From the NCBI GenBank assembly GCA_016290095.1, contig JAEESU010000020.1:1-53626 (forward strand): DNA of 53,626 bases. The letters run 5' to 3'. The notes beneath the pieces are model-generated. The model was given only the letters and a program-made list of their open reading frames with translations, was not told the origin of the DNA and did no database searches. A program made the translations under genes and the position numbers. Below are positions 1 through 53,626 of the stretch, in pieces; positions within the stretch are counted from its first letter, which is position 1, and each line of letters opens with the position of its first letter. Source of the DNA: Clostridia bacterium. Lineage in GTDB: Bacteria; Bacillota; Clostridia; TANB77; CAG-508.

Positions 1-1041
1 CAATCTAAACTAGGTAAATTTGATTCAAAAGAAATTGCAGAAGTAACATCAACAAACACAATAGATTTTACAGAAATAGGTAAGAAGAAAACAGCAGTAT
101 ATGTTATTTCTTCAGATACACATACAGCATATGATTTCTTACTTACAATATTCTTCTCACAAATGATTCAACAATTATACGATTTTGCAGATTTAAGTGG
201 TGGAGAATTGCCAGTTCCAACATATTTTATACTAGATGAGTTTGCAAATATTGGACAAATACCAGATTTTGATAAAAAGATTTCTACATCAAGAAGTAGA
301 AAAATATCATTTAGTGTTATTTTGCAGAACTTAGACCAATTGGAAGATGTTTATGAAAAAGCATACGAAACAATTATTGGTAACTGTGATACACACCTTT
401 TCTTAGGATCAAACTCTCAAAAGACAGTTGAGTATTTTTCTAAAGCATTAGGTGAAAAAACAATTACAAGAGATAATGTTTCAGTAAATAAAGATAAAGA
501 TGATTGGAAACAAGGAAAGAGTGAATCAGACCAAGTAATGGGAAGAACACTTATGACACCAGATGAACTTAGAAGAATGGATATGGATCTTTGTATTATT
601 TATGAAAAAGGTCTAAAACCAATTAAAGCTAATAAATATTATTATTTTAAATATCCAGAAGGAAAGATTATTACAAAATACAAAACTGATCATAATGATG
701 TTCATGTTGAAAGAGGAGTTTGGAGAAAATATAATCCATATAATCCATATGAAGAAGGTCAAGAAGAAAATGGAGGAGGTTCAAATCCATCATTAGAATC
801 ATTAGATGATTTGTTTGCTGACGAAGAACCATCAGCACCAAAATCTAATGCAGAGCCAGTCCCACAATTTGTTGAACCAAATGAACCTAAACAAGAACCA
901 AAAGTAAATTCAATTTCAATGGTTGATGAAGAGGAAGAAGCTAGAAAACAAGCGGAACTAGTAGATATTCAAAAAGAAATAGAAGCTAAATTTGATGAAT
1001 TATTTGGCTCAATGGATTCAGATGATGACGAAAATAATTAG
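1..1041 (+). CDS. VirD4/TraG-family type IV coupling ATPase, C-terminal part (5' truncated)
   Basis: The frame is open from base 1, so the gene starts before the window; 346 codons are visible. The family comprises inner-membrane coupling ATPases that pass DNA or protein substrates to a type IV secretion or conjugation channel. Visible residues ~78-84 read LDEFANIG, a Walker B strand of the VirD4/TraG type. It is followed by a conserved-looking stretch, STSRSRKISFSVILQNLDQL, typical of the TraG/TraD C-terminal ATPase lobe. The Walker A motif and the N-terminal membrane helices would lie upstream. The last ~120 residues are acidic and proline-rich, probably a disordered tail. A strong terminator follows directly. 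The substrate and the remaining secretion genes cannot be seen. Family assignment is solid; whether this is a mobile element or a resident system is open. Confidence 0.85.
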   Translation, partial: QSKLGKFDSKEIAEVTSTNTIDFTEIGKKKTAVYVISSDTHTAYDFLLTIFFSQMIQQLYDFADLSGGELPVPTYFILDEFANIGQIPDFDKKISTSRSRKISFSVILQNLDQLEDVYEKAYETIIGNCDTHLFLGSNSQKTVEYFSKALGEKTITRDNVSVNKDKDDWKQGKSESDQVMGRTLMTPDELRRMDMDLCIIYEKGLKPIKANKYYYFKYPEGKIITKYKTDHNDVHVERGVWRKYNPYNPYEEGQEENGGGSNPSLESLDDLFADEEPSAPKSNAEPVPQFVEPNEPKQEPKVNSISMVDEEEEARKQAELVDIQKEIEAKFDELFGSMDSDDDENN

Positions 1042-1050
1042 TAAATATTT

Positions 1051-1087
1051 AACAAAAAATAGCCAAATATTACGGCTATTTTTTGTT
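1051..1087 (+). terminator. Rho-independent terminator after the coupling ATPase gene
   Basis: A perfect 14-bp inverted repeat (1051-1064 with 1074-1087, core AATAGCC/GGCTATT) has a 9-base loop, and its 3' arm is itself a T-run. It starts 10 bases after the stop codon and separates this gene from the next one. Confidence 0.85.
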
Positions 1088-1140
1088 TTGCTAAAATCAA
1101 GATAAAGCAGCTGTAGAGCCGTATTGAGGAATCGGAATAC

Positions 1141-1169
1141 TTGAAAAACATGCCAGAATATGGTATAAT
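1141..1169 (+). promoter_or_regulatory. Sigma-A-type promoter for the 1281-residue membrane protein gene
   Basis: TTGAAA (1141-1146), a 17-base spacer, then TATAAT (1164-1169) preceded by TGG, an extended -10. The downstream start codon is about 75 bases away. Confidence 0.8.
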
Positions 1170-1242
1170 ATAATTAGTGTTTTATACCTAATTATTTAAA
1201 TTAACTTTTCGTGATTTCGAAGGTTATAGAATGGAGCTAGAC

Positions 1243-4200
1243 ATGGAAGATGAGAAAGAAGAATCATTAGTACCAGAAACAAAAAAAGACAATGGATCTG
1301 GAGTTGGAAATAAACTAGCAAATAAAGGAAAAGAAAAGGGTCAAGAAGCTGCAAAAAAAGCACTAAAAAAAGTTGCTAAAGAAGGTGCAAAAAAAGGTGC
1401 TTCAAAAGCAGCGATGGGACCAGTCCTTTTTTGGGTTATTGTTGTCATTGTAATAATTATTATACTAATAGGTATAATAATGTTTTTTGCAACAATGCCT
1501 GGAATGGTTTTAGAAAAGTTAAAAGCATTTTTTAAACAGCTGGGAAATTGGATTTCAGCTTTCTTTGGCGCGGACACATCAGAACAAATAGATGATACAC
1601 AAATATTTGAAACATTAAATTATTTGGAAGATTTAGGATATGATGTTAAAGGTTTTGGATTTTTAACAGATTACTATAAAAAAGGTGAAGAGAGTGAGAT
1701 TGAAGAACAGCTTACACAAAATCAAAAAGATGCAGGATATAATATAGACGAGAAGGCCGGAGTTGTAAGACAAAGTGGAAGTAACGAAATAATATTAGCG
1801 CATTCTGATTTTTTATTTACATATGCTGTATCTGAAAACTATGCTTATACTCTTAAAAATCACAATGTTGTTACACAGGAAAGTGGTAGAGGAGGATTAC
1901 TAGGATTTGTAGAAGGTGTATGGAATGGTATAAAATCTGCAGCAGCAAAAGTTGGGCATTTTTTAGGAATAGATATGCTTTGCAAAAATTTATTTAAAAT
2001 AATAGGAATAAATATGCAAACACCAGCTGAAGCTTGGGGTAAAGGATTTATTGCTATTTATTATGAGAATGGAGATTTAGTTAATGATGATGCTTTGCTA
2101 AATTTCGATTCAATAAGTATAGATATTCCAAAAAGGAAGTTAGCTATTAAAAGAGGAAGTTTATTTAATGGAAATAACCCAATGGAATTCTCTCTTGATG
2201 GATGGACTGGAAGATATAGTATGCCAGTAGATTTCTTACTTTCAGTTCATGTTGCAACAATGATGCCAGATTTAGCATATGACATGGCTACAAAGTTTAA
2301 TACAACAGCAAATTTATATTTACATGAAGCAGAGGGTGAAGTAATAGCTGCTTATTATACTAATAAAGGAACATATGTAACATTTGGAGAACTAAATAGC
2401 AAAATAAATCAAGGTGATGGTAGAAATTTGTTTAGTAGAGTTTTATCTTGGTTTGATAGTTTGGATACAAGTGACAAAGAGATGGAAATAGCATCAAAAA
2501 TGGGGATAAGACACTCTCCAGATTGCACTTGTACATATGATGTTGTTAAAGACAAGAGAATTAAAATAAAGAATGAAGCAGATGAAGAAGAAGAGCACAT
2601 AGTAACAGTAAGAGAAGGAAAATATTATTATATTGATATTGAATTGAATGAATGGTTGGCAATGCCTAATGATAAACAAATGGATGAAGACTTTTTACAA
2701 TCACATTTAAAAGAAGTTACAAATATAGCAGATATCTATGAGGTTGAACTTGGAGATAGAGAATATACTCATTTTTGTGATGCATGTAAAAAATATTTAA
2801 AGACATTGATAGACATGCTAAAAGCAACAAATGACTATGACTTTGCATATTATATTCCTTACCTAAAGAGCGTAATTAATCATTGGTATAGAGATGTATA
2901 TTTTATGACAAATGATGATAATAAACAATTTGTTACTACAGATACAGACTATGAAACAGTTTATAAAGAAAGATGGACATTATATGAATCATATGGCCCA
3001 AGTGACACAACTGATTACGCAAAAGAACATCAAGGAGACTTTAAACTATATCTTCTTATGAAAGATACAGGAGAATATGAATATACAGCAGCTCTTAGTG
3101 CATATTATTCTAGTGATGTTATCAATAAGTTGGTTAGAGAGAATGGAATATATAGATTTGATGGAACTCCAGAAGAAGCAGAAGAATTAGGAATAAATGT
3201 AGCTAAAAAAGCTGTAACAGTTCATGGAGATGATTTAACAAATTATGGTTGGCATAAATCTGGTGGCCAATGGTCAGCTTATAATTTTACAAGTAGTCAC
3301 TTTGAAGATGTCTACGTAAGAGTTTATTCAGATGAACAAGTTAAAGAGGAGACTGATGAAGCAAAAGCAAGTATAAAAGAATTTTTATATGATATAATGA
3401 ATAGTAATGCTGATGTTATACAAGTTGGAGAGGGTATGAGAACTCAAACAAATCCAACAATAAAAAAGATGTTCTTAAGTGATACATTTTTTAGATATGA
3501 TGGAACACCAAAAACAGCAGAGATTATTACAGATTTAAGAAATGAATTAGCTAAAGAGTTAAATGCTAATAGAGTTGAAAAATGGTACAATATAGAAGAA
3601 GCAGCAATACCTTTTGGAGCTATAAATGAATTATGTGATAATCATGGTAATAAAATGTCAGATGATTTAACTCAAAGAGAATATCAATTAACAATTGATG
3701 GAAAAACAAATACATATAAAGTATCAGATTATTCTGGACAAGTAGTACTAAATCAAGATTCATTAAATGCATTTACAATGCTAGAGAATGCTCATACACT
3801 TGACGCGGATTATATTTATAGAGATTTTAAGGAATTAGTAGTAGAACTTGGATATTTCACAAAAGAAGAATTAACAGATGAGGTCCCAGAAGTTCTAGCA
3901 TTTCCAGTAGTTGATATTGGTTCATATCAATACCCTGATAGAAAAATTGATAAAAGAGAAAATGAGTATGGAACAATGATACACTCTGAAGGTGATATAG
4001 CTTCAAATGTAGAGTTATTAAACGAAGAAACTGTAGAAAGAAGTGGAGCAACAAAAGGTGTTGATGAAGAATTAGAAGATATTTTATATAAAGGCTATAG
4101 TGGATACGAAGCAGTTGTATCACCTGTAACAGGAATTCTTCTAGAATATGGTACATATGATTCAACAATGAAAGACTCTTTAACAGATGAACAATACAGA

Positions 4201-5088
4201 GTAAATGTAGACTTAAAATATGGACCTATAGCTTTAACAGAAAGTCCAGATGGATTCCAAGAACAAATTGTATCAGATAAAGTAGGTTATGCCAAAATAT
4301 TAGTTTTAGATGTAGATAATTATTTGAGACTTGAAAGATTAAGACTAGTTGATGATGATGGAAATGTTTCTACCAACAATACTTGGATGGGAAATAGCCT
4401 TTATAATCCAGATACTAAGAAATTTAGAGAAGATATTATTGCTTCAGGAGGAAAAACAGCTGAAGAAAAAGCAGAGGAGCTAAATGATTTAGATGAATTT
4501 GTTTATGGATTTAAAGAGTTTACAGAATTATATGAGACAGTTGGTATAGCAGGATATACAGTAATTATTGATGGATTTGTTTGCGAAGAACCAGATCCAA
4601 GCTTAATAGGAAGTAATTATACAGGAAAGACACCTGTAAAAGGTACACCAATGTCAGTATCTAATTTTAAATCAAACTATAGATTTAGAAATGGTTATGT
4701 TTATACTGATCCAACATTAACTTCATTATACAAAGTAGATGATAATAATCAACTAGCTAGTGTTGAAGCAACAGATAAATTAAAAGCAGAAAATATAATA
4801 AAAAGAGATGCTATAGAACACATATATTTCGGAGAAAGTGATAAGTATTTAAGCGGAATCTTTATTAAAGAAGGTACAGTTTTAGGAAGAACAATGACAG
4901 ATGAAGAATTAAGAAGCAGTGGAGGTATAAGAGAAAGTTCATCTTCTATCAATTATGATGCGGGAATTACAGGAAATTATATCAGAATGATTATGAGAGA
5001 TTTAGATGGAACACCAGTAGAAGACATTGAAGATATGATTAAAAAAGATACAATAAAAAAACGTGTTGATAGAGAGAATGTAGAGTAA
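1243..5088 (+). CDS. large single-pass membrane protein of unknown function beside a type IV coupling ATPase
   Basis: 1281 residues. I chose ATG 1243 because GGAG (1233-1236) sits 6 bases before it; an in-frame ATG at 1231 is possible. The N-terminus is charged and Lys/Ala-rich (~residues 20-58). One strong hydrophobic helix follows at ~60-85 (FWVIVVIVIIIILIGIIMFF), then ~1190 mostly hydrophilic residues. Basic residues before the helix suggest a cytoplasmic N-terminus and a large extracytoplasmic part. Two Cys pairs are visible, one as DCTC and one as CDAC, ~100 residues apart. I recognise no catalytic motif, LysM or NlpC domain. It has its own promoter and a terminator on each side. Its position next to a VirD4-like gene suggests a structural role in a secretion or conjugation apparatus, but that is inference from context. 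Confidence 0.75.
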   Translation: MEDEKEESLVPETKKDNGSGVGNKLANKGKEKGQEAAKKALKKVAKEGAKKGASKAAMGPVLFWVIVVIVIIIILIGIIMFFATMPGMVLEKLKAFFKQLGNWISAFFGADTSEQIDDTQIFETLNYLEDLGYDVKGFGFLTDYYKKGEESEIEEQLTQNQKDAGYNIDEKAGVVRQSGSNEIILAHSDFLFTYAVSENYAYTLKNHNVVTQESGRGGLLGFVEGVWNGIKSAAAKVGHFLGIDMLCKNLFKIIGINMQTPAEAWGKGFIAIYYENGDLVNDDALLNFDSISIDIPKRKLAIKRGSLFNGNNPMEFSLDGWTGRYSMPVDFLLSVHVATMMPDLAYDMATKFNTTANLYLHEAEGEVIAAYYTNKGTYVTFGELNSKINQGDGRNLFSRVLSWFDSLDTSDKEMEIASKMGIRHSPDCTCTYDVVKDKRIKIKNEADEEEEHIVTVREGKYYYIDIELNEWLAMPNDKQMDEDFLQSHLKEVTNIADIYEVELGDREYTHFCDACKKYLKTLIDMLKATNDYDFAYYIPYLKSVINHWYRDVYFMTNDDNKQFVTTDTDYETVYKERWTLYESYGPSDTTDYAKEHQGDFKLYLLMKDTGEYEYTAALSAYYSSDVINKLVRENGIYRFDGTPEEAEELGINVAKKAVTVHGDDLTNYGWHKSGGQWSAYNFTSSHFEDVYVRVYSDEQVKEETDEAKASIKEFLYDIMNSNADVIQVGEGMRTQTNPTIKKMFLSDTFFRYDGTPKTAEIITDLRNELAKELNANRVEKWYNIEEAAIPFGAINELCDNHGNKMSDDLTQREYQLTIDGKTNTYKVSDYSGQVVLNQDSLNAFTMLENAHTLDADYIYRDFKELVVELGYFTKEELTDEVPEVLAFPVVDIGSYQYPDRKIDKRENEYGTMIHSEGDIASNVELLNEETVERSGATKGVDEELEDILYKGYSGYEAVVSPVTGILLEYGTYDSTMKDSLTDEQYRVNVDLKYGPIALTESPDGFQEQIVSDKVGYAKILVLDVDNYLRLERLRLVDDDGNVSTNNTWMGNSLYNPDTKKFREDIIASGGKTAEEKAEELNDLDEFVYGFKEFTELYETVGIAGYTVIIDGFVCEEPDPSLIGSNYTGKTPVKGTPMSVSNFKSNYRFRNGYVYTDPTLTSLYKVDDNNQLASVEATDKLKAENIIKRDAIEHIYFGESDKYLSGIFIKEGTVLGRTMTDEELRSSGGIRESSSSINYDAGITGNYIRMIMRDLDGTPVEDIEDMIKKDTIKKRVDRENVE

Positions 5089-5096
5089 TATTTTTT

Positions 5097-5133
5097 AAAG
5101 AACAATAGAGGTAAAACTCTATTGTTCTTTTTT
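5097..5133 (+). terminator. Rho-independent terminator
   Basis: A perfect 14-bp stem (5097-5110 with 5117-5130, core GAACAATAGAG/CTCTATTGTTC) has a 6-base loop and ends in a T-run. Confidence 0.88.
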
Positions 5134-5162
5134 GATTTTAAGAATAAATGTTCGCAAAAATA

Positions 5163-5191
5163 TTGACTGAAAAAATTTTGTATGATAAAAT
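5163..5191 (+). promoter_or_regulatory. Promoter of the YhaO/YhaN pair
   Basis: TTGACT (5163-5168), 17-base spacer, TAAAAT (5186-5191) preceded by TGA. The start codon lies 24 bases downstream, behind a GGAG site. Confidence 0.75.
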
Positions 5192-5215
5192 CAAATCGCT
5201 AGAAAAGGAGAGTTT

Positions 5216-6289
5216 ATGAGGTTTGTACATATTGCAGATATGCATTTTGATGTTCCATTTACAAGTTTAAATATCAGACCAGATTTATGTGAAAAAAGAA
5301 GATTAGAACAAAGAAGTGTATTAAAAAAAGTAATAGAATATGTAAAAAAAGAAAACATAGAGTATTTGTTTATATCAGGAGATTTATACGAACATAGTTA
5401 TATTAGAAAAACAACAATAGATTATATAAATAATCTTTTTAAAGAAATTCCGCAAACTAAAATATTTATTTCTCCTGGAAATCATGATCCATATACAAAA
5501 GATTCTTTTTATGATATGTATGACTTTTCTGAAAATGTTTATATTTTCAGAAATTCTCGTATAGAAAAATATGAAGATGAAAATGTCAATATTTTTGGGA
5601 TGGCTTTTACAGATTTTTATTTGAATAGTTCTCCATTAGAAAGAATATCAATTCCATTCTCAAACAAACTGAATATTTTACTTGCACATCTGGATTTAAA
5701 TGGTGTAAATGATAAAAATGGTTTTTCTTATAATCCAGTGTTAGAATCAAAATTAGTTTCACTAGGATTTGATTATTGCGCAATTGGACATATACATAAA
5801 AAATACTTAAACAGAAAGGATAGAATTTGCTATCCCGGTTCAACAATTGCATTAGGATTTGATGAACAAGATAAACACGGAATGATAGTTGGTAACATAA
5901 CAAAAGAAAATTGTGAAATAGAATTTGTGGAATTAGATGAGAGAAGTTTTCAAGAAATAGAATTAGATGTAAGCAATATATTTTCTAAAGAAGAACTTGT
6001 TGAAAAAGTAAGAGATTTAGAATTTGAAGATAACAATGTCTATAAAATAAGTTTAATTGGCAAAAGAAATATTGAAATCGATGAAAGAGAAATAGCAAGG
6101 CTTGTTAACAATTATAATATATTAAAAATAAAAGATAATTCTACTATAAATATTGATATAGAAGAGTTAGCTAAACAAGAAAATTTAATAGGATATTTTG
6201 TAAGAGAAGTAATAAATAGATATAATAATGGTCTATGTACAGAAGATGAATTGCAAAAGGCGATAGAAATTGTACTAAATGCAATGTAA
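5216..6289 (+). CDS. yhaO: DNA repair exonuclease, SbcD/YhaO-type metallophosphoesterase
   Basis: 357 residues, ATG start behind AAAAGGAG. All calcineurin-like phosphoesterase motifs are present in order: DMH at 8-10, GDLYEH at 55-60, GNHD at 88-91, H158 in AHLDLNG, and GHIH at 191-194. These residues bind the two metal ions. The family comprises Mre11/SbcD-like nucleases that cut DNA ends or hairpins together with an SMC-like ATPase. The next gene, 12 bases downstream, encodes that ATPase, which matches the YhaO-YhaN pair of Bacillus. The C-terminal ~130 residues would hold the capping and partner-binding region. A generic sbcD name would fit too; the size and the partner favour YhaO. Confidence 0.88.
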   Translation: MRFVHIADMHFDVPFTSLNIRPDLCEKRRLEQRSVLKKVIEYVKKENIEYLFISGDLYEHSYIRKTTIDYINNLFKEIPQTKIFISPGNHDPYTKDSFYDMYDFSENVYIFRNSRIEKYEDENVNIFGMAFTDFYLNSSPLERISIPFSNKLNILLAHLDLNGVNDKNGFSYNPVLESKLVSLGFDYCAIGHIHKKYLNRKDRICYPGSTIALGFDEQDKHGMIVGNITKENCEIEFVELDERSFQEIELDVSNIFSKEELVEKVRDLEFEDNNVYKISLIGKRNIEIDEREIARLVNNYNILKIKDNSTINIDIEELAKQENLIGYFVREVINRYNNGLCTEDELQKAIEIVLNAM

Positions 6290-6301
6290 GAGGTAGAAGT
6301 A

Positions 6302-8149
6302 TTGAAAATAAAAAAACTAAAAATAAATGGTTTTGGAAGATTAAAAGATAAAGAAATATCTTTTAATAATAAATTGAATATTGTAAAAGGAAATAATGAA
6401 TCTGGTAAATCTACATCTCTAGAGTTCATATTATCAATGCTTTATGGAATATCAAAAAACAAAAATGGAAAAGAAATATCAAATTATGAACAGTATTTTC
6501 CATGGACTGGTGATAATTATTCTGGAAAAATAGAGTACATTCTAGATAATGGTGATAATTTCGAGGTATACAGAGACTTTAAAAGAAAAAATTTAAGCAT
6601 TTATAATAAGCAAAAAGAAGAAATATCCAAAAAGTTTCCTGTGGATAAAAATAAAGAGATTAATTTTTTCTTAGATCAGACTGGAATTGATAAAGATTCA
6701 TTTTTAAATACAATTCTTGTTGAGCAAGGTGAAGTAAAATTAGAAAAAAATTCTCAAAATTTATTACTTCAAAAAATGAGTAATAAAATTTCATCAGGAA
6801 ATGAAAATATTTCTTATAAAAAAACATTAGATTTAATTAATAAAAGACAAATTGAAGAAGTCGGATCAGATAGAACTATTCAAAAACCTATAAATGTTGT
6901 TCAAAACAGAGTTACAGGGCTTGAAGAAAAAAAGAAAGAGTTAGAAAAATACAAAGATAATTGGAATAATGTTTTTTATGAACTTGAGGAAAAAAAGTGT
7001 GAGTACTCTGCGGAAGTTAAGAAAAAAGAACTTTTAGTAGAACTAAAAAATAGACTTGATAATAACAGGGTAAAAATTGCAGAAATAAATTATAGTAAGA
7101 ATCTAGAAGAAAAAATTAGTAAAAATATACAGAATTTGAAAATAGCTCTTACTGACAAAAAAAACAATAAAAAATCAAAAAAAGTTTTACTTTATGTTAT
7201 TTTATTAATATCAATAATAATTGTATTTACGGCATTGATTTTTTTAGGTAACAATAAAAAAATTTACTTACTTTTAATAATTCCTTTTTCTCTAATTTTA
7301 TTAAAAATGATACTAGAAATAAAAAATAATAAAAAAACAGATATAAATAAATTAGAAAACGAAATGGAGATTCTAGAAAATAATTTAAAAAGTCAGCAAG
7401 AAGAATCTATTGAAAGGCAGAAAAAATTAGAAAGTGAAAATGACATTTCAAATAAAGAATTAGTTAAAAAGTACATTGAAGATGTTGATATAAAATCATT
7501 AGAAAAGCTTATATATGAGAATTATGATGAAATTAAAAAAGAAATTGATATTAACGAAAAAAGTAGTAATGCACTAAAAGTAAGAATTAATTATTTAGAA
7601 AAAGAGCTATTGGAAATAAATCATTATTTAGATGACTTGGCAAAAACAGAAGAAGAATTAGGAAATGTGTTAAATGCAAAAGAAGCATTGGAAAAACTAA
7701 ATAATTCATATAATATTGCAAAAGATTGCTTAGAAGTTGCTTATAATAAATTTAAACAAAATATTAGTCCAAAGTTTATGAATAATTTTAGTATGGTTGT
7801 TTCTAATATATTAAACGAAAATTCAAATGTTGTATTAACAGATGAAAGTGGTCTACAAATAGAAGGAAAAGACGGAAAATATATTCCTGTTTCTAGATTA
7901 AGTATTGGGACAATAGATGAGATAAATTTAGCATTTAGAATTAGTTCAATAAAAGAAATATCAAATGAAACAATGCCTATCATTTTGGATGAAACATTTA
8001 CATATTTTGATGATGAACGTTTATCAAATATTTTAAAGTATCTAAATACATATGATAATCAAATCATTATTTACACATGTTCTAATAGAGAAATAGATTG
8101 TCTAAATAGAATGAATATAGAATATAATTTAATAAACCTTGAAAAATAG
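6302..8149 (+). CDS. yhaN: SMC-like AAA ATPase, YhaN/SbcC-type partner of the nuclease
   Basis: 615 residues from a TTG start, preceded by AAGAGG at 8 bases. Residues 30-37 are the Walker A loop GNNESGKS, behind an ABC/SMC-style N-terminal strand. A long Lys/Glu-rich coiled coil is interrupted at ~295-340 by two hydrophobic helices, so the hinge lies in or on the membrane. The ABC signature region reads RLSIGTIDEINLAF (~530), followed by Walker B MPIILDETF (~558-566). With only 615 residues the arms are far shorter than in SbcC (~1000). The family acts with YhaO-like nucleases on DNA ends. The membrane insertion in the coiled coil is also known for YhaN-like proteins. The gene shares the promoter of the upstream nuclease gene. 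Confidence 0.85.
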   Translation: MKIKKLKINGFGRLKDKEISFNNKLNIVKGNNESGKSTSLEFILSMLYGISKNKNGKEISNYEQYFPWTGDNYSGKIEYILDNGDNFEVYRDFKRKNLSIYNKQKEEISKKFPVDKNKEINFFLDQTGIDKDSFLNTILVEQGEVKLEKNSQNLLLQKMSNKISSGNENISYKKTLDLINKRQIEEVGSDRTIQKPINVVQNRVTGLEEKKKELEKYKDNWNNVFYELEEKKCEYSAEVKKKELLVELKNRLDNNRVKIAEINYSKNLEEKISKNIQNLKIALTDKKNNKKSKKVLLYVILLISIIIVFTALIFLGNNKKIYLLLIIPFSLILLKMILEIKNNKKTDINKLENEMEILENNLKSQQEESIERQKKLESENDISNKELVKKYIEDVDIKSLEKLIYENYDEIKKEIDINEKSSNALKVRINYLEKELLEINHYLDDLAKTEEELGNVLNAKEALEKLNNSYNIAKDCLEVAYNKFKQNISPKFMNNFSMVVSNILNENSNVVLTDESGLQIEGKDGKYIPVSRLSIGTIDEINLAFRISSIKEISNETMPIILDETFTYFDDERLSNILKYLNTYDNQIIIYTCSNREIDCLNRMNIEYNLINLEK

Positions 8150-8167
8150 GTAAAATTGAGTTATAAT
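8139..8167 (+). promoter_or_regulatory. Promoter of prfA
   Basis: TTGAAA (8139-8144), 17-base spacer, TATAAT (8162-8167). The -35 box lies inside the last codons of the upstream ATPase gene. Confidence 0.78.
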
Positions 8168-8211
8168 TATTTATGTTTTTAGTTTATGAATAGAAAAAGG
8201 AAGAGGTTTTT

Positions 8212-9273
8212 ATGTTTCAAAGATTAGATGACGTAGAAAAAAGATATGAAGAACTAAATGGTTTAATTAGTGATCCAGCTGTTATTGCTAACACTAATGA
8301 GTTTAAAAAATTAATGAAAGAACATAGTGATCTAGAAGAAGTTGTTCAAAAATATAGAGAATATAAGAAGGTAGCAAAAGATTTAGAAGAAGCGAAAGAG
8401 CTTATGAATGATCCAGAAATGAAAGAACTTGCTGAAGCAGAAATGTTAGATGCAAAAGAAAAACTACCTAAAATAGAAGAAGAGTTAAAAATTCTTTTAA
8501 TACCAAAAGATCCAAATGATGATAATAACGTTATTTGCGAAATAAGAGCAGGTGCTGGTGGAGAAGAAGCAGCATTATTTGCAGGAGTATTATTTAGAAT
8601 GTACTCGATGTATGCTGAAAGGAAACATTTTCAAATTCAGGTTATTAATGAAAATGAAACAGGAATAGGTGGTTATAAAGAAATTTCATTTATGATTACT
8701 GGTAAAGGAGCATATAGTAGATTTAAATTTGAAAGTGGTGTTCACAGGGTACAAAGAGTTCCAGATACAGAAAGTAGTGGTAGAATTCATACTTCAACAG
8801 CAACAGTTGCTGTATTACCAGAAGTTGAAGATGTAGAAGTAGATATAAATCCAGCAGATATTAAAATGGAAGTTTATAGAGCATCAGGTGCAGGTGGACA
8901 ACATGTTAATAAAACGTCATCTGCAGTAAGATTAATACATGAGCCAACAGGAATTGTTGCAGAATGCCAAACAGAAAGATCTCAAGTTCAAAATAGAGAG
9001 TATGCAATGAGATTACTTCGTTCCAGAATTTATGAAATAGAGAGAGAAAAACAAGAAAAAGCAGTTGCTAGTGAAAGAAGAAGCCAAGTAGGTTCAGGTG
9101 ATAGAAGTGAAAAAATAAGAACATATAATTATCCTCAAGGAAGAATTACAGATCATAGAATAGGATTAAGCATTTATCAAATGGAAAACTTCTTAAATGG
9201 AGATATGGATGAAATGATAGATAACTTAATTGCTACAGATAGAGCAGAAAAATTAAAAGGAAATGATGAATAA
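8212..9273 (+). CDS. prfA: peptide chain release factor 1
   Basis: 353 residues, full length for RF1 (~355-360). It recognises UAA and UAG stop codons and triggers release of the finished peptide in the ribosome. GGQ lies at 228-230 within [14 protein letters not shown], the loop that enters the peptidyl-transferase centre. The stop-codon reading loop is at 184-186 as PDT, within [14 protein letters not shown]; PxT is the RF1 form, in contrast to the SPF of RF2. A long N-terminal helical domain and the basic C-terminus are intact. A strong SD (AAGGAAGAGG) precedes the ATG by 5 bases. It has its own promoter and a terminator. In many Firmicutes prfA sits beside prmC; no prmC is seen here. Confidence 0.97.
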
Positions 9274-9275
9274 TA

Positions 9276-9302
9276 AAAAGCTGAGATTTTATCTCAGCTT
9301 TT
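9276..9302 (+). terminator. Bidirectional terminator between prfA and the convergent membrane-protein gene
   Basis: An 11-bp perfect stem AAAAGCTGAGA/TCTCAGCTTTT with loop TTTTA. A-run and T-run flanks allow use from both strands. The minus-strand gene ends 5 bases away. Confidence 0.85.
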
Positions 9303-9306
9303 ATTT

Positions 9307-9891
9307 TTAAAACTCATTATATCTAGTTATCATCTTTTTCTGATAATTTATTAATGATAAGAAAGAGATCGCAACTCCTGTAACTAAGATTACAGTGCCT
9401 CTTATAAGGTTTACTTTTGAAGCATTATATGTTGAAATTAAGTCTGCGCTTAATACATTATTAATATAGTCTTCAGGGTATACATTTCTAAATTGTAATT
9501 TATATAGTTCAATATATTTAACTTGATATTCTAGATTATAGTAAAGCATTGTTGAAAATAATATGATTGTCAAAATAACACAAAATATAAAAAATAAATT
9601 TAAATATTTAGTAATATCTTTATAGTTTTCTGGATTAGTTTTACATTTTTTGAAAACATCATATGTACTGATTCTACATATGCCATGTATAACAAAATAG
9701 ATTGTAATTGCAACCATTAGAGGAATAGTAATGTATAAACCATTTACTTGTTTTCCAGTAAACATATTCAAATAGTTATTTCCGAAAGCTATTAATAAAA
9801 AGCTAACAAACATTGTAATTATTCCATAAGAAACAAATCCTGTAATGATAGCTTTTATCGTTGTTCTAGAACTTATTTCTTTCTTTTCCAT
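9307..9891 (-). CDS. small multi-pass membrane protein of unknown function
   Basis: 194 residues, ATG preceded by AAGGAGA. Four hydrophobic helices are visible: ~11-34, ~50-70, ~95-118 and ~163-183. The loop between helices 3 and 4 (~120-160) is polar and Tyr-rich and is probably extracytoplasmic. No motif I recognise; there are no clustered catalytic residues. It has its own promoter on the minus strand, and a strong terminator separates it from the VWA gene upstream, so it is not clearly co-transcribed with the sigma/VWA genes. The bidirectional terminator shared with prfA ends it. Confidence 0.75.
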   Translation of the reverse strand: MEKKEISSRTTIKAIITGFVSYGIITMFVSFLLIAFGNNYLNMFTGKQVNGLYITIPLMVAITIYFVIHGICRISTYDVFKKCKTNPENYKDITKYLNLFFIFCVILTIILFSTMLYYNLEYQVKYIELYKLQFRNVYPEDYINNVLSADLISTYNASKVNLIRGTVILVTGVAISFLSLINYQKKMITRYNEF

Positions 9892-9922
9892 AATTAATCT
9901 CCTTTATATAAAAGCTATAAAA

Positions 9923-9951
9923 ATATTATCATTAAATGTGTATAATTACAA
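9923..9951 (-). promoter_or_regulatory. Promoter for the 194-residue membrane protein gene
   Basis: On the minus strand: TTGTAA (9951-9946), 17-base spacer, TAATAT (9928-9923), preceded by TGA. Confidence 0.6.
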
Positions 9952-9992
9952 GAGAAATGCCATTTTTGTTATAAAAACGTAAAAAAAGAATG

Positions 9993-10053
9993 AAAAAGAG
10001 AACACGTTCCGAAATCAGCTTTCAAACTATTTCGGAATGTGTTCATCTCTTTT
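9993..10053 (-). terminator. Terminator downstream of the VWA protein gene
   Basis: A long hairpin: a run centred on AACACGTTCCGAAAT pairs with ATTTCGGAATGTGTT (one G-T pair), with outer AAAAGAG/CTCTTTT arms and a ~13-base loop. On the minus strand the arm is followed by a T-rich stretch. It starts directly after the VWA stop codon. Confidence 0.8.
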
Positions 10054-10055
10054 AA

Positions 10056-11867
10056 TTAGAAATCAAAGAACCAGTTTTCTTTTTCATAATTTGTAGTATT
10101 TCTTTCTGCAATTAATTTATCTAAAATATCAATTTCTTGTTTTAGGTCATCATCACGTAATACTTCTTTTTCAACTTCAATGTAGTCTTTCATTTGTTTA
10201 AATAATTCTTTATATTTATCACTTACTGTTAGTTTTACAGATGTTCTTTCATGTTCGCCTAGAATTCTAGTAATTTTTCCTTCTGTATAACCAACATCGA
10301 AAATACCTGTATTTTCAGTAATTAAAAACTCTTTCTTTCCGCTACTTCTTTCATATAAAATCCAATCTTTTAATAAATTTGCATATCTAGTTAAAACAAT
10401 TCCTTTTCTTATTCCAGTATTGTCATAATATTCATTTTCTCTTTCTTCAAAAACTACAGTTTGATTGCTTTCATGTTTTTCGTTACTTACATCTCTATAA
10501 GTAACTTCAAGAGTGATTTTTCCATTATCAGAATTGTTTTTCTTTGAAAGTTTTAAAAGAATTATTCCACCTTTTACTTCATCATTGTCATTTCTTCTTG
10601 AAGGGAAAAGTGTATTTACATGCATAATGTTTCCTTTTTTATTATTTTCAATATCTGTTCCATAAACTGCTTCTAATTCATAATCTTTTGATTCAAAATT
10701 TAAATTTAAATCAAATACTAATGGAGTAACCATTAAATCAAAATCATCACTCATTTGAGTTTTAAATTCTTCTTTATTATGAACAGAGAAATAATTTGCT
10801 CCTTCAACAGTTCCTAATTTTTCTATAAGTTCAGTATTGAAATCAACTCCAACTCCAACAAAACTTGTATATATTTTTTCCTTAGCACTTGCCTCAACCA
10901 TTCCCATTAAAGAACTTGAACTAATATCTCCATCATTTGGCATTGCATCAGTAATAACAATTATTCTGTTCTGATAATTTTTATTATTTGTACCTAAATT
11001 TTCAAACACTTCTAATGCTTTTTTATAACCATCTTCAAAGTTAGTACCACCAGTATCATGTATTCTTAAGATATTTTCTTTTAATGATTCTATATTTGTT
11101 TCGCCAATTTCATTTAAATATTTTGCTATTTGAGCATTACTATTAAATATAACCATACCAAATCGATCATCTTCATTTAATTGATCGATTAATGTATTAA
11201 CGCAATTATTCGCGATTGACATTTTTGATTGGTATTTGTTGCAATTATAAGTTCCATCATAGTAATATGAGTTAAAACCAGATCCCATTGAACCTGAATT
11301 ATCTAAAACAACTACAAGATTTAGTTTTGGTCTTACAAAATCACTTTCTTTAATGTTTGAATTTAAACCAACAGACATATAATATTCTTTTTCTCCAGAA
11401 ATAATATCTTTTGATATAGCAGTTGTATAAGATGGATAAAATAATTCATTACTCTGAATTCTTGAAAAGCCAGTATCAAAAGAATAGTCATAAAATAGAC
11501 CATTATATGTGATATCAGTTGAGATAGGGAAGAACCCATTTTTAATATTTTCTCTAAAATTTTCAATTGTTTTAGCACCGCCAGTTGCGAATCCTAAGTA
11601 GTTATTTGAACTTGCTTTACCAATTACATCCATTGCACTACTAGAAACAGATGCTTCCAACATAGGAATAGAGTCAAAACTCTGGAAAGAAAAACCAGTT
11701 CCTGTTGACTCTAATGCAGAAGTTGGAAATAAGCTTGAGGAACTATCAAAATCTTTATTATATAACCATTCATCTGAACGGATAAGTTGTCTTTTGTGAA
11801 ATCTGAAATAAAAACCTGTTAATAAAATAATTAAAATAATAATCATTATTAAAATCTTCTTCTTCAT
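10056..11867 (-). CDS. membrane-anchored von Willebrand factor A (VWA) domain protein
   Basis: 603 residues. An N-terminal hydrophobic helix at ~4-22 has few polar residues and no lipobox, so it is probably an uncleaved anchor with the rest outside. The VWA domain spans ~180-370. Its metal-ion-dependent adhesion site is complete: DNSGS at 189-193, T275 in DTGGTNF, and TDAMPNDGD at 306-314. Ahead of it is a segment (IENFRENIKNGFFP, ~101-114) like the region preceding VWA in YfbK-type proteins. The rest (~370-603) is mostly beta-type sequence then a charged helical end. VWA domains of this type bind protein partners through a metal ion. The sigma-factor gene is directly upstream on the same strand, suggesting a surface partner or target of that regulator. 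Confidence 0.82.
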   Translation of the reverse strand: MKKKILIMIIILIILLTGFYFRFHKRQLIRSDEWLYNKDFDSSSSLFPTSALESTGTGFSFQSFDSIPMLEASVSSSAMDVIGKASSNNYLGFATGGAKTIENFRENIKNGFFPISTDITYNGLFYDYSFDTGFSRIQSNELFYPSYTTAISKDIISGEKEYYMSVGLNSNIKESDFVRPKLNLVVVLDNSGSMGSGFNSYYYDGTYNCNKYQSKMSIANNCVNTLIDQLNEDDRFGMVIFNSNAQIAKYLNEIGETNIESLKENILRIHDTGGTNFEDGYKKALEVFENLGTNNKNYQNRIIVITDAMPNDGDISSSSLMGMVEASAKEKIYTSFVGVGVDFNTELIEKLGTVEGANYFSVHNKEEFKTQMSDDFDLMVTPLVFDLNLNFESKDYELEAVYGTDIENNKKGNIMHVNTLFPSRRNDNDEVKGGIILLKLSKKNNSDNGKITLEVTYRDVSNEKHESNQTVVFEERENEYYDNTGIRKGIVLTRYANLLKDWILYERSSGKKEFLITENTGIFDVGYTEGKITRILGEHERTSVKLTVSDKYKELFKQMKDYIEVEKEVLRDDDLKQEIDILDKLIAERNTTNYEKENWFFDF

Positions 11868-11893
11868 ATTTAAATCTCCTTTTTAAAAAATAT

Positions 11894-11933
11894 AAAAGCG
11901 TCTAAATGCTTTATTCATTATTTAGACGCTTTT
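11894..11933 (-). terminator. Hairpin between the sigma-factor and VWA genes (terminator or attenuator)
   Basis: A perfect 14-bp stem (11894-11907 with 11920-11933, AAAAGCGTCTAAAT/ATTTAGACGCTTTT) with a 12-base loop. On the minus strand it is followed within three bases by a run of six T. Only 26 bases separate it from the VWA start codon, which leaves no room for a promoter there. Confidence 0.8.
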
Positions 11934-11958
11934 GATTTATTATTTTATTGGAAATTTT

Positions 11959-12786
11959 TTATTTTTTTTTTAATTTTTTCTTAAATACAAAAAATATTGT
12001 TAAGAAAATGAATATTATGCAGACAATCGATAATATAAAACTAAAGTCGATTTTAAATATAGTACTAGCACTTTCTATTGTGCCAACAGTTTCAGAAGAT
12101 AAAAATTGAGAAGTAGACATATCAGATAGAGAAAAACTATCAGATTTTCCAGATGAACTATGCTGACTTTCTTGTGGAACTGTATCGCTTTGAGGTAATT
12201 CTTCTTTTGAAGTGTGTACACTTTTCCATACAGTGAATACAATTATAAATGCAGCTAAATTGCTAATAGATAATTTAATATAATGAAGAGATTTATAGTA
12301 TCTCCATTCTACTGTACCAATAGGCATATTTAACATTTGAGCTATTTTATCAAAAGTGAAATCTGATAATATTCTAAGAGATATAATTTCTTTATCTATT
12401 GGTTTTAGATTTTCTATTAAGTTGTAATAGGAAGACATATCTACAATATCATTAATTTCATCGGAATCTGATTCTAATGAGTATAATTCATCAATATCGA
12501 TAATTTGTTTTTGCTTTCTTAAGAATTGAATTGTTTCATTCTTACTTACTGTATATAGCCAACTAGCTTCGCCTTGCGAAGGAAGTTGATTTTTATCAAT
12601 CTTTAAGATTTTTGCGAATACATTTTGAACAACATCTTCACTATTATCTTTGTTTTTCAAAATAGAAAATGCTATACCATATACAATATAATGATATTTT
12701 TCATATAATAGTTCAATTCCTGATTTATCATCTGATTTTATTTTTTGAATTATTTCCTTTAATTCAGCTTCATTTATTCTTTTCAT
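11959..12786 (-). CDS. ECF-type RNA polymerase sigma factor with a two-helix membrane tail
   Basis: 275 residues; a plain ECF sigma factor has ~160-200. Region 2 lies at ~27-90, with YHYIVYGIAFSILKNKDNSED and the -10-binding EASWLYTVSKN. Region 4 at ~123-171 carries the helix-turn-helix FDKIAQMLNMPIGTVEWRYY. It continues into a hydrophobic helix at ~174-188, then a ~55-residue Ser-rich linker, and a second helix at ~247-268 ending in KKKLKKK. Such a tail would hold the factor at the membrane, with the Ser-rich linker outside if both helices span it. No separate anti-sigma gene is visible nearby; the tail may replace one (inference). AAGGA precedes the ATG by 5 bases. The VWA gene follows on the same strand. 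Confidence 0.85.
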   Translation of the reverse strand: MKRINEAELKEIIQKIKSDDKSGIELLYEKYHYIVYGIAFSILKNKDNSEDVVQNVFAKILKIDKNQLPSQGEASWLYTVSKNETIQFLRKQKQIIDIDELYSLESDSDEINDIVDMSSYYNLIENLKPIDKEIISLRILSDFTFDKIAQMLNMPIGTVEWRYYKSLHYIKLSISNLAAFIIVFTVWKSVHTSKEELPQSDTVPQESQHSSSGKSDSFSLSDMSTSQFLSSETVGTIESASTIFKIDFSFILSIVCIIFIFLTIFFVFKKKLKKK

Positions 12787-12905
12787 ATTTTTCCTTCTTC
12801 CAATAAATATTAATTTAATTTGAAAAGTCTTAATAATAATATACTACAATTTGACATAAGAGTGCAAGAGTGACATCTTAATAAGATTAAAGTAAGTAAT
12901 AAAAG

Positions 12906-12944
12906 AAAAGTGGAGAAACATTAAAATAACGTTTCCCCACCTTT
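12906..12944 (-). terminator. Terminator of the tRNA-Gly/tRNA-Cys transcript
   Basis: Read on the minus strand, a 14-bp stem (AAAGGTGGGGAAAC with GTTTCTCCACTTTT, two G-U pairs) has an 11-base loop and a T-rich end. Confidence 0.8.
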
Positions 12945-12948
12945 GAGT

Positions 12949-13022
12949 TGGAGGCGCCTATCGGAATCGAACCGATGATCAGAGTTTTGCAGACTCGTGC
13001 CTTACCGCTTGGCTAAGGCGCC
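12949..13022 (-). tRNA. tRNA-Cys (GCA)
   Basis: 74 bases including an encoded CCA. The 5' acceptor strand GGCGCC pairs with the 3' GGCGCC, and the discriminator is U, as expected for tRNA-Cys. The anticodon loop reads CTGCAAA (anticodon GCA). The T loop GGTTCGATTCC is standard. Confidence 0.96.
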
Positions 13023-13045
13023 ATATATAATTTTGAATAAAAAAA

Positions 13046-13121
13046 TGGAGCGGGAAACGAGGCTCAAACTCGCGACCTTCGCCTTGGCAAGGCGACGCTC
13101 TATCAACTGAGCTATTCCCGC
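13046..13121 (-). tRNA. tRNA-Gly (GCC)
   Basis: 76 bases with an encoded CCA. The acceptor stem begins GCGGGAA and closes with TTCCCGC; the anticodon stem-loop CCTTGCCAAGG gives anticodon GCC. The discriminator is U, as in bacterial tRNA-Gly. It is transcribed first and followed by tRNA-Cys 23 bases later. Confidence 0.96.
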
Positions 13122-13139
13122 ATCGATTACAGCATAACT

Positions 13140-13168
13140 ATAATAACAAAATTTCGAGGAAAAGTCAA
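13140..13168 (-). promoter_or_regulatory. Promoter of the tRNA-Gly/tRNA-Cys transcript
   Basis: On the minus strand: TTGACT (13168-13163), 17-base spacer, TATTAT (13145-13140), 18 bases before the tRNA-Gly gene. Confidence 0.8.
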
Positions 13169-13218
13169 GATTTAAAATGTATTTTTTATATTATATGAAA
13201 TACTGTAAAAATGTGCTA

Positions 13219-13717
13219 TTAATTTTGTTTGCTTTGTCCTTTAATAAAGATTTCGTTAATAACACCTGCATCATCATAAGAATATGTAACATTGTATTCA
13301 CCATTTGAACTGAGACTGTTAATCATTTCTTTTAATGTAGCAATATATTCATCTAAACTATTTGGATAATCCAAATTATATACGGCATCAAACGAAGTAT
13401 TTTTATCAAATAAAAGATCACTATAATCAAAATGAACTGATGGAATTGTTGTGTGATTTGATGCAAATATTTCTGTTTTTACTACTAAGCTATTTAATAA
13501 AGCTCTAACTTTTTCAACGTTTTGATTTCCTTTTAAGTCCTCAATAAATTTATTAGCAGCAACAATATCTGCATTTGTAGAATTAGTTATAAATCCGAGT
13601 ATCTATTTTAAAAGAATCATTAAAAATGTTTGATAAGATATATACTATTATTAATAGTGAAACAACAAAAAATATTACAATAAATCTTTTTATTTTTCTG
13701 AATATACCAAATATCAT
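13219..13717 (-). pseudogene. frameshifted gene for a small membrane-anchored protein
   Basis: On the minus strand an ATG at 13717 sits 5 bases behind GGAG. It encodes a basic N-terminus and a hydrophobic helix (RFIVIFFVVSLLIIVYIL) and then stops at 13583 after 44 residues. Near 13597 the neighbouring frame takes over (GFITNSTNADIVAANKFIED) and runs open to a TAA at 13219, adding ~125 residues. Together they make one plausible ~165-residue protein with an N-terminal anchor and a soluble part. Removing one base near 13597 would restore it. Either the gene is decaying or there is a base error here. I do not recognise the family. Confidence 0.65.
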
Positions 13718-13820
13718 AATTTCTCCAATATTTAATTATTTAATACTTGAATAAATTATATCTATAAATAAAAAAATAGTAAATAATAATTTGTATAAAA
13801 AGCGATTATATGATAATATG

Positions 13821-13875
13821 AGTTTCACAGGGACGTTCCTTTTAGTTCCACTTTGGCACTTTGGGGACAGTCCTT
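13821..13875. repeat. Inverted repeat, left arm (55 bp)
   Basis: This stretch is the reverse complement of 14341-14395 with only two mismatches in 55 bases. It contains CACAGGGACG, TTCCACTTTGGCACTTTG and GGGGAC. The two arms flank the PPC-domain gene. More G+C-rich than its surroundings. Confidence 0.88.
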
Positions 13876-13899
13876 AAAATAAAACTGAAAGAGGTTTAT

Positions 13900-14319
13900 A
13901 TGGAATATAGAAAATTTAATGATGATTATGTTGTCAGATTAAACAAAGGCGAGGAAGTAATTAGTCAGTTAAAAGAATTATGTAGTAAAGAAAATGTTAA
14001 ATTAGCTGAAATTACAGGACTTGGTGCAAGTGATTTAGTAGAAATTGGAGTGTTTAATCCAAATACTAAAGAATATAAGACAAAAGTTTTTGAAGGAATG
14101 TTTGAAATTACATCTTTAGTTGGAAATGCTACAAGAAAAGATGGTGATGTTTATCTTCATATTCATATAAATTTCGGAGATGAAATTGGAAATGTTAGAG
14201 GCGGACACTTAGTACAATCTAGAATTTCTGCTACTTCTGAAATTGTTGTGAGAAGAATTAATGGTGAAGTTGGAAGAAAACTAAGTGATGAAATTGGATT
14301 AAATTTATTGAGTTTTTAA
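13900..14319 (+). CDS. PPC-domain (DUF296) protein
   Basis: 139 residues. ATG 13900 is preceded by AAAGAGG at 5 bases; an in-frame TTG at 13861 would read through the inverted repeat and is rejected. The whole protein matches the PPC/DUF296 fold: a glycine-rich strand region EITGLGASDLVEIG (~37-50), HIHINF at 87-92 and GGHL at 101-104, whose histidines form the metal-binding site of stand-alone prokaryotic PPC proteins. In plants the same domain is joined to AT-hooks; here there is none. The biochemical role of the bacterial single-domain form is not settled. It is the only gene between the two 55-bp inverted repeats, so it may be carried by or have been moved with that element (inference). 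Confidence 0.85.
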   Translation: MEYRKFNDDYVVRLNKGEEVISQLKELCSKENVKLAEITGLGASDLVEIGVFNPNTKEYKTKVFEGMFEITSLVGNATRKDGDVYLHIHINFGDEIGNVRGGHLVQSRISATSEIVVRRINGEVGRKLSDEIGLNLLSF

Positions 14320-14340
14320 TTGAAAATTGGAAATAATATA

Positions 14341-14395
14341 AAGGAGTGTCCCCAAAGTGCCAAAGTGGAACTAAAAGGAACGTCCCTGTGGAACT
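14341..14395. repeat. Inverted repeat, right arm (55 bp)
   Basis: Reverse complement of 13821-13875 with two mismatches. It begins 21 bases after the stop of the PPC gene and ends 30 bases before the ymfF start. Followed by two short direct copies of GTGGAACT. Confidence 0.88.
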
Positions 14396-14425
14396 GTGGA
14401 ACTCTGGAATGTAAAAGGAGAAAAA

Positions 14426-15703
14426 ATGGGAAGAACAACTGAAATTTTAAAAGATGGAATAAAAGTGCATTTTATCAAAACAGATGTATATAAAACAGAT
14501 TTGTCTTGCGTTATTTTAACTGTGCCACTTAAAAGAGAGACTGTTACTAAAAATGCTTTAATTCCATTTATACTTAGAAGAGGAACTGCTATATTTCCAA
14601 ATCAGTATTTGCTAAATAAAGAAATGGAAAATATGTATGGTTCGGAATTTAATTGTGGTATAGATAAAATGGGAGATAATCTCATTATTAAATTTTATAT
14701 AGAATCAATAAATAATGGTTATGTACTTAATAATGAGAATATTCTAAATATGAATATTTCAAATGTTTTAGATATTGCTTTTAATCCAGTATTAGAAAAT
14801 GGATTATTCAAAAAAGGATATTTTGAAACAGAAAAAGAAACCTTAAGGAAAGTAATAAATAGTAAAATTGACGATAAAGATTCCTATGCTTACGATCAGT
14901 GTATTAATGCAATGTACGGAGATAATGGCTTTGGATTATATAAGTATGGTTATGAAGAGGATTTAGATAGCATAACATTAGAAGATTTAACAGAACAATA
15001 TAATACACTAATCCAAAATTCTAAAATAGATATTTTTATTTCTGGAAAAGTAAATGAAGAAGAAACGAAAAAATATTTATTAGAAAATGAGAATATAAAA
15101 AAATTGAAACCTAGAACAGAAAATTATATTTTAAATAATCAATACACAGAAAGCAAACAAAATGTGGAAAACACTAAAGAGATTTTTCAGTCAATGAATA
15201 TTACACAAGGAAAATTAGTAATTGGATTAGATGTATGTTCTAATGATGAAAATGTAAATATGGTAGCTCAAGTTTATAATGCTATTTTAGGTGGTAGTGC
15301 TAATTCATTTATGTTCCAAAATGTCAGAGAAAAAGCGAGTTTGGCATATACTGCAAGAAGTAATTTTGTAAAGCAAAAGTTGAATATTTTTATTAGGTGT
15401 GGAATTCAAATTGAAAATTTTGAAAAAGCATATGAACTTACAAAATTGCAAATAGAAAATATTAAAAATGGAAAAATAACTGATGAGGACATTGAAAATG
15501 CAAAAACATTTTTAATTGCAAGTATTGGAAATATTGAAGAAGAACAAGATACAGAAGTAGTTTATTATATAGGACAAGAAATATCAAAAACTAATATAAC
15601 ACCTAAAGAATATATTGAAAAAATAAAATCAGTTTCAAGAGAAGATGTTATTAATCTTGCAAATAATATAAATATAAATACAATGTACTTTTTAAAAAAC
15701 TAG
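14426..15703 (+). CDS. ymfF: M16-family peptidase-like protein YmfF
   Basis: 425 residues. ATG 14426 follows AAAGGAG by 5 bases; an in-frame upstream start at 14396 has no SD. The sequence follows the two-lobed M16 (pitrilysin-like) fold, including the R/Y segment NVREKASLAYTARSNF (~300-315), typical of the C-terminal M16 domain. The inverted HxxEH zinc motif is missing from the N-terminal lobe, as in YmfF of Bacillus, so this is the non-catalytic partner. The following gene carries the intact motif, so the two probably form a heterodimer like other bacterial M16 pairs. NCBI family names link the pair to EF-P modification; I see no efp or ymfI here, so that role is not supported locally. Confidence 0.82.
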   Translation: MGRTTEILKDGIKVHFIKTDVYKTDLSCVILTVPLKRETVTKNALIPFILRRGTAIFPNQYLLNKEMENMYGSEFNCGIDKMGDNLIIKFYIESINNGYVLNNENILNMNISNVLDIAFNPVLENGLFKKGYFETEKETLRKVINSKIDDKDSYAYDQCINAMYGDNGFGLYKYGYEEDLDSITLEDLTEQYNTLIQNSKIDIFISGKVNEEETKKYLLENENIKKLKPRTENYILNNQYTESKQNVENTKEIFQSMNITQGKLVIGLDVCSNDENVNMVAQVYNAILGGSANSFMFQNVREKASLAYTARSNFVKQKLNIFIRCGIQIENFEKAYELTKLQIENIKNGKITDEDIENAKTFLIASIGNIEEEQDTEVVYYIGQEISKTNITPKEYIEKIKSVSREDVINLANNININTMYFLKN

Positions 15704-15715
15704 TGGGAGATTTTT

Positions 15716-16984
15716 ATGCAAACAATAGAAAATAATAAAATTAAAGAGAGAGTTTATGTAGAAAAATTGGATAATGGTCTTACAATTATGGCATTTCCAA
15801 AGAAAACTAAAAAGAAATATATTATATGGAGTACAAATTTTGGATCAATAGATAATAAATTCTACTATAACGGAGAAAGTGATGTCACTATTGTTCCTGA
15901 TGGAATAGCACATTATTTAGAACATAAATTATTTGAGCAAGAAAATGGAACAAATAGTTTGGATACATTAACAACAATAGGTGTTGATGCAAATGCTTTT
16001 ACAACAAATGATCATACAGCATATCTCTTCGAGTGTACAGAAAATTTTGATGAAGCATTAGTTGAATTTATGAATTATGTTCAAAATCCATATTTTACAG
16101 ATGAAAATGTTGAAAAAGAGCGTGGAATAATAGAGCAAGAGATAATGATGTATGATGATTCTCCAGAGTGGGTATTATACATGAATTTGATGAAGGCAAT
16201 GTATAAAGATAATGAGATAAATATTGACGTCGCTGGAACAGTAGAAACTATTTCAGATATTGACAAAGATAAATTATATAAGATTTATAATGCTTTTTAT
16301 AGACCGGAAAATATGGTATTAGTTGTTTGCGGGGATTTTAATCAAGAAGAAATAATTAATAAATTAAAATCAATGGTAACAATGGAAGGCGGAAAATTTA
16401 GTACAAAAAGAGTATACAATAAAGAACAAGAAGAGATAGTTGAAAAATATACAGAACAGAGTATGGATATTAGTATGCCACTATTGATGATTGGATACAA
16501 AGATAATAATTTTTCTGATAGCAAAATCAAGAGAGAGTTAGGAATGGCACTTTTAGAAAATTTATTGTTTAATAAATCATCAAAACTATTTGAAAATTTA
16601 TATGAAAATGGTAAAATAATTTCTGAACCAGGTTTTGATTACGAATTTTCAAAAAATTATGCACATGCTTTGATTCAAATAAAAACTAATTTTATAGATG
16701 ATGTCACAGAAGAAATTAAAAATTATATAGAAAATGTAAAAAATGACGGAATTAGTGAAGAAGATTTTGAGAGAGCCAAGAGAGGAATATACGGAGATTT
16801 AGTAAAGGAATATAATGAAGTTTCCACAATTGCAACTAACTTAGTTCAAGATTATTTTTTGGGTGTAGAACCATTTGATTGTTTTGAAGAATTTAGTAGC
16901 ATTACAAAAGAATATGTTGAAAATTTGCTAAAAGAAGTATTTGTAGAGAACAAAAAAGTTGTGTCAGTAATTAAACCAATTTAA
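15716..16984 (+). CDS. ymfH: M16-family zinc peptidase YmfH
   Basis: 422 residues, ATG behind GGGAG, 12 bases after ymfF. The inverted zinc motif is intact: HYLEH at 66-70, with the distal glutamate in the helix ERGIIEQEI (E140 or E142). This is the catalytic partner of the YmfF-like protein. Typical M16 features follow: AFTTNDHTAYLF (~94-105) and a second lobe with the YNEVSTIATNLVQDYFLG helix region. M16 pairs cut short or unfolded peptides inside a closed chamber. Probably cytoplasmic, since no signal peptide is seen. It is co-transcribed with ymfF and lgt, spacing 16 bases to lgt. Confidence 0.87.
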   Translation: MQTIENNKIKERVYVEKLDNGLTIMAFPKKTKKKYIIWSTNFGSIDNKFYYNGESDVTIVPDGIAHYLEHKLFEQENGTNSLDTLTTIGVDANAFTTNDHTAYLFECTENFDEALVEFMNYVQNPYFTDENVEKERGIIEQEIMMYDDSPEWVLYMNLMKAMYKDNEINIDVAGTVETISDIDKDKLYKIYNAFYRPENMVLVVCGDFNQEEIINKLKSMVTMEGGKFSTKRVYNKEQEEIVEKYTEQSMDISMPLLMIGYKDNNFSDSKIKRELGMALLENLLFNKSSKLFENLYENGKIISEPGFDYEFSKNYAHALIQIKTNFIDDVTEEIKNYIENVKNDGISEEDFERAKRGIYGDLVKEYNEVSTIATNLVQDYFLGVEPFDCFEEFSSITKEYVENLLKEVFVENKKVVSVIKPI

Positions 16985-17000
16985 TAAAGGAGGATAAAAA

Positions 17001-17819
17001 ATGAATTTGGTTTCATTCCCAGGATTAGGGTTAAATTTTGAATTTTCAAAAATAGCATTTACAGTATTTGGTATTGCAGTATATAAATATGCAGTTTGTA
17101 TAGTTTTTGGTATTGTAGTTGCTTTAGTTTTAGCAAAATTAAGCAAAGAGAAATTTGAAGTAGATTTTTCTTTTGTTTTAGAATCTGCAATTGTTGCAAT
17201 CATTTTTGGAACAATTGGTGCAAGGCTTTATTATGTATTATTTAATTTAAGTTATTATTTTAAAAATCCAATTGAAATATTTACTTTAAGAAATGGAGGA
17301 CTTGCAATCTATGGTGGATTGATATTTGGAGCACTTTCAATATTTGTTTATTGCAAAATCCGCAAAAAAGATTTTATTAATTTACTAGACTATATGGTAC
17401 CATTTATTGCAATAGCACAATTTTTTGGAAGATTTGGAAATTTCTTTAATGTAGAATCATATGGATATGAAACAAAATCATTTTTAAGAATGGGGTTAGG
17501 AAGCGGAATAGATTACATAGAAGTTCACCCAATGTTCTTATATGAGGCAATTATTAATTTATTAATTTTTGTATTTTTAAGAATAATGCAAAAAAGAAGA
17601 AAATTCAAAGGGCAAATTTTATTATTGTACTGCATGTGTTACTCTGGTTTTAGAGCAATTTTAGAGGGATTTAGATCAGACAGTTTAATGTTCTACAATT
17701 TTAGAGCATCACAAGTATTATCTATAATTATTTTTGTTGTATCTACAATTTTATTTGTAAAAAGCATTAGAAAAAATAGTAATAAAACAGAAGTTAAAGA
17801 AGAAGAAAAAGCAAACTAG
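17001..17819 (+). CDS. lgt: prolipoprotein diacylglyceryl transferase
   Basis: 272 residues, ATG behind AAGGAGG. Lgt moves a diacylglyceryl group from phosphatidylglycerol to the lipobox cysteine of prolipoproteins in the cytoplasmic membrane. About seven hydrophobic helices are visible. The Lgt signature GRFGNFFNVESYG is at 143-155, preceded by GGLAIYGGLIFG (~99-110) and followed by HPMFLYEA near 174. At the position where E. coli Lgt has the histidine of its HGG motif, this protein has Tyr (YGG, 104-106). The C-terminal tail is charged. It ends the ymfF-ymfH-lgt operon; I see no clear terminator behind it. Confidence 0.95.
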   Translation: MNLVSFPGLGLNFEFSKIAFTVFGIAVYKYAVCIVFGIVVALVLAKLSKEKFEVDFSFVLESAIVAIIFGTIGARLYYVLFNLSYYFKNPIEIFTLRNGGLAIYGGLIFGALSIFVYCKIRKKDFINLLDYMVPFIAIAQFFGRFGNFFNVESYGYETKSFLRMGLGSGIDYIEVHPMFLYEAIINLLIFVFLRIMQKRRKFKGQILLLYCMCYSGFRAILEGFRSDSLMFYNFRASQVLSIIIFVVSTILFVKSIRKNSNKTEVKEEEKAN

Positions 17820-17893
17820 TAAAATTATACAGAAAAAGCACTTATTTTGTCGAAAATTGTCTATCAAAAAAGTCATCAAATACTGATATTTTA

Positions 17894-17922
17894 TTGACTT
17901 TGGTGTAACAAAATGTTATTTT
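17894..17922 (+). promoter_or_regulatory. Promoter of the Spo0E-like gene pair
   Basis: TTGACT (17894-17899), 17-base spacer, TATTTT (17917-17922) preceded by TGT. The start codon is 44 bases downstream. Confidence 0.55.
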
Positions 17923-17965
17923 TAATTTATACAAAAGAGAAAAAGTTTAAAGGAGAGTGGTATTG

Positions 17966-18109
17966 ATGTTAGATGACAAAATTTGTAAATTGAGAAACAA
18001 ATTAAATAAGTGTATTTCTGATGGAGAGGATTACTCTGTTATATATAAAGTTAGTGTTGAATTGGACGAGCTGATTGCAAAATATTATGAAAGTATGTTA
18101 GAGATATGA
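17966..18109 (+). CDS. Spo0E-like aspartyl-phosphate phosphatase
   Basis: A 47-residue protein, easily missed because of its size. ATG 17966 follows AGGAGAG by 8 bases. It starts with a helix (IxxLRNKLNK) and ends with SVELDELIAKYY, matching the Spo0E family signature S-x-E-L-D-x-L-I in a second helix. Spo0E proteins dephosphorylate Spo0A~P and so restrain entry into sporulation. Length and two-helix layout fit the family (~45-85 residues). Its stop codon overlaps the start of the next gene (ATGA, 18106-18109), so both are translationally coupled. It suggests that the host carries Spo0A, which is not in this window. Confidence 0.8.
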   Translation: MLDDKICKLRNKLNKCISDGEDYSVIYKVSVELDELIAKYYESMLEI

Positions 18110-18612
18110 ATGATAGTAAAATAGAAGAAATCGCAAAAAAACTATATAATTTAAGTGAAGAAAACATTTATGATGTAATAGAAAAACTTAAAAACAATCA
18201 AAATATTGATCAAACAATAACATATGTATATATTAAAGCTTTATATATGCACTTAGTTCAAAAGTATTATGCAATAAAGAATAATCAAGAAGATTTTCAA
18301 AAAATTTATGATCAATATAAAAAAGACTTAAAAGAGTATTACATAGAAAATAATGCTAATATAAGTAATGAATTATTAGATGATATTATGCAGATTTTTG
18401 ATAATTCTTATCAGTTCTTAGAAACTTTGCAATTTAAAAATATTAATGATAGTTATGAGTTAAGGCATCATATTATTGCATGTATGGAACTATTAAGAAA
18501 AATATTAGAAAATAAATCTAAAAGTCAAATCAGAGTTGATATTTTTGATAATTCTATTGGGAAGATTAAAGACGAAGCGGATGAGATTTTAGATTATATC
18601 AGAAAAGTTTGA
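18106..18612 (+). CDS. helical protein of unknown function coupled to a Spo0E-like gene
   Basis: 168 residues. The start overlaps the Spo0E-like stop by four bases (ATGA), so translation is coupled. Almost entirely helical, rich in Lys, Glu, Asn and Tyr, without membrane helices, cysteine clusters or a signal peptide. No family recognised. The C-terminal half (residues ~95-168) contains two amphipathic helices (ELLRKILENKSK, IGKIKDEADEILDYI) that could mediate dimerisation or binding. A role together with the Spo0E-like peptide is a reasonable guess from the overlap only. Confidence 0.7.
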   Translation: MNDSKIEEIAKKLYNLSEENIYDVIEKLKNNQNIDQTITYVYIKALYMHLVQKYYAIKNNQEDFQKIYDQYKKDLKEYYIENNANISNELLDDIMQIFDNSYQFLETLQFKNINDSYELRHHIIACMELLRKILENKSKSQIRVDIFDNSIGKIKDEADEILDYIRKV

Positions 18613-18625
18613 TTTTTTGGGATAT

Positions 18626-18657
18626 AAAGACTAGCCAATATATGCTAGTCTCTTTTT
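18626..18657 (+). terminator. Rho-independent terminator
   Basis: Stem AGACTAGC/GCTAGTCT (18628-18635 with 18644-18651), 8-base loop, then CTTTTT. Confidence 0.82.
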
Positions 18658-18768
18658 ATCTTCGAAAAATAATTTTGAAATGAGTCTCTAAAAATCGTTT
18701 AAAAAGTATATACTTTTTTTTCCATTTAAGATATAATTTAATGTGTATAATTTTACGGAGGAATCGCT

Positions 18769-19320
18769 TTGAGTAAATTATTAAATGAAGAATTAAAATT
18801 TGAAGGCCCACGTTTTAAGGTAGTTAGAAAAGAATATGAGAGAGATGATGGCCTAAAATATATTAGAGATTGTGTAGAACCTGGAAATGCTGTAGTAATA
18901 TTACCAGTAAATGAAAATAATGAAGTTATTTTTGTAAAAGAAGAAAGAGAAGTAATTGGTAGAATTTCTATGGGACTACCAGCAGGAATGATAGATGAAA
19001 ATGAAGATCCGAAAGATGCTGCAAAAAGAGAACTTGCAGAAGAAACAGGAATAGAAGCGAAATCCTTAGAATTTTTAATTAGTTATTTTCCATCTTGTGG
19101 TTATACAAATGAAAGAATATTTATATATTTAGCAAGAGATTTCACATACGGACAGCAACATTTTGATGATACAGAAGAAATTTTAAGTGTTGAAAAAATA
19201 AAGTTAGATGATTGCTTGAAAATGATTAGTGAAAATAAATTTTATCATGCAAGTGTTAATATAGCTATTTTATTATATTATTACAAATATTGTAATGGAG
19301 GAAATAATGGAAGTAATTAA
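18769..19320 (+). CDS. Nudix hydrolase, ADP-ribose pyrophosphatase type
   Basis: 183 residues from a TTG start behind GGAGGAA. The Nudix box is perfect at residues 73-95: G-x5-E-x7-REL-x-EETGI. The preceding segment MGLPAG and the general layout match the NudF/YqkG ADP-ribose pyrophosphatases, which split ADP-ribose into AMP and ribose 5-phosphate with Mg2+. Cytoplasmic. First gene of a tightly packed operon of six; its last 14 bases overlap the start of the mscS-type gene. Substrate choice within the Nudix superfamily is not certain from sequence. Confidence 0.87.
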   Translation: MSKLLNEELKFEGPRFKVVRKEYERDDGLKYIRDCVEPGNAVVILPVNENNEVIFVKEEREVIGRISMGLPAGMIDENEDPKDAAKRELAEETGIEAKSLEFLISYFPSCGYTNERIFIYLARDFTYGQQHFDDTEEILSVEKIKLDDCLKMISENKFYHASVNIAILLYYYKYCNGGNNGSN

Positions 19321-20392
19321 GCAATGGTTATCAACAATTGATATTAATAGACTTCTTACTATTTTTGATATACAGATTGCAATTGGTGTATTTGTATTTT
19401 TCATTATATTTAGAAATGCATTCACCAAGTTAATTATTATGTTTTATTATAAACTAATCAAAAAGAAAAAGAACCATAAAGAAAGCAGTATGTATGGAAT
19501 ATTTAATGTTTTCTTTGTTTTGCTAGGCTTATATCTAGCAGTAAGAATTCTATATAAAAATGCTCAAATTGTATATTTTGCCAATAAAACCTTTGAAGTA
19601 ATTTTGATTTATTGTGTTACTAGAGGAATTTCTTCTCAATTAGTAGTAGATTCTTTGCTAATGAAAAAACTATTCAAAGGACAAGAAAACGCTATTAACC
19701 AATTAATCTGTAACTTGCTTAAAATTCTACTTTGGATTGTATTTTTATTTATAATTATCAATTTATTGGGATTTGACTTAAGTGGTTTTGGAGGCCTTGT
19801 TACTGGACTTGGAATTGTATCTGCTGTTGCAGCTTTAGCAGCACAAGATATGGTAAAGAGTATTTTGAGTGGTTTAGTAATTTTAACAGACAAACCATTT
19901 ACAATTGGTGATTGGATTGAAGTAGGAGATTATGAAGGAACGGTAATAGACATTACATTTAGAAGTGTACGTTTAAAATCATATAATAATGCCATAGTAA
20001 CAATACCGAACTCAACAATAACTCAAACATATGTATCAAATTGGAACAAATTAACAAGTAGAAGATTTGATTGTACATTAGGATTAAGCTTAAATACGCC
20101 AACTGAAAAGGTAAGAAAAGTTATTAAAGAAATTAGAACAACACTTAAAAACCATAAAGATGTAATTAGTGATACAGTTACAGTTTGTTTGAATGATATT
20201 ACAACTGGAAGTATAAATATCAAGATATTTTTATATATGTCTGAAACAAACTATGGACTATCATTAATGGTTAGACAAGATATTTATTGTAGTTTATTAT
20301 ATTTAATGGAAAAAGAAGATATTGAGTTAGTTTCTTATCCAACTCAAACAGTATATTTAAACGGAAAGGACGAAGAAAAAACAGAACAATGA
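19307..20392 (+). CDS. MscS-family mechanosensitive ion channel
   Basis: 361 residues. ATG 19307 is chosen because GGAGG (19297-19301) lies 5 bases before it; an in-frame ATG at 19295 lies before that site. About four N-terminal membrane helices are followed by the pore helix region GLGIVSAVAALAAQDMVKSILSG (about 155-180), with the Ala/Gly packing and kink of TM3 in MscS. The soluble beta-domain follows: FTIGDWIEVGDYEGTV, then FRSVRLKSYNNAIVTIPNS, both diagnostic. Such channels release solutes when membrane tension rises at osmotic downshock. The frame overlaps the Nudix gene before it and the patatin gene after it. Confidence 0.93.
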   Translation: MEVIKQWLSTIDINRLLTIFDIQIAIGVFVFFIIFRNAFTKLIIMFYYKLIKKKKNHKESSMYGIFNVFFVLLGLYLAVRILYKNAQIVYFANKTFEVILIYCVTRGISSQLVVDSLLMKKLFKGQENAINQLICNLLKILLWIVFLFIIINLLGFDLSGFGGLVTGLGIVSAVAALAAQDMVKSILSGLVILTDKPFTIGDWIEVGDYEGTVIDITFRSVRLKSYNNAIVTIPNSTITQTYVSNWNKLTSRRFDCTLGLSLNTPTEKVRKVIKEIRTTLKNHKDVISDTVTVCLNDITTGSINIKIFLYMSETNYGLSLMVRQDIYCSLLYLMEKEDIELVSYPTQTVYLNGKDEEKTEQ

Positions 20393-21246
20393 GCCTAGGA
20401 TTAGCATTAGCAGGTGGAGGATTAAAAGGGCTAGCATATGTTGGAGCAATAAAAGCATTAAGAGAACTTAATGTAAAAATAGATTATTTATCAGGAGCAA
20501 GTTCAGGAAGTATTTTTACAACATTTTATGCTGTTGGTTTAACACCTGAAGAAATACAAGAAAAAACCATGCAACATTATAAAGAACTTGTAAATATAAA
20601 GAATAGAAATATTCTTAAAGCTGGTATTACATATATGACTTCTGGTGTTGCCAAAATCGAAGGACTAATGTCCGGAAAAAATATAGAGGATATCGTTGCA
20701 TCAGTTATAAATGAAAAAAATATTACGAATATGAATGAAGTGAAAATTCCTTATGCAATAGTAACAGTTGATACAATTTCAACAAAAGAATGTATATTTT
20801 TATCTAGAGATTTTGGATTAAAAAATACAGATGAAATAGATTATTTATATAATGTTCCTATAAAAATAGCAACAAGAGCAAGCATGTCTTTCCCTGGAGT
20901 ATATACTCCTTGCCAATATGAGAATTATAATTTTATTGATGGTGGTACAAAAGATAATTTGCCAGTTCAAGTTTTAAAAGATATGGGAGCAGATAAAGTA
21001 TTAGCATTAAGTTTTAAAATAGATGATTATGAGCCAAAAGAAAATCTATTTGGAATATTATTACGTACAGTTGATATATTTTCACTAAAAGATGTAAGAA
21101 GGGCTCAAAAAATTGCAGATTTAGCAATTGAAATAGATTGTAAAGGAACAACATTATTAGAAATTGATGATTCAGAAAAAGTAGTTAATACAGGCTACAA
21201 TACAATTATGCAAAATAAAGAAAAGATTTTAGATTTACTAAAGTAA
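20389..21246 (+). CDS. patatin-like phospholipase (RssA-type)
   Basis: 285 residues, start overlapping the upstream stop as ATGA. The patatin catalytic dyad is intact: oxyanion loop GGGLKG at 9-14, nucleophile S38 in GASSG (36-40), and D184 in DGGTKDNLP. Patatin-like enzymes hydrolyse acyl esters of lipids. No signal peptide or membrane helix is seen, so it is probably cytoplasmic, perhaps membrane-associated. It is close in size to the small bacterial RssA/YchK group. The physiological substrate is unknown. Confidence 0.9.
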   Translation: MSLGLALAGGGLKGLAYVGAIKALRELNVKIDYLSGASSGSIFTTFYAVGLTPEEIQEKTMQHYKELVNIKNRNILKAGITYMTSGVAKIEGLMSGKNIEDIVASVINEKNITNMNEVKIPYAIVTVDTISTKECIFLSRDFGLKNTDEIDYLYNVPIKIATRASMSFPGVYTPCQYENYNFIDGGTKDNLPVQVLKDMGADKVLALSFKIDDYEPKENLFGILLRTVDIFSLKDVRRAQKIADLAIEIDCKGTTLLEIDDSEKVVNTGYNTIMQNKEKILDLLK

Positions 21247-21267
21247 TAATAATTAGGAGTGAGAAAA

Positions 21268-22734
21268 TTGCCTGGAACAAATAATACCATGATGCAATAT
21301 TTTGAATGGTATTTACCTAGTGATTCTACGCTTTGGAACAAACTTACAAAAGATGCACTGCATTTAGAGAACATAGGAATAACACATTTATGGTTGCCAC
21401 CAGCATATAAAGGAGCTGGAGGAAAATATGATGTAGGGTATGGAGTCTATGATTTATATGATCTTGGAGAATTTGATCAAAAGGGCTCTATTGCGACAAA
21501 GTATGGAACGAAAGATGAATATTTAAATTCAATTAGAATATTGCATGAAAATAATTTAAAAGTGTTAGCAGATGTTGTTTTAAATCATAAAATGGGAGCA
21601 GATGAAACAGAAGATGTTTTAGCTGTCATTGATGATTATAATGACAGAAATGTGAGCTTGTCAGACGAAGCAATTCCTATTAAGGTTTGGACAAAATATA
21701 ATTTCTATGGACGAAACAATTGTTATTCAGACTTTAAATGGAATTGGACACATTTTCATGGAATAGATTGGGATGAAAATACAGGAAAAAGTGCAATATA
21801 CAAGTTTTATGGCAAACATTGGGATGAGGATGTTGACAAAGAAAATGGCAACTTTGATTACCTGATGGGAGCAGATGTTGATTTAAATAATTTCGATGTA
21901 GTAAGAGAATTAAAAAAATGGGGAAAATGGTATTTAGAAATAACTAATGTAGATGGCTTTAGATTAGATGCTGTAAAACATATAAGAAGTGAGTTTTTCC
22001 CAGAATGGTTAGCAGAACTTAGAAATACATCAGACAAAAAACTATATGCAGTAGGAGAGTATTGGAGTGCTAACATTGATGTAATTAATAAATATATAGA
22101 AAAAACAGAAGGTTGTATGGCATTATTTGATGTACCATTACATTATAACTTTTTTAGAGCCTCAATTAGCAATGGCGAATTTAATATGAGTCAAATATTT
22201 GATGGAACAATAGTAGGAACTAATCCAGAAAAGGCTGTTACTTTTGTCGACAACCATGATACAGAACCAGGACAAGCATTGGAATCTTGGGTTCTAGATT
22301 GGTTTAAACCATTAGCATATTCACTAATATTATTAAGAAAAGATGGTTTTCCATGTGTATTTTATGGAGATTATTATGGAATACCAGAAAAAGATGTAAG
22401 TTCTAAAAATAATATATTAGACATACTATTAAAAGTAAGAAAATATTTTGCTTATGGGGAACAACATGATTATTTTTACGATAGAAATAGAATAGGATTT
22501 ACAAGACTCGGAGATTATGATCATCCAGATTCTGGACTTGCAGTTGTAATGTCTGATGCAGAGGGCGGATGTATTCATATGAATGTTGGAAAAAGATTGG
22601 CAAACACAGTATTTTATGATGTTACAGGAAATTTGTCTGAAACTGTATATGTTGATAGTGAAGGAAATGGAATTTTTTACTGTAACGGTGGAAGTGTTTC
22701 AGTTTGGATAAAGCAAGGAAAGAGTGTTAATTAA
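21268..22734 (+). CDS. amyS: cytoplasmic alpha-amylase (GH13)
   Basis: 488 residues. TTG 21268 is preceded by AGGAG at 8 bases; a GTG at 21259 overlaps that site and is less likely. Catalytic residues are all present: nucleophile D234 in GFRLDAVKH, acid/base E264 in AVGEYW, and D331 in FVDNHDT. DVVLNHKMGAD and the N-terminal TMMQYFEWYLP resemble the liquefying alpha-amylases of Bacillus (GH13 subfamily 5). There is no signal peptide, so it probably acts on stored glycogen or imported maltodextrin. Its place in an operon with Nudix, MscS and patatin genes gives no clear pathway link. The SDR gene starts on its stop codon (TAATG). Confidence 0.93.
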   Translation: MPGTNNTMMQYFEWYLPSDSTLWNKLTKDALHLENIGITHLWLPPAYKGAGGKYDVGYGVYDLYDLGEFDQKGSIATKYGTKDEYLNSIRILHENNLKVLADVVLNHKMGADETEDVLAVIDDYNDRNVSLSDEAIPIKVWTKYNFYGRNNCYSDFKWNWTHFHGIDWDENTGKSAIYKFYGKHWDEDVDKENGNFDYLMGADVDLNNFDVVRELKKWGKWYLEITNVDGFRLDAVKHIRSEFFPEWLAELRNTSDKKLYAVGEYWSANIDVINKYIEKTEGCMALFDVPLHYNFFRASISNGEFNMSQIFDGTIVGTNPEKAVTFVDNHDTEPGQALESWVLDWFKPLAYSLILLRKDGFPCVFYGDYYGIPEKDVSSKNNILDILLKVRKYFAYGEQHDYFYDRNRIGFTRLGDYDHPDSGLAVVMSDAEGGCIHMNVGKRLANTVFYDVTGNLSETVYVDSEGNGIFYCNGGSVSVWIKQGKSVN

Positions 22735-23492
22735 TGAAAGTTTTAATTACAGGAGCATCTTCTGGAATTGGAAGAGATATTGCAAAAGAATTTGCAAAAA
22801 GAAATTGGGAAATTATATTAGTTGCTAGAAATGTTGATAGATTAGAACAAATCAGAAAAGAAATTTTTGAAGAATACAGAGCATCTGTATATTTTGAAAG
22901 TGTTGATTTGACATCTAGAAATAATTGCATACAACTATTTAATAAATATAAAGATGTTGATGTAGTTGTTAATAATGCGGGATTAGGTGATTTTGGACTA
23001 TTTGAGCAAACGAATCTAACAAAAGATTTAACATTAATAGATACCAATATCACTGCATTACACATTTTAACAAAATTATACTTAAGAGAATTTAAATCAA
23101 AAAAAAGTGGAAAGATTTTAAATGTTGCATCAATAGCAGGTTTTTTACCAGGACCTCTAATGGCAACATATTATGCAACTAAAAGTTATGTTGTAAAACT
23201 TTCCGAATCAATTAGAGAAGAACTAAAAAAAGAAAAATCAAATGTACAAATTAGTATTTTATGTCCAGGACCTGTAAAGACAAATTTCAACAATGTTGCA
23301 AATGTTAAATTTGATATTAAATCTATGCCAAGCGAAACAGTAGCACAATATGCAGTTGAAAAGTTTTTGAAAGGAAAATTTTATATTGTACCAGGATTCG
23401 GAGTAAAGTGTGCAAGAATATTTTCGAGATTAGTACCAACGTCTTTTGTTGCAGGTTTTGTATATAAAACACAAAAAAAGAAAGAAGGATAA
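22734..23492 (+). CDS. short-chain dehydrogenase/reductase
   Basis: 252 residues, classical SDR length. The cofactor-binding TGASSGIG is at 6-13, NNAG near 79-82, the catalytic Ser in NVASIAGFLPG, and Y146-x3-K150 in the active site. An Arg after the second strand (VARN) suggests NADP(H) rather than NAD(H). The C-terminal basic/hydrophobic end (FVAGFVYKTQKKK) resembles YqjQ/DltE-like SDRs. Translationally linked to the amylase gene by a one-base overlap (TAATG). The substrate cannot be told from the sequence. Confidence 0.9.
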   Translation: MKVLITGASSGIGRDIAKEFAKRNWEIILVARNVDRLEQIRKEIFEEYRASVYFESVDLTSRNNCIQLFNKYKDVDVVVNNAGLGDFGLFEQTNLTKDLTLIDTNITALHILTKLYLREFKSKKSGKILNVASIAGFLPGPLMATYYATKSYVVKLSESIREELKKEKSNVQISILCPGPVKTNFNNVANVKFDIKSMPSETVAQYAVEKFLKGKFYIVPGFGVKCARIFSRLVPTSFVAGFVYKTQKKKEG

Positions 23493-23493
23493 A

Positions 23494-24024
23494 ATGAAAA
23501 TACTAATAGGAACCAGAAATCCAGGAAAAATAGAAGGAGCTAAACTTGCATTTGAAACATTTTATAATGATGTTCAAATAGAAGGCATACCAGTAGAATC
23601 AGGAGTCGGAGAGGAACCTGTTGACTCAGAAATATACCAAGGAGCAAGTAATAGAGTAAAAAATTTAGTAAAATATGCAGAAGAAAATAATATGGAAGCA
23701 GATTTTTTTGTAGCTGTAGAATCTGGAATAACTAATAAACTTGGAAAATGGTGTATTATTCAAATAGCTGTTATTAGAGATAAAAATGGCTATGAAAGTT
23801 TTGGAACAGGGCCAGCTTTTCCAGTACCAGATAAATATGTAGATGAAATAATAAAAACAGATTTAGGAAAACTAATGGATGATATATTTAAAGAAAAAGC
23901 TTTAAGAAATTCAGTTGGAGGAATAGCTTTTTTAACACATGATGCAGTTACAAGAATAGATATGACAAAAGAAGCGTTTATAATGGCATTAACAGAACAT
24001 ATTAATGATGATATATGGAAATAA
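23494..24024 (+). CDS. yjjX: inosine/xanthosine triphosphatase (YjjX/DUF84 family)
   Basis: 176 residues. ATG 23494 follows GAAGGA; it is one base after the SDR stop. It begins with GTRNPGKIEGAKLAF, the nucleotide-binding start of YjjX, followed by VESGVGEEP, AVESGI, GTGPAFPVP and GGIAFLTHDAVTR, in the family's order. Such enzymes hydrolyse ITP and XTP and so keep deaminated purines out of RNA and DNA; they are structurally close to HAM1/RdgB. Last gene of the 18769-24024 operon, ended by a strong palindromic terminator. Confidence 0.87.
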   Translation: MKILIGTRNPGKIEGAKLAFETFYNDVQIEGIPVESGVGEEPVDSEIYQGASNRVKNLVKYAEENNMEADFFVAVESGITNKLGKWCIIQIAVIRDKNGYESFGTGPAFPVPDKYVDEIIKTDLGKLMDDIFKEKALRNSVGGIAFLTHDAVTRIDMTKEAFIMALTEHINDDIWK

Positions 24025-24053
24025 TAATTAGATATATGATTAAAAATACTATT

Positions 24054-24092
24054 AAATAAGCTTATTAGTAATTAATACTAATAAGCTTATTT
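24054..24092 (+). terminator. Rho-independent terminator of the six-gene operon
   Basis: A perfect 17-bp stem (24054-24070 with 24076-24092, core ATAAGCTTATTAGTA) and a 5-base loop, followed by T-rich sequence. The core AATAAGCTTATT is itself palindromic. Confidence 0.85.
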
Positions 24093-24100
24093 TTATTTGA

Positions 24101-24488
24101 CACAAATTATATCTACATTACTGTAACCAATATTCCTAGATTTTTTCTAAAAATTCCGGCCAATATTATACAAGTAGTAGTTGATAAAAGAAAAAGAGAT
24201 TAACAATGAAACAAGAGTATTTTTTACAAATCGCAAATCCTTGCGGAAGGTTAGTTTATAAGAATAAAAGTTACAAAATATTCTCAAAGCATTGAAATTG
24301 TAACTATTAATTAAAAAAAGTAACCAAAAAAATATAATTTTAAAAAACATGAAAACCCTAGAAAAATGCTAAAAACAAGCTGAAAATGTAAGAAAATTGT
24401 TATAGTTTTTTTCATATAAATATATTATTAATTAATTATATATTTAATTTAAATATTTATTTTAAGTTTGAATGGAGATTGTGCGAAA
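24101..24488. other. 388-bp leader/intergenic region ahead of the giant surface protein
   Basis: Very AT-rich. It contains a possible 29-residue reading frame (24206-24295, beginning MKQEYFLQIANPCGR), with only a weak SD, and a small CGCAA/TTGCG hairpin inside it. The last ~80 bases before the gene are nearly pure A/T. I find no convincing -35/-10 pair and no riboswitch I recognise. Confidence 0.5.
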
Positions 24489-27400
24489 ATGAAGAAAAAG
24501 AACTTTATTAGTAAAAAAGGAATTTTGATTTGTTTTATAATTGGAGTTTTGCTTGCAATAGGAGCTTGCAGAATTATACAATCAGAACACAAAGAAATTA
24601 ATATAATAGGTGCAGAGCAAAAACATCTTTTAGCTAATATAGCAAGTGGAACATCAGGAAGTTGTGATTGGGTAATTGATGAAGATGGAATACTAACGAT
24701 AAGCCCAACTAATGGGACAAGCGGAACATTAGCAAATTTTGAAACTAATAATGATGTACCATGGTATACATATAGAGAAAGTATTACTAAAGCACAATTT
24801 CAAGGAACAATATATGGAAACACATATTGTGTAAAAATGTTTGATTACTGTTCAAATATTACTGAAATTGATTTTACAAATTTTGATGTAAGTAATGTAA
24901 CAAATATGTTTGGTATGTTTGATAGTTGTAGCAATTTAATAAGCATAAATTTAGGAGATAACTTTGATACAAGTAATGTAACAAATATGGTTGGTATGTT
25001 TTATGAATGTAGCAGTTTAACAAGCTTAAACTTAGGAAATAATTTTGATACAAGTAATGTAACAAGTATGATCTCTATGTTTGCTGGATGTAGTAATTTA
25101 ACAAGTTTAGACTTAGGAGATAAGTTTGATACAAGTAATGTAACAAGTATGATCTCTATGTTTCAAGATTGTAGCAGTTTAACAAGTTTAGACTTAGGAG
25201 ATAACTTTGATACAAGCAATGTAACAAATATGACCGTTATGTTTATGGGTTGTAGTAGTTTAACAAGTCTAGATTTAGGTGATAAATTTGATACAAGTAA
25301 TGTAACTAGTATGACTGAAATGTTTTGTCAATGTAGCAGTTTAACAAGTTTAGACTTAGGAGATAACTTTGATACAAGTAATGTAAAAATCATGCCTGCT
25401 ATGTTTTTTGATTGTAGTAATTTAACAAGTTTAGACTTAGGAGATAATTTTGATACAAGTAATGTAAAAAGTATACCTGCTATGTTTGGTGGTTGTAGTA
25501 GCTTAACAAGTCTAGATTTAGGTGATAAATTTGATACAAGTAATGTAACAGAAATGAGTGCTATGTTTGAAAGATGTAGCAGTTTAACAAGCCTAGACTT
25601 AGGAGATAATTTTGATACAAGTAATGTAAAAACTATGCCTGGTATGTTTTATGAATGTAGCAGTTTAACAAGCTTAGATTTAAGTAGTTTTGATACAAGT
25701 AGTGTAACTAACATGAGTAATATGCTATTTAATACGGCATCATTAAGAAGCTTAACACTAAGTTCAGATTTTGAATTCAAATCAACAGATGTATTAGATG
25801 ATTATACAAATCCAAGTAAATGGCATAGAGTAGGAACAAATGAAAATTACACATCAGCAGAATTAATGAGCAATTATAATGGATCAACAATGGCAGGAGA
25901 ATATAGAAGAATAGAATATACAATAGAGTTTAATGGAAATGGCGCAACAAGTGGAAGCACAGCAAGTATGTCAATGTACGGAGGAGAAGCTAAAAACTTA
26001 ACATCAAACGGATTTACAAGAACAGGATATGGATTTAAAGGATGGAATAGTAAAGCAGATGGAACCGGTGTGTCATATGTAAATGAGCAAAGTGTAATAG
26101 ATTTAACAGAAGAAGATGGAGAAACAGTAACTCTATTTGCACAGTGGCAAAAAGCAGAATTAATGCAAAGAGAAACCGCACAATCAAACCAATATTATGT
26201 AATAGGAGCAGATCAAAATGCTAGCAATCCAAGAACAAATACAGGATATCTAGCAGAACAAATATCAACAATAACATTAGTAGATAATAAAACAACTATG
26301 CCAAACACGGGTGTAGTAGATAGTTGGGATGTATCAAAAGATAATGATGGTAGTGTAATAGCATGGATAACAGATGCAGGAATAGTAAATGAAGTACAAA
26401 TGTACAATTTATATATAGGAGGAAACGGAGCAGGAAGTATTGTCGCTCCTAATAGTGGATATAATAATGGACTATTCCAAAACTATAATAAATGTACAAT
26501 TATAAATGGACTAGAATTTTTAGACACAAGTAGTGTAACAAATATGAATAATATGTTTTATAATTGTAGCAATCTAACAAGTTTGGATTTAGGTGACAGA
26601 TTTGATACAAGTGGTGTTACCAATATGCAGAATATGTTTTTAAACTGTAGCAGTTTAGCAAGTTTAGATTTAGGAGATAAATTTGATACAAGTAATGTAA
26701 TAGATATGAATGCTATGTTTTATGGTTGCAGCAGTTTAGCAAGTTTAGATTTAGGAGATAACTTTAATACAAGTAATGTAACAAATATAAGCGCTATGTT
26801 TTATGGTTGTAGCAGTTTAACAAGTTTAGAATTAGACGATAACTTTGATACAAGTAATGTAACAAATATAAGTGCTATGTTTTATGGTTCTAGTAGCTTA
26901 ACAAGTTTAGATTTGGGAGATAACTTTGATACAAGTAATGTAACAAATATAAGCGCTATGTTTTATGGATGTGGCAGTTTAACAAACCTAGATTTGGGAG
27001 ATAAATTTGATACAAGCAATGTAAAAAATATGAACGCTATGTTTTTAAACTGTAGCAGTTTAGTAAGCCTAGATTTGGGAGATAAATTTGATACAAGTAA
27101 TGTAATAGATATGAGTGCTATGTTTTATGGCTGTAGCGGTTTAGCAAGTTTAGATTTAGGAGATAACTTTAATACAAGTAATGTAACAAATATAAGCGCT
27201 ATGTTTTATGGTTGTAGCAGTTTAGCAAGTTTAGATATAGGAGATAACTTTAATACAAGCAATGTAACATATATGGGTTCTATGTTTTATGAATGTAGCA
27301 GCTTAACAAGTTTAGATTTAAGTAGTTTTAATACAAGTAGTGTAACTAACATGAGTAATATGCTAACCGGTATGACATCACTAAGAAGCTTAACACTAAG

Positions 27401-30400
27401 TTCAGATTTCGAATTCAAATCAACAGATGTATTAAGTAATTATACAAATCCAAGTAAATGGCATAGAGTAGGAACAAATGAAAATTATACATCAGCAGAA
27501 TTAATGAGCAATTATAATGGATTAACAATGGCAGGAGAATATAGAAGAGTTGGATATACAGTAGAATTTTATCAAGGAAATAATAGTACATTAGCTGGAG
27601 CAACAAAATTAGGAGAACAAATATATTATTCAGGAGAGACTCAAAATTTAAATGCATATAATGGAACAGTACCAAGTGGATGGATATTTGCAGGATGGGG
27701 AACAACTCTAACAGCGACAAATGTAACATATACAAATCAACAGAGTGTGACTAACTTAACTGATATAGATGGTGATGTAATAGAATTATATGCAATATTC
27801 AAGAGACAAATAAATTTCTATGAAGGTATAGGTTCAAATTCAACTAGAACTCAATATTACAATCCATATCAAACAACAGGAAGTATAACATCAGTAACAG
27901 TACCAGTGTTGAATGATTTGAACAGATGGACAAAACTAGGATATAGAACAGATACAGAAGTAAGTACAGCAACAGTAGTAGTAACAACAGAAGAAGTGTC
28001 AATAACACCTCCATATGATCAAACAGAATTAGATTATTATGGAGTATATGCTAGAGACATATTACTGTATTCAGGAATAGCAGAAGCATCAAGTGTAACA
28101 AGAACACAATATTTAAATGTAGCAAATAATGGTACAGTATCATCAATAAATGCACCAACTCCAATAACAATTAGTGGTTGGACAGTAAGAGGATACAGTG
28201 AAGATACGTCAGCAACAAGTATTAGTTATGAAATAACAACTGATACAGATATAACACCAGCATATACATCAGACAATAACTTGTATGCAGTTTACAATAG
28301 AACAATATCTGTTGTATATTTAGGAAATGGAGCAACATCAGGAAGTGTACCAACATCAGAAACAACACAGTATTATAATACACATGGAGATATAACATCA
28401 AATGTATTAAACTTAGCTCCAAACGGATATACAAAAACAGGATATACAGCCAAGACACCAGTATGGAATACAAAAGCAGATGGAACAGGAGAACCACATG
28501 CAGCAGAAGAAAATTATACATTTGCACCAATAGTAGATGAAAATGCCACAATAACAATGTATGCACAATGGAGTGCAGAAGAAGATATACCATATGTAGT
28601 AAAACACTGGCAACAAAAATTAACAGGGGAAGCAGGACAGTATGATAGCACAAATTATGATATAAAAGATACACAGAATTTAACAGGAGAAGCAGATAGT
28701 CAAGTAACACCAGCATTTAATACATATGAAGGATTTACGCCAGCAGGAACAGAACAAACAATAACAATAGCAACAGATGGAAGTACGGTAGTAAATTATT
28801 ACTATAATAGAAATAGTTATGATGTAACATTAAATAAAGGAACAGGAATAGAAGAAGTTACAGGAGCAGGAAGTTATTTATATGGAGAAGAAGTAACAAT
28901 CAATGCAACAATGAAAGAAGGATACCGCTGGGTAAATTGGACTGGAACGAATAATATAACTACAAAAAACTATACATTTACAATGCCAGCTGAAAATATA
29001 AATGATACAGCAAATGGAGAAATAGATGAGAACCAAACAAAGATGCTAAAATATACTGTAGAGTATTATAAAGATGGTATTTTACAAGATACACAAACGG
29101 AAAGCAAAGAAGTACAGGTACTTGAAGATGATACAATAGATGTTGACCACACAAAAATAAATATAACAGATAAATATGAAGGTTATACATTTGAAAGGAC
29201 AGAACCAGAAATTATTCTAGATGTGGTTGATAATGGAACGATAATAAAAGTATATTATATATCAATAAGAAAAATAATAGTAAAATATGTTGACAAAAAT
29301 GATCCAGAGAATGTATTACTTGTAGAAGAAAGAAAAGGAAAACATGGTACAACAGTTGAAACAGAAGCAAAAGACTTTGATGGATATGTATTGGTAGAAA
29401 AGCCAGATATAGAAGAACATACATTTAATGAAGAAGAGCAAGTGGTATACTACTATTACGCAAAACAATCAAGCGGAGTCATAGCAAAATACATAAATAT
29501 ACTTAATAATAATCTAGTAGCAGATAGTGAAGCATATGAAGGCTTAGAAGGAACAGAATATGAAACAGAATCAAAAGAAATAGAAGGATTCAACATAGTA
29601 ACAAATAAAGAATATTATGATATGATAGTAAGAAGAGATGAGAACTTCTTAAGTGATAACGAAGTGGAAACTGTAGAAGAGTATTTAGAGAAGAAAGGTA
29701 TTGACGGAGAAGAAGAGTATATACCAAAAAATGCAAAAGGAGAAATGGCAGAAGAATTAATAGAAGTAAAATACTATTATATGCCAAAAGTAAAATTAAT
29801 AGTAAAATATAAAGATATATATTCAGAAGAAGACTTAAAAGAAAACATAGATGGAGAACTTGTAGACTCAACATTAGAATATGAGGGAATAGTAAACGAA
29901 GAATATGAAACAGAAGCAAAAGATTTTGAGAAGTATTACAAGGTAACAAATAAGATTTTCTACAAAGCATATTTAAGAAATCATCCGGAAGTATTAGAAG
30001 AATCAGAAGCGGAAACACTAGAGAAATACTTAGAAATAAACAATATAGATCCAGAAGCAGAATATGTACCAGAAAATGCAAAAGAGAAATACGAAATAGT
30101 AATGAATGAAGATGGCACATATACAAATGAAATAATAATAACATACTACTATGTAGCAGAAAGAGAAGTAAAAGTTAAATACTATGATAAGACAACAGGA
30201 GAAGAGATAGCAGAAGAAGAAATAAAAATAGGACCAGATGGAGAACTATATGATTTAGCAGATGAAAAGAGGCAAATAGAAGGGTACACATTAGTAGAAG
30301 AACCAGAAGAATCGAAAGGCGTCTATAAAGAAGATAATGAAACGAAAAATTACTATTATGCAAAGAATACACAAATAATAGTAAAATATGTGGACAAAGG

Positions 30401-30929
30401 AACAGAAGAAGAGATAATAGAAGATGTAATAATAGATGGATATGAAGGAAAAGAATATATTACAGAAAAGAAGGCATTTGAAGGTTACGAATTTGAAGAA
30501 GTAGATGGAGATGCAGATGGAACGATGACAGATGAACCAATAACAATAAAATATTATTACATTAAGAAAAAGGCGGAAGAGCAAAAAGATGAGCCTAAAG
30601 ACGAATCAAAAGAAGAGAATAAAGATTCTAAAAAAGAAGAAAACAGTAATAGTGGAAAAACAACAATTATAAATAATTACTACTATACAGATAGTAAGAA
30701 AGATAATACTCAAAATAATCAATCTACTTCAAATGTAGCAAAAAATACAGTAAATAATACAAACATAAAAAATACGGCAAAAGAACAATCTAAAGAAACG
30801 TCTACACCAAAAACAGGAGATATTTTGCCAATAATAGCTTTCGGAGCAATTGGTATAGTGGTATTAGCAAATATTATACAAATGGCATTAACTAAAAAGA
30901 AAAAAGATAAAAAGTCAAAAATAGAATAA
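24489..30929 (+). CDS. giant sortase-anchored surface protein with DUF285 repeats, InlB-type and MucBP-like repeats
   Basis: 2146 residues. I place the start at ATG 24489, behind GGAG at 11 bases; an in-frame TTG at 24468 lies before the GGAG. A hydrophobic signal segment lies at ~9-26. Residues ~132-427 and ~678-970 are arrays of 27-residue BspA/DUF285 leucine-rich units, each like FDTSNVTNMxxMFxxCSSLTSLDLGDN. Between and after them are InlB B-type repeats (FNGNGATSG...GFTRTGYGFKGWNSKADGTG; ~476-555 and several at ~1020-1370). Then come MucBP-like modules with VKYVDK and YYY motifs (~1420-2030). A Lys/Glu/Asn-rich stalk ends in TPKTGD (~2106), a hydrophobic helix and a basic tail: a cell-wall sorting signal. 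Such proteins mediate adhesion. No sortase gene is in view. Confidence 0.92.
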   Translation: MKKKNFISKKGILICFIIGVLLAIGACRIIQSEHKEINIIGAEQKHLLANIASGTSGSCDWVIDEDGILTISPTNGTSGTLANFETNNDVPWYTYRESITKAQFQGTIYGNTYCVKMFDYCSNITEIDFTNFDVSNVTNMFGMFDSCSNLISINLGDNFDTSNVTNMVGMFYECSSLTSLNLGNNFDTSNVTSMISMFAGCSNLTSLDLGDKFDTSNVTSMISMFQDCSSLTSLDLGDNFDTSNVTNMTVMFMGCSSLTSLDLGDKFDTSNVTSMTEMFCQCSSLTSLDLGDNFDTSNVKIMPAMFFDCSNLTSLDLGDNFDTSNVKSIPAMFGGCSSLTSLDLGDKFDTSNVTEMSAMFERCSSLTSLDLGDNFDTSNVKTMPGMFYECSSLTSLDLSSFDTSSVTNMSNMLFNTASLRSLTLSSDFEFKSTDVLDDYTNPSKWHRVGTNENYTSAELMSNYNGSTMAGEYRRIEYTIEFNGNGATSGSTASMSMYGGEAKNLTSNGFTRTGYGFKGWNSKADGTGVSYVNEQSVIDLTEEDGETVTLFAQWQKAELMQRETAQSNQYYVIGADQNASNPRTNTGYLAEQISTITLVDNKTTMPNTGVVDSWDVSKDNDGSVIAWITDAGIVNEVQMYNLYIGGNGAGSIVAPNSGYNNGLFQNYNKCTIINGLEFLDTSSVTNMNNMFYNCSNLTSLDLGDRFDTSGVTNMQNMFLNCSSLASLDLGDKFDTSNVIDMNAMFYGCSSLASLDLGDNFNTSNVTNISAMFYGCSSLTSLELDDNFDTSNVTNISAMFYGSSSLTSLDLGDNFDTSNVTNISAMFYGCGSLTNLDLGDKFDTSNVKNMNAMFLNCSSLVSLDLGDKFDTSNVIDMSAMFYGCSGLASLDLGDNFNTSNVTNISAMFYGCSSLASLDIGDNFNTSNVTYMGSMFYECSSLTSLDLSSFNTSSVTNMSNMLTGMTSLRSLTLSSDFEFKSTDVLSNYTNPSKWHRVGTNENYTSAELMSNYNGLTMAGEYRRVGYTVEFYQGNNSTLAGATKLGEQIYYSGETQNLNAYNGTVPSGWIFAGWGTTLTATNVTYTNQQSVTNLTDIDGDVIELYAIFKRQINFYEGIGSNSTRTQYYNPYQTTGSITSVTVPVLNDLNRWTKLGYRTDTEVSTATVVVTTEEVSITPPYDQTELDYYGVYARDILLYSGIAEASSVTRTQYLNVANNGTVSSINAPTPITISGWTVRGYSEDTSATSISYEITTDTDITPAYTSDNNLYAVYNRTISVVYLGNGATSGSVPTSETTQYYNTHGDITSNVLNLAPNGYTKTGYTAKTPVWNTKADGTGEPHAAEENYTFAPIVDENATITMYAQWSAEEDIPYVVKHWQQKLTGEAGQYDSTNYDIKDTQNLTGEADSQVTPAFNTYEGFTPAGTEQTITIATDGSTVVNYYYNRNSYDVTLNKGTGIEEVTGAGSYLYGEEVTINATMKEGYRWVNWTGTNNITTKNYTFTMPAENINDTANGEIDENQTKMLKYTVEYYKDGILQDTQTESKEVQVLEDDTIDVDHTKINITDKYEGYTFERTEPEIILDVVDNGTIIKVYYISIRKIIVKYVDKNDPENVLLVEERKGKHGTTVETEAKDFDGYVLVEKPDIEEHTFNEEEQVVYYYYAKQSSGVIAKYINILNNNLVADSEAYEGLEGTEYETESKEIEGFNIVTNKEYYDMIVRRDENFLSDNEVETVEEYLEKKGIDGEEEYIPKNAKGEMAEELIEVKYYYMPKVKLIVKYKDIYSEEDLKENIDGELVDSTLEYEGIVNEEYETEAKDFEKYYKVTNKIFYKAYLRNHPEVLEESEAETLEKYLEINNIDPEAEYVPENAKEKYEIVMNEDGTYTNEIIITYYYVAEREVKVKYYDKTTGEEIAEEEIKIGPDGELYDLADEKRQIEGYTLVEEPEESKGVYKEDNETKNYYYAKNTQIIVKYVDKGTEEEIIEDVIIDGYEGKEYITEKKAFEGYEFEEVDGDADGTMTDEPITIKYYYIKKKAEEQKDEPKDESKEENKDSKKEENSNSGKTTIINNYYYTDSKKDNTQNNQSTSNVAKNTVNNTNIKNTAKEQSKETSTPKTGDILPIIAFGAIGIVVLANIIQMALTKKKKDKKSKIE
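24882..25770 (+). repeat. First array of 81-bp DUF285 units (11 units)
   Basis: Tandem 81-bp units in frame, each coding one 27-residue repeat starting TTTGATACAAGTAATGTA. Unit 10 is one codon shorter, and unit 11 leads into a cap region that is repeated almost unchanged after the second array. Confidence 0.88.
26520..27404 (+). repeat. Second array of 81-bp DUF285 units (11 units)
   Basis: Same unit length and same number as the first array; again unit 10 is one codon short and unit 11 leads into a near-identical cap (SDFEFKSTDVL and the following YTNPSKWHRVGTNENYTS). Confidence 0.88.
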
Positions 30930-31010
30930 CAATCTACGATACAAAGAGGACAAGTATAAAAAAGAAGAATATACTATAGTGAACTAATATAGTGACACTT
31001 AAAAAGAACC

Positions 31011-31046
31011 TATGGGACTACATTAATTTGTAGTCTCATATTTTTT
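31011..31046 (+). terminator. Terminator of the surface-protein gene
   Basis: Stem TATGGGACTACA/TGTAGTCTCATA (31011-31022 with 31029-31040, one G-U pair), 6-base loop, followed by six T. Confidence 0.82.
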
Positions 31047-31074
31047 ATTTTTGATTGTTAGTTTTTTTCATAAA

Positions 31075-31136
31075 AAGACACCTCCATTTAGTATTTTAAC
31101 ATGAATTCTTTTTTCTTTACCTACTAAATGGGGTGC
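31075..31136 (-). terminator. Probable terminator of the M14 peptidase gene
   Basis: On the minus strand CACCCCATTTAGTA pairs with TACTAAATGGAGGTG (one bulged base), followed by TCTTTTT. The loop is long (~26 bases). It lies ~24 bases after the peptidase stop codon. Confidence 0.6.
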
Positions 31137-31159
31137 ATTTCAGAATATTATAGTTTTTT

Positions 31160-32434
31160 TTATTCTAGCATTCCAGTTACTAAGATACCTAAATTTTCTC
31201 TATATATTCCTGCAAATTGAGAGATAGGAATAGGATTTTCTCCAAGCCCGACTTCAATTGTAAATCCAGGTTTATTAAAGTAATCTATAAACCAATCTTT
31301 ATAGCCGGCAAATCCAGAATTATAAGGCACATCCTCTAAAGTGTACCCAGAAAATTCACTAAATTTTTCTGCGATTTCACGTCCCATAGGAGGAGTTTTA
31401 TCTTGATATTTATAGAAAATTACTCTTCCTTGTGTGTGATAAGTAATTATTAAATTAAAATTATGCATCAATGTGAAGTTATACAAAGCAACTGATTCTG
31501 GAGCTGTAAGTGGGCCATAACCTACAAAATCTCTTGGAGCTGGTTTATCAAATCCTTGATTATATTTAATTTCTTTTGCTTGATTCCAACCAGCTGGAAA
31601 TTGCAGATTTAGGTCAATTCCTTCACAATTCGCTTTCCATCCATTAGGAAAAGGAATATCTGAAAAATTATTTGCAATTCTACGAGCATTATTATATCCC
31701 CATGTGTTTTCAGTTAGTAATCCTGTTACTAAATCTACACCATCAGGATTTATCATAGGCAATATGTATAATGAAACATTATCAAATAATTTTCTACTAC
31801 TAACTCCAAAAATATTCAAATTATTTGCATAACTTTTACATAAGTTTTCTAAGAATTTCATCAATAATGGAGTTGTTATCCATTCATTTGCATGTATTGC
31901 AGCAGAATAAAAAACTTCTTTTTGACCTTTTCCAAATTTTATAACTCTAAGTGGCCTACCTAGAACACTTCTTCCAATTGTTAAAAACTCTAAAAAAGGA
32001 TAAATATTTCTTAATGAATTCAGGTTCATTGTGAGTAAATCAGAAGTGTAACTAACATCTGTAGGAACAACACTTCCTATTGGAATTACAATTGTGTTTC
32101 CTATGCTTAAATTATTCGGATCCAAATCAGGATTTGCAGTTTGAATAGCATCTACAGTTGTTGAGTATGTATTTGATAATTTAAAAAGAGTATCGCCTTC
32201 TTTAATAGTATAAACAATATATCCATCTATGTATGGCATAAGTGCATTCCATGTGTTTGGGCCTACAATTCCATCTACTGTTAAACCATTTGACCTTTGA
32301 AATCTTTGAACTGCAGAAAATGTTTGAAAACCAAATATTCCATCAATAGCTCCTTGATAAAAGCCAAGTTCTCTTAATGTACTTTGCAATAATTCAACAA
32401 GAGGGCCTTGAGAATTTAATCTTAAAATATCCAT
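31160..32434 (-). CDS. M14 peptidase, gamma-D-glutamyl-diaminopimelate type, with peptidoglycan-binding and LysM domains
   Basis: 424 residues, ATG behind AAAGGA. Three domains in order: PG_binding_1 (~5-65, with LQSTLRELGFYQGAIDGIFG), LysM (~73-117, YTIKEGDTLFKLSNTYSTT) and an M14 carboxypeptidase domain (~125-420). Zinc ligands are H181 and E184 in HANEW and H333 in TYHTQG; the catalytic glutamate is E394 in FTIEVG. The layout matches endopeptidase I of spore-formers (ENP1/YqgT), which cuts the gamma-D-Glu-diaminopimelate bond in peptidoglycan stems. No signal peptide is present, as in that group, which fits action inside the mother cell or after lysis. Transcribed divergently from the hslO operon. 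Confidence 0.9.
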   Translation of the reverse strand: MDILRLNSQGPLVELLQSTLRELGFYQGAIDGIFGFQTFSAVQRFQRSNGLTVDGIVGPNTWNALMPYIDGYIVYTIKEGDTLFKLSNTYSTTVDAIQTANPDLDPNNLSIGNTIVIPIGSVVPTDVSYTSDLLTMNLNSLRNIYPFLEFLTIGRSVLGRPLRVIKFGKGQKEVFYSAAIHANEWITTPLLMKFLENLCKSYANNLNIFGVSSRKLFDNVSLYILPMINPDGVDLVTGLLTENTWGYNNARRIANNFSDIPFPNGWKANCEGIDLNLQFPAGWNQAKEIKYNQGFDKPAPRDFVGYGPLTAPESVALYNFTLMHNFNLIITYHTQGRVIFYKYQDKTPPMGREIAEKFSEFSGYTLEDVPYNSGFAGYKDWFIDYFNKPGFTIEVGLGENPIPISQFAGIYRENLGILVTGMLE

Positions 32435-32588
32435 ATTAAATTCCTTTCTTTACTAATTTTATAATATTTTATTCCAAAATTTTTTAAGAGTTACTTTTTA
32501 TAAATAATATATCTAAAAACCTTGTAAATTTAGATTTTTTATTATAGAATAACGTTGTATATTAGACTAGTTAAGGGGTGTAAAAGAA

Positions 32589-32891
32589 GTGCTAGTAGAA
32601 GCAGAAATGAAGGAGTTAGCGGATAAAAAAGAATATACAAAAGTTTTTAATTATTTTCATGATGAATATACAGATATGTTGCGTGATTTTTTAACAAGAA
32701 ATGATATAGAAATAAATGAAGAGGATTGTTTGATAGATTATATTGTTAAAACTAGATTTTTTATGCCAAAATATAATCAATTTACAATTCCGATTACTAA
32801 TGCAATGTATAATGAAGATTTGTCTGAAGAGATGAAATACGAATTACTAATGACAACATATAAAGATGTAAGAGAGGCTTTTAATAAATAG
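32589..32891 (+). CDS. small helical protein of unknown function upstream of hslO
   Basis: 100 residues from GTG 32589, about 10 bases behind AAGGGG; an ATG at 32607 is an alternative start but has no better SD. Acidic and helical, with no membrane helix, cysteine pair or recognised motif (DYIVKTRFFMPKYNQF, then a Tyr/Met-rich end). Its stop codon TAG is immediately followed by the ATG of hslO, so the two are translated together. First gene of the hslO-dgt operon. Function unknown. Confidence 0.7.
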   Translation: MLVEAEMKELADKKEYTKVFNYFHDEYTDMLRDFLTRNDIEINEEDCLIDYIVKTRFFMPKYNQFTIPITNAMYNEDLSEEMKYELLMTTYKDVREAFNK

Positions 32892-33773
32892 ATGGACAGT
32901 GTAAAAAAGTTTTTAAGTAAAAATGGAAAAGTAAGTGTTATTTGTGCACAAACAACAGAACTAATAGAAGAAATTAAACAGATTCATGATTTAACTCCAA
33001 CTACTACAGCGGTTATGGGAAGATTTGCAACAATTTCTGGAATAATGGGATTTACAAATATAAAAGAGGATGATGATAAGCTTACAATACAAATAAGAGG
33101 TGGAGGCCCTGCAGGATCATTAGTTTCTGTTGTAAAAAGAAACGGAAATATCTCAAAAATAAAAGCATATTTAGATAATTCACATGTAGAATTACCATTA
33201 AAAGAAAATGGCAAAATTGATGTAGGCGGAGCAGTTGGAAATCAAGGTTTCTTAAATATAATTAAGAAAAATGAAATGGCTGAAGAAGGTTATACAGGTT
33301 TAGTACCACTTGTTTCTGGCGAAATAGCAGAAGACTTTGCTGAGTATTTTGCTAAATCAGAGCAAAAACCAACAGTGCTTGCATTAGGAGTTTTAGTTAA
33401 TAAAGATGGTGTGCAAGCAAGTGGTGGATATATGATTAATCTTATGCCTGATAGCACTGATGAAGATATTAGTAAAATAGAAAATGCTTTATCTGTAGCT
33501 CCAAGTATTAGTCAAATGCTTGCTGAAAACAAATCGTTAGAGGAAATAGCAAAAACAGTTATAGGAGACGAAGTAACACTATTAGAAGATAATTTGAAAA
33601 TAGAATTTGAATGTGATTGTAGTAAAGAAACATTTGAAAAGGCATTAATTTCACTTGGAAAAGATGACTTAAATGAAATTATTCAAAAAGATGGTAAAGC
33701 TGATATAGTATGCCATTTTTGCAATAAACAATATCATTTTACAAAAGAAGAATTAGAGAACCTAATAAAATAG
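32892..33773 (+). CDS. hslO: Hsp33 redox-regulated chaperone
   Basis: 293 residues, full length. The C-terminal zinc redox switch is intact: C241-x-C243 (ECDCS) and C274-x2-C277 (CHFC). The N-terminal domain shows GGGPAGSLVSV (~70-80) and the conserved VGGAVGNQGFLNI. Under oxidative stress and unfolding conditions these cysteines form disulfides, zinc is released and the protein becomes an ATP-independent holdase in the cytoplasm. It starts at the base after the upstream stop codon; the nearest SD-like GAGAGG is ~14 bases away, so translation probably depends on coupling. Confidence 0.95.
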   Translation: MDSVKKFLSKNGKVSVICAQTTELIEEIKQIHDLTPTTTAVMGRFATISGIMGFTNIKEDDDKLTIQIRGGGPAGSLVSVVKRNGNISKIKAYLDNSHVELPLKENGKIDVGGAVGNQGFLNIIKKNEMAEEGYTGLVPLVSGEIAEDFAEYFAKSEQKPTVLALGVLVNKDGVQASGGYMINLMPDSTDEDISKIENALSVAPSISQMLAENKSLEEIAKTVIGDEVTLLEDNLKIEFECDCSKETFEKALISLGKDDLNEIIQKDGKADIVCHFCNKQYHFTKEELENLIK

Positions 33774-33788
33774 AAGGAAAGTGAACAA

Positions 33789-34994
33789 ATGAAAAAATTT
33801 GAGAGTGTAGCAATGGTTCCCGGAAGTGAAAAATGGGAAAAAGCTATATCTAGAACTGAAGAATTGTATAATCCTATTTCAGGAGATACACCAATGAGAA
33901 GCGAATTTGATAGAGATTATACAAGAATTATCAATTGTAATGCATATAGAAGATTAAAACATAAAACACAAGTGTTTTTCTCACCAAAAAATGACCATAT
34001 TTGCACAAGAATTGAACATGTTAACTTAGTTGAATCAATAAGTAACACAATATCAAATTATTTAGGATTAAACTCAGAATTAACAAGAGCAATTGCAGTA
34101 TGCCATGATATTGGACATAGCCCATTTGGACATCAAGGTGAAAGAATATTATCAGAAATAGCTCAAAGAGAATATGGTGAAAAATTTTGGCACGCAGGAA
34201 ACGGATTGCATACTGTTGAGGATTTAGAATTATTAGCTGACTTGAACGGACATAAGAAGAATCTAAATCTTACTTATTCAGTTAGAGATGGAATTTTAGC
34301 ACATAGTGGAGAGCCTATAAAAGAAGGACAAAAAACAAGAGATGAATTTATAGATCTAAAAGAGTTTAATTCATCAAATAAATTTGCTCCATATACATGG
34401 GAAGCATGTGCGGTAAAAATAGCAGATAACATTTCTTATTTGGGTAGAGATATTGAAGATGCAATAGAAATGAAATTGATAAATGAAAGAGATTTATATT
34501 TCTTTAATAAAGCAATTGAAAAAATAAATGTAAATAATTCAAGTATTATAGGATATTTAATAAGAGACTTATGCGAGAACAGCTCGATTGAAGAGGGAAT
34601 GAAATTCTCAGAAGAAGCTCATGAAATAATGATGAAAATTAGAACATTTAATAATGAAAAAATTTATAAACACGAAAAAATACAACCTACCATAAGATAT
34701 TTTAAAGTTTTAATGCACGAAATTTTTTATATTTTAAAAAATGAATATAATGGAACTGCTACAGTAAGAAATATAAAAAAGATGAAGAGATATTATCCTA
34801 ATTTAGCCAATCGTTTTGCAACATGGCTTGAATCATATTCGAATTCAGATGATAGAGAAGCTGAAAAATATTATAATAAAGTAATATATGATTTAAATAA
34901 ACCAGAAGATTATTATAGAGCAATAATAGATTATATGGCAGGAATGACAGATCAATATATAGTAAATGTTTATAATGAAATAGTTAGTTTTTAA
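33789..34994 (+). CDS. dgt: deoxyguanosinetriphosphate triphosphohydrolase-like HD protein
   Basis: 401 residues, ATG behind AAGGAAAG. HD-domain metal ligands are present: H77 in RIEHVNLV, and H106-D107 with H110 in CHDIGHSPFGH. The family hydrolyses dNTPs to deoxynucleosides and triphosphate and helps set dNTP levels. Preserved family markers include the N-terminal RSEFDRDYTRIINCNAYRRLKHKTQVF and, further on, ADNISYLGRDIEDA. Length is in the range of the short dGTPase type (~330-450). It is in an operon with hslO and the TSCPD gene. Confidence 0.92.
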   Translation: MKKFESVAMVPGSEKWEKAISRTEELYNPISGDTPMRSEFDRDYTRIINCNAYRRLKHKTQVFFSPKNDHICTRIEHVNLVESISNTISNYLGLNSELTRAIAVCHDIGHSPFGHQGERILSEIAQREYGEKFWHAGNGLHTVEDLELLADLNGHKKNLNLTYSVRDGILAHSGEPIKEGQKTRDEFIDLKEFNSSNKFAPYTWEACAVKIADNISYLGRDIEDAIEMKLINERDLYFFNKAIEKINVNNSSIIGYLIRDLCENSSIEEGMKFSEEAHEIMMKIRTFNNEKIYKHEKIQPTIRYFKVLMHEIFYILKNEYNGTATVRNIKKMKRYYPNLANRFATWLESYSNSDDREAEKYYNKVIYDLNKPEDYYRAIIDYMAGMTDQYIVNVYNEIVSF

Positions 34995-35004
34995 GGAGAA
35001 AAAT

Positions 35005-35256
35005 ATGATAAAAGAATATATACCAGAGGGCGTTTGCTCTAGAAGAATAATAATTGAAACAGAAGATGATATAATAAAATCAGTAAAATTCTTAGGTGGT
35101 TGTGATGGAAATACTCAAGGTGTTGCATCACTACTTGTTGGAATGAAAATAGATGATGCAATATCAAGACTTAAGGGAATTGACTGCAGGGGAAGAGGAA
35201 CATCATGCCCTGATCAATTATCAAAAGCATTAGAAGAGATAAAACAAGGAAAATAA
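35005..35256 (+). CDS. TSCPD domain protein
   Basis: 83 residues, ATG behind AAGGAG. It contains VCSRRIIIETEDD, GGCDGNTQG and GRGTSCPDQL, the pattern that gives the TSCPD domain its name. The domain also occurs at the C-terminus of some ribonucleotide reductases, where its cysteines bind zinc. Three cysteines (in VCSR, GGCDG, TSCPD) and a fourth in IDCRG could bind one metal ion. As a stand-alone small protein its role is unknown. Last gene of the operon that starts at 32589. Confidence 0.88.
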   Translation: MIKEYIPEGVCSRRIIIETEDDIIKSVKFLGGCDGNTQGVASLLVGMKIDDAISRLKGIDCRGRGTSCPDQLSKALEEIKQGK

Positions 35257-35266
35257 TATTAATAGT

Positions 35267-35298
35267 AAAAACTCGTAAACATTGTTTACGAGTTTTTT
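35267..35298. terminator. Bidirectional terminator between the TSCPD gene and rsmA
   Basis: A perfect 14-bp stem AAAAACTCGTAAAC/GTTTACGAGTTTTT with a 3-base loop, A/T-run on both sides. The rsmA stop codon lies inside it, so it ends both convergent transcripts. Confidence 0.85.
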
Positions 35299-36134
35299 AT
35301 CATATATTCAGCTATTTTTTTGAAATCTTCTAAACTTAATTGTTCTGCTCTAATAAGAGTATCTATATTTAAATTTATAAGCATGTTTTCTAAATAATTT
35401 TTATCTTTTATTCCAGAGTTAGATAGAGAATTAACAAGCGTTTTTCTTTTTTGTAAGAATGCAAGTTTGATTATTTTAAAGAACTGTTTTTTATCACTGA
35501 TTTCTATTGGCGGATTATTCAATATATTTAATTGAATTACGCTAGAGTCGACTTTTGGAGCTGGAATGAAACAATCTCTAGGAACATTTAATACTATTTC
35601 TGGTTTTGTATAATAGTTTATTGTATAGGTAATTGCTCCAGTATCTTTACCACCAGGCTTTTCTGCAAGTCTTTCTGCAACTTCTTTTTGTACCATCACA
35701 GTTATACTTTCTAAAGGTAACTGCTCTTCCAAAAGTTTCATTATGATAGGTGTTGTGATGTAGTATGGAAGATTTGCAACAATTTTTGCTTTTTTGTGAT
35801 TTGAGTCTTCAATTATTTTTTTAATATTAATTTTTAAAATATCATCATTTATTAATTCAAAATTAGAGTACATTGAGAATCTATCATTTAAGACAGTAAT
35901 CATTTTAGGATCTAATTCAACACAAATAACTTTTCCTGCTTTTTCTAATAATGGAAGAGTTAAATTTCCAAGGCCTGGGCCGATTTCTATAACTAAGTCA
36001 TCTTTTGAAACATTAGCTTTTTCAATAATATTTTTCACAATAGAATCATCAATTAAGAAGTTTTGACCATATCCTTTATTTGCTGTAATATGATATTTAT
36101 TCATTATAAATTTTGTTTCTTCAAATAAATTCAT
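35286..36134 (-). CDS. rsmA: 16S rRNA (adenine1518/1519-N6)-dimethyltransferase
   Basis: 282 residues, typical KsgA length. It dimethylates two adjacent adenines in the 3' terminal helix of 16S rRNA during 30S maturation. The start KGYGQNFLIDD (20-30) is the family's RNA-binding entry. SAM-binding motif I is VIEIGPGLGNLT (48-59), CVELDPKM (71-78) holds the acidic ribose-binding residue, and the catalytic motif IV is NLPYY (121-125). The C-terminal domain is intact. ATG behind AAGGAAAAG. It has its own promoter and is monocistronic here. Confidence 0.96.
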   Translation of the reverse strand: MNLFEETKFIMNKYHITANKGYGQNFLIDDSIVKNIIEKANVSKDDLVIEIGPGLGNLTLPLLEKAGKVICVELDPKMITVLNDRFSMYSNFELINDDILKINIKKIIEDSNHKKAKIVANLPYYITTPIIMKLLEEQLPLESITVMVQKEVAERLAEKPGGKDTGAITYTINYYTKPEIVLNVPRDCFIPAPKVDSSVIQLNILNNPPIEISDKKQFFKIIKLAFLQKRKTLVNSLSNSGIKDKNYLENMLINLNIDTLIRAEQLSLEDFKKIAEYMIKNS

Positions 36135-36164
36135 TATCTTTTCCTTATTTACATAATATATAAT

Positions 36165-36193
36165 ATTTTACTACAATTTTTCTATTTAATCAA
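36165..36193 (-). promoter_or_regulatory. Promoter of rsmA
   Basis: On the minus strand: TTGATT (36193-36188), 17-base spacer, TAAAAT (36170-36165), 30 bases before the start codon. Confidence 0.65.
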
Positions 36194-36479
36194 TATTTTA
36201 ATTTTGAAGCAAAGATATCATTTTAATAGGGAATAGAACACATAAAAGAAACAAATTTCTATTTTATTAAAACTAATCTTTGCTCTTTTGTATATTAACT
36301 AGAATAAGTAGTCTTTTGTAAAGAAAAAAATAACTTGTGAAATTCTTGCAAGAACTTGCTATAGAATTGTTTATACAAAAAAGATTATTTTTGCACAAAC
36401 GCAAAAAATATTAGCTAAAAATGTAGTAAGGAAAGAATAGAGGTGTCGAAAAGTGGTGGAGATGGTGCGCTCACAAAAG
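36194..36479. other. Intergenic region between rsmA and the por operon
   Basis: No reading frame with an SD is visible on either strand. The last ~60 bases (36420-36480) are noticeably richer in G (GGTGTCGAAAAGTGGTGGAG and GGTGCGCTCAC) and run into a strong terminator hairpin. That could be the 3' end of a small RNA on the plus strand, but I do not recognise a known RNA family. Confidence 0.35.
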
Positions 36480-36526
36480 AAAAGAGGGCCTCTCTTATCT
36501 ACTGATGAGAAAGGCCCTCTTTTTAG
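36480..36526. terminator. Strong terminator after the por operon, usable on both strands
   Basis: Outer stem AAAGAGGGCCT/AGGCCCTCTTT (36481-36491 with 36512-36522) extends inward through a further imperfect CTCTTATC/GATGAGAA pairing. T-rich on both strands (TTTTTAGTTTTTT on plus, TTTTCTTTT on minus). It lies ~50 bases beyond the porB stop codon. Confidence 0.85.
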
Positions 36527-36572
36527 TTTTTTAACTTAATATTTTAAATAAAATTTTATATATCTTATTTTA

Positions 36573-37529
36573 TTATTCTGCTTTGTTTGTCATTGCTTCT
36601 AGGTCTAATAATTCTTGCCACCTTGCGTCAACTTCTTTTTGGAATTCTTCAATCATCCACTCATTTCCTGGTTTAAACATGTGTTTAAATCTCTTTTGAG
36701 GTTTTAAGAAGTTTTCGATTGGTTGTTTGTTAGTTGGTTTATATGTTATATGATATACTCCATCAACAACTTCATATAATGGCCAGTAGCATGTTTCAAC
36801 AGCTAATTTATTGATTTCCATTAAATCTTCTGTGTTATATCCCCATCCTCTTGGACATGGCGCCATAACATTTAAGAAACAAGCTCCTTCTGTATATATA
36901 GCTTTTTCAGCTTTTTCATATAAATCTTTGAAATTACCTAATGCTAAAGTTTGAGCAACATATGGTAAGTGATGTCCAACCATAACTTTTGCTAAATCTT
37001 TTCTTGATTGCATTTTTCCTGGAATAACTGATCCAGCAGGAGAAGTAGTAGTATCTGCAAATCTAGGAGTAGCTGATGATCTTTGGATACCTGTGTTCAT
37101 GTAAGCACCATTATCATAGCAAACATAAACCATATCATGTCCTCTTTCCATTGCTCCTGATAAACTTTGTAGTCCTATATCATAAGTTCCACCATCTCCA
37201 CCAAATGCGATGAATTTTGTATGGTTATCTTCTGGTAATTTACCTTGTCTTTTCATAGATTTATAAGCAGCTTCGACACCACTTAATGTAGCTCCAGCAT
37301 TTTCAAATGCTGTATGAACAAAAGAATCTGTCCAAGCAGTATATGGATAGATGAAAGTTGAAACTTCCATACATCCTGTAGCACAAGCTATAACTGCATG
37401 ATCTTCTGGTTTAACAGCTTTTAAAACCATTCTAGCAACTGCTGGTGCACCACATCCAGCACACATTCTGTGTCCAGATGTAAGTCTTGAAGGTCTATTT
37501 GCTGCAACATCTTTATGATTATATGCCAT
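36573..37529 (-). CDS. porB: pyruvate:ferredoxin oxidoreductase, beta subunit
   Basis: 318 residues. ATG 37529 is chosen; GGGGG lies 9 bases upstream, and a TTG two codons earlier is too close to it. This subunit binds thiamine diphosphate and one [4Fe-4S] cluster. Cluster cysteines C23 and C26 (MCAGCG) and C53 (ATGCMEV) are visible, with a fourth likely in MAPCPRGW. The TPP/Mg site is GGDGGTYDIG (~110-119) followed by YVCYDNGAYMNTG. It converts pyruvate and CoA to acetyl-CoA, CO2 and reduced ferredoxin with the other three subunits. Last gene of the por operon, followed by a strong terminator. Confidence 0.93.
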   Translation of the reverse strand: MAYNHKDVAANRPSRLTSGHRMCAGCGAPAVARMVLKAVKPEDHAVIACATGCMEVSTFIYPYTAWTDSFVHTAFENAGATLSGVEAAYKSMKRQGKLPEDNHTKFIAFGGDGGTYDIGLQSLSGAMERGHDMVYVCYDNGAYMNTGIQRSSATPRFADTTTSPAGSVIPGKMQSRKDLAKVMVGHHLPYVAQTLALGNFKDLYEKAEKAIYTEGACFLNVMAPCPRGWGYNTEDLMEINKLAVETCYWPLYEVVDGVYHITYKPTNKQPIENFLKPQKRFKHMFKPGNEWMIEEFQKEVDARWQELLDLEAMTNKAE

Positions 37530-37535
37530 CTTCAA

Positions 37536-38717
37536 TTACCCCCTTAATCCTAAATATCTGTAAGGATTTTCAACCTTATCATTTCCAACTACAGAATTTA
37601 AATCAGAATATACTGAATTAATTTCTTTAGTTGTTGTATCTCTACCACCAATACCATAAACATAATTTACAGTTGGTACATGAATATTATTTGTATACAT
37701 TGCTGATACAACATCTTCAAATAATGCTCCACCAGCACCATTTAATGAATCAGATTTATCAAGAACAGCAACTGCTTTAGCACCTTTAAGAGCTTCTGCA
37801 ATTTCTTCAGCAGGGAATGGTCTAAACATTCTAACTTTAATTAAACCTACTTTTTCACCTTTTTCTCTTAATTCATCAACAACAGCTTTTGTTGTTCCTG
37901 CTGTAGAGTTCATACAAACTATAACTCTTTCAGCATCTTCCATTTTATAGCTTTCAAAGAATTCATATTTTCTTCCTGTTAAAGCTTCAAATTCTTTTGA
38001 AACTTCAGCTATAACTTTTTTAGCTGCTTTCATAGCATTTCCTTGTTGAGCTTTATGTTCAAATAAATATGCTTGTAAATCTAATGGACCAATTGCAATT
38101 GGTTCTTTTTCATTTAATAAATAATGTTCTGGATGATATTCTCCAACAAATGCTTTAACTTTATCATCTTCTAATAATTCAATATTTTCTATTGAGTGAG
38201 AAGTAATGAAACCATCTTGGCAAACCATTAAAGGTAGAAGAACATCTTTATGTTCGGCAATTCTATGTGCCATTAATAAATTATCATATGCTTCTTGATT
38301 GCTTTCAGAAAATAACATTATCCATCCAGCATCTCTAACACCCATAGCATCTGAATGATCATTATGAATATTTAATGGTCCTGATACAGCTCTATTTACT
38401 AAGCTTAAAACTATTGGAAGTCTTAAACTTGAAGCTATATAAATCATTTCCCACATTAATGATAATCCGTTTGCAGATGTAGCTGTCATAGCTCTAGCTC
38501 CTGCAGCTTCTGCACCAATACAAGCGCTCATTGCACTATGTTCACTTTCAACAGCAACAAATTCTGTATCTACTTGTCCGTTACTTACGAAAGTAGAAAA
38601 GTATTGTGGTATTTCTGTTGAAGGAGTAATAGGGAATGCTGCAACAACATCTGGGTTGATTTGTTTCATAGCGATAGCTGCTGCTTCATTACCACTTAAT
38701 CTTTCTCTAATTCCCAT
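37536..38717 (-). CDS. porA: pyruvate:ferredoxin oxidoreductase, alpha subunit
   Basis: 393 residues. ATG 38717 follows AAAGGA by 9 bases; an ATG 18 bases upstream is before that SD. Alpha subunits hold the pyrimidine-binding face of TPP: the N-terminal GNEAAAIAMKQINPDVVAA and FPITPSTEIP mark the family. VESEHSAMSACIGAEAAGAR contains the conserved glutamate that activates TPP. The C-terminal domain II (VLDKSDSLNGAGGALFEDV) is also present. The porB start lies 6 bases beyond the stop. Confidence 0.94.
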   Translation of the reverse strand: MGIRERLSGNEAAAIAMKQINPDVVAAFPITPSTEIPQYFSTFVSNGQVDTEFVAVESEHSAMSACIGAEAAGARAMTATSANGLSLMWEMIYIASSLRLPIVLSLVNRAVSGPLNIHNDHSDAMGVRDAGWIMLFSESNQEAYDNLLMAHRIAEHKDVLLPLMVCQDGFITSHSIENIELLEDDKVKAFVGEYHPEHYLLNEKEPIAIGPLDLQAYLFEHKAQQGNAMKAAKKVIAEVSKEFEALTGRKYEFFESYKMEDAERVIVCMNSTAGTTKAVVDELREKGEKVGLIKVRMFRPFPAEEIAEALKGAKAVAVLDKSDSLNGAGGALFEDVVSAMYTNNIHVPTVNYVYGIGGRDTTTKEINSVYSDLNSVVGNDKVENPYRYLGLRG

Positions 38718-38745
38718 AATATAAAATCCTTTCATTTTTTATAAT

Positions 38746-39036
38746 TTATTTCATCTCGATTGCTTTGAAAGGACATACTTTAGCACAAACGCCGCATCCT
38801 TTACAAGCATCATAATTAAAATCTCCTCTGCATCCATCTTTACCAACAGGAATAGCATCATCTGGGCAAACAGGGAAGCATAGACCACATTGTTTACATA
38901 GATCTGAGTGGAAAACAGGAGTTATTGAACGCCAATCTCCAGTTTTGAACTCTTTAGCATTACCAGCTGTATATATATTTCCACCTATTGTTAAATCATT
39001 TATAGGTGTTTTATTATTTAATACGTCTTCAGTCAT
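38746..39036 (-). CDS. porD: pyruvate:ferredoxin oxidoreductase, delta (ferredoxin-like) subunit
   Basis: 96 residues. Two complete 4Fe-4S motifs: CKQCGLCFPVCP and CKGCGVCAKVCP, each CxxCxxCxxxCP. A ~45-residue N-terminal extension ahead of them (with WRSITPVF) is normal for PorD. It passes electrons from the TPP/beta subunit towards soluble ferredoxin. Located between the gamma and alpha genes, as in other porGDAB operons. Confidence 0.94.
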   Translation of the reverse strand: MTEDVLNNKTPINDLTIGGNIYTAGNAKEFKTGDWRSITPVFHSDLCKQCGLCFPVCPDDAIPVGKDGCRGDFNYDACKGCGVCAKVCPFKAIEMK

Positions 39037-39050
39037 TAATAAACTCCTTT

Positions 39051-39629
39051 CTAAACCTTAGTAACTTCTTTTAAAGCCATCTCTAAAGCTTTCATGTTTC
39101 CATCTATAACTTCAGGTTTTTTAGCAAATTTGTGCTTAAATGAACCTATCATATCCTCTAAGAATGCTTCATCAGTCATAATTCCACTAACTTTTACAAC
39201 AGCTGCAAGCATTGGTGTATTAGGAAAATATTTTCCAAGTGTTTCCATAGAAACTTTTCTTGCATCAATTTTATATACATTTCCTGTATATCCTTTTAGT
39301 GATTTTCTTAATTCCTCACCATCTTTTGTTGAATTAATAATAATTGCTCCTTCTGGTTTTAAACCAGCTGTAACATCAACACAGTCTAATAAAGTATCAT
39401 CAACAACAACTACATAATCTGGTTCGTAAATGTTTGAATGAACTGTAATTGGAGTATCACTTATTCTATTATAAGCTGTGATTGGTGCACCCATTCTTTC
39501 TGGACCATATTCAGGGAAACCTTGAATATATTTACCAGTATTGAATGCTGCATCTGCTAGAAGTAAAGATGCTGTTTTAGCGCCTTGGCCGCCTCTACCG
39601 TGCCATCTAATTTCGATTAAATTACTCAC
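39051..39629 (-). CDS. porG: pyruvate:ferredoxin oxidoreductase, gamma subunit
   Basis: 192 residues, ATG behind GGAGG. The gamma-subunit hallmark WHGRGGQGAKTASLLLADAA is at ~9-28, followed by GFPEYGPERMGAPITAYNRI (~38-57). These belong to the CoA-binding domain III of the oxidoreductase. First gene of the operon porG-porD-porA-porB, which has its own promoter and runs divergently from minD. The four-gene arrangement is that of the archaeal/Thermotoga type; many Clostridia also or instead have the single-chain enzyme. Substrate could be another 2-oxoacid, but overall likeness is to pyruvate enzymes. Confidence 0.93.
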   Translation of the reverse strand: MSNLIEIRWHGRGGQGAKTASLLLADAAFNTGKYIQGFPEYGPERMGAPITAYNRISDTPITVHSNIYEPDYVVVVDDTLLDCVDVTAGLKPEGAIIINSTKDGEELRKSLKGYTGNVYKIDARKVSMETLGKYFPNTPMLAAVVKVSGIMTDEAFLEDMIGSFKHKFAKKPEVIDGNMKALEMALKEVTKV

Positions 39630-39699
39630 TTTAAACCTCCTATTATATTTGTATATTTTTTGTTTTTTTTAAACAAAAAAAATCTAATTTAACATACAC

Positions 39700-39728
39700 A
39701 GTATATATTTTTCCTTAGTAAAAGTCAA
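39700..39728 (-). promoter_or_regulatory. Promoter of the por operon
   Basis: On the minus strand: TTGACT (39728-39723), 17-base spacer, TATACT (39705-39700). About 70 bases of very AT-rich leader follow before porG. Confidence 0.78.
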
Positions 39729-39799
39729 TATTATAAAACACATTCCCGTAATAAAAAATGTAATATTACAAAAATATTACAAAAATATTTCCATACGCA

Positions 39800-39828
39800 T
39801 TGACTTTTGACGAAAAAAAATATAAGAT
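39800..39828 (+). promoter_or_regulatory. Probable promoter of minD-minE-rodA
   Basis: TTGACT (39800-39805), 17-base spacer, TAAGAT (39823-39828). An overlapping TTGACG at 39807 is an alternative -35. Start codon 53 bases downstream behind GAAGGAGG. Confidence 0.5.
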
Positions 39829-39880
39829 ATTAGATATTTAGTGAACATTAAATTCAAAAGTTTTTGAAGGAGGAAATTTA

Positions 39881-40675
39881 ATGGGAGAAGTTATTGTTAT
39901 CACATCAGGAAAAGGCGGAGTTGGTAAAACTACTACTACGGCTAATTTAGGTTCAGCATTAGCCTTAGCAGGAAAAAAAGTAGCTTTAGTTGACACTGAT
40001 ATAGGATTAAGAAATCTAGATGTTGTTCTAGGTTTAGAGAATAGAATAGTATATGATTTAGTTGATGTTATAGAGGAGAAATGTAAATTAAGACAAGCTC
40101 TTATAAAAGATAAAAGATTTAAAGAACTTTTCTTACTTCCAGCTGCTCAAACAAGAGATAAGACAGCTATTACAGAAGCTCAAATGAGAGATTTAGTAGG
40201 AAAATTAAAAGAAGAGTTTGATTACATATTAATAGATTGTCCTGCAGGAATTGAACAAGGATTTAAAAATGCCATAGCTGGTGCTGATAGAGCATTAGTT
40301 GTTACAACTGCAGAAATTTCATCAATAAGAGATGCAGATAGAATAATTGGATTATTAGAAGCATCAGAAATTAAAAATCCAGAATTAATTGTTAATAGAT
40401 TAAGACCAGCAATGGTAAGAAGAGGCGAAATGATGGATGTTAATGAAATCGTTGATTTATTAGCAATTGATTTAATAGGGGTTGTACCAGATGATGAGAA
40501 TATTATTACTCAAACTAATAAAGGCGAACCAGTAATTTCTAATAAAAAAGCTCCATCTGGAAAAGCTTATATAGAAATTTCAAGAAGGATTTTAGGTGAG
40601 AACATCGAGGTAACAGTTCCTGGTGTTGAAAAAGGTTTAATCGCAAGATTAAAGAGGTTGTTTGGTAAAGCTTAA
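39881..40675 (+). CDS. minD: septum site-determining ATPase MinD
   Basis: 264 residues. The deviant Walker A of MinD/ParA proteins is SGKGGVGKTTTT (~9-20), followed by DTDIGLRNLDVVLGL (~38-52) and ILIDCPAGIEQGF (~116-128). The C-terminal GLIARLKRLFGK is the amphipathic membrane-targeting helix. MinD binds the membrane as an ATP dimer and recruits MinC, which blocks Z-ring assembly. A strong SD (GAAGGAGG) precedes it. The minE gene follows 28 bases later. No minC is adjacent; it would be elsewhere. Confidence 0.96.
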   Translation: MGEVIVITSGKGGVGKTTTTANLGSALALAGKKVALVDTDIGLRNLDVVLGLENRIVYDLVDVIEEKCKLRQALIKDKRFKELFLLPAAQTRDKTAITEAQMRDLVGKLKEEFDYILIDCPAGIEQGFKNAIAGADRALVVTTAEISSIRDADRIIGLLEASEIKNPELIVNRLRPAMVRRGEMMDVNEIVDLLAIDLIGVVPDDENIITQTNKGEPVISNKKAPSGKAYIEISRRILGENIEVTVPGVEKGLIARLKRLFGKA

Positions 40676-40703
40676 GTAGAATATTTGGAGGGAAGAAAGG
40701 ACA

Positions 40704-41447
40704 ATGTTTGAAAATTTAGGAAATTTTTTCAAAAGAATGGTAAAAACAGAACAACAAAAGGAACTTGGATCTAAAATGGCTGCAAAAGAAAGATTGCATT
40801 TGGTTTTAATGCAAGATAGAGCTAATGTTTCAGCAGATTTTTTAGAGCTTATGAAACAAGAAATAATAGATGTTATAAAAAAATATATAGTTGTAGATGA
40901 AGATGCAATAGATGTTAGATTAACAAATAAATCAAATGAAGATGGAACAAATGGAGCTCCAGCTTTATATGCAAACATACCAATTGTAAATATTAAAAAT
41001 GACATGATGGCAGAAAAAATCAAACAATTTGAAGGAATTGATTTTAATAAAGAGATGGGAATCACACCGGCAGTTGTTATAAAAGAAAACGATAATGCAA
41101 ATGTTTCTGAAAATGTGTCAGCTTCTTATGAAGAACAAAGTGTTGTTGAAGAAGTTGTAGAAGCAGAGAATAAATCTCAAGAAGAAAGCCCATTAGTAGA
41201 AGAAAAGCAAGAAAATAATGTGGAAAGCGAAGAAACAGAAGTTAAAGAAATATTTGAAGAAGTTGACGAAGATGATGATGACGATGTAACTTTTGATGAT
41301 TTGTTAAAAGCAGCTGAAGAAGCTGATAAAAAGGCGGCAACAGAAATTGATCCAGCCACAGTTACTAAAGTAAAAAATACAAAATCAAGAGGAAGAGCCA
41401 AAACTTCAAGTAGTGATACAAAGGACAAGCGTAAAAAGAAAGATTAG
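40704..41447 (+). CDS. minE: MinE with an unusual ~150-residue acidic C-terminal extension
   Basis: 247 residues against a usual ~85-110 for MinE. Residues 1-90 are a normal MinE: the N-terminal membrane helix MFENLGNFFKRM, the MinD-contact region AKERLHLVLMQDRANVS (~27-43), and the dimer beta region IIDVIKKYIVVDEDAIDVRL. From ~115 onwards the chain is low in complexity and rich in Glu, Val and Asp (a run EVDEDDDDDV near 190). It ends in a basic stretch (SRGRAKTSSSDTKDKRKKKD). The frame is continuous, with no stop between the two parts. MinE stimulates MinD's ATPase. The purpose of the tail is unknown; it might bind a partner or a divisome component (inference). Confidence 0.85.
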   Translation: MFENLGNFFKRMVKTEQQKELGSKMAAKERLHLVLMQDRANVSADFLELMKQEIIDVIKKYIVVDEDAIDVRLTNKSNEDGTNGAPALYANIPIVNIKNDMMAEKIKQFEGIDFNKEMGITPAVVIKENDNANVSENVSASYEEQSVVEEVVEAENKSQEESPLVEEKQENNVESEETEVKEIFEEVDEDDDDDVTFDDLLKAAEEADKKAATEIDPATVTKVKNTKSRGRAKTSSSDTKDKRKKKD

Positions 41448-41460
41448 GAGTTAAAATTTA

Positions 41461-42567
41461 ATGGGAAATAAATTACTTAAAAATACAGAATGGGCAATTC
41501 TTATTGTAAGTATTATTTTATCTATCATAGGTTTGGTTGCTCTTTATTCAGCCACTTTAAGTACAAATAATGAAGAGTTCCATAAACAAGTTAGATGGAT
41601 TCTTATTAGTATCCCATTCTTAGTTTTAGCATTTTTAATAGATTATAATATAATAGTTCGTTTTTCTACTCTGGCTTATATTATTTTAATAGGCTTACTG
41701 ATAGGTGTTTTATTCACAGAAGCAATAAGTGGTGCTAGAAGCTGGTTTAAATTCAGCGAAAATATTTCTTTCCAACCATCCGAAGTTGGAAAAGTAATTA
41801 CCATTTTATTTTTAGCATTTATTTTAAATAAACTTCAAGTTAGAGGAAGAGAAGAAATAAATAAAATATGGAAACTGCTTTTATTTTTTGCGTTTGCATT
41901 TTTACCAGTTTATTTAATTATTTTAGAACCTGACTTTGGAACAGCAATTTCTTATATTATTGCAATAGTATTTATTTTATTTGTATCAGGAATAGATAAA
42001 AAATATATATTAGCGGCACTAATTCTTATAGCAGTTGCTGCACCAGTAGTTTATAGTAAATTACCTGCTCATGCACTTCAAAGAATAGAAGTCTTTTTAA
42101 ATCCTGAACTTGATCCAAGAGGTGCTGGTTATAACTTAATGCAATCTAAATTAGCAATAGGTGCTGGAGAAGCATTTGGAATGGGATTGCTTAAAGGAAA
42201 TCAAACACAACTAGGCTTTTTACATCCTAAAACAACAGATTTTATTTTCTCAGTTATAGGAGAAGAAATGGGATTTATTGCAACATGTTCTATCACAATT
42301 TTATACATTGTGCTTGTAACAAAATCTATTTATGTTGCGAAAACTGCAAAAGATAATATAGGTTCATATATTGCAATAGGAATAGCAGGAGTTTTCTTTT
42401 TCCATATGACAGAAAATATATGCATGACAATAGGATTACTTCCAATTACAGGTGTACCTTTACCATTTGTAAGTTATGGCGGTAGTTCTCTTATAACAAA
42501 TTTTATTTGTATAGGGCTATTATTAAATATTAGTAGTAGAAGACAAAAAGCAATTTTTGTTGAATAG
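41461..42567 (+). CDS. rodA: SEDS-family peptidoglycan polymerase RodA
   Basis: 368 residues, ATG behind TAGGAG. About ten membrane helices. SEDS motifs are clear: GARSWFKFSENISFQPSEVGK (~88), EPDFGTA (~159), RGAGYNLMQSKLAIGAGEAFGMGL (~220-243), HPKTTDFIFSVIGEEMGF, and PFVSYGGSSL near the end. RodA polymerises glycan strands from lipid II with a class B PBP during elongation. The position directly behind minD-minE matches the minCDE-rodA order in related Firmicutes and favours RodA over FtsW. A terminator follows. Confidence 0.9.
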   Translation: MGNKLLKNTEWAILIVSIILSIIGLVALYSATLSTNNEEFHKQVRWILISIPFLVLAFLIDYNIIVRFSTLAYIILIGLLIGVLFTEAISGARSWFKFSENISFQPSEVGKVITILFLAFILNKLQVRGREEINKIWKLLLFFAFAFLPVYLIILEPDFGTAISYIIAIVFILFVSGIDKKYILAALILIAVAAPVVYSKLPAHALQRIEVFLNPELDPRGAGYNLMQSKLAIGAGEAFGMGLLKGNQTQLGFLHPKTTDFIFSVIGEEMGFIATCSITILYIVLVTKSIYVAKTAKDNIGSYIAIGIAGVFFFHMTENICMTIGLLPITGVPLPFVSYGGSSLITNFICIGLLLNISSRRQKAIFVE

Positions 42568-42590
42568 AGAAAATTTAAATAAAACAGATT

Positions 42591-42623
42591 ACGGATTCAT
42601 AAAAACAAATGAATCCGTTTTTT
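42591..42623 (+). terminator. Rho-independent terminator after rodA
   Basis: Stem ACGGATTCAT/ATGAATCCGT (42591-42600 with 42609-42618), 8-base loop, followed by TTTTT. It lies just ahead of the dusB SD. Confidence 0.85.
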
Positions 42624-42637
42624 AAAAGGAAAATAAA

Positions 42638-43606
42638 ATGTATCTAAAAAAATTAAAAATAGGAAATGTTGAGTTAGAAAATAATATTATATTAGCGCCA
42701 ATGGCTGGAGTAACAGATTTGCCATTTAGAAAGATTTGCAAAAAGTATGGAAATCCAGGATTAGTTTGTAATGAGATGGTAAGCAGTAAAGCAATTTTTT
42801 ATCAAGATGAAAAAACTTTAAAAATGGTTCATACAGATGAAGAAAAACCAATATCAATGCAGATTTTCGGAAATGAGCCTGAAACAATGGGTGTAGCTGC
42901 AAAGTTCATTTGTAATTATGCGGATATTCTAGATATTAATATGGGTTGTCCTGCTCCAAAAGTAGTAAAGAATGGAGATGGAAGTAGACTATTATTAGAT
43001 TTAGAATTAATTGGTAAAATAACAAAAGAGGTTGTTCGAAATTCAAATAAGCCTGTCACAGTAAAAATTAGAAAAGGTTGGGATAATAACCATATTGTTG
43101 CTGTCCAAGCTGCAAAAATAATAGAAGAATCTGGAGCATCTGCAATAATTGTTCATGGCAGAACAAGAGAAGAATATTATACAGGAAAAGCAGATTGGGA
43201 TATCATAAAAGAAGTAAAACAAAATGTATCTATCCCTGTTATAGGAAATGGTGATATTAGAAATGAAGAAGATGCTAAAACAATCTTTGAGCAGACAGGT
43301 TGCGATGGAATAATGATAGGTAGAGCTTCTTTAGGAAACCCTTGGATTTTTAAACAAATATCGCATTATTTAGAAACTGGAGAAAAGCTTCCTGATACTT
43401 CAAATGAAGAAAAATATAAAGTAATTTTAGAACATTTTAGTTTATTGCTAGATGAGAAAGGCGAGTATACAGCAACAAGAGAAATAAGAAAACATATAGC
43501 ATGGTATGTAAAAGGAATGCCAAATGCTTCTGAAATGAGAGATAAAATAAATTCAGTAGAAACAGAAAATGAATTTAAAAAAATACTAAAAGAATATTTT
43601 AAATAG
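42638..43606 (+). CDS. dusB: tRNA-dihydrouridine synthase
   Basis: 322 residues, full length, ATG behind AAAAGGA. The FMN-binding TIM barrel starts with ILAPMAGVTDLPFRKIC (~18-34). The catalytic Cys is in DINMGCPAPKVVKNGDGSRLL (~101-121). Further strands include VTVKIRKGWD, IIVHGRTREEYYTGKADW and IPVIGNGDI with DGIMIGRASLGNPWIF, all in family order. It reduces uridines to dihydrouridine in the D loop of tRNA with NADPH. DusB is the usual Firmicute type. It is preceded and followed by terminators, so it may rely on read-through or an undetected promoter. Confidence 0.94.
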   Translation: MYLKKLKIGNVELENNIILAPMAGVTDLPFRKICKKYGNPGLVCNEMVSSKAIFYQDEKTLKMVHTDEEKPISMQIFGNEPETMGVAAKFICNYADILDINMGCPAPKVVKNGDGSRLLLDLELIGKITKEVVRNSNKPVTVKIRKGWDNNHIVAVQAAKIIEESGASAIIVHGRTREEYYTGKADWDIIKEVKQNVSIPVIGNGDIRNEEDAKTIFEQTGCDGIMIGRASLGNPWIFKQISHYLETGEKLPDTSNEEKYKVILEHFSLLLDEKGEYTATREIRKHIAWYVKGMPNASEMRDKINSVETENEFKKILKEYFK

Positions 43607-43634
43607 AATAAAAATGTTTTTTATAAATAAACTT

Positions 43635-43664
43635 TAGAGAGATTTTTAATCTCTCTATTTTTTA
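43635..43664 (+). terminator. Rho-independent terminator after dusB
   Basis: Stem TAGAGAGAT/ATCTCTCTA (43635-43643 with 43649-43657), 5-base loop, followed by TTTTTT. Confidence 0.83.
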
Positions 43665-43676
43665 TTGGAGTTGTTT

Positions 43677-44264
43677 ATGAAAAAAGTGTTTATTTTTGTT
43701 CTAATTTGTATGATTATTTTTTCAATTTTTACTTATATTTTATTGCAAACAGGTAATAATAAAAATAGAAACAAAGAAAAAAGAATTGATGACATTTTAG
43801 AAAAATATTTAAATTATGAAGCTGAAGTGACAGTAACTATATTTAGTAACAAAACAGAAAATATTTATGAAATGAGACAAGTAGTTAATCAAGACAATAG
43901 TAGATTCTATATGGTTAAACCCGAGAATTTATCTGGTATAATAGTTGAGCAAAATAAAAATTCTTTAAAAATCACAAATAGTTTATTAAATGTGGAAAAG
44001 ACATATGAAAACATTCCAAATTTATTAAATAATTATTTGTTTTTAAATACATTTATTTGTGAATATAAGGAAGAATTAAGCAATGTGGAAATAAAAGATG
44101 ATGAAATAATTGTTTTGGTAAAATTGGATAAAAATCAAAATACATATGTAAAATATAAGGAACTATATATAAATGCAAAAACAAAAGAACCAATAAAAAT
44201 GTTAATAAAGGATGATGCCAAAAAATTGATAGCAAGCATAATATATAATAATATAAAAATTTAA
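43677..44264 (+). CDS. membrane-anchored or secreted protein, possibly LolA/GerS-like
   Basis: 195 residues. ATG 43677 follows TTGGAG by 6 bases; a TTG in frame at 43665 lies on that SD. The N-terminus MKKVFIFVLICMIIFSIFTYILL is a signal peptide or anchor; there is no convincing lipobox. The rest (~45-195) is a run of beta-strand-like segments, e.g. YEAEVTVTIFSNKTENIYEMRQVVN, SRFYMVKPENLSGIIVEQ, and YVKYKELYINAKTKEPIKM. This resembles the LolA-like half-barrel of clostridial GerS proteins, which support spore germination as lipoproteins. That likeness is weak and drawn from the strand pattern only, so I give no symbol. A short AT tandem repeat and mazF follow. Confidence 0.6.
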   Translation: MKKVFIFVLICMIIFSIFTYILLQTGNNKNRNKEKRIDDILEKYLNYEAEVTVTIFSNKTENIYEMRQVVNQDNSRFYMVKPENLSGIIVEQNKNSLKITNSLLNVEKTYENIPNLLNNYLFLNTFICEYKEELSNVEIKDDEIIVLVKLDKNQNTYVKYKELYINAKTKEPIKMLIKDDAKKLIASIIYNNIKI

Positions 44265-44286
44265 TAATTTAATAATTTAATAATTT
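44263..44286 (+). repeat. Short tandem repeat AATAATTT x3
   Basis: Three exact copies of an 8-bp unit, starting on the last bases of the upstream gene. Copy number could vary between strains and change the spacing to mazF. Confidence 0.7.
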
Positions 44287-44334
44287 AAATTTGTCAGCAA
44301 TTCTATTCTATATGAAATCATAGGAGTGAGAATG

Positions 44335-44682
44335 ATGATAATAAAAAGAGGAGATATGTTTTATGCAGATTTAAGTCCAGTAGTAGGTTCTGAGCAAGGG
44401 GGAGTAAGACCTGTTTTAATTATACAGAATGATACTGGAAACAAATATAGTCCAACAGTTATTGCAGCAGCTATAACATCTCAAACAGGAAAAAATAAAT
44501 TGCCTACACATATAGAAATAGGATCACAAGAAAATGGATTGAAAGCTGATTCAGTTGTTTTAGCTGAGCAAATAAGAACAATAGATAAGAGTAGATTGAA
44601 AGAAAAAATTGGACATATTAATGATTCTAATGTTATGACACAAGTAAATAATGCAATAGGAATTAGTTTTGGCTTAGAATGA
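44335..44682 (+). CDS. ndoA: MazF/NdoA-type endoribonuclease toxin
   Basis: 115 residues from ATG 44335 (an ATG directly before it at 44332 is equally usable; AGGAG lies upstream). [20 protein letters not shown], then [30 protein letters not shown] and [12 protein letters not shown] closely follow Bacillus NdoA (EndoA), including the RNA-binding R and the catalytic T of the first hairpins. The enzyme cuts mRNA at specific short motifs (UACAU in the Bacillus enzyme) and arrests growth. In Bacillus the antitoxin gene ndoAI lies directly upstream; here the upstream gene is an exported protein, and no antitoxin-like frame is seen next to it. Confidence 0.93.
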
Positions 44683-44687
44683 TTTTA

Positions 44688-44730
44688 AAAGAAATAGTTT
44701 TGTATATAGCAAAATTATTTCTTTTTTTTT
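44688..44730 (+). terminator. Rho-independent terminator after mazF
   Basis: A 15-bp stem (44688-44702 with 44710-44724, one G-U pair, core GAAATAGTTTTG), 7-base loop, followed by a run of T. Confidence 0.85.
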
Positions 44731-44767
44731 ACAATTTGGTTAAAAATAATTAATTAAAATATGTAAG

Positions 44768-44776
44768 TGATATAAT
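44768..44776 (+). promoter_or_regulatory. Extended -10 promoter of the unassigned five-gene cluster
   Basis: TGA-TATAAT, a full consensus extended -10, 33 bases before the first start codon. I see no good -35, which an extended -10 can do without. Confidence 0.5.
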
Positions 44777-44808
44777 TATTATGTATTATTATATTTAGGA
44801 GTGTCAAA

Positions 44809-44970
44809 ATGGGAGAAAAAATTACAATTAAAGGTAAAGAAATAGATGTTGATTCTTTAACTGATGATCAATTTATAAAGCTATTCTCAGATTTGAAAGA
44901 AAGAGAATTAGCATTAATGGAAAAGATTGCATTACTTGAGCAAAAAATTGAACAAGACCAAAATAATTAA
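44809..44970 (+). CDS. 53-residue coiled-coil protein, first gene of the unassigned cluster
   Basis: ATG 44809 lies 7 bases behind AGGAG. It begins MGEKITIKGKEIDVDSLTDD, a short beta-turn-like head, and continues as one long charged helix (FSDLKERELALMEKIALLEQKIEQDQ) with leucine/isoleucine at heptad spacing. A small dimeric coiled coil is likely. No family recognised. The next gene starts 16 bases later behind its own SD. Missed by length-limited gene finding. Confidence 0.7.
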   Translation: MGEKITIKGKEIDVDSLTDDQFIKLFSDLKERELALMEKIALLEQKIEQDQNN

Positions 44971-44986
44971 TAGAAGGGATAAAAAG

Positions 44987-45742
44987 ATGAGTGACGTTGA
45001 ACAAAAGAGTAAATTTTTAGGGATTGTGAAGGAATTATCACAATTTGAAACAAATGAACTTGAATTAATGTTAGCCATTTTCAAGAAAACTGTAAATAAG
45101 TCTGTAGATGAGCAAACAGAAATCTTAACAAATGAATTTGATAATGCTTGTGCAGCATATGGTAAAAACCCATCAGAAATGGTTGCATTAAGAGATGAGA
45201 TTGTTGGTGGATATGAAAAAGAATTTTACAGAATAAAAGAAAGATTAGAAGAGCAGTATGTCAATTTAATCTTTGAATTACAAGAAATTCAATCAAATCA
45301 AAAAATTGCTGTTACAAACTTTATGAAATTAGCTACTAAAGATTTTACATCATCTGAAGATATGGAGACAATGGATATGCTAATTGAAAAATATGGCAAT
45401 TACTGTGGATTAGAAGAAGAATGTTATAAAATGATGGAAGAATGCGTAATTGGCGTTCCATTCTTAATTGAGACTGTTATGAAATTTGAAGATAAACAAA
45501 TTGCTACAAAAAATAATATAGGAATAATTAATAAAATAAAAACTTTAATTAGAAGTTTATTCAAATCAAATAAATTTGAAATAAATTTTGTTGAAGTTAA
45601 AAGAGCTAAAATAATTAAAATTAGAGAGAATACTGATAATGTAGTAGAAGAGATAAGAGATAATACAGTAAATTATGTTGAAACTTTAGCTTCATACAAA
45701 AATCAAATAAAAGAAGCTGCTAATGCCAATATAGTAGCTTAA
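44987..45742 (+). CDS. helical protein of unknown function, second gene of the unassigned cluster
   Basis: 251 residues from ATG 44987, behind GAAGGGA; a possible in-frame start at 44927 lies inside the preceding gene. Strongly alpha-helical and charged throughout, with no signal peptide or membrane helix. Three cysteines cluster around YCGLEEECYKMMEEC (~145-160). Towards the C-terminus lies a basic amphipathic patch, IINKIKTLIRSLFKSNKF (~185-202). It ends with NIVA. No domain recognised. It is transcribed with the 53- and 51-residue helical proteins. Confidence 0.7.
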   Translation: MSDVEQKSKFLGIVKELSQFETNELELMLAIFKKTVNKSVDEQTEILTNEFDNACAAYGKNPSEMVALRDEIVGGYEKEFYRIKERLEEQYVNLIFELQEIQSNQKIAVTNFMKLATKDFTSSEDMETMDMLIEKYGNYCGLEEECYKMMEECVIGVPFLIETVMKFEDKQIATKNNIGIINKIKTLIRSLFKSNKFEINFVEVKRAKIIKIRENTDNVVEEIRDNTVNYVETLASYKNQIKEAANANIVA

Positions 45743-45758
45743 GATAGGAGAAAAGAAT

Positions 45759-45914
45759 ATGGAAGTTTTAGGAGATACTTTTGTTGACGGCAAAATAGTT
45801 AGTCTTGAGAAAACAGATATAAAAGAGTTAAATAAATACTTAGAAAAAGTTAGAGCAAAAAAAGCAGAAAAAAAAGAAGATTTAAACAATTTTTTAGGTC
45901 AAATTTATAATTAG
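45759..45914 (+). CDS. 51-residue helical protein, third gene of the unassigned cluster
   Basis: ATG 45759 follows AGGAG by 8 bases; it ends 13 bases before the next start. MEVLGDTFVDGKIVSLEKTD is a head with turn and strand character, followed by one basic helix (LNKYLEKVRAKKAEKKEDL). Its layout, a short head plus one charged helix, parallels the 53-residue protein at the start of the cluster. No family recognised. Confidence 0.65.
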   Translation: MEVLGDTFVDGKIVSLEKTDIKELNKYLEKVRAKKAEKKEDLNNFLGQIYN

Positions 45915-45927
45915 GAGATGTAAAAAT

Positions 45928-47199
45928 ATGGAAGAACAAACAAAACAGGGAGATAGAGCTCAAAAAATAGAGGGGTATTCTCAAGATATAAAAGATGCAA
46001 AAGCTACTTTAAGTAAGTATAAAACAATGCTAAAAGAAGTAACATCTGCTACAAAAACATTGATTGTTGCATCTGCAAAAAGAGGTCTTACTTCACAAAT
46101 TGATAAAATTCAAAGAGCATATGAAGAAAAAAAGCAAGCTTTAACTGATAGAATAGCAGAAGGAAAAGAAGCAGTAAAAAGATCAGAAACAGCTCAAAAG
46201 AGTAGTATAAAAAGAACTAAAACAAATATGGAAAGATATGACTCTAATTTAGTTCAAAACAGTGAAGAACATGGTGGATTTAGAGCACATGTTGCCAGAA
46301 GAATAAGAGGTATTGATAAGAGACAAACTGCAAGATATACTGTTTCTGCAACAATTGGTGGAAAAACACTTACTACTTTAGCTAAAGCAGCAGCAAGTGT
46401 TGGAATGAAGAAAACAGCAACAAGAATTGGTGTTGCAGGTGCAAATTACGTTAATAATAAAATGGATACAGCTTCTAAAAAAGCAACAGCAAGAAGAACG
46501 GATTTTAGAGCAAGAACAACCGCATATGATAGAGCAAGTAAAGGAGCAGATAAAGTTCAAGCAGCTACAGATAAAGCATATTCAGCAGAAGATAAAAAAA
46601 GTAAAGAATGGAGAGAACAAGAAGGACCTGGAAAAATTACAAGAAGAACTATATCAGGAATTGCTAAAGGTGTTTCTGCAATGGCTAAATTTACTTCAAA
46701 AACAAGAACAGGATTATATGAAATGGCAGCACATACAGCAGCAGCTCTTGGAAATGCTGGTAGATCAAAAAAATTAATGGAAAGAGCAGAAGAAAAAGCT
46801 AAACGCACAATGGGAAGAGCTCAAGCATTTAATGAAGGAATGAGAACTGGTGCTGATGCTGGAATAGAAGCAGGCGAAAAGGTTAGTGAAGGTGTAAAGG
46901 CTTTCGGAAGAGGAGCTAAAGCTATAGGAAAAAGTACAATCGATTTTACGGTTGGAGCTGTAGTCATTGCTGGACAACAAGTTACAGACAAGGCTATGAC
47001 AACAAGAGATAATGTTTCATTAAGATATCAAAAATCAAAACAAGGATTATTAGGCCTTATTAGAAGAGGTGCACAAAGTATTGTTGGTAGAATGGATGAA
47101 TCATTAGAAGTAAGTAGAGCAGCAGCATCTAAAACTCAAGAAAGAATTGATGAAAGAAAAGGAAGTAAGAAACAAGAAGAAGCTGGACAAGAGAAATAG
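45928..47199 (+). CDS. basic Ala/Lys/Arg-rich protein of unknown function, fourth gene of the unassigned cluster
   Basis: 423 residues, ATG 8 bases behind AGGAG. It begins with a coiled-coil stretch (~10-110). The middle and C-terminal parts (~130-400) are Ala/Gly/Lys/Arg-rich and strongly basic, with repeated short helices such as TTLAKAAASVGMKKTATR and GKAIGKSTIDFTVGAVVIAG. The last of these is the only weakly hydrophobic segment (~335-355). The composition resembles nucleic-acid-associated or phage/secretion structural proteins, but no family is recognised. Only 3 bases separate it from the metalloprotease-like gene, so the two are probably coupled. Confidence 0.72.
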   Translation: MEEQTKQGDRAQKIEGYSQDIKDAKATLSKYKTMLKEVTSATKTLIVASAKRGLTSQIDKIQRAYEEKKQALTDRIAEGKEAVKRSETAQKSSIKRTKTNMERYDSNLVQNSEEHGGFRAHVARRIRGIDKRQTARYTVSATIGGKTLTTLAKAAASVGMKKTATRIGVAGANYVNNKMDTASKKATARRTDFRARTTAYDRASKGADKVQAATDKAYSAEDKKSKEWREQEGPGKITRRTISGIAKGVSAMAKFTSKTRTGLYEMAAHTAAALGNAGRSKKLMERAEEKAKRTMGRAQAFNEGMRTGADAGIEAGEKVSEGVKAFGRGAKAIGKSTIDFTVGAVVIAGQQVTDKAMTTRDNVSLRYQKSKQGLLGLIRRGAQSIVGRMDESLEVSRAAASKTQERIDERKGSKKQEEAGQEK

Positions 47200-47202
47200 T
47201 TT

Positions 47203-48324
47203 ATGAGTGAAATAAATATATATCAACTAAGAGAAATATATATAAAACGAAGAATAGGAACAGTTGTCAAAGCATACGATAAAGATGATGAAATGAAATA
47301 TTATTTTTACGTTTGTAAAAAGCTTTCAGAAAAATATCCAGAAATAGTCAAAGGTAAAGAAACTCTTGATAAGATATCAGGAGAAGGTAGAATATTAACA
47401 GCAGGTTTAGATAATAAAAATAATGGAATGTTTGATGAAGAATATAATAATGTTTTAATAAATCATTTTTTAGATAGGATGACAACTTTTCTTTTTCATG
47501 AGGTTGTTCACAAGATTGGTTTTATGAATAGTAATGGTCAAAAACAATTACCAAGGCCAATGAGAGAAGCAGGGACCGAAAAAATAACAGCAGAAACTAT
47601 GATGAACAGAAATACAAAAGGATATATTTTTTCTAATATTTGGGCAAGATTTCCAAATACAATTTCAACATACTTTTTAGACTATACAATGATTAGCCAA
47701 CTAAGTTTTTTTACACCTCATAATTCGCTAGAATCAAGTATATTAAACGGCGATTGTAGTTTTTTGGAACAATTAAAAGACACTTTTGGTGATGAAGACT
47801 CAAAAGTTATTATAAATAGCTTTAATGAAATGAGTAAGCAGTATGATTATTATTCAAAATTTTATAAAGTATTAAGTCAAAGAGAAAAGAATACAAAATT
47901 ATCAGAGATAGAAAAAAATATTGCAAGAATACAAAGTATTACACTTAAAGCATTTGATAAAATGGCAGAAGGAGTATCAACAACAAGACAAGCAAACGTT
48001 CTATTAAGCAAAATGCTTGAATATTCAGAATATAGAGTAAGAAGAAAAGAAGATGATGGGTTTCATGATGATGAATTTGAAAATTATTTTAATATGATAA
48101 AAGCAAGATTACAAGAAAGGTTTAAAAGTGCTAAATTTAAACAAAGTTTTAATTCGAATTCTTGGAATGGATTAGAAGATTTTCATGAAGTAGAACAAAT
48201 TTTACCTGATGAGAGAACTGAAATAGATGGATTAAAAAGAAAAATTTTAATTGATACTAAGAGAACAAAATTATTAAGCTTATTAAAAATAGAGATGTTT
48301 AAAAAAGGTGACAGGGAAAAATAA
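47203..48324 (+). CDS. predicted HExxH zinc metalloprotease-like protein, fifth gene of the unassigned cluster
   Basis: 373 residues. FLFHEVVHKIGF at ~97-107 contains H99-E100-x-x-H103, the zinc and catalytic residues of gluzincin/metzincin-type peptidases. Downstream REAGTEKITAE (~121-131) resembles the E-G-x-T-E segment that supplies the third zinc ligand (E122 or E126) in gluzincin-like families. No signal peptide or transmembrane helix, so a cytoplasmic enzyme unless exported by a dedicated system. The C-terminal ~200 residues are helical and charged. Family unknown to me; the assignment as a peptidase rests on these motifs. It starts 3 bases after the basic protein gene and is followed by a terminator. 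Confidence 0.7.
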   Translation: MSEINIYQLREIYIKRRIGTVVKAYDKDDEMKYYFYVCKKLSEKYPEIVKGKETLDKISGEGRILTAGLDNKNNGMFDEEYNNVLINHFLDRMTTFLFHEVVHKIGFMNSNGQKQLPRPMREAGTEKITAETMMNRNTKGYIFSNIWARFPNTISTYFLDYTMISQLSFFTPHNSLESSILNGDCSFLEQLKDTFGDEDSKVIINSFNEMSKQYDYYSKFYKVLSQREKNTKLSEIEKNIARIQSITLKAFDKMAEGVSTTRQANVLLSKMLEYSEYRVRRKEDDGFHDDEFENYFNMIKARLQERFKSAKFKQSFNSNSWNGLEDFHEVEQILPDERTEIDGLKRKILIDTKRTKLLSLLKIEMFKKGDREK

Positions 48325-48347
48325 GTTAGCATTTTGCTAACTTTTTT
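48323..48347 (+). terminator. Rho-independent terminator of the five-gene cluster
   Basis: Stem AAGTTAGCA/TGCTAACTT (48323-48331 with 48335-48343), 3-base loop, T-run after it. It overlaps the stop codon of the metalloprotease-like gene. Confidence 0.82.
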
Positions 48348-48365
48348 CTTTTATATTCAAAAAGG

Positions 48366-48394
48366 TTGAAAAAATAAAAATATTCCTATATAAT
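48366..48394 (+). promoter_or_regulatory. Promoter of asnS
   Basis: TTGAAA (48366-48371), 17-base spacer, TATAAT (48389-48394). The short distance to the start (27 bases) leaves no room for a T-box leader. Confidence 0.82.
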
Positions 48395-48421
48395 AGTAGA
48401 AAATTTAGAGGAGGAGCTAAT

Positions 48422-49813
48422 ATGAGCAATATTGAAATTAAAGAATTATACAGAAATGCAGAAAAATATTTTTCAAAAGAAATTCAAGTATCTGGTTGGG
48501 TAAGAACAGTTAGAGATTCAAAAACATTTGGATTTATAGAATTAAATGATGGATCATTTTTTAAGAATTTACAGGTGGTTTTTGATAATGAATTAAATAA
48601 TTTTGAAGAAATATGCAAATTAACATTAAGTACATCTATTACTGTTGTAGGACAACTAGTAAAAACTGAAAATGCTAAACAACCATTTGAAGTTAAGGCG
48701 AAAGAAATAAATATTATTGCTATGTCTTCTCCAGAATATCCACTTCAAAAGAAAAGACACACAATGGAATATTTAAGAACAATTGCACATTTAAGACCAA
48801 GAACCAATACATTTAATGCAGTATTTAGAGTTCGTAGTGCAGCTTCTTTTGCAATCCATAAATTTTTCCAAGAACAAAACTTCGTTTATGTTCATACACC
48901 AATCATTACTGGAAGTGATGCAGAAGGTGCTGGCGAAATGTTTAATTTAAATTCTTTTGATTTAAATAATGTGCCTAAAAATGAAAGTGGTGAAGTAGAT
49001 TATACAAAAGACTTTTTTGGAAAACCAGCACATTTAACAGTAAGTGGGCAATTAAATGGTGAAACATATGCACATGCATTCAAAAACATATATACATTTG
49101 GACCTACATTTAGAGCAGAAAACTCAAATACTGTAAAACATGCTGCAGAATTTTGGATGATAGAACCAGAGATGTGTTTTGCTGATTTAAAAGATGATAT
49201 GGATACAGCAGAAGCAATGCTTAAATATATTATTAAATACGTATTAGAAACTTGTCCAGAAGAAATGGAGTTTTTCAATAGTTTTATTGATACTACAGTA
49301 TTAGATAGATTAAATAATGTTTTAAATTCAGAGTTTGGAAGAATAAGTTATACAGATGCAGTAAAAGAATTAGAGAAACATAATGATGAATTTGAATATA
49401 AAGTTTCATGGGGTGTTGATCTTCAGACAGAACATGAAAGATATTTAAGTGAAAAAATATTTAAAAAACCAGTGTTTGTATATGATTATCCAGCAGAAAT
49501 AAAAGCATTTTATATGAAACAAAATCCAGATGGCAAAACAGTTGCAGCAGCAGACTTATTAGCACCTGGAATTGGCGAAATAATAGGTGGAAGTCAAAGG
49601 GAAGATAGTTTAGAAAAACTACAAACTAAAATAAAAGAACTAAAAATGGATGAAAAAGATTATTGGTGGTATTTAGATTTAAGAAGATATGGAAGTGTAC
49701 CACACTCAGGATATGGACTTGGATTTGAAAGATTAATAATGTATATTACTGGAATGCAGAATATACGTGATGTTATTCCATTTCCAAGAACGCCAAAGAA
49801 TTGTGAGTTCTAA
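48422..49813 (+). CDS. asnS: asparaginyl-tRNA synthetase
   Basis: 463 residues, full length, ATG behind GAGGAGG. An N-terminal OB-fold anticodon-binding domain (~15-105, [21 protein letters not shown]) is followed by the class II catalytic core. Motif 2 is [20 protein letters not shown] (~228-247) and motif 3 is [20 protein letters not shown] (~431-450). Charges tRNA-Asn with Asn using [11 protein letters not shown] is the AsnRS form of motif 2, while AspRS has FRDED. Its presence means Asn-tRNA is made directly at least in part. Confidence 0.96.
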
Positions 49814-49845
49814 TAGGTTACAAAAATAAAATATAAATGTAAAAG

Positions 49846-49885
49846 AAGTAGAAAAGCTTATGTGTAAAGGCTTTTCTACTTTTTG
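49846..49885 (+). terminator. Rho-independent terminator after asnS
   Basis: A perfect 12-bp stem AAGTAGAAAAGC/GCTTTTCTACTT (49846-49857 with 49870-49881), 12-base loop, then TTTTG. Confidence 0.85.
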
Positions 49886-49899
49886 TTTTAAATAATGGA

Positions 49900-49928
49900 T
49901 TGACTTAGAAATAATTTATTAATATAGT
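49900..49928 (+). promoter_or_regulatory. Promoter of the interrupted nucleotidyltransferase-like gene
   Basis: TTGACT (49900-49905), 17-base spacer, TATAGT (49923-49928). The start codon is 37 bases downstream. Confidence 0.72.
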
Positions 49929-49964
49929 AAAATTAGATATATTATATTGATAAGAGGAATTATA

Positions 49965-51218
49965 ATGGCTGATACAAAAGAGAGAAGAATAATTTCACCT
50001 GAAGAGTTTTCTGAAAGAAAAAATGGAATAGAAAAAGTTAAAAAATTGATAATACCTTATATAATTATTTGCTTAAAAGAAAAAGGAAATAGTTTAGAGG
50101 ATATAGCAAGTTTATTTGAAGTTTCTGCAGATGAAATACTTCAAGATAGAGAATTAAATGAAATTATTAATGTTCAAAGTGGGACTAGAGAAGATTTAGA
50201 TAAGTTAATACCTGAAGAAATAAGACCTGTATTTACGGAAATTATAGAATTACCTATTGATGGTCAACCATTATTTGAAAATGAAAAGTTCAAAGAAATA
50301 ACACAAAAAATTAGTGATTATTTAAAAAATCAGAGTATGGAATTTATAGAAGAATTATCAGAAAGTGATTTAAGCCAAATTCCTCCTGAAATGTATCGTA
50401 GATTACCACAGTTAGAATATTTAAGATTTGAAGGGACAGGTGCAAGATTAGATTTTTCACAATTTGATTATTCAGATACAGTAACAGGGTCTTTAAAAGG
50501 TTGTGAGCTTATATCATTTAATCCTACTCATTACAATAGAGAAAGAAGTGTGGATAATGACGCATTTAAATCAAGTACTATAGATGCTGATTGCCTTGAT
50601 GAAAGCCAATATCAAGTTGTTCTTGATGGCTATAGATATGGCAGTTATATTCCAGTTGAAATATTTTTTCTTTTTGAACTACCTGAAATACAAGAGAATA
50701 ATGATTGGTTTTTTGAAGAAATGTTAACTGATGAAGAAGTTTCTGAATACAAAATAAAAGAAATATGGAAAGTATTAACACCAGAAAATCAGGCAAAACG
50801 AAAATACTTATTAGAAAGAATTATTGATAGATCAAGTAGATTTGATGACATTTCTTTATTAAATATGCTATCTAATACGGATGGTAGTTTAATAGATGAA
50901 TATGAATTTCAAATTAGAAATATATACAAAACTGAAGACGGAAGAGTTAGTTTAAAAGACTTTTTAAAAAAAGCATTTAAATACTATCCACCAGTGGTGC
51001 AAGTTAGTAAATTTGATACGATTATCCAAGAACTTGAGAATAGCAAGGATTTAAGTGGAGAGCCTATTTCACATGATGAAGCAATCGAAACAGTATGGGA
51101 AAATTTGAGAAAAGAAAGCCAAGAACAGTTATTGCAAAGATTATATGGTTTATGCATAAACGAAGATAAAACAATAAATACATCTCTATTAGTTGGAATT
51201 ATAGTACGGAAAAGATAG
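49965..51218 (+). CDS. N-terminal part (417 residues) of an interrupted giant protein
   Basis: ATG 49965 follows AGAGGA by 6 bases. This part ends at a TAG at 51216-51218, but the frame continues one base shifted for another ~2.4 kb, so this is probably the first third of one gene. It has a helix-turn-helix-like stretch near the start (KGNSLEDIASLFEVSADEIL, ~47-66). A leucine-rich-like segment around 139-165 (LSQIPPEMYRRLPQLEYLRF) resembles a short LRR start. The rest is helical and acidic, with no membrane helix. I recognise no family in this part alone. It has its own promoter and lies behind the asnS terminator. Confidence 0.7.
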   Translation: MADTKERRIISPEEFSERKNGIEKVKKLIIPYIIICLKEKGNSLEDIASLFEVSADEILQDRELNEIINVQSGTREDLDKLIPEEIRPVFTEIIELPIDGQPLFENEKFKEITQKISDYLKNQSMEFIEELSESDLSQIPPEMYRRLPQLEYLRFEGTGARLDFSQFDYSDTVTGSLKGCELISFNPTHYNRERSVDNDAFKSSTIDADCLDESQYQVVLDGYRYGSYIPVEIFFLFELPEIQENNDWFFEEMLTDEEVSEYKIKEIWKVLTPENQAKRKYLLERIIDRSSRFDDISLLNMLSNTDGSLIDEYEFQIRNIYKTEDGRVSLKDFLKKAFKYYPPVVQVSKFDTIIQELENSKDLSGEPISHDEAIETVWENLRKESQEQLLQRLYGLCINEDKTINTSLLVGIIVRKR

Positions 51219-53626
51219 AGATTTAGAGTTACCCCAAAATATTTTAGATACTGTTTTTGAACTATATAACAGTGGCGATATACAAAGAGGCGATACTAGA
51301 GTATGGGCTAATATTGGAAAAGAAAATCAAAAAAATAATATAGTTAGTTTTATAAAAATGCAAATAAAAAATGGCGTTGATATAAATAGTATTTATGAGT
51401 TTTGGAATAGAACTGACTTAAGAGTAAGAGAAGAAGTAATAGATGATGTTGTATCTGAGATTATTGAGGAAAATCCAGAACTAGCGAACATCATAAAAAA
51501 TAAGGGATATATACAAATATTACACGATCTTCCAAAAGAAGAAAGGGAAGAGAAAATAAAAGGTGATACATCTAGATTTATAGAAGCTTTATGGGGAAAG
51601 TATAATTTAGATGGAAAAGAAATACCTAAAGACTTAAAAGATAAGTATAATGTAGAATTTGCTAATATTCTTTATATGCTTGAGACTAAAGGAACATTAG
51701 ACCAAACAAACTTTGACATAATTATCGAAAACATACCTAGACTAGGATATGAAGTTATAGATAGAACATATAACAGTAATTCAGAAATGATAAGAAATTA
51801 TGCAAATCAATTAATAGTAAGTGTAGCTGGATTACCAGTGGAAGAGGCGCATGAAACTTTAAGAGAAATAGAAGACGTTTTTTCTAATGATAATGTACCA
51901 AACTTTATTAAAATATATAAATATTTTGAGATATTAGTTGGTAAAAAAATAATTGAATCAATTTCGAGATCGGATTCACCAAAAATATCTCCAGCATTAA
52001 ACAATTCAAAAAATGAGAATTTAACAAAAAGAATAATTTTTTCTGATTTACTTAAAATCTCTATGGATTCTAATAATAAATCATTACTAAGATTTATTGA
52101 TATATTACAAAGAGGAAATGAAGTTTATAATAAGATAGCAAGAAACAATTTTGATGAAAGTAGTTTAACTGTTGATGAAAGAAAGACTTTACAAGATTTT
52201 GTAAAAACTATTTACTTTATGTACGAAGAGTCAGATGCTAGCAAAACAGATAAGAAATTAGGACAAAAAATTTTTTTAACAGGAAATTTAGAAAAAGATG
52301 CTATGGTCATGGGAACAAGATATTCTCATGATGGACATATAGATGATTTAGCAGACAGAGTATTTCAAGGCTATATAGGTGGATACCGTGAATTATTTGG
52401 TGGCATAGATACAATATCTAAAATCAGAGATTATATGATTCAGAAGGTAAATGATAGTAATTCAAGACATAAGCAATTAGCTGAAGAATTAAGAAGAACA
52501 GGTAGACTTGACTTAGCAAATGGTGACTTGGTAAAAGGTATTGGATTATCAAAAGGTTTTGGAGTATTTACATCTATTATAGAAGATGGAATAAGAGCAG
52601 GAGAGTTTTTAGGAACTAGCAATCATTCTGATGCAACACCATTAGATACAGATTTTGGCATTATAAGAAATATTACTCCTGAAATGACAATTTCTCAGAT
52701 TATTTCTAGTACTCCAGCAAATGGATATGGTCCATTATATGCTATAGTTAAATATGATCCGCAAAAAATAGAACTATCAAGAAGAAATGGAGCAATTGAA
52801 AGAGAAGTAGATAAGGATTCTTTAGCAGAAAGACTAAAAAACAGAAGAGAAAAATCTGAAATTAAAAGAAGAATTAGCAGAAGGACAACAGGAAATTATA
52901 CAGGAAAAAGATTGGAAATGTTTAATAGTGATGTATTAGGAGAACAGCACTATGGAATAAGAACTGGGCTTGGAATTGCAGATGTTGATTATTTTGTTAT
53001 TGATAGATATGACAAGAGAATTGGTTATGAATTAGCAATGAGTGGTATATATATTCCAATTGTTTCTAGGAGTACAGGTGAACTATTATTTACACCAGAA
53101 CAATTTGATGAAATAAGATCTCAAATGCAAGGACTTGAACATTTTCAAACAGGCAAATTTCAAGTAGACAGAAGTGCATTTACAAGTCAAGCAGGAGAAA
53201 TAGTACAAGAACTATTTCCTGATGGAAATGTAGAAGAATCTGTTAGTGAAATGGATGCTAGAAAAAAGAGATTAGCTATACAGTCAGAAGTAGAAAGAGT
53301 TTTATTTGAGGAATTAGGATTAAGACTAGAGAATCAAATAACAGGTAATTTAACAAATGGATTTGTTGAGTTTATTGACACTGGCTCTACAGGAAGAGGC
53401 ACTAATTTACCTGGAAGTGGTGATTTCGATTTCACAATGAAAGTTGACAGGAACATAATTGATAGCCCAGAGAAAATGGAAAAATTAAGAGAAGAACTAA
53501 GAAAAGCTCTAGCAGTTAGAAGTAGTGATCCTAAGTGTGCTTTGACTGAATATGGTGGAAACTTTAGATATAAAAAAGTACAGGTTAATGGATTAGATCA
53601 GCCTTTAGACATAGATCTTTCGTTCA
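51205..53626 (+). CDS. C-terminal part of the same giant protein, with a polymerase-beta/cGAS-like nucleotidyltransferase motif set (3' truncated)
   Basis: The frame is open from 51205 to the end of the window, about 807 codons, without a stop. Its first ATG is at 51358 and has no good SD, so an independent start is unlikely. Deleting one A of the run at 51210-51213 joins it to the preceding frame as RKDRDLELPQ. At 53383-53434 it reads GSTGRGTNLPGSGDFDF: a GS loop followed by a D-x-D pair. At 53605-53622 comes LDIDLSF, in the place of the third catalytic carboxylate. This is the catalytic pattern of Pol-beta superfamily nucleotidyltransferases such as OAS, cGAS and CD-NTases. Upstream (52550-52670) is a conserved-looking stretch with KGIGLSKGFGVFTSIIEDGI that I cannot assign. 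Confidence 0.75.

What the first reader, a model, noticed from the sequence alone, without database searches (positions are those of the whole stretch)
49965..53626. Very large protein with a cGAS/OAS-like nucleotidyltransferase motif set at its far end
Seen: a gene of more than 1200 codons whose last visible part has GSTGRGTNLPGSGDFDF and, ~60 residues later, LDIDLSF. Known: in the Pol-beta nucleotidyltransferase superfamily (CD-NTases, cGAS, OAS, CCA-adding enzymes), a GS loop, a D-x-D pair and a third Asp on a following strand coordinate two metal ions. Inference: ~1100 residues of unfamiliar sequence, with a possible HTH and a central domain, precede an enzyme that could make a nucleotide second messenger or modify RNA or protein. 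I know no described family with this layout, so it is the best candidate for an undescribed system here.
Basis: partly seen in the sequence, partly recalled or inferred. Interest (0 to 1): 0.9.

Follow-up and report, generated by a model that had tools for sequence, protein, structure and literature searches.

The report
Giant nucleotidyltransferase with tailed partner gene
At the end of this gut-bacterium contig lies a very large, here broken, gene that ends in a nucleotide-transferring enzyme domain of an undescribed family; relatives sit beside a small protein that also partners many unrelated genes, which hints at an unstudied two-gene arsenal.

Summary
The motifs are real, but in the window the gene is not one frame: it is split into 49965-51218 and 51205-53626 and then cut by the contig end. 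The last 103 bases equal the start of contig C2, where the frame runs on 201 residues to a stop.

I found 18 copies in 17 genomes, all in one bacterial family (13 of 243 family genomes sampled). All 18 carry an undescribed ~210-residue domain ('TPLDTD') followed by a Pol-beta-type nucleotidyltransferase (NTase) with conserved catalytic residues. N-termini differ. The NTase resembles both CD-NTases and archaeal CCA-adding enzymes but reaches neither family's cut-off. At least 8 of 17 evaluable copies look broken, at different places.

A small protein with a basic amphipathic tail follows in 14 of 17 loci. It belongs to a multi-copy family: of 104 copies examined, 76 lie within 60 nt behind a same-strand gene, and these partners form about 45 sequence clusters. 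So it is not an NTase-specific cyclic-nucleotide effector.

Best reading: a conflict-type NTase effector placed or held by its small partner at the membrane. Substrate, direction of action and the TPLDTD domain's role are unknown. Both structure predictions failed (mean pLDDT 41 and 49).

The parts
49965..51218 (+). 5' part of the giant gene (N-terminal region), ending in a stop in this assembly
   Evidence: homologous to residues 4-356 of L016's protein, 28% identity
51205..51218 (+). place where the first frame ends and the second frame is already open (break of the gene in this copy)
51205..53626 (+). 3' part of the giant gene, open to the contig end; continues in G000:C2:1-708
51880..52500 (+). 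conserved helical-looking stretch before the TPLDTD domain (e.g. FSNDNVPNFIKIYKYF, IFSDLLKISMDSNNKSL)
   Evidence: alignment of the long copies; coordinates; boundaries approximate
52507..53184 (+). undescribed ~210-residue 'TPLDTD' domain
   Evidence: profile match, alignment A6 of 17 rows; no Pfam match above cut-off, no PDB match
53122..53626 (+). start of the nucleotidyltransferase domain (its end lies on C2)
   Evidence: profile match 53122-53625 and C2:4-540; alignment A5
53383..53433 (+). GSTGRGTNLPGSGDFDF catalytic motif
53605..53625 (+). LDIDLSF, third catalytic Asp
53524..53626 (+). 103 bases identical to the first 103 bases of contig C2 (assembly overlap)

Best explanation
It is one (here broken) copy of a large conflict-type nucleotidyltransferase effector made by one family of small-genome Clostridia. 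Shown from sequence: a variable, partly repetitive N-terminus, a conserved stretch, an undescribed TPLDTD domain always joined to a Pol-beta-type NTase whose catalytic residues are kept, and usually a small downstream partner with a basic amphipathic C-terminal helix. Inferred: the N-terminus picks a target; the NTase transfers a nucleotide to a macromolecule, most likely an RNA end such as a tRNA acceptor (because the NTase and the domain behind it align over their whole joint length with archaeal CCA-adding enzymes), thereby disabling it; the small partner binds the enzyme and places it at, or holds it inactive on, the membrane, as its relatives do for other enzymes.
For: Catalytic residues conserved; purifying selection in pairs of at least 60% identity, dN/dS 0.17-0.46 in 15 NTase pairs and 0.22-0.62 in 10 TPLDTD pairs. 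Profile matches: PADLOC cyclase PDLC00776 in 14 of 19 members, best 2e-5; Pfam NTP_transf_2 in 9 of 19, best 5e-4; NCBIfam archaeal CCA enzyme in 6 of 19, best 3.7e-4, covering profile positions between 12 and 209 of 410 in the five seen in detail. hhalign to CD-NTases: score 38 against 18 reversed and at most 24 in 30 column shuffles. NTase and TPLDTD profiles hit the same 13 of 243 genomes. Partner: 14 of 17 loci, a remnant in one more; 76 of 104 small genes lie within 60 nt behind a same-strand gene, about 45 partner clusters. Patchy distribution, one genus spread over the tree and frequent breakage are usual for conflict genes (general knowledge).
Against: No experiment; no reliable fold. 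All CCA matches are far below that family's cut-off (at most 19.4 against 281.3 bits). The hhalign probability is only 39%. No target, no trafficking domain and no defence-island setting was found. Two of 17 loci have no small partner (L047, L049). Some copies have altered catalytic letters (L042, L045, L046, both L044 copies). The acidic C-terminal tail seen in other partners is absent from the NTase partners.
Confidence: 0.42

Rival explanations
1. CBASS-like signalling: the NTase makes a cyclic or linear oligonucleotide when the N-terminus senses phage, and the small tailed protein is the membrane effector.
For: CD-NTase profiles are the commonest named match (14 of 19); hhalign above controls; the partner has a membrane-type tail.
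Against: SMODS in 1 of 19 at E 0.096, whereas bacterial CD-NTases typically match SMODS (PMC10732462, passages). The same small family sits behind about 45 clusters of other genes, so it is not a dedicated nucleotide receptor. No gene recognisable to me as a CBASS effector in the ORF lists (read by eye, no family search of all neighbours).
Confidence: 0.15
2. Exported effector: the giant protein and the other partners are cargo of a type IV secretion system and the small proteins are adaptors or immunity proteins; the target lies in neighbouring bacteria or host cells.
For: The window begins with the 3' part of a VirD4-type coupling protein (Cag5 8dol E 2e-13, TrwB E 0.003) followed by a 1285-residue protein with a membrane segment. 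A second ATPase with Walker motifs lies near a small gene in 8 loci. Non-NTase partners have acidic, hydrophilic C-termini (45 partners against 81 controls, p 4e-7 for acidity). Variable partner plus small downstream gene recalls effector-immunity and effector-chaperone pairs.
Against: NTase partners do not share the acidic tail (p 0.29). The second ATPase had no PDB match and lies on the other strand about 2.5-3 kb away. No secretion signal was tested.
Confidence: 0.25
3. A housekeeping RNA enzyme (tRNA end repair).
For: Best partial similarity over NTase plus following domain is to archaeal CCA-adding enzymes.
Against: Present in 13 of 243 family genomes and 2 of 391 class genomes; often broken; profile match stops at position 209 of 410.
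Confidence: 0.06
4. The window copy is a decaying pseudogene and the family no longer has a common function.
For: Frame change in the window copy; at least 8 of 17 evaluable copies look broken.
Against: Nine copies not seen to be broken with open frames of 806-1665 codons; dN/dS well below 1. For the window copy alone pseudogene or assembly error is likely.
Confidence: 0.12

Closest known systems
Archaeal (class I) CCA-adding enzyme, NCBIfam TIGR03671 / Pfam PF09249
   Same: GS, DxD, third Asp, and a following domain with a G-rich GSF stretch; partial profile match over positions 12-209
   Different: Far below cut-off (at most 19.4 of 281.3 bits); no match to the C-terminal half; fused behind a large variable protein; patchy
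CD-NTases (SMODS PF18144; PADLOC oligonucleotide cyclases)
   Same: NTase core; PDLC00776 in 14 of 19 members; hhalign above controls
   Different: SMODS not reached; different second domain; partner gene not a dedicated effector
MenAT / AbiE nucleotidyltransferase toxin-antitoxin systems
   Same: NTase with a small neighbour gene; would also disable tRNA if the inference holds (MenT papers PMC10435456, PMC11541572: search listing and abstract starts only)
   Different: Large multidomain protein; AbiEii profile in 1 of 19 at 0.02; neighbour gene downstream and shared with unrelated partners
Polymorphic toxin systems (PMC3482391, passages)
   Same: Diverse enzymes, each with a small downstream gene of a shared family, patchy and fast-changing
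   Different: No recognised trafficking domain found; BLAST found no shared domain between NTase and other partner clusters

Membership tests
Pol-beta-like nucleotidyltransferase superfamily | GS motif, DxD and third carboxylate in order | tested here: met
   GST 17 of 17, first Asp 16 of 17, second 17 of 17, third 19 of 19 rows
Pol-beta-like nucleotidyltransferase superfamily | profile match at curated cut-off (PF01909) | tested here: inconclusive
   9 of 19 members at E up to 0.1, best 5.2e-4 (bits of that best member not seen); L016's own match is 13.8 bits against a cut-off of 21
Pol-beta-like nucleotidyltransferase superfamily | fold | tested here: inconclusive
   AlphaFold2 models with mean pLDDT 40.8 and 48.7 from two-row alignments; no fold search was run on them
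CD-NTase / CBASS | SMODS (PF18144) match | tested here: not met
   1 of 19 members at E 0.096
CD-NTase / CBASS | cyclic nucleotide product | not testable with these tools
   needs biochemistry
Class I CCA-adding enzyme | TIGR03671 at cut-off over full length | tested here: not met
   best 19.4 bits against 281.3, positions 12-209 of 410 at most
MenAT / AbiE toxin-antitoxin | AbiEii-type NTase match | tested here: not met
   AbiEii in 1 of 19 at E 0.02
Polymorphic toxins | known trafficking or processing domain upstream of a swappable toxin domain | tested here: not met
   no Pfam match above cut-off with a plausible domain in the long proteins (the P0005 hits are to its repeats); no domain sharing by BLAST among partner clusters
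Type IV secretion cargo | charged/acidic C-terminal signal | tested here: not met
   14 NTase partners do not differ from 81 controls (p 0.29); 45 other partners do (p 4e-7)

The most novel reading that the evidence does not exclude
The giant NTase is one weapon in an undescribed, order-wide modular system of small-genome gut Clostridia: dozens of unrelated enzymes (NTases, amidoligases, HExxH proteins, others) are each encoded directly in front of a copy of one small protein whose basic amphipathic tail docks the pair at the membrane, possibly at a type IV secretion coupling protein, for storage, neutralisation or export.
Probability: 0.3. Interest if true: 0.85.

Novelty: new variant of a known kind. 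Interest (0 to 1): 0.6.

Why it matters
If right, it adds a family of multidomain nucleotidyltransferases that stands between CCA-adding enzymes and CD-NTases, with a fused domain of unknown role. More broadly, the small tailed partner gives a handle on an order of abundant but little-studied gut bacteria: following that one gene family lists their variable effector-like genes, most of which matched no Pfam family in the sample tested (8 of 10).

Tried and rejected
AlphaFold2 on L016 plus the window (530 residues, mean pLDDT 40.8) and on the NTase alone (299 residues, 48.7): too poor to use, so no fold search was run. ADP-ribosyltransferase reading of the TPLDTD domain (my recall of motif spacing): hhalign to two ART-looking partner sets gave probabilities of 0.07 and 1.1%, Pfam and PDB nothing; dropped. 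A first hhalign run used a global setting and is discarded.

Acidic C-terminal tail as a common docking signal: holds for non-NTase partners, fails for NTase partners. A first, looser control (76 partners against 199 ORFs) mixed both and included doubtful ORFs; one search replaces it.

Phage or plasmid origin: no relative in viral contigs with three queries (43, 30 and 13 candidate stretches, none confirmed), none significant in phage records (full protein; best E 2) or plasmids (NTase only; best E 7). E. coli genomes were not searched. Programmed frameshift: the breaks lie at different places in different copies, so not favoured; assembly error was not excluded.

Full report
What is in the window. 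The region holds two overlapping open frames, 49923-51218 (ATG at 49965) and 51205-53625, not one. The second frame runs into the contig end. The window is the whole of contig C25 (53,626 bases) of a 1.51-Mb, 30-contig genome; its last 103 bases are identical to the first 103 of contig C2, and C2 carries the frame on for 201 residues to a stop at 708, followed at 727 by a small gene. tblastn with two intact relatives places both window frames in one gene, with a frame change between them. The break could be real or an assembly error.

The family. One relative came from the GTDB genome collection (L016, rabbit-gut MAG named 'uncultured Clostridia bacterium'); 16 more genomes came from unnamed GTDB genomes, one of which, G628, appears to hold the same contig as L016. 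In all I count 18 copies in 17 genomes including the window's (G447 has two in tandem). Samples: 5 of 56 relatives (E up to 0.001, window genome included), 2 of 391 genomes of the class, both in the window's family, and 13 of 243 of the family, in 7 of 39 genera. The samples overlap. Outside the family none matched.

Layout. NTase and TPLDTD profiles both match in all 18 copies (in some broken copies over two frames), and in the 243-genome sample the two profiles hit the same 13 genomes. The N-terminal parts hardly align; L013 has 13 copies of a GN(I/V)EKYL repeat and L015 eight of another. Nine copies not seen to be broken have stop-to-stop frames of 806-1665 codons; for L043 and L045 a missing N-terminal part is possible. 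Broken: six by a frame change in tblastn (window, L014, L015, L040, L044 second copy, L050) and two by comparison of frames (L046, L048); L049 is cut by its contig end. So 8 of 17 evaluable.

The NTase. GST in 17 of 17 rows, DFD first Asp 16 of 17, second 17 of 17, third Asp 19 of 19. Further near-invariant stretches follow: GG(F/L)G-G-ENW-LQN-GS(F/Y) in all 18 rows that reach it, and a DFG-NH-type motif in those rows with some changes. Named matches are weak but repeated: PADLOC cyclases PDLC00776 in 14 of 19 and PDLC00803 in 5 of 19 members, best 1.3e-5; NTP_transf_2 in 9 of 19, best 5.2e-4; tRNA_NucTransf2, DZF_N and SMODS in 1 of 19 each at 0.03-0.1; archaeal CCA enzyme in 6 of 19, best 3.7e-4, over profile positions between 12 and 209 (5 of 10 members given). 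A profile comparison with four CD-NTases taken from genomes of the class gave 39% probability and score 38, against 18 for the reversed alignment and at most 24 in 30 column shuffles. No PDB sequence match (the one hit at E 0.19 is a designed protein). The superfamily is therefore well supported by motif and profile, not by fold.

Selection and spread. dN/dS (NG86) is 0.17-0.46 in 15 NTase pairs and 0.22-0.62 in 10 TPLDTD pairs of at least 60% identity; some dS values exceed 1. On the NTase tree the six copies of the window's genus need six label changes (at least five forced by well-supported branches), which points to transfer between genera; all labels together are nevertheless more clustered than shuffled ones (8 changes against a mean of 10.3).

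The small partner. A 118-152-residue gene follows in 14 of 17 loci, L013 keeps only a 3' remnant, L047 and L049 have none. It is a multi-copy family: 12 of 12 genomes tested have 2-15 matches, 101 in all; 15 of 381 class genomes, 14 of them in the window's order. I fetched loci for 93 of the 101 and, with the other NTase loci, examined 104 small ORFs, fragments included. The nearest upstream gene is on the same strand in 96 and within 60 nt in 76. These 76 partners fall into 45 BLAST clusters at E 1e-4, the NTase giants being the largest (15 ORFs); fragments inflate the number. Eight of 76 carry HExxH. Of ten partners scanned, one is an amidoligase above cut-off (PF12224, 2e-13), one has a sub-threshold nucleotidyltransferase match, eight have none. 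The last 26 residues of 90 small proteins of at least 140 residues have a mean best helical moment of 0.54 against 0.35 shuffled, and net charge +2 or more in 85 of 90. The family has no meaningful Pfam (three members; best E 0.002, below cut-off) or PDB match.

What follows. A partner shared by so many unrelated genes cannot be a dedicated receptor of the NTase's product. It fits an adaptor, tether, chaperone or general neutraliser. The NTase's joint match with CCA-adding enzymes makes an RNA end the likeliest acceptor; this is inference. Nucleotidyltransferase toxins that extend tRNA acceptor stems are known (MenT; PMC10435456 and PMC11541572, seen as listing and abstract starts).

Export. 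The window opens with the 3' part of a VirD4-type coupling protein and a 1285-residue protein with a membrane segment. A different ATPase with Walker-type motifs lies near a small gene in 8 loci but had no PDB match. Non-NTase partners have acidic hydrophilic C-termini, NTase partners do not. So export is possible and unproven.

Novelty. Literature searches with six term sets listed no paper that, from title and abstract start, describes this protein or the small family; only open-licence papers are held and no bioRxiv. I file it as a new variant of a known kind: an NTase in a new setting. The shared-partner system may be newer than that.

Noticed in passing
window 163-1041 and 1231-5088: 3' part of a VirD4-type coupling protein (Cag5 E 2e-13) followed by a 1285-residue protein with a membrane segment near its N-terminus: a type IV secretion or conjugation locus cut by the contig start.
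   Followed up: partly
window 45928-48324: A basic, Ala/Lys-rich 423-residue protein directly in front of a 373-residue protein with an HEVVH (HExxH-type) motif: looks like another effector-type pair, without the small tailed partner.
   Followed up: partly
L037 4361-6756 (G000:C24): In the window's own genome a small tailed gene follows an HExxH, SprT-like (E 3e-4, below cut-off) gene that lies in two frames.
   Followed up: partly
L038, L093, L109, L129, L140, L145, L156, L171: Homologous ATPase with Walker-type motifs near a small tailed gene in eight genomes, on the other strand.
   Followed up: partly
window 24468-30929: 2153-residue surface protein with many 'DTSNVTNM-MF--CSSL-SLDLG' repeats and a C-terminal TPKTGD-type anchor (recalled BspA-like).
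   Followed up: no
L012 1-2677: The intact NTase gene of G028 lies a few kb from what look like mobilisation and integrase genes (names recalled, not searched).
   Followed up: no
L045 2647-2919 and 3887-4159: The same 91-codon open frame is listed twice, 1.2 kb apart: a recent duplication or an assembly artefact.
   Followed up: no
L047 5919-6599, L103 1351-2184, L149 4363-5172, L160 1078-1977, L142 10241-11527: Recurrent partner or neighbour with an (F)HFT...SI...GL.P pattern that recalls ADP-ribosyltransferases; no Pfam match for the three scanned.
   Followed up: partly
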